Source: a bacterium (GTDB lineage: Bacteria > UBP15 > UBA6099 > DSWB01). Taken from it: a stretch of 19,529 nt of DNA. Made by a program: the position numbers and the translations under genes. This document shows positions 1-19,529 of this stretch, piece after piece. The stretch lies in the NCBI GenBank assembly GCA_020061125.1, contig JAGUYV010000203.1, forward strand, positions 1 to 19,529, written 5' to 3'. How positions within the stretch are numbered: position 1 is the stretch's first letter; each line of letters starts with the position of its first letter. The notes beneath the pieces are model-generated. The model was not told the origin of the DNA and ran no database searches. It was given only the letters and a program-made list of their open reading frames with translations.

Positions 1-325
1 CGGGCCGCAGGCGTTTGCCCGGCCGCGCCAGGGTTCGCCACAGGCCGGGCGCGCCAGGCTCCGGTTCAAGGAACAGGACTTCGATGTCCGCGCCCGTGTC
101 CTTTTTCAGAAACACCCTCGCCGGAAACACGCGCGTGTCGTTGAATACCCACAGGCCGCCGGGGTCCACGAATTCGAGGATGTCGCGGAACGCAAGATGG
201 CGGATTTCTCCGGAGTTGCGGTTCAGCACAAGCATGCGGGACGCCGCGCGATCCGGCAACGGTGTTTGTGCAATCAATTCACGCGGCAGATTGTATTCGT
301 AAAGAGAGATGGGTTCCCGGTGCAT
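1..325 (-). CDS. queA: S-adenosylmethionine:tRNA ribosyltransferase-isomerase QueA (N-terminal part, cut by window edge)
   Basis: The reverse strand from an ATG at 325 reads open to the window edge (108 codons). It begins MHREPISLYEYNLPRELIAQ and carries QueA hallmarks: LPRELIAQTP near residue 13, a DRAASRMLVL stretch, the WVFNDTRVFPARV segment and RPGKRLRP at the window edge. QueA transfers and rearranges the ribosyl group of SAM onto 7-aminomethyl-7-deazaguanine at tRNA position 34, the penultimate queuosine step, in the cytoplasm. The full protein is usually about 340-360 residues, so roughly the N-terminal third is visible. The start codon lies 6 bp after the DUF2905 stop, so it is probably the distal gene of the rsbV-alaS transcription unit. 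Family identity is read directly from motifs; operon membership is inferred from spacing. Confidence 0.93.
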   Translation of the reverse strand, partial: MHREPISLYEYNLPRELIAQTPLPDRAASRMLVLNRNSGEIRHLAFRDILEFVDPGGLWVFNDTRVFPARVFLKKDTGADIEVLFLEPEPGAPGLWRTLARPGKRLRP

Positions 326-331
326 GGCCAG

Positions 332-547
332 TTACTTCCGGAACAGGCTGAACGCCAGGGTCAGAATGATGCTGATAATGATGCAGGTGACCACCGGGAA
401 ATAAAACGAAAAATTGCCGCGGCGGATCATGATGTCGCCCGGCAGTTTGCCCAGGGGCAGGAATTTGTGCCCGAAGGTGAAGAGAAGGCCGAGGAGAACG
501 AGGACCGCGCCCGCGGCCAGGAGCAGTTTGCCAAGGGATTGCGGCAT
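332..547 (-). CDS. DUF2905 family small membrane protein
   Basis: A 71-residue protein with two hydrophobic segments (about residues 8-24 and 49-66) joined by a short loop containing LGKLPGDIMIRRGNFSFYFP. That loop motif (LGxLPGDI, RGNFxFYFP) is the signature of the DUF2905 family, whose members are about 65-75 residues, so it is full length. Function is unknown; the sequence predicts an inner-membrane protein with both helices crossing the bilayer. It sits 6 bp downstream of alaS and 6 bp upstream of queA, so it is very likely co-transcribed and translationally linked with both. I infer no specific role from this context, since translation genes often share operons with unrelated small proteins. 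Confidence 0.88.
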   Translation of the reverse strand: MPQSLGKLLLAAGAVLVLLGLLFTFGHKFLPLGKLPGDIMIRRGNFSFYFPVVTCIIISIILTLAFSLFRK

Positions 548-553
548 GGCGCT

Positions 554-3208
554 TCAGCCCTTGAGTTGATCCAGAATCAGGCCGCGTCCCTTTTCGAGCG
601 CCTCCGGGATTTTTGAGGCGTCTTTTGCGCCGGCCTGGGCCATGTGCTTTTTGCCGCCGCCGCCGCCGCCCGCGACCTGGGCCACATCCTTGATCAGTTT
701 TCCCGCGTCGAATCCTTTGGCCACCAGATCGTCCGAGAACGCGGTCAGGAACATGACCTTGCCCTGGCATTCGGCCCCGAGCGCCACGGCGTAGGATTCG
801 GCCTTGACCTTGATGTCGTCGTACACCGAGAGCATCGCGTTGCGGTCCGCATCGTGCAGTTGTTTGACGAGCACCACGGCGCCGTTGACCTGTTCCGCGC
901 CGTCCAGAAGCCCGGCTGCTTCCTCTCTGGCTCTGGCTTCCTTGAGCTTGCGCAGTTCCTTGTTCAGCGCGTCCCTGTCCGCAGCCAGGGACTGCACGGC
1001 GCGGGGAAGCTGGTCCTCGGGCACGCGCAGAACCGCGGCCGCCTCGGACAGAGTGTCCAGGCGCGCATTGAGGTATTCGATGGCGCGCGGCCCGGCCAGG
1101 GCCTCGATGCGCCGCATATTCGATCCGATGGCGCGCTCGTCCACGATCTTGACCGGGCCGATGAACCCGGTGTTGTGGACATGCGTGCCGCCGCACAGTT
1201 CCTTGCTGAAATCGCTGATGGAGACCACGCGCACCTCATCGCCGTATTTTTCGCCGAACAGGGCCATGGCCCCCTCGTTCTTGGCGCTGGCGATGTCCTT
1301 GACCTCGGCATGCACGGGTTCGCATGCGAGCACGCGCGCATTCACGATTTCCTCAATGCGCCGCAGTTGCTCTGCGGAAACCTGTTCATTGTGCGTGAAA
1401 TCGAAGCGCAGCTTGTCCGGGCCGACGAAGGAACCGGCCTGGGCCACATGTTCGCCGAGCACGGCGCGCAGGGCCGCGTGCAGCAGGTGCGTGGCCGTGT
1501 GGTGGCGCATAATGTCGTCGCGCCGCGCAGTGTCCACGGACAGGGTCACGGCCTCGCCGGTCTTGAACGATCCCTGCGTGACTTCGCAGCGGTGCACCAT
1601 GATTTTCCCGTCCACCACGAATGTGTCTTTGACCGCTGCCTTGCCGCTCGGCGACGAGACTTCGCCTGTGTCGCCGATCTGCCCGCCCATCTCGCCGTAG
1701 AACGGGGTGGATTCGGTGACAATGTCCACGGTGTCGCCCTCGGAGGCCGCATCCACGGCCGTTCCGTTCACCACCAGGGACACGATTTTCGTGTCTTCGC
1801 TCAAGCGGTCATAGCCGTGGAACGCGCCCGCGCCTTTGTCCTCGGCCGCGGCGCGGTACACCGCTCCCGCGTCCTCCACGAACACATCACCGTCCATCTT
1901 GGAACCCTTGCGCGAGCGGTCCCGCTGCTCGGACATGGCCTCGTTGAATTCATCGCGGCTCACGCCTGCGTACCCAAGTTCCGCAACGATGATCTCCGTT
2001 TCCTCGATGGGAAGGCCGTAAGTGTCGTAAGCCGTGAACGCCACGCGCCCGTCTGCGAGATCGCCTGTTTTTTTGGCTTCGCCGATGTGCGCCATGAGGA
2101 AGTTGCGGCCCTGTGTGAGGGCTTCGGCGAACTGCTCTTCTTCCTTTTTGATGATGTTCTGGACGAACGCGAGTTTTTCCACGATCTCGGGATACTGCTT
2201 GCCGAGAGTATCGGCCACGGCGTCCACGGCCTGGTTCACGAATGCCTGTTCCACGCCAAGGGCGCGGGCGTTGAGCGCGGCGCGGCGCAGGATTTTGCGC
2301 AGCAGATAGCCGCGGCCCTCGTTGGACGGAAACACGCCGTCGCAGATCAGGAACGACGCGCCGCGCAGGTGGTCGGCGATCACGCGGAACGGCACGGGGT
2401 TGTCCGCATAGTTCTTGCCTGTGATCTGTTCCAGGCGGCCGATGATGGGCATGAACAGATCAGTCTCGAAATTCGTGGGCGCGCCCTGGAGCACGGAGGC
2501 CACGCGCTCGAGGCCGCTGCCTGTGTCAATGTTCTTGTTGGGCAGGGGCGTGAGCTTGCCCCCGTCGTGGCGCTCGAACTGCATGAACACCAGATTCCAG
2601 ATTTCGATGTGGCGGTTGCAGTCGCAGGATGGGTCACAGTCCGGGCGGCCGCATCCGCGCTCGGGTCCGAAGTCGTAAAAAATTTCCGAGCAAGGGCCGC
2701 AGGGTCCGTTGGGTCCCTGGGAGGGCGCTCCCGCGGGCCAGAAGTTTTCGTTTTCGCCGAAGCGGAAAATTCTCTCGGGCGGGATGCCGATTTTGTCTTT
2801 CCAGATGTTGTACGCCTCGTCGTCTTCGAGGTACACGGAAATGCGCAGGCGGGCCGGGTCAATGTTGAGGTGCTCTTTGCCGGTGAGGAATTCCCAGGCC
2901 CAGGTGATGGCGTCTTCCTTGAAGTAATCGCCGAACGAGAAATTGCCGAGCATCTCGAAGAAGGTGTGGTGTCGCGGTGTGCGGCCCACTTCCTCAATGT
3001 CCTTGGCGCGCAGGCATTTCTGGCTTGTGGTGAGGCGCGTGCGCGGGGGTTTCTTGAGGGCCAGGAAATAGGGCTTGAACTGGACCATGCCCGCGCTGGT
3101 GGTAAGCAGGGTGGGGTCGTCCGGCACCAGCGAGGAACTGGCGTGGCGCAGGTGCCCCTTGGACTCGAAAAAAGCGAGGAATTTTTCGCGGATATCCTGT
3201 GACTTCAT
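554..3208 (-). CDS. alaS: Alanyl-tRNA synthetase
   Basis: An 884-residue class II synthetase that charges tRNA-Ala in the cytoplasm, full length for the family (about 870-880). The N-terminus shows the catalytic core: DPTLLTTSAGMVQFK (about 31-45), then CLRAKDIEEVGRTPRHHTFFEM and GNFSFGDYF, then the GPCGPCSEIFYD and NIDTGSGLERV motifs. A cysteine-rich insert (GCGRPDCDPSCDCNRH) precedes IEIWNLVFMQF, as in several bacterial AlaRS lineages. The editing domain carries the zinc-binding quartet H570, H574 (HTATH) and C672, H676 (CGGTH), so mischarged Ser/Gly clearance should be intact. The C-terminus has a DHHA1-type glycine-rich segment with six consecutive glycines. An AAAGGAT ribosome site precedes the ATG. 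It follows the sigma factor gene by 101 bp and precedes DUF2905 by 6 bp. Confidence 0.98.
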   Translation of the reverse strand: MKSQDIREKFLAFFESKGHLRHASSSLVPDDPTLLTTSAGMVQFKPYFLALKKPPRTRLTTSQKCLRAKDIEEVGRTPRHHTFFEMLGNFSFGDYFKEDAITWAWEFLTGKEHLNIDPARLRISVYLEDDEAYNIWKDKIGIPPERIFRFGENENFWPAGAPSQGPNGPCGPCSEIFYDFGPERGCGRPDCDPSCDCNRHIEIWNLVFMQFERHDGGKLTPLPNKNIDTGSGLERVASVLQGAPTNFETDLFMPIIGRLEQITGKNYADNPVPFRVIADHLRGASFLICDGVFPSNEGRGYLLRKILRRAALNARALGVEQAFVNQAVDAVADTLGKQYPEIVEKLAFVQNIIKKEEEQFAEALTQGRNFLMAHIGEAKKTGDLADGRVAFTAYDTYGLPIEETEIIVAELGYAGVSRDEFNEAMSEQRDRSRKGSKMDGDVFVEDAGAVYRAAAEDKGAGAFHGYDRLSEDTKIVSLVVNGTAVDAASEGDTVDIVTESTPFYGEMGGQIGDTGEVSSPSGKAAVKDTFVVDGKIMVHRCEVTQGSFKTGEAVTLSVDTARRDDIMRHHTATHLLHAALRAVLGEHVAQAGSFVGPDKLRFDFTHNEQVSAEQLRRIEEIVNARVLACEPVHAEVKDIASAKNEGAMALFGEKYGDEVRVVSISDFSKELCGGTHVHNTGFIGPVKIVDERAIGSNMRRIEALAGPRAIEYLNARLDTLSEAAAVLRVPEDQLPRAVQSLAADRDALNKELRKLKEARAREEAAGLLDGAEQVNGAVVLVKQLHDADRNAMLSVYDDIKVKAESYAVALGAECQGKVMFLTAFSDDLVAKGFDAGKLIKDVAQVAGGGGGGKKHMAQAGAKDASKIPEALEKGRGLILDQLKG

Positions 3209-3261
3209 GGACCTGAATCCTTTCGGTATGCGGCCGGGTTCTGCGATATGGAACCGTGCCT

Positions 3262-3281
3262 GGCCGCGGAGGGGCGCGGCC
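3262..3281. other. GC-rich hairpin between the sigma factor gene and alaS
   Basis: A perfect 7-bp inverted repeat, GGCCGCG (3262-3268) and CGCGGCC (3275-3281), with a 6-nt loop. It lies in the 101-bp gap between the sigma factor stop and the alaS start. No U-tract follows on the minus-strand transcript, so it is not a standard intrinsic terminator. It could tune read-through from the sigma module into alaS or have no role in this GC-rich background. Confidence 0.35.
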
Positions 3282-3309
3282 CGTGGCTCTGGGGGACGAT
3301 CCGGCCCGG

Positions 3310-4071
3310 CTACTTGCTTAGAATGCGTTTGAGTTTCAGAAGGGCCTGGGCCTGCAGGCGCGATATCTGCATCTGCGACACGCCCATGAGTTTGGCGATC
3401 TGCGCCTGGGACAGGTTCTTGAAATAGCGGTTGAAGATTACGAACTTCTCATCGTCCTTGAGCTGTTTCAGCCCGGTCTGCAGGCTCAAGCGGTCGCTCA
3501 ACATCTCGATTTTGCGGTCGAAGGTGCCGACCATTTCCGCGAGCGTGGTGGTGCCGTCGCCCGCGGTGTTGTCAATTTCCTTGTCCAGGGACACCACATT
3601 GTACGACTGGAGCGCTTCGTGCGCCTCGAGGATTTCTTCAACCGTGTACCCGGTGTAATTGGCGATGTCCTCGTAGGTCGGGGGGCGGTCCAGTTCCTTG
3701 GTGAGGTGTTCCACGGCGCGGGTCACATGGATGTTGATGTCCTTGATGCGGCGCGGGACTTTGATGGACCAGGTCTTGTCGCGGAAGAAGCGCTTGATTT
3801 CACCCAGGATGGTGACCGTGGCGAAGGTTGTGAACTCCGCGCCCTTGTCCGGGTCGTAACGGTCCACGGCGTTGATCAGCCCGAGCGTGGCCACCGAGGA
3901 AATGTCCTCGTGCATCTCGCTTCTGTTGGAGAAGCGCTTGACGAAGAACGGCACCAGGTGCATGTGCATGTCAATGAGTTTTTCACGGATCGCGGGATCG
4001 CGCGTTTCCAGAAACTCGTCGAACAGGGCGTCCGCAGCCGAGGGTTTGTGTGTGTTTTGCGGATCGGTCAA
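3310..4071 (-). CDS. sigB: RNA polymerase sigma factor, SigB/SigF/SigG subfamily
   Basis: A 253-residue alternative sigma-70 family factor, the size expected for SigB/SigF types. Region 2 spans about residues 35-105 (core binding and -10 recognition, with FTTFATVTILGEIKRFFRD), region 3 about 115-165, and region 4 about 195-250, with a helix-turn-helix in SQAQIAKLMGVSQMQISRLQ (221-240). I chose a TTG start at 4071 because AAGGAT lies 8 nt upstream and the homologous sequence begins there; the open frame runs back to 4353 but overlaps rsbW with no family similarity. The start falls 14 bp after the rsbW stop. The gene order rsbV-rsbW-sigma matches partner-switching operons such as spoIIA and sigB of Bacillus, so activity is probably held in check by the adjacent RsbW. 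The regulon is unknown. It could equally be named SigF. Confidence 0.92.
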   Translation of the reverse strand: MTDPQNTHKPSAADALFDEFLETRDPAIREKLIDMHMHLVPFFVKRFSNRSEMHEDISSVATLGLINAVDRYDPDKGAEFTTFATVTILGEIKRFFRDKTWSIKVPRRIKDINIHVTRAVEHLTKELDRPPTYEDIANYTGYTVEEILEAHEALQSYNVVSLDKEIDNTAGDGTTTLAEMVGTFDRKIEMLSDRLSLQTGLKQLKDDEKFVIFNRYFKNLSQAQIAKLMGVSQMQISRLQAQALLKLKRILSK

Positions 4072-4085
4072 AGCCGGGAAATCCT

Positions 4086-4514
4086 TCAGCCTTTGAGAGA
4101 TTTGAACATGGTTACCGTGGTGCCCGTGCCCGGCTGCGCGGACACCTGCACATCGTCCATGAGAGTCTGGATGAGCAGGAACCCGAGGCCGCGCTCGTCG
4201 TTGGCGGAGTCCGGGGCCGCGCCGTCCGAGGCTTCGAACCCTTTGCCCGTGTCGCTGACCTCGAAGGCGAGCCGGTCCTGGTCGTGCCAGCAGCGGATGG
4301 TCAGAGAACCCTGCTCGTCCGGGGCGAAGGCGTACTGCATGGCGTTGTTGCACGCCTCGGACACCGCAACCTTCACATTCTCGACTTCCTCGATGTTGAA
4401 GGGCAGGCGGGACATGTAGCCCGACACCAGGAGCCGCACCACGCGCAGAAACTCGGGCTGGTTCGGAACCCTGATTTCAACCAGAGATTGCTGGGCGCCC
4501 GTTATGCCAGTCAT
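4086..4514 (-). CDS. rsbW: Anti-sigma factor serine kinase, RsbW/SpoIIAB family
   Basis: A 142-residue GHKL-type ATPase/kinase. The N box is EACNNAMQYA (E53, N56, N57), the G1 box is DTGKGF (88-93), the G2 box is GLGFLLI (109-115), and a final GTGTTVTM strand closes the fold. In this family the protein binds and blocks its sigma factor, and phosphorylates a serine on the RsbV partner to keep that partner inactive. It lies between rsbV (15-bp gap upstream) and the sigma gene (14-bp gap downstream), which identifies both partners. An AGGGAGGG ribosome site precedes the ATG. It is close to the usual length (about 140-160). The family assignment is firm; the exact stimulus cannot be read from this sequence because no phosphatase or stressosome gene is present. 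Confidence 0.93.
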   Translation of the reverse strand: MTGITGAQQSLVEIRVPNQPEFLRVVRLLVSGYMSRLPFNIEEVENVKVAVSEACNNAMQYAFAPDEQGSLTIRCWHDQDRLAFEVSDTGKGFEASDGAAPDSANDERGLGFLLIQTLMDDVQVSAQPGTGTTVTMFKSLKG

Positions 4515-4529
4515 GGGCGTGGCCCTCCC

Positions 4530-4874
4530 TTACTGGAATTTGGCTGCGGCCTCATCCACGGTTTTGTAAATCGCGAACACATTGTGAAGGCCCGTGATGT
4601 TGAACAGGTTGGCGATGCGCTCGGAATCGAACACCAGCGACAGCTCGCCCGCCTTTTCCGCGCAACGGCGCTTGATGCCGATCAGGATGCCAAGCCCGGT
4701 GCTGTCTATGTACTTGACATTGTTCAGGTCCATGATAATGCGCGCTTCCCGTTCCTGCTCGATGACCTGTGTGACGCTTTCCTTGAGCTGCTTCACGCTG
4801 TACAGGTCAATTTCTCCGGTTACGGCCATCACGATGTGGTTGTCTTTTTTCGAGATCTCGAAACTCAAGTCCAT
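4530..4874 (-). CDS. rsbV: Anti-anti-sigma factor, STAS domain, RsbV/SpoIIAA family
   Basis: A 114-residue single STAS-domain protein, full length for the family. The phospho-acceptor motif is YIDSTGLGIL with serine 58, the same number as the phosphorylated Ser58 of SpoIIAA. In its unphosphorylated form this protein would bind RsbW and free the sigma factor. It is the first gene of the module, preceded by a near-perfect ribosome site (AAAGGAGG, 5 nt before the ATG) and a strong sigma-70-like promoter at 4955-4983. No PP2C phosphatase (RsbU/SpoIIE-like) that would dephosphorylate it is present in the window, so the sensor must be encoded elsewhere. Confidence 0.93.
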   Translation of the reverse strand: MDLSFEISKKDNHIVMAVTGEIDLYSVKQLKESVTQVIEQEREARIIMDLNNVKYIDSTGLGILIGIKRRCAEKAGELSLVFDSERIANLFNITGLHNVFAIYKTVDEAAAKFQ

Positions 4875-4913
4875 GGCTGCCTCCTTTGCCCGAAGGCCGG
4901 GGGTTCTGGTTTC

Positions 4914-4941
4914 GCGGAAACGCGCTTGATCCGTTTCCCGC
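4914..4941 (-). promoter_or_regulatory. Hairpin in the rsbV 5' leader
   Basis: GGAAACG (4916-4922) pairs perfectly with CGTTTCC (4932-4938) across a 9-nt loop; the stem extends by GCG/CGC with one bulged G. It lies just inside the predicted rsbV transcript (start near 4948) and well upstream of the Shine-Dalgarno (4880-4887). It could stabilise the mRNA 5' end or serve as a protein-binding site. Only the pairing is observed. Confidence 0.4.
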
Positions 4942-4954
4942 AGGAGCGTTATTC

Positions 4955-4983
4955 AGTATATCTCATCAATTAATATGTGACAA
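4955..4983 (-). promoter_or_regulatory. Sigma-70-type promoter of the rsbV-rsbW-sigB(-alaS) unit
   Basis: On the minus strand TTGTCA (4983-4978) is followed by exactly 17 bp and TATACT (4960-4955), matching the vegetative consensus at 5/6 in the -35 box and 4/6 in the -10 box. Transcription would begin near 4948, giving a leader of about 75 nt before rsbV. The AT-rich spacer contrasts with the GC-rich background. This looks like a housekeeping promoter; I found no SigB-like GTTT...GGGTAT element nearby, so autoregulation by the encoded sigma factor is not evident. Confidence 0.75.
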
Positions 4984-5011
4984 CACATACAAATCAAGCA
5001 CGATTGCCGCG

Positions 5012-5042
5012 GCGCACGGGGCAATTCCCTTGTCCCGTGCGC
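5012..5042. promoter_or_regulatory. Perfect 9-bp inverted repeat overlapping the VKOR-gene -35 box
   Basis: GCGCACGGG (5012-5020) and CCCGTGCGC (5034-5042) form a perfect dyad separated by 13 nt; a G-U and a C-G pair can extend the stem inward. The right arm covers most of the -35 hexamer (5030-5035) of the plus-strand promoter, a position typical of a repressor operator. It lies 29 bp from the divergent rsbV -35, so a bound protein could influence both directions. Confidence 0.5.
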
Positions 5043-5058
5043 GGCCCGCGCCTATAAT
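5030..5058 (+). promoter_or_regulatory. Sigma-70-type promoter of the VKOR-family gene
   Basis: TTGTCC (5030-5035), a 17-bp spacer, then TATAAT (5053-5058), a perfect -10 with a 4/6 -35. The predicted start is near 5065, about 38 nt before the chosen ATG at 5103. It is back-to-back with the rsbV promoter. Confidence 0.75.
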
Positions 5059-5102
5059 TTGTTCGTACGCTCCGGAAAAGCATGAACAGGAGAATGTGCT
5101 CA

Positions 5103-5858
5103 ATGGAAACTCCCGGATCCCGCCCCAATGTCCCGCTCCTGGCCGCCATGGCGATCGTCGTCGGCTTGTCCGTTTACGGGTTCTACACCTCCCTGCACCT
5201 CATGGACATCCATTACCGCCAGCCCGGCCGCACCGCGCAGTTTTTCGAGGATTTCCCATTTCTGAAATTTTTGGAACCCGGCGTGCCCAAGAAATACAAA
5301 GTGCCGGTTCCTGAAATTGACGAGGCCGTGAAAGTCAAGGACACGGCCGAGGAAGAACTGCAGCACAGCTACAATGTGTTCGCGGGTCTGGAAAATCCCG
5401 GCCCCGCGGCGGAGGGCCAGGGCGGCGCTGCGCCCATTGACGATCCGTATGCGGACATTCAAAAGCAGAATCCCAAAAAATGGCTCGAAGAGCAGAAGCA
5501 GGCGCAGGGCGGCGAAGTCTGCGACATCAATGAGAACTGGAGCTGCAAAAAAGTGGACCAGAGCAAACATTCATCCGTTGGCGGAATCGCTGTGTCCGCC
5601 ATCGGAGCCGCGGGGTATCTGGCGCTCCTTGTTCTTGGAATCGTCGCGCTCGCACAGCGGCCCACGGTTCCCAATCTCACGGTTGCGTTCATCTGGACTG
5701 GCACGATCATCGGGTTTGCCTACTCGATATATCTCACATATCTGGAAGCATTTGTCATTGGGGTTTTTTGTCCTTATTGCGTGGCGTCGGCGCTGGCCAT
5801 GGCCGGGATTTTCGCGGTCATGTTCGCCCTGGCCATTGTGGAAGAGCGCAGGGCGTAA
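5103..5858 (+). CDS. VKOR-family membrane thiol oxidoreductase with a long extracytoplasmic insert
   Basis: A 251-residue membrane protein. The VKOR core is clear: loop cysteines C140 and C148 (CDINENWSC), three hydrophobic helices (about 159-185, 192-216, 222-245), and the redox centre CPYC (C223, C226) in the last helix. A first helix lies at about 11-33. Bacterial VKORs re-oxidise a DsbA-like partner and pass electrons to quinone, driving disulfide formation outside the cytoplasm. Unusually, about 105 residues separate helix 1 from the loop cysteines, including an acidic, Pro/Ala/Gly-rich stretch; in ordinary VKORs this is a short loop. I chose ATG 5103 because AGGAG lies 10 nt upstream; in-frame ATGs at 5082 and 5094 are alternatives. 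No DsbA or thioredoxin domain is fused or adjacent. Confidence 0.85.
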   Translation: METPGSRPNVPLLAAMAIVVGLSVYGFYTSLHLMDIHYRQPGRTAQFFEDFPFLKFLEPGVPKKYKVPVPEIDEAVKVKDTAEEELQHSYNVFAGLENPGPAAEGQGGAAPIDDPYADIQKQNPKKWLEEQKQAQGGEVCDINENWSCKKVDQSKHSSVGGIAVSAIGAAGYLALLVLGIVALAQRPTVPNLTVAFIWTGTIIGFAYSIYLTYLEAFVIGVFCPYCVASALAMAGIFAVMFALAIVEERRA

Positions 5859-6093
5859 GGCGGGCGCGAACACGGCGCAAATGTCCCGCGGCGTTGATTT
5901 TTCCCGCAAAGCATTATGGGGTTGCCACAGTTGCTGGCGGCGCTGTTTGATTATTGCTGAACAGTCGCGCAGCCCATCTTTGGCTTTTCTTATGAATCCG
6001 TGAATAGCACTCGCAACGCTTTGTCCTTGCGGGGAAACATTATCCGTTGATTCTCCGACATTAATGTAAGCGCAACGCGAAGGGGAGATCACG

Positions 6094-6984
6094 GTGATTG
6101 AACGCCTGGACGCATTTCTCACGCATCTCAAGAACGAGAGGCAGGCGTCGCCGCACACGCTTGATGCATACAGCCGAGACCTGGCGCTGTTCATTCATTT
6201 CATGGAAGACAATGGATATTCTGCGGACGCTGCGTCCGTGACGGCGCGGCAGGTGCGCCATTATCTGGGCGCCATGCGCCGCGACGGCCTGGGCGCCACC
6301 ACCGCCGCGCGCCGCCTGTCCGCGCTGCGCACCTTTTTTAAATATCTCAAAAAGCAGGGTGTGGTGGAATCCAACCCGGCCGCGCTCGTGGAATCCGCGC
6401 GGCGCGAGCGCAAACTGCCCGAGCACCTGTTCGACGCAGAAATGCGCGCTCTTCTGGAAGCGCCTGAAAACAGCTCTCCCTCCGGGCTTCGCGATCGCGC
6501 CATGCTCGAACTGCTTTACGCCACGGGGTTGCGCGTGAGCGAACTTGCGGCCCTGGACGCGGACGCCCTGGCCGGAGACGAGGGCCGTCTGCGGGTGCGC
6601 GGCAAGAGGGGCAAGGAGCGGGTGGTGTTCGTGGGCGGCGCGGCGCGGGATTCGGTGCAAGCCTATCTGGTCAATGCGCGGCCCGCGCTCTTGGCGGATC
6701 CCGCGGAAACGGCCCTGTTCCTGAACCGGTCGGGAGGGCGCATCACCGTGCGCAGCATCCAGCGCATGGTCAAAAAATACATCCGGGAAATCGCGCTGGC
6801 GCGCGACATCACCCCGCACTCCCTGCGCCATACTTTCGCCACGCATCTGCTCGAGGGCGGTGCGGACCTGCGCACCGTGCAGGGCCTGCTCGGGCATTCA
6901 AGCCTGTCAACTACGCAAATCTACACCCATGTGACCAACGAACGGCTCAAGGATGTGCATGCGCAGACCCATCCGCGCGCGTGA
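6094..6984 (+). CDS. xerC: Tyrosine recombinase, XerC/XerD family
   Basis: A 296-residue site-specific recombinase of the usual Xer length. The N-terminal SAM-like core-binding domain spans about residues 1-88 (ERQASPHTLDAYSRDL) and the catalytic domain about 105-290. All catalytic residues are present: R147 (TGLRVSEL), K171 (GKRGKER), H242 and R245 (HSLRH), H268 (LLGHSS) and the nucleophile Y277 (TTQIYTHV). The start is GTG, with AGGGGAG 6 nt upstream. Xer proteins resolve chromosome dimers at dif during division. N-terminal features favour XerC, while the C-terminal tail (THVTNERLKDVH) looks more XerD-like, so the C/D label is uncertain. I see no attachment-site repeats or phage genes around it, so it is more likely a housekeeping recombinase than an element integrase. 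Confidence 0.93.
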   Translation: MIERLDAFLTHLKNERQASPHTLDAYSRDLALFIHFMEDNGYSADAASVTARQVRHYLGAMRRDGLGATTAARRLSALRTFFKYLKKQGVVESNPAALVESARRERKLPEHLFDAEMRALLEAPENSSPSGLRDRAMLELLYATGLRVSELAALDADALAGDEGRLRVRGKRGKERVVFVGGAARDSVQAYLVNARPALLADPAETALFLNRSGGRITVRSIQRMVKKYIREIALARDITPHSLRHTFATHLLEGGADLRTVQGLLGHSSLSTTQIYTHVTNERLKDVHAQTHPRA

Positions 6985-7033
6985 CGCGAGCGCCCGGCGC
7001 GGCGGATAGGCCGAATCGAAAATGCTCCGGGTG

Positions 7034-7146
7034 ATTTCCAAAAAACCATTTCGAAGCCAATTCCATGTATATATGATATATTTTGCGTGTCCGGTTTTTG
7101 TCCGGATGGCGGCGGATTCGCATATTGTTAGGTGACATCATATTAT
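7034..7146 (+). promoter_or_regulatory. AT-rich upstream region of the glycyl radical enzyme operon, with in-phase direct repeats
   Basis: The 210-bp gap before the operon contains an AT-rich patch (7034-7085) in otherwise GC-rich DNA. It includes TATGAT (7072-7077) 16 bp after a weak TTCGAA, and a second possible -10, TATTAT, at 7141-7146. Between them TGTCCGG occurs twice (7088-7094 and 7099-7105), 11 bp apart, about one helical turn, as expected for a regulator binding one DNA face. No single promoter is convincing; the region is the likely control site of the operon. Confidence 0.4.
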
Positions 7147-7194
7147 TAGGGATATGCCGGGCGCATCGGAGCCGCCCGTTGAAATGGGGATTTG

Positions 7195-10158
7195 ATGAAC
7201 AGGATGATACCGGCGAACCTGCCGGCGCATGTGCTGCTGCAGGCCATGGCCGCGAATTTCAATTTCAGGCCGCGATACAGAAAATATTTGAAAAGCACCA
7301 CGGGCTGGATTGATTTTTCCGTGGGGTTCCGCACGCGCGCCAATACCATCGCCCAGACCATCAGATTCAGAGGCGGGCGGGCCGCAGTTCGCCCCCGGGT
7401 TCTGCGCGACGCGGACGCGGTCATCGTGTTCGAGGACGACGCGGCTTTCCTGGACATGTTGAGCCATTCGTCCGAGGAAGTCATGACCATGATGCTGCGC
7501 AACCGCATCCGCGTGCAGGGCAATCATCTGTGCGTGCTGCTGTTCTACTTTCTGATGTCCCTGATCATCGAGGAACTCGAAGGCAACGGCATTTCCCTCA
7601 ACGGCCGCAAGGCGGCCCGCAACGGCAACAAACCCGGCGATGCGTTTTCCCTGCCGGAGCGGCCGGCCATGCGGCGCAAGGCGGTTCTCACAACCGGCAG
7701 GACCGGACCCGGCGTCAAGTACCTCGAAGACCCCTATCTGTCCGGCTATTCCATCGAAGATTTCCCGCGACTCGGCCGCTTCTTGGCCGCGCATTTCAAC
7801 ACCCTGCCCGAGGTGTGCCCGGAGCGTGCAAAACTGCTCACGGACTGGTACAGCCGGCACGGTTTCGAGAAAAAGCGCAGCGGCGAACCCTGGATCCCCG
7901 AACTGCGACAGGCGCACGCTTTCAAATATCTCATGGAAAACAAACAGCCCATCATCCGCGACGAGGATCTGATCGCAGGAACCACAACCACCATGCCCAT
8001 CGGCGCGGTCATGTATCCTGACTCCCAGGGCATGTTCATCTGGCCCGAGCTGCGCACCATGTCCACCCGCGAGATGAACCCCTGCCGCATTTCCAAGCAC
8101 ACGGCCAAAGTCCTGCACCACCATGTGTTCCCTTTCTGGATGCGGCGCAACATCAAGTTGTGGGTCGGCGAAAAGTACGACAATCCCCTGTGCGAGCAGA
8201 TTGGCGACCACCTCGTTGCGTACATTCTTTCCAAGAGCGTGGCCCTGTCGCACACCATCGCGGATTTCCCCAAGCTCCTGGCGCTCGGCACGCGCGGCAT
8301 CCGCGACGAAATCGAGCGCGAGCTGGCTTCGAATGGCATTGACAAACAGAAACGATATACTCTCGAAGCCATGGAACTCTGTCTTGAAGGCGTGGACGCG
8401 TATGCGCTCAACCTGGCCGCGCATGCGCGCAAGCTCGCGGACCAAGAACTGAACCCCGCGCGCAAGACAGAACTTCAACGCCTTGCGCAAATCTGCGCCC
8501 GGGCGCCCATGAACCCTCCCGAAACACTGGACGAAGCCGTGAACGCCATCTGGATCGGCTGGGTGGCCCTGCACATGGAGAACACCAATGTGGGGCTGTC
8601 CCTGGGCCGCATGGATCAGTGGCTCCAGCCGTTCTTCGATGCGGACATGCGGAAATGCGAAACCCCGGAGCAGCGCGACGAGTGCATCAAGCACGCCATC
8701 CGCCTCGTGAGCTGCTTCTTCCTCCGGTGCACGGATCACATTCCGCTGTCCCCGGATGTTGGCAAGCATGTGGTGGGCGGCGCGCCCGCAAACCAGGCTG
8801 TGACCCTGGGCGGCGTGACCCCGGACGGGCGCGACGCGGTCAACGACATGACCTACATCTTCCTCAAGGTCACGGAAATGCTCGCCATCCGGGATCCCAA
8901 TGTGAACGCGCGCTACCATCCGGGCGTCAACACGGACACTTATCTCAAGCGCCTGTGCGAGGTGAATCTGGTCACCACGGCTTCTCCTTCCATGCACAAC
9001 GACACGGCGGTTATGACTTCTCTCGAGGAATTCGACTATCCCGTGGAGGAAGCGCGCGACTGGTCTTCCACGGGCTGCGTGGAGCCGACAATCTCCGGCA
9101 AGCACATCGGCCACACCGGCTGCATGATGATGAACATGGTGGCCGCGCTTGAAATGGCGCTCAACAACGGCCTGCACCCGCTCATGAACTGGGAGGTCGG
9201 CCCTAAAACCGGGCGCGTGGACAACGGCGCATTCCCGGATTTCGAGGATTTCTTCAACGCCTTCAAAACCCAGTTCGAGTTTCTGATCGCCAACGCGGTG
9301 CAGTACAACAACTATCTGGGCGAGGCGCACAGCGTCATGCGTCCCACGCCCCTGTTGTCCTCCATGATCTCCGACTGCATCGCCAACGGGAAAGATCTCA
9401 CCAAGGGCGGAGCGAGACACAATTCCTCGGGCATCGCGTGCATCGGCCTGGCCGATGTCACGGACTCCATGCTCGCGATCAAGAAGTTTGTGTACGACGA
9501 CAAATTCATCACCTTCGCGGAACTCAAGGACGCGGTGGACTCGAATTTCAAAAAGCACGCCATGCTGCACGCCATGATCATGAACAAGGCGCCCCGTTTC
9601 GGCACGGGCAGCCAGGAAGCGCTGGACATGGCCAACCGCATCACCAAGATCACGCACGATGCGTTTGCGTCGCACCGCAACTTTCGAGGCGGCATCTACA
9701 CCACCGGATTCTGGTCCATGTCCAACCATGTGGCGTTCGGCACACTCACCGGCGCGCTGCCCTCGGGCCGCCTGGCCGGGTCCCCCTTCACCCCGGGCCT
9801 TACGCCACAGGCCTGCTCCACATCCAGTTTGCTCGACAACATCCACGATGTTGCGCGGCTCGACCCGCGCAACATGAACAATAACATCGCGTTCAACATC
9901 AAGGTGGTGCCCGCCGCGGGCGAGTCCCACGAAAAATCCGTGAACGACATTTTCTCATATGTGAAAACCTACTTCGACCTTGGCGGCATGCAGATTCAGC
10001 TCAATGTCGTGAACACCGAAACCCTGCGGGACGCCATGGCCCATCCCGAGAATTACCAGAATCTGCTCGTGCGTATTTCAGGATATAACGCGTACTTCAC
10101 CACACTGACCAAGGAGTTGCAGCTCGAACTCATCCACAGAGCCGAGTTCGGGATATGA
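7195..10158 (+). CDS. Glycyl radical enzyme (PFL-like) with an N-terminal SCP2-type lipid-binding domain
   Basis: A 987-residue protein. Residues about 185-987 are a pyruvate-formate-lyase-like glycyl radical enzyme: the active-site cysteine is C628 in STGCVEP, and the radical glycine is G963 in RISGYNAYF, 25 residues from the C-terminus. The GCVEP motif, with Glu two residues after Cys, matches the eliminase-type group (glycerol and propanediol dehydratases, choline lyase) rather than PFL itself. About 150-190 extra residues precede the core; residues 30-125 resemble an SCP2 sterol-carrier domain (IRFRGGRAAV, ADAVIVFED, then LRNRIRVQGN and a hydrophobic helix). That suggests a hydrophobic or acyl substrate. 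ATG 7195 has GGGGA 4 nt upstream; a TTG at 7192 is less likely. The stop overlaps the activase start (ATGA). The reaction is unknown; dehydration or C-X elimination is a family-based guess. Confidence 0.93.
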   Translation: MNRMIPANLPAHVLLQAMAANFNFRPRYRKYLKSTTGWIDFSVGFRTRANTIAQTIRFRGGRAAVRPRVLRDADAVIVFEDDAAFLDMLSHSSEEVMTMMLRNRIRVQGNHLCVLLFYFLMSLIIEELEGNGISLNGRKAARNGNKPGDAFSLPERPAMRRKAVLTTGRTGPGVKYLEDPYLSGYSIEDFPRLGRFLAAHFNTLPEVCPERAKLLTDWYSRHGFEKKRSGEPWIPELRQAHAFKYLMENKQPIIRDEDLIAGTTTTMPIGAVMYPDSQGMFIWPELRTMSTREMNPCRISKHTAKVLHHHVFPFWMRRNIKLWVGEKYDNPLCEQIGDHLVAYILSKSVALSHTIADFPKLLALGTRGIRDEIERELASNGIDKQKRYTLEAMELCLEGVDAYALNLAAHARKLADQELNPARKTELQRLAQICARAPMNPPETLDEAVNAIWIGWVALHMENTNVGLSLGRMDQWLQPFFDADMRKCETPEQRDECIKHAIRLVSCFFLRCTDHIPLSPDVGKHVVGGAPANQAVTLGGVTPDGRDAVNDMTYIFLKVTEMLAIRDPNVNARYHPGVNTDTYLKRLCEVNLVTTASPSMHNDTAVMTSLEEFDYPVEEARDWSSTGCVEPTISGKHIGHTGCMMMNMVAALEMALNNGLHPLMNWEVGPKTGRVDNGAFPDFEDFFNAFKTQFEFLIANAVQYNNYLGEAHSVMRPTPLLSSMISDCIANGKDLTKGGARHNSSGIACIGLADVTDSMLAIKKFVYDDKFITFAELKDAVDSNFKKHAMLHAMIMNKAPRFGTGSQEALDMANRITKITHDAFASHRNFRGGIYTTGFWSMSNHVAFGTLTGALPSGRLAGSPFTPGLTPQACSTSSLLDNIHDVARLDPRNMNNNIAFNIKVVPAAGESHEKSVNDIFSYVKTYFDLGGMQIQLNVVNTETLRDAMAHPENYQNLLVRISGYNAYFTTLTKELQLELIHRAEFGI

Positions 10159-11063
10159 TCATGTCCGGCGATTCTCTGATATTCGAAATCAAGCGCAATT
10201 CCCTGGACGACGGTCCCGGCATCCGCACGGTGATCTTTTTCAAAGGCTGCCCGCTGTCGTGCCCGTGGTGCCAGAACCCCGAGGGCCGCCGCCCGCGCGT
10301 GGACATCTCCTTCGACCGCAAGAAGTGCATCGGGTGCAAGACCTGCATCAAGGTGTGCAAGAAAAGCGCGCTGGACCGGCATCCGCAGTATTTCATCGAG
10401 CGCGAGAAGTGCGACCTCTGCTTCGAGTGCGCGGACAATTGCCCCACGGGCGCGCTGGCGCGCGTTGGGCGGCACATCCCGGTGCAGGAGATCGTGGACT
10501 CGGTGGTGCGCGACATCCCGTTTTTCAACACATCTGGCGGAGGCGTCACACTTTCCGGCGGTGAGGCCACGCTGTTCATGCCCTATGCTTCAAGCCTGTT
10601 GCAGGCCCTCAAACTTAACGGTGTCAGCACTTTGCTCGAAACCTGCGGGCACTTCGATTTCGACGCGTTCGACGAACTCATGTATCCCTGGCTGGACGCC
10701 ATCTATTACGACCTGAAAATCCTTGACCCTGAATGGCACCGTAAAATCTGCGGCGTGCCCAACGACAGAATTCTCGCGAATTTTGAGCGCCTGCATGCGC
10801 GGGCGCTCAAGGGCGGCGTGCCCGTGCTGCCGCGCATCCCGCTGGTGCCGCGCCTCACGGCCGTGAAGCCGAACCTGCGCGCACTTGCCGCTTACCTCAA
10901 GAAACACCGCGTCAAGAAACTTTCCCTGCTGCCTTACAATCCATTGTGGCAGGATAAGATGATCATGGTCGGCATGCCCAGCGCCTACGAGCAGGCCGGC
11001 TGGATGCCCGAGCGGGACATCAAGCTGTGCCGCTCGTTCTTCAAGCGCTTCGAGCTTGTGTGA
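10155..11063 (+). CDS. Glycyl radical enzyme activase (radical SAM, two auxiliary 4Fe-4S clusters)
   Basis: A 302-residue radical SAM protein of the PflA type. The SAM-cluster motif is C32, C36, C39 (GCPLSCPWCQN). A ferredoxin-like insert follows with eight cysteines (C58, C61, C64, C68 and C86, C89, C92, C96), as in activases of non-PFL glycyl radical enzymes. The segment TSGGGVTLSGGEA contains the SAM-binding GGE motif. It would abstract a hydrogen from G963 of the upstream enzyme, using SAM and reduced ferredoxin or flavodoxin. Its ATG overlaps the upstream stop (ATGA at 10155-10158), so the two are translationally coupled and must be partners. The next gene follows after 50 bp. The length is normal for the two-cluster activases (about 300). 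Confidence 0.95.
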   Translation: MIMSGDSLIFEIKRNSLDDGPGIRTVIFFKGCPLSCPWCQNPEGRRPRVDISFDRKKCIGCKTCIKVCKKSALDRHPQYFIEREKCDLCFECADNCPTGALARVGRHIPVQEIVDSVVRDIPFFNTSGGGVTLSGGEATLFMPYASSLLQALKLNGVSTLLETCGHFDFDAFDELMYPWLDAIYYDLKILDPEWHRKICGVPNDRILANFERLHARALKGGVPVLPRIPLVPRLTAVKPNLRALAAYLKKHRVKKLSLLPYNPLWQDKMIMVGMPSAYEQAGWMPERDIKLCRSFFKRFELV

Positions 11064-11113
11064 GCGCCGCAGGAATTGCCGAAAAGAAAACTGTGAAAGA
11101 AGGATCGCGAATC

Positions 11114-14100
11114 ATGCAAGACAAAACATGGAACTACGAGGAATACTGCCGCCCGGACTTCGTGAAGATGCTCCGCGCTTTGAGGCTCGATGTGAATTTC
11201 ATCAGGGGCCGGGGAGATTATCTGACTTATCTGAACGATAAGGGTGAGGAAGTGGAAGTGCTGGATCTGGCCGGGGGCATGGGTTCGACCCTGCTCGGGC
11301 ACAGCAATCCGGCCGTGAATCAGGCGCTCATAAAATGCCTGCAGGACGGCGTCCCCATGCACACGCAAGGTTCAGTGCGAGAGTCCGCAGGCCTCCTGGC
11401 CGCGCGCCTCAACGAGCTGTATCCGGGCAAGACAAAGCGCGTCTGCATCTTCACCAATACGGGCACCGAGGCCGTGGAAAGCGCGCTCAAGCACGCCGAA
11501 CTGTGCCGCATGAAACGATTCCTGGCCATCGGCAAGGATCTCAAGGCGCACCACAAGCAGATGCGCACCTGGTTCCGCAACAACACCGGCTACACACTGC
11601 CCGAGAAGTACCGCAACACGGGCTTCGACGCGCTTCTCACCGATGTGCTCATGCAGGGCCTGATTCTGGAGCAGCTTCCGCCCGTGGTGATCTCTACGCG
11701 CGGCGCGTTCCACGGCAAAACCACTTCCTCGTTGAGCGTCACGGGCAATAAGATGTACCGCGAGGCCTTCGCGCGCTTGAGCGGCATTCAGACCCGGTTC
11801 ATTGACTTCAACAACGCAAAACAGCTTGAACGCACGCTTGAAGACAACTATTTCGAGATCAATAAAATCACGGTCAAGGACGGCGTGGTCAGCCTTGTCC
11901 CTGAAAAACATCTTAATGTTACGGCGTTCATCATGGAGCCGGTGCAGGGCGAGGGCGGCATTCATGTGGCCACGGCGGATTTCGTTAAAAATGTGGCGGC
12001 TCTGCGCAAGAAGCACGGGTTCCACTGGGTGGTGGACGAGATTCAGACGGGCATGGGCCGCACCGGCTCGTTCTTCGCCTTGGAGCATTACAACATTGAT
12101 CATGACGCCGTGGACTATGTGCTGCTGTCAAAATCCCTGGGCGGCGCTGTGAGCAAGTTGAGCGTTGCCATGATCAGTGAGGAAGTGAGCGACCGAAACT
12201 TCGGTCTGCTGCACACCTCGACATTCGGCGAAGATGCGCTGTCCAGCGAGGCGGCCCTGGCCGCGGTTCGCGAGATCACGGCCAACGGCAATGAGGTGAT
12301 CCGCAAATGCGCGGAGACCGGGGACTACCTCATGAGCCGCCTGCGCGATCTCAAGGAAGCGCATCCGGGCGTGGTCACGGATGTGCGCGGCGTGGGCCTG
12401 CTCGCGGGCGTGGAGTTCAATGTGCGGCGCAACGGCAAGTCCATCCTGTTTGCGGAACTCGCGGCCCAGGGCGGACTGGGCATGCTCATCGCCGGATACC
12501 TGTTCCACGAACACCACATCCGCACCCAGCCGCCGCTGAATTCCATCATCACCAAGAAACCCTCGAACATCTTGCGCATCGAGCCTTCCGCTTTCATCTC
12601 AAAAGAGGACATTGACCGGCTGGCGTTTGCGCTGGATCGCGCCTGCGAGATCGTGGAAAAATCCAACGCCTACGAACTCACAAAGTTTGTCGTTGGAAAG
12701 GAAACGCCGGGCGTGTTCGGCGATATCGAGGACTACTTCGAGCCGGCCGAGCCGAGCATCGAGGCCGCGGATTTCGAGGATGTGCGCCAGATGGGATTCC
12801 AGTTCCACCCCCTCGATGTGCACCAGGTCATGGAGGGGTTCGACGCCTCCCTATGCAAATTCTCCAAGGAGATTGATCCGGAAACCGGGCGCAGCGAGCG
12901 CGACATGTACTGGGATCGGCTGGTGCCCGTGCTGGGCGCTTTCGTGCTCAAGGTCATCAATTTGAAATCCCCGCGCACGGGCGACCGCGTGCGCGCCACA
13001 CTTTTCGGGCTGCCCTACACCACGCGCCAGATGCTGGCCCTGCACAAGAACGATCCGCAGTTCCTCATTGACCGCATTCAGGAGGGCGCGGAGCGCGCCG
13101 CGTCCATGGGCGCACGCCTGTTCGGACTGGGCGCGTTCAACTCTATCGTCACACACGACGGCATGGATCTGGACGACACCAACATCTGCATCACCAGCGG
13201 CAACTCGTACACCGCTGCGCTTATCTGGCAGAGCATTCTGAAAGTGGCGGAATACGCGGAGCTGAATCTCGAAAAAGCAACCGCAGCCATCGTGGGCGCG
13301 GGCGGAAACATCGGCAGCGTCACCGCCAGCCTGCTCTCCGAGGACATTCCGCGCCTCATGCTTCTGGGAAGCAAAAAGGAAAAATCCATCGAGAAACTCC
13401 GCGCCACGGCGTGTTCCATCTATTCGGACACCGTGGATGTGCTGCGCTCCACCAAGCCCAAGGATCTGAAAGGCCTGCCAAAGGCTCTGGCCCAGGATCT
13501 GCTCGTGCCTTTCCTGCCCCTGTACGGCAAGGATTACATCTTCAACGAAGAGGCCATCACGCAGTACATCGAAGCCAATTACAAGGGCAAGGACCTGGAA
13601 GTGGGACGGCTCATCAAAACCATCTTCTTCCCGCGCTCGGCCCCGGACATCGGCGAGAAGGTCTATCTGGCCCTGCAGATCAAGCATGGCAAGGATCCCT
13701 ACATTTCGTTGGACAACGATCTCAAGGCGCGCCTTGGCGAGGCCGACATTGTGGTGTCCGCGGTCAGCTCGGACCGCACCATCATGGAAGCCGACTGGTT
13801 CAAGCCCGGCGCCATCGTGAACGATGTGAGCCTGCCCACCAGCGTGTCGGACAAAATCTACAAAGAGCGCCCGGATGTGATTGCGTTCGAGGGCGGGGTG
13901 GGGCACCTGCCCGAGTACATTGACCTGGGCATTCCCGGCCTGGTGCCGGGCGCGACCCTGGGCTGCGTGGCCGAGACCTTCATGTGCACCATGATGAACA
14001 TGATCGAAAATTACAGTTTCGGTCCCATCACCAAAAAGCAGGTTCTCAAGATCTGGGAGATCGGCAATATGCTCGGCTTCGGCCTTGGCGGCGTCAAGTA

Positions 14101-14170
14101 CATGAGCGACAAAAAGCTCACCCGCAAAATCGCCAAGGAGATTATCGCCAAAGCCAGGGCGAGTTCTTGA
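11114..14170 (+). CDS. Class III PLP aminotransferase fused to an acyl-ACP-reductase (AAR)-like domain
   Basis: A 1018-residue two-part enzyme. Residues about 20-510 are a class III aminotransferase: TNTGTEAVESALK, IMEPVQGEGG, PLP-pairing D308 (VVDEIQTGMGRTG) and Schiff-base K340 (LLSKSLGG). After a linker, residues about 570-1018 resemble cyanobacterial long-chain fatty acyl-ACP reductase: GLGAFNSIV, TSGNSYTAALI, a Rossmann motif GAGGNIG, ADIVVSAVSS, and GCVAE with C951 at the position of the AAR nucleophile (C294 in Synechococcus). AAR reduces acyl-ACP/CoA to a fatty aldehyde with NADPH via a thioester; an attached aminotransferase could convert the aldehyde to an amine, or the reverse. An AGAAGGA site lies 9 nt before ATG 11114; an in-frame ATG at 11027 would overlap the activase and lacks family similarity. 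It is the third gene of the glycyl radical operon. The substrate is unknown. Confidence 0.88.
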   Translation: MQDKTWNYEEYCRPDFVKMLRALRLDVNFIRGRGDYLTYLNDKGEEVEVLDLAGGMGSTLLGHSNPAVNQALIKCLQDGVPMHTQGSVRESAGLLAARLNELYPGKTKRVCIFTNTGTEAVESALKHAELCRMKRFLAIGKDLKAHHKQMRTWFRNNTGYTLPEKYRNTGFDALLTDVLMQGLILEQLPPVVISTRGAFHGKTTSSLSVTGNKMYREAFARLSGIQTRFIDFNNAKQLERTLEDNYFEINKITVKDGVVSLVPEKHLNVTAFIMEPVQGEGGIHVATADFVKNVAALRKKHGFHWVVDEIQTGMGRTGSFFALEHYNIDHDAVDYVLLSKSLGGAVSKLSVAMISEEVSDRNFGLLHTSTFGEDALSSEAALAAVREITANGNEVIRKCAETGDYLMSRLRDLKEAHPGVVTDVRGVGLLAGVEFNVRRNGKSILFAELAAQGGLGMLIAGYLFHEHHIRTQPPLNSIITKKPSNILRIEPSAFISKEDIDRLAFALDRACEIVEKSNAYELTKFVVGKETPGVFGDIEDYFEPAEPSIEAADFEDVRQMGFQFHPLDVHQVMEGFDASLCKFSKEIDPETGRSERDMYWDRLVPVLGAFVLKVINLKSPRTGDRVRATLFGLPYTTRQMLALHKNDPQFLIDRIQEGAERAASMGARLFGLGAFNSIVTHDGMDLDDTNICITSGNSYTAALIWQSILKVAEYAELNLEKATAAIVGAGGNIGSVTASLLSEDIPRLMLLGSKKEKSIEKLRATACSIYSDTVDVLRSTKPKDLKGLPKALAQDLLVPFLPLYGKDYIFNEEAITQYIEANYKGKDLEVGRLIKTIFFPRSAPDIGEKVYLALQIKHGKDPYISLDNDLKARLGEADIVVSAVSSDRTIMEADWFKPGAIVNDVSLPTSVSDKIYKERPDVIAFEGGVGHLPEYIDLGIPGLVPGATLGCVAETFMCTMMNMIENYSFGPITKKQVLKIWEIGNMLGFGLGGVKYMSDKKLTRKIAKEIIAKARASS

Positions 14171-14206
14171 GTCAGTCTGATAGCTGCGCGAGTTGACAAA
14201 GCAATG

Positions 14207-14300
14207 ATAACCACAGTGGCCACGGAGTGCGCAGAGGGCGCGGCCAGTGGCTGCGCATGAAGTAAATTCTCCGCGAATCCGTGTCTCCGCGATGTCCTTT
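14207..14300. repeat. Degenerate intergenic inverted repeat of the AACCACAG...CACGGAG type
   Basis: The gap between two convergent genes holds a purine-rich arm starting AACCACAGTGGCCACGGAG (from 14209) and, after a spacer, the reverse complement of a similar arm (CGCGGAGACACGGATTCGCG, 14273-14292 read on the minus strand). This imperfect palindrome resembles the AACCACAGAGGACACGGAG repeats scattered between genes of many environmental bacterial genomes. Only one copy lies in this window, so family membership rests on recognition, not counting. It might also end both converging transcripts. Confidence 0.45.
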
Positions 14301-14323
14301 CAAATTTGGAAACAGCCGGCCGT

Positions 14324-15613
14324 TCAGGTTTTCTTTTCCTTGTGTTTAACTGCGGGAAAGAGGACATTGTTGAGGATGAGCCGGTAGCCCGGAGAGTTCT
14401 TGTGCAATTCCATTTTCGTGGGGCGCTCTCCCACCATGTGCGCGAAGTCCTCGGGGTCGTGCCCGCCCAGGAATGTGAAGCTGCCCGCGCCGCGGTTGCC
14501 GTGAACATATTTGACGCGGTCCGTGCCGGGCGTGTCGCCAAGCACCGCCACATCGTCCCGGATCAGGTCCCTGTGAAACGCCGTGGTCTGGCCCAGGAAG
14601 TCGTGCACGCTTGAGCGGTGGTTCTGAACGAAGATGGTGAGCACGGGGTCCTGCTTGGCGCTGAACTCGAACAGCTCGAAGTCCGGCACCAGCAGCGGGT
14701 TGCTCACATTGGGCGGCGTGATGTCTATGTCGGATATCTCGTAAATCAGTGCGTCCTTGACCAGAATGAAATCCGTGAACGCGAACGATTCATCGTATTG
14801 GAGCTTTTCGTCAACGCCGCGCGTGATGGGCGTACCGTCAATTTCCGGTGGCACGATATCAATGTCCTTAGCGGCGAGAGCCACATCCAGGCTGTCGGGC
14901 GCGGAGCACATGGAGAACAGAAAACCACCGGACTCGACATACGCGCGGATTCCGACAGCCACGGCGCGTTTGAGTTTCTGCACCGTGGGGAAACCCAGGT
15001 CGCGGGCCATGCTCTCCGCGCGCTGTACGCTTTGCATGTACCAGTCGGCGTTGCGGAACGATGCGTAGAACTTTCCGTACTGGCCGGTGAAATCCTCGTG
15101 ATGCAGATGCAGCCAGTCGTATTTTGTCAAATCCCCGGCCAGGACTTCGCGGTCGTAAACGGTGTCGTAAGGGATTTTGGAATAATCCAGGGCCAGGCGC
15201 ACAGCGTCGTCCCACGGTTCGTTTCCGGGGGTCACATAAACCGCCACCTTGGGCGCCTTTTCGAGGAGCACGACCTCGGCATTCATGCCCTGTATTTCGT
15301 GGTAGATGCGGTTGGCCGCGGATGCGTCAATGACCTTGTAGGACACGCCCATGAGCGTGGCGCGGTCCCGGATGTCCTGCGCGTCCGGGGCCATGAACGA
15401 GCCTCCGCGGTAATTCAGCAGCCACTGCACTTTGTATCCTCGCGGCGGCTCCAGGCCCCAATAGGCCACGCCGTATGCGCGCAGATGGTCGGTCTGCTGT
15501 TCGTCCATGGGCATGAGAATCATCGGCCCGTCCGCGCTCCATGTTTCTGCGCGCGCGCATGCACAGACAGCAATCAGAAACAGCATGAAAATGAATCCGG
15601 CGGCGCGGTTCAT
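14324..15613 (-). CDS. Secreted protein of the family commonly labelled 'asparagine synthetase B' (function unknown)
   Basis: A 429-residue protein with a signal peptide: hydrophobic segment about residues 6-18, then CARA before ETWS, consistent with signal peptidase I cleavage near residue 22. The body matches a family found mainly in Bacteroidetes, with HLRAYGVAYWGLE, LLNYRGGSF, YDWLHLHHEDFTGQYGKFYA, GGFLFSMCSAPDSLDVAL, GGHDPEDFAH and a C-terminal SPGYRLILNNVLFPA. That family is often annotated asparagine synthetase B, but I see no N-terminal nucleophile cysteine and no SGGxDS ATP-pyrophosphatase loop, and a secreted synthetase without ATP makes little sense. The GGFLFSMCSA segment vaguely recalls a class I glutamine-amidotransferase-like fold. 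It faces the glycyl radical operon tail to tail and has no operon partner. A TATAAT box ends 9 bp before the ATG and there is no Shine-Dalgarno. Confidence 0.8.
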   Translation of the reverse strand: MNRAAGFIFMLFLIAVCACARAETWSADGPMILMPMDEQQTDHLRAYGVAYWGLEPPRGYKVQWLLNYRGGSFMAPDAQDIRDRATLMGVSYKVIDASAANRIYHEIQGMNAEVVLLEKAPKVAVYVTPGNEPWDDAVRLALDYSKIPYDTVYDREVLAGDLTKYDWLHLHHEDFTGQYGKFYASFRNADWYMQSVQRAESMARDLGFPTVQKLKRAVAVGIRAYVESGGFLFSMCSAPDSLDVALAAKDIDIVPPEIDGTPITRGVDEKLQYDESFAFTDFILVKDALIYEISDIDITPPNVSNPLLVPDFELFEFSAKQDPVLTIFVQNHRSSVHDFLGQTTAFHRDLIRDDVAVLGDTPGTDRVKYVHGNRGAGSFTFLGGHDPEDFAHMVGERPTKMELHKNSPGYRLILNNVLFPAVKHKEKKT

Positions 15614-15622
15614 GGCACTTTC

Positions 15623-15651
15623 ATTATAGCGGGTCCGGGAGATGCCTTACA
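15623..15651 (-). promoter_or_regulatory. Possible promoter placing the transcript start at the ATG of the secreted protein
   Basis: On the minus strand a perfect TATAAT (15628-15623) lies 9 bp before the ATG at 15613; the -35 region is poor (TGTAAG at 17 bp). The predicted start falls within a few bases of the ATG, giving a leaderless or nearly leaderless mRNA. No Shine-Dalgarno is visible, which fits. Confidence 0.45.
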
Positions 15652-15675
15652 GATTCAACATGGCTCGGGCGCCGT

Positions 15676-15707
15676 TGTTCATGGTGAACATTGCGCGATG
15701 GATCGCG
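15676..15707. promoter_or_regulatory. Two adjacent perfect palindromes upstream of the secreted-protein gene
   Basis: TGTTCA-tgg-TGAACA (15676-15690) is followed after 3 bp by CGCGAT-gg-ATCGCG (15694-15707). Both are perfect 6-bp dyads with 2-3 nt centres. They sit about 50-80 bp upstream of the predicted -10 of the minus-strand gene and downstream of trpD. They look more like protein-binding operators than hairpins because the loops are very short. Confidence 0.4.
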
Positions 15708-15758
15708 AAGGCGACACGATTCCTGATTTGAGCATGATACACGAAACCGGAACTGGTT

Positions 15759-16826
15759 TCAGGTATTCGTTTCTTTAATCAGCAGATCGAGCTTGCGCGC
15801 GGCCGCGCCGGAGTCAATGCTCTGTGCGGCGCGTTGCACGCCTTTCTTCATGTCCGTGACCGCTCCTGCGGCCACAAGCGCGGCCGCTGTGTTCATCAGC
15901 ACCACATCCCGCGCCGGGCCTTGTTCTCCGTTCAGCACTGATCTGATGAAGTCCGCGTTGTATTCCGCATCCCGGCCAGCAATGGATGCGGCGGACACGC
16001 TCTTCATGCCGAAATCCTCGGGTTTGATGGTGTAAGAGCGCGTGCGACCGTTCTTGAGTTGCGTGACCTGTGTGGGGCCGGTGATGGTGATTTCATCGTA
16101 ACCGCCCATGCCGTGCACCACGAGCGCGCCGTTGCATCCGAGCTTTCCGAGGGCGCAGGCCAGGGGTTTTGTGAGCGCCGGCGAATACACGCCCAGCACC
16201 TGGGCCGTGGCGCCTGCGGGGTTGGTGAGGGGGCCGAGCACATTGAAGATGGTGCGGATTCCCACCTCGCGGCGCGGGCCGATGGCGTGCTTCATGGCCG
16301 CATGAAAGGTGGGAGCGAACAGGAAGCCGATGCCGATGCGCTCGATGCACGAGCGCACCTCGTCCGGTGACAGATCAATGTTCACGCCCAGCATGCGCAT
16401 GACATCCGCGCTGCCGCACCCGCTGCTCACCGCGCGGTTGCCGTGCTTGGCCACGGTCACGCCCGCGCCCGCGGCCACGAATGCGCTGGCAGTGGAAATG
16501 TTGAAGGTGTTCATGCCGTCCCCGCCCGTGCCGCAGGTGTCCACCACCACGCCGGGCAGGAAATCTTTGTCCTGTGGGTCCACATTGCTTTTGCGGGTGC
16601 GGTGCGGTTTTATGGCCGCGGCCTGCGCACGCATGGCCTCGGCGCAGCCCGTGATTTCGTCAATGGTCTCGCCCTTCATGCGCAGGGCCGTGATGAAGGC
16701 GGCGATCTGCGCGGGCGTGGCCCGGCCGCCCATGATTTCGCCCATGGCCGCGCGCGCGTCCGCACGGGGCAGATTCCGCCCTTCCACAACGGCTGCGATG
16801 TATGTTTTGATCTTGATGTCGGACAC
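15759..16826 (-). CDS. trpD: Anthranilate phosphoribosyltransferase
   Basis: A 355-residue enzyme of tryptophan biosynthesis that joins anthranilate to PRPP. It has the PRPP-binding CGTGGDG (98-104), NISTASAFVAAGAGV (109-123), KHGNRAVSS (127-135), GSADVM, and the anthranilate-site segment GPRREVGIRTIFNVLGPLTN. It is about 15 residues longer than typical (330-345), the extra lying in a charged loop (about 74-90) just before the PRPP loop. The start is GTG at 16826, preceded by a GGGGAG ribosome site. No other trp gene is adjacent, so it is an orphan within this window, divergent from argH. I found no leader peptide with tandem Trp codons upstream. Confidence 0.96.
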   Translation of the reverse strand: MSDIKIKTYIAAVVEGRNLPRADARAAMGEIMGGRATPAQIAAFITALRMKGETIDEITGCAEAMRAQAAAIKPHRTRKSNVDPQDKDFLPGVVVDTCGTGGDGMNTFNISTASAFVAAGAGVTVAKHGNRAVSSGCGSADVMRMLGVNIDLSPDEVRSCIERIGIGFLFAPTFHAAMKHAIGPRREVGIRTIFNVLGPLTNPAGATAQVLGVYSPALTKPLACALGKLGCNGALVVHGMGGYDEITITGPTQVTQLKNGRTRSYTIKPEDFGMKSVSAASIAGRDAEYNADFIRSVLNGEQGPARDVVLMNTAAALVAAGAVTDMKKGVQRAAQSIDSGAAARKLDLLIKETNT

Positions 16827-16885
16827 GGGTCACGCTCCCCGGCGGTTGCAAAACGCATCGGCCGCCTTGTTTTTGATAGAGTTCC

Positions 16886-16913
16886 ATTCTACCAGTTTTG
16901 CGGGACCGCGCAA
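16886..16913 (-). promoter_or_regulatory. Possible promoter of trpD
   Basis: On the minus strand TTGCGC (16913-16908), 16 bp, then TAGAAT (16891-16886). The -10 matches 5/6 and the -35 only 3/6. It would give a leader of about 50 nt before the GTG start. Confidence 0.4.
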
Positions 16914-16929
16914 CCGCCCGCCGCGCAAT

Positions 16930-16958
16930 TTGAAAGCCGCGGTTCCGATGGTTACAAT
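16930..16958 (+). promoter_or_regulatory. Sigma-70-type promoter of argH
   Basis: TTGAAA (16930-16935), exactly 17 bp, then TACAAT (16953-16958); 5/6 matches in each box. The start would be near 16965, about 50 nt before the argH ATG. It is divergent from the trpD promoter, with the two -35 boxes 16 bp apart. I saw no ARG-box-like palindrome. Confidence 0.7.
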
Positions 16959-17014
16959 ACAGCAGATTTCGCAACGCGGGCGCATTCAGCCGCCCGGTGA
17001 AAGGAGCGCCGCAA

Positions 17015-18400
17015 ATGGCCAAGCTCTGGGACAAAGGCAAGAACACCGACGCAATGGTTCTCGAATTTACAACCGGCAACGACTACTCCGTGGACATGAA
17101 TCTGGTGCCCGCCGACATCCTCGGCAATATCGCGCATGTGCGCATGCTTCATAAAATCGGCATGTTCAACGACCAGGAACTCGACACAATCGAGCAGGGT
17201 CTCATTGACATTCTTGAGGACTACAAGCAGGGCAAATTCGAGATCACGCCGGACATGGAAGATGTGCACACGGCGGTCGAGAACGCGCTCACCGAACGCA
17301 TTGGCGAACTCGGGCAGCGAATCCACCTGGGCCGCTCGCGCAACGATCAGTCCATCGTGGACATGCGCCTCTATGTCCGGGACATGCTGCTGCAGGTCAC
17401 TGTGGGCGCTCTGGACTGCGCGGACACCATTCTGCACTTCGCGCGCCGCTGGTGGGACACGCCCATGCCCGGCTACACGCATACGCGTCCCGCCATGCCC
17501 AGCAGCATGGGCCTGTGGGCCGGCGCCATCGGCGAGCAGATCCTCGACGATCTCATGCTCACGGGCGCGGCCTACGCTATGATGGATCAGTGCCCGCTCG
17601 GCAGCGCCGCGGGCTATGGCGTGAACATCAAAATTGACCGCGAATTCACTTCCGGGCAACTCGGTTTCGCAAGGGTTCAGAACAACACTCTGGCCGTGCA
17701 GAACAGCCGCGGTAAATTCGAGCTTGCCGTGATCCAGTCCTGCCAGCACCTTATGATTGACTTGAGCCGCACGGCCGCGGACATCATTTTCTTCTCCCAG
17801 CCCGAACTCGGATTCATCACCATCCCGGACCATCTCACCACAGGCTCCAGCATCATGCCCCACAAGAAAAATCCCGATGTGCTCGAACTTGTGCGCGCAA
17901 AGGCCGCGGACATGAACGGCATTGCCGCAAGCGTCGCTTCCATGCTCACGGGCCTGGTTTCCGGCTACAGCCGCGATTTGCAGCTCACCAAAGAACCTGT
18001 CATCAAGGCGCTCGACATGACGCTCGCGTCCCTCCATATCATGAAGCGCATGTTCGAGGGCCTCGAAGTCAACGACAAAAAATGCGTCGCCGCATTCACC
18101 CCGGACCTGTTCGCGGCCGACGCAGCCAACGAGGGCGCAATCCAGAAAAACATTCCCTTCCGCAAGGCTTATAAAGTCGTGTCCGAGAACCTCGACAAGA
18201 TGCAGATGGGCAACCCCAAGCTCATTTTCAAGAGCCGCACCCACCAGGGCGCGCCCGGAAACCTCAAGGTCGAGGACGCCCACAAGCGCGTGGATCTGCA
18301 CCGTCTGGCCATTACGCACCGCATCAAGACCGGCGACGAGGTCATCAAGCGCCTGCTCACGAAAACCAGCCAGGGCGGACAGGATAAGCCCGCGGAATAA
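17015..18400 (+). CDS. argH: Argininosuccinate lyase
   Basis: A 461-residue member of the fumarase/aspartase superfamily that splits argininosuccinate into arginine and fumarate, the last step of arginine synthesis. Diagnostic motifs are HLGRSRNDQS, the general-acid region GYTHTRPAMPSS with H156, and the superfamily signature GSSIMPHKKNPD with catalytic S279. The N-terminus KLWDKG is of the Bacteroidetes-like ArgH variety. I chose ATG 17015 because AAGGAG lies 8 nt upstream; an in-frame GTG at 16997 would add six residues but sits before that ribosome site. It has its own promoter and may be co-transcribed with priA, which begins 36 bp downstream. Confidence 0.96.
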   Translation: MAKLWDKGKNTDAMVLEFTTGNDYSVDMNLVPADILGNIAHVRMLHKIGMFNDQELDTIEQGLIDILEDYKQGKFEITPDMEDVHTAVENALTERIGELGQRIHLGRSRNDQSIVDMRLYVRDMLLQVTVGALDCADTILHFARRWWDTPMPGYTHTRPAMPSSMGLWAGAIGEQILDDLMLTGAAYAMMDQCPLGSAAGYGVNIKIDREFTSGQLGFARVQNNTLAVQNSRGKFELAVIQSCQHLMIDLSRTAADIIFFSQPELGFITIPDHLTTGSSIMPHKKNPDVLELVRAKAADMNGIAASVASMLTGLVSGYSRDLQLTKEPVIKALDMTLASLHIMKRMFEGLEVNDKKCVAAFTPDLFAADAANEGAIQKNIPFRKAYKVVSENLDKMQMGNPKLIFKSRTHQGAPGNLKVEDAHKRVDLHRLAITHRIKTGDEVIKRLLTKTSQGGQDKPAE

Positions 18401-18423
18401 CGCCCCGCCGCGCTGTTTTCCGT

Positions 18424-18429
18424 TACAAT
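18424..18429 (+). promoter_or_regulatory. Possible -10 box directly before priA
   Basis: TACAAT (18424-18429) ends 7 bp before the priA ATG at 18437. No good -35 is found 16-18 bp upstream, and no Shine-Dalgarno precedes the ATG. If used, it would yield a leaderless mRNA. Confidence 0.3.
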
Positions 18430-18436
18430 ATCATTC

Positions 18437-19529
18437 ATGAACCGGGGCAAGCCTTTTGCAGCCGTCTCACCCCTTGCGGTTCCCGTGGACGCCGTGTTCG
18501 ACTATGCCGTGCCCCTGGAGCTTCAGGGCAAGCTGCGGCCCGGGGACATGGTGTCCGTGCCGTTCCGCAACAGGAACATCTTCGCCGTGGTCGTGAAGCT
18601 CAAGGATGCACCCGAGGTGGAGAAGGTCAAGCCCATCACCGGGCGCGTGGATGATTTCCGCACCTTCCCGCCAGATCTCATGCGCCTGTGCGCCTGGGTG
18701 TCGCAGGTGTTCCTGTGCTCCATGCGCGCGGTGCTCGACACTGTGTTCCCGTTCCAGAAAAGCATGCGCAAGCGCGGTTTTGAGGCCGACGCCTATCGCC
18801 GCCTCAAGCGCTCGCTGGTTATGAGCAAGGTGGTGAACCTGGTGCCCGAGGCCGTGGAATCCGCGCGCGCCCTGGGCTTCCCGGATCTCAAGCGCGCCAA
18901 ATCGCAGCTTGCGGCGCTGGCCGCGCTTGAAGCCGCGGGCGGCTCCATGCCGCTGGCCGAATTGCTCAAGGCCGCCAACACTACGCGCGCGCCCGTGGAT
19001 GCGCTTATCGAAAAAGGCTATGCGGCTCTCGCCTTCCTGCCCGCGCACATGGCCGTGGCCGGCGCGCCCGAGGCCGCCGAGCCGCAGCACAGCCTTTCCC
19101 CAGATCAAGAAGTCGCCTATCAGAGAATCACCCACGCCGTGACCGAGGGCCGCCACGAGGAATTCCTGCTGCACGGCATCACGGGCAGCGGCAAGACCGA
19201 GGTGTACATGCACGCGGCCGCGGAGTGCATTCGTCAGGGCCGGACCGTGCTCGTTCTCGTGCCCGAGATCGCTTTGAGCACGCAGATCATCCAGCGCTTC
19301 CTGCGCCGCTACATCGGCCGCATCGCCGTGTGGCACTCCATGCTCAACCTCACCGAGCGCCTCTACGAATGGGAACGCATCGCCTCGGGCCAGGTGGACA
19401 TCGTGATTGGAGCGCGCAGCGCCGTGTTCGCGCCTCTCATGAGCCTGGGCCTGGTCATCGTGGACGAGGAGCAGGAGGCCGCGTACAAGCAGGACAGCTT
19501 CCCGAGATATCACGGCCGGCAGGCGGCCA
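18437..19529 (+). CDS. priA: Primosomal protein N' (replication restart helicase PriA), N-terminal part, cut by window edge
   Basis: An open frame from ATG 18437 to the window end (364 codons), about half of a usual PriA (about 730-800). The N-terminal DNA-binding part is recognisable by PVDAVFDYAVP and LRPGDMVSVPFRNR. The helicase part begins with the Walker A motif GITGSGKT (247-254, K253), then LVPEIALSTQ, GARSAVFAPL, and the Walker B region DEEQEAAYKQ (343-352) followed by PRYHGRQAA. PriA recognises stalled forks and reloads the replisome. Oddity: the usual DEEH box reads DEEQ here (Q346). There is no Shine-Dalgarno before the ATG; the gene begins 36 bp after argH, so it may be co-transcribed with it. 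Confidence 0.95.
   Translation, partial: MNRGKPFAAVSPLAVPVDAVFDYAVPLELQGKLRPGDMVSVPFRNRNIFAVVVKLKDAPEVEKVKPITGRVDDFRTFPPDLMRLCAWVSQVFLCSMRAVLDTVFPFQKSMRKRGFEADAYRRLKRSLVMSKVVNLVPEAVESARALGFPDLKRAKSQLAALAALEAAGGSMPLAELLKAANTTRAPVDALIEKGYAALAFLPAHMAVAGAPEAAEPQHSLSPDQEVAYQRITHAVTEGRHEEFLLHGITGSGKTEVYMHAAAECIRQGRTVLVLVPEIALSTQIIQRFLRRYIGRIAVWHSMLNLTERLYEWERIASGQVDIVIGARSAVFAPLMSLGLVIVDEEQEAAYKQDSFPRYHGRQAA

Follow-up and report, generated by a model that had tools for sequence, protein, structure and literature searches.

What does a glycyl radical enzyme (GRE) do when it is encoded beside an aminotransferase-reductase fusion? The question is raised by the window analyzed here, a 19,529-nucleotide stretch of DNA from a bacterium of the phylum UBP15, in which a sequence-only reading had described a GRE, its activase, and an aminotransferase-AAR fusion as one operon. 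Profile matches and conservation in a second genome bear out this description, and the three genes are as follows:

7195 to 10158, plus strand: GRE with an SCP2-type domain, 987 aa; PFL-like domain at residues 203 to 849 (PF02901, E 9e-166) and Gly_radical domain at residues 866 to 969 (PF01228, E 1e-24)
10155 to 11063, plus strand: GRE-activating radical SAM enzyme, 302 aa (TIGR02494, Radical_SAM, Fer4)
11114 to 14170, plus strand: TamH-type fusion of an N-terminal class III aminotransferase and a C-terminal acyl-thioester reductase, 1018 aa (PF00202, E 5e-64)

The activase start overlaps the GRE stop by ATGA, and the fusion gene starts 50 bp downstream of the activase gene. ATG 11114, with AGAAGGA directly upstream, is the best start of the fusion gene; GTG 11027 was dropped in its favor on the basis of the Shine-Dalgarno sequence and the alignment. 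The activase profile match covers radical SAM and 4Fe-4S elements, with 276 bits against a TIGR02494 cut-off of 174. A second UBP15 genome (G001) keeps the three genes in the same order, with identities of 80, 78, and 83%, respectively, and this joint conservation of order and sequence indicates that the operon is not a product of chance.

The same reading had spoken of an SCP2-like domain, and structure prediction supports one at the N terminus of the GRE:

7216 to 7584, plus strand: SCP2-like domain (sterol carrier protein 2/alkylsulfatase C-terminal type), residues ~8 to 130 (AlphaFold pLDDT 77; Foldseek)

Foldseek matched the predicted N-terminal fold with a probability of 1.00 to UbiJ-SCP2 (E 4e-6), AF1534, the SCP2 domains of SdsA1/Pisa1, and human SCP2, and all 35 matches at E < 0.001 were SCP2 chains or SCP2-type domains of alkylsulfatases. 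A Pfam search of residues 1 to 202 at E 0.1 gave no match, the SCP2 model included, and a profile search against the PDB was marginal (E 0.44), with SCP2 as all three of its matches. We regard the SCP2 fold of the modeled N terminus as real and a lipid-carrier role for it as putative. The alkylsulfatases SdsA1 and Pisa1, which have long-chain alkyl substrates, likewise join an SCP2-like domain to an enzyme; unlike the window GRE, they have a hydrolase core, carry the domain at the C terminus, and use no radical chemistry.

The enzyme also bears the sequence marks of the GRE superfamily, namely a PFL-like barrel, a Gly_radical domain, and a thiyl Cys, and it has a cognate activase. The catalytic positions were located by alignment:

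8251 to 8253, plus strand: His353, β1 substrate site (HMMER alignment to glycerol dehydratase; invariant, 56/56)
9076 to 9084, plus strand: Cys628-Val-Glu630, CxE motif with the thiyl radical Cys and the base Glu (aligned to glycerol dehydratase C433/E435; invariant, 56/56)
10081 to 10083, plus strand: Gly963, glycyl radical residue, in RISGYNAYF (aligned to glycerol dehydratase G763; invariant)

GRE eliminases are marked by a CxE motif on the Cys loop (PMC8473560), and the motif found here assigns the window GRE, by sequence, to the eliminase class. The equivalents of His353 are His164 in glycerol dehydratase, His160 in HypD, and Asp216 in CutC (role as described in PMC8473560 and PMC7077986), the β1 His being as in the first two. 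The window GRE shares the CxE motif, the glycyl radical domain, and an activase with glycerol/diol dehydratase, HypD, CutC, and IslA, but departs from the known eliminases in its additional SCP2-type N-terminal extension of ~190 aa, in other, changed substrate-site residues, and in scores far under the family cut-offs. None of the curated NCBIfam cut-offs for HypD, CutC, sulfopropanediol lyases, PFL, HPAD, and IAD was reached, the best scores against cut-off being 541/678 for TIGR01774, 436/1100 for HypD, and 402/1050 for CutC. H281, S282, Y339, and D447, which we take to be the substrate contacts of glycerol dehydratase, are not kept and correspond to V466, G467, N533, and G642. The nearest solved GREs are Archaeoglobus PFL2, diol dehydratase, CutC, and glycerol dehydratase, a neighborhood that favors a small polar substrate with the SCP2 domain as an oligomerization or membrane-docking module. 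We nevertheless consider this quite improbable, given that the polar positioning residues are replaced and that every matching GRE family model scores below its cut-off. Tight clustering with a characterized GRE acting on a small polar substrate would have spoken against the sequence-only reading; this is not seen, as no characterized small-molecule family accepts the window GRE.

SCP2-GREs form a family with members in Desulfobacterota, Spirochaetota, Myxococcota, Chloroflexota, Actinomycetota, and Clostridia. Neighbors were counted in 80 fetched SCP2-GRE loci, with genes called using per-locus training; 88 further relatives lie outside these counts. The usual neighbor is the activase, which adjoins the GRE in 64 of the 80 loci, and a TetR regulator is frequent. 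Carbonyl-handling neighbors comprise a short-chain dehydrogenase (SDR; 24/80) or an aldehyde:ferredoxin oxidoreductase (AOR; 11/80), never both (0/80), and more than half of the loci have neither near the GRE. Most AOR loci belong to a single region of the tree and hence represent few independent events; with ACT denoting the activase, they include ACT-GRE-AOR-MoaD-Fd in a Clostridiales locus and ACT-GRE-Fd-AOR-MoaD in Tepidimicrobium. Among 291 genomes sampled from the Tepidimicrobium class, only the query genome was positive at a strict threshold. We found no characterized member of the family and no relevant literature linking GREs to ether lipids, SCP2, or AAR. The substrates of most characterized GREs are small or are free hydrocarbons. 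A widespread and apparently unstudied family of this kind points to unexplored anaerobic lipid chemistry.

The sequence-only reading knew of no precedent for the gene set. The fusion, however, is already known from PtTamH and, in reverse domain order, from PigE. Its predicted functional residues are the following:

12131 to 12133, plus strand: Lys340, predicted PLP lysine
13295 to 13315, plus strand: GAGGNIG dinucleotide-binding motif of the reductase domain, residues 728 to 734
13964 to 13966, plus strand: Cys951, predicted acyl-accepting Cys (aligned to AAR and PigE; invariant in A1)

Columns 728, 729, and 731 to 734 of the GAGGNIG motif are invariant in A1, and column 730 is G or A. The putative catalytic Lys of PtTamH is likewise K340 (PMC9594044), and the counterparts of Cys951 are AAR Cys294, PtTamH Cys887, and PigE Cys296 (roles as described in PMC9594044 and PMC8341465). 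PDB matches of the C-terminal half are to PigE (E 1e-17) and to a cyanobacterial acyl-ACP reductase (E 2e-4). The best Foldseek matches of the fusion model are carmabin TAD and AAR, fold matches that we treat as supporting only because confidence in the modeled reductase domain is low (pLDDT 62). With its domain order, PLP Lys, nucleotide motif, and acyl Cys, all shared with PtTamH, the window protein is predicted to function as a TamH-type fusion.

PtTamH (941 aa) produces C12 aldehyde and C12 fatty amine from acyl-ACP (PMC9594044), and this common architecture makes the hydrophobic aminated product of the sequence-only reading plausible by analogy. The context differs, as PtTamH belongs to the tambjamine YP1 cluster with a TamA-type adenylation-ACP protein, whereas the window fusion adjoins a GRE. 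PigE, from prodigiosin biosynthesis (PMC8341465), shares both domains and the catalytic Cys; against its NCBIfam cut-off of 850, the window protein scores 345 bits. No tambjamine or prodigiosin cluster genes (bipyrrole, adenylation-ACP, PigD partner) were found among the window genes. Distant fusions adjoin or contain an ACP and an AMP ligase; an exosortase link that they hinted at was dropped for the window, as none of the seven UBP15 genomes has an exosortase.

As a general pathway, the three-gene set did not hold up: it occurs in the window and in one more genome of the same order of this small phylum, and 48 of the 50 genomes reached via the window GRE are without a fusion of the window kind. 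What is kept across genomes is the GRE-activase pair, with the fusion largely absent from its side. All seven UBP15 genomes keep the GRE; in the five other than the linked pair, it has no adjoining fusion, the fusion gene lying elsewhere in three and not being found in two. Functional coupling thus rests on a single conserved adjacency. This distribution, together with a second, unlinked fusion paralog in each genome with the linked operon (G000 and G001), would suit unrelated functions on one transcript, the GRE performing its family reaction and the fusion making a fatty amine for another purpose. Such a reading appears unlikely to us, since order, strand, and close spacing are maintained across two families of the order and the GRE-linked fusions cluster apart, with 82% mutual identity against 51 to 58% to the unlinked fusions (themselves 59 to 70% alike, except for one 99% pair). 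The active site of the linked GREs argues against it as well. At 30 columns that the other family members conserve, the window and G001 enzymes carry different residues; 15 of these columns form two blocks surrounding known active-site strands, and five of the 14 mapped substrate/catalytic sites are altered (1.3 expected; P 0.005, a value that ignores phylogeny). None of 14 other clades tested showed such a departure; other SCP2-GRE paralogs carry active-site signatures of their own as well. The window GRE is an active-site variant of the family, as expected if its substrate changed along with the fusion partner.

We tentatively propose that SCP2-GREs are a new, widespread GRE family for long-chain lipids, and that the operon serves to form or consume a long-chain carbonyl compound without oxygen. 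The SCP2 domain would present to the radical eliminase an amphiphilic lipid with a hydroxyl beside a leaving group, candidates being long-chain diols, alkyl- or acyl-glycerols, and amino-alcohol lipids, with leaving group and chain length guessed. The Cys628 thiyl radical would take the hydrogen adjacent to the hydroxyl, proton handling would fall to Glu630 and His353, and departure of the neighboring group would leave a long-chain aldehyde or ketone, an anaerobic route of headgroup or ether cleavage. In relatives, an adjoining AOR or SDR may accept the carbonyl; in the window lineage, the variant may have been retooled for fatty-amine formation, the aminotransferase of the fusion converting the carbonyl to a long-chain amine and the reductase domain perhaps feeding the same aldehyde pool from acyl-ACP. 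Such a family suggests that lipids of the membrane type or from the diet undergo radical chemistry in the absence of oxygen, its carriers being sulfate reducers, syntrophs, spirochaetes, and rumen Clostridia.

A catabolic role, which we judge somewhat unlikely, would have the cell take up an ether lipid, a monoglyceride-like lipid, or a long-chain diol as a nutrient for the GRE to attack, with the acid entering beta-oxidation; the fusion would then run from amine through aldehyde to acyl thioester, or its reductase would act alone as an acylating aldehyde dehydrogenase. This role is consistent with the presence of relatives in Desulfobacterota and Syntrophaceae, whose genomes carry as many as four SCP2-GRE paralogs. 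It also agrees with neighbors resembling acyl-CoA ligase, enoyl-CoA hydratase, and acyl-CoA dehydrogenase (the last two by N-terminal sequence only), with the AOR neighbors, and with one Chloroflexi locus in which genes for an alpha/beta hydrolase and a glycerol kinase-like protein follow downstream. Against it, the described TamH and PigE fusions run reductively, forming amine, and we know of no evidence of the SCP2-GRE acting on ether lipids. Desulfatibacillum alkenivorans, whose TetR-ACT-GRE-SDR operon also fits, has abundant alkyl ether lipids (PMC11150832), but Ger accounts for their biosynthesis. PF09989, presumably a domain associated with Ger/PlsA-type proteins, is present in 134 of 147 genomes, so its co-occurrence carries no information. 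With the proposed radical cleavage of long-chain lipids in mind, the multiple copies in Desulfobacterota, with their varied active sites, make the family a concrete candidate for cases of anaerobic lipid degradation that lack an explanation, and the question is directly testable, as the cultured and sequenced D. alkenivorans DSM 16219 carries an SCP2-GRE.

The stretch, contig C387 of a 4.1-Mb genome that is 79% complete, carries three co-directional genes:

7195-10158, glycyl radical enzyme (GRE; 987 aa) with a PFL-like barrel and a Gly_radical domain
10155-11063, GRE activase, overlapping the GRE gene at an ATGA
11114-14170, TamH-type fusion (1018 aa) of an N-terminal class III aminotransferase and a C-terminal acyl-thioester reductase

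Directly downstream and convergent with this operon, 14324-15613 on the reverse strand encodes a 429-aa secreted-looking protein with no Pfam or NCBIfam match.

The first 190 residues of the GRE matched no Pfam model. An AlphaFold model of residues 1-197 adopts an SCP2 fold, and all its Foldseek matches at E < 0.001 were SCP2 or SCP2-type alkylsulfatase domains; the SCP2-like domain guessed in the sequence-only reading is therefore borne out. GRE eliminases are already known as a kind, as are aminotransferase-reductase fusions. The GRE with an SCP2 domain (SCP2-GRE) is a variant for which we found no characterised member, nor any report in the open-access literature that was searched.

By alignment, C433, E435, H164 and G763 of glycerol dehydratase correspond to C628, E630, H353 and G963, which are invariant in 56/56 GRE sequences. 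The remaining glycerol dehydratase substrate contacts, which we take to be H281, S282, Y339 and D447, are replaced by V466, G467, N533 and G642. The CxE motif (here Cys628-Val-Glu630) is common to GRE eliminases, its Glu bonding the substrate hydroxyl (PMC8473560), and H353 occupies the site of HypD His160 (PMC7077986). The GREs of the window and of G001, a second UBP15 genome with the operon, depart from the other 54 sequences at 30 GRE-part columns (counting those conserved at >= 90% among the 54), 15 of which fall within 322-346 and 524-536. Altered in this pair are 5 of 14 mapped active-site positions, some placed by hand from printed motifs, versus 1.3 expected (P 0.005, ignoring phylogeny), a pattern absent from 14 other clades tested. 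In a quick tree the pair sits on the family's longest stem (0.49). Because of these departures and this stem, the fusion-linked GRE looks, from its sequence, like a retooled member of the SCP2-GRE family.

In 85,000 scanned genomes, the stretches with two GRE-family motifs included 168 SCP2-GRE relatives. The best 80 of these, which were fetched, span Desulfobacterota, Myxococcota, Spirochaetota, Actinomycetota, Chloroflexota, Bacillota and Pseudomonadota and conserve the N-terminal domain. With gene calling trained per locus, an activase lay at most three genes away in 64/80 loci, and a TetR regulator was nearby in 41, short-chain dehydrogenases (SDRs; extended 3-beta-HSD-like and classical, sometimes fused) in 24 and an aldehyde:ferredoxin oxidoreductase (AOR) in 11; SDR and AOR co-occurred in 0/80. 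In two Firmicutes, AOR, ferredoxin and MoaD-like genes directly follow the SCP2-GRE, in differing order. We infer that these SDR and AOR neighbours reflect a common carbonyl product.

In the fusion, the aminotransferase occupies residues 30-475. The C-terminal half is alignable with PigE and cyanobacterial acyl-ACP reductase and keeps the nucleotide motif (728-734) and Cys951, the predicted acyl acceptor. PtTamH has the same domain order and shares Lys340, whereas PigE has the reverse order (PMC8341465). With NADH as reductant, PtTamH converts C12-ACP to the aldehyde, which it then transaminates using L-Glu (PMC9594044). A distant fusion on Photobacterium plasmid pDA100 (L137:2922-10862) clusters with ACP and ketosynthase/FabG-like proteins, and on a Paraburkholderia phymatum plasmid (L141:9728-12592) the aminotransferase(-reductase) protein has an N-terminal ACP domain and is followed by an AMP ligase. 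Both are likely uncharacterised fatty-amine clusters, and their context agrees with acyl-ACP as the fusion's substrate class.

On three Rhodobacterales plasmids a TamH-type fusion adjoins a VPLPA-CTERM protein gene (fusion/VPLPA-CTERM loci L138:4508-5242; L139:8394-9110 and 12778-14124; L140:12419-13111), once with exosortase xrtD also near. There, speculatively, exosortase could use a fatty amine as the nucleophile it joins to its substrates.

The protein identities, SCP2 fold, eliminase signature, retention of the operon in two genomes and family distribution are firm. Tentatively, the SCP2-GRE would act on a lipid, its elimination would give a long-chain carbonyl, and the fusion's transaminase would use that carbonyl; we regard this combined account as a real possibility. 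The pathway could run towards amine formation or towards lipid breakdown, and we think a purely catabolic route somewhat less likely than the combined account. SCP2-GREs may be a GRE family dedicated to lipids.

All seven UBP15 genomes in the collection encode the extended GRE (58-80% identity to the window's in the other six). The three-gene operon occurs only in the window and G001 (identities 80/78/83%), both of whose genomes hold a second, unlinked fusion copy. The five family-f3 genomes lack activase and fusion beside the GRE; three (G002, G005, G006) encode the fusion elsewhere, and none was found in G003 or G004. That the GRE and the fusion serve unrelated functions on one transcript seems improbable to us. 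Among 50 genomes reached through the window GRE, G001 included, only one outside UBP15 had a fusion match at E < 1e-100 (37% identity, partial coverage).

Within one class, 31/147 genomes carry SCP2-GREs, in up to four copies, the paralogs varying in active-site strand beta3 and keeping CxE. Paralogs are paired in Desulfobacterota (L178:5366-12224; L179:5624-11552), some differing in an active-site strand (GGSQSQT/GGSQSET vs GGSSSDQ) and in the Cys loop (CVEIT vs CVEPT). At L177:5997-10581 a transposase-like gene splits the SCP2-GRE gene, with activase and AOR-like genes close by. Four loci (L057, L101, L104, L092; Actinomycetota and one Desulfosudis) have near the SCP2-GRE a conserved gene of ~310-320 aa and a class III aminotransferase-like gene, its domain layout unrelated to the fusion's.
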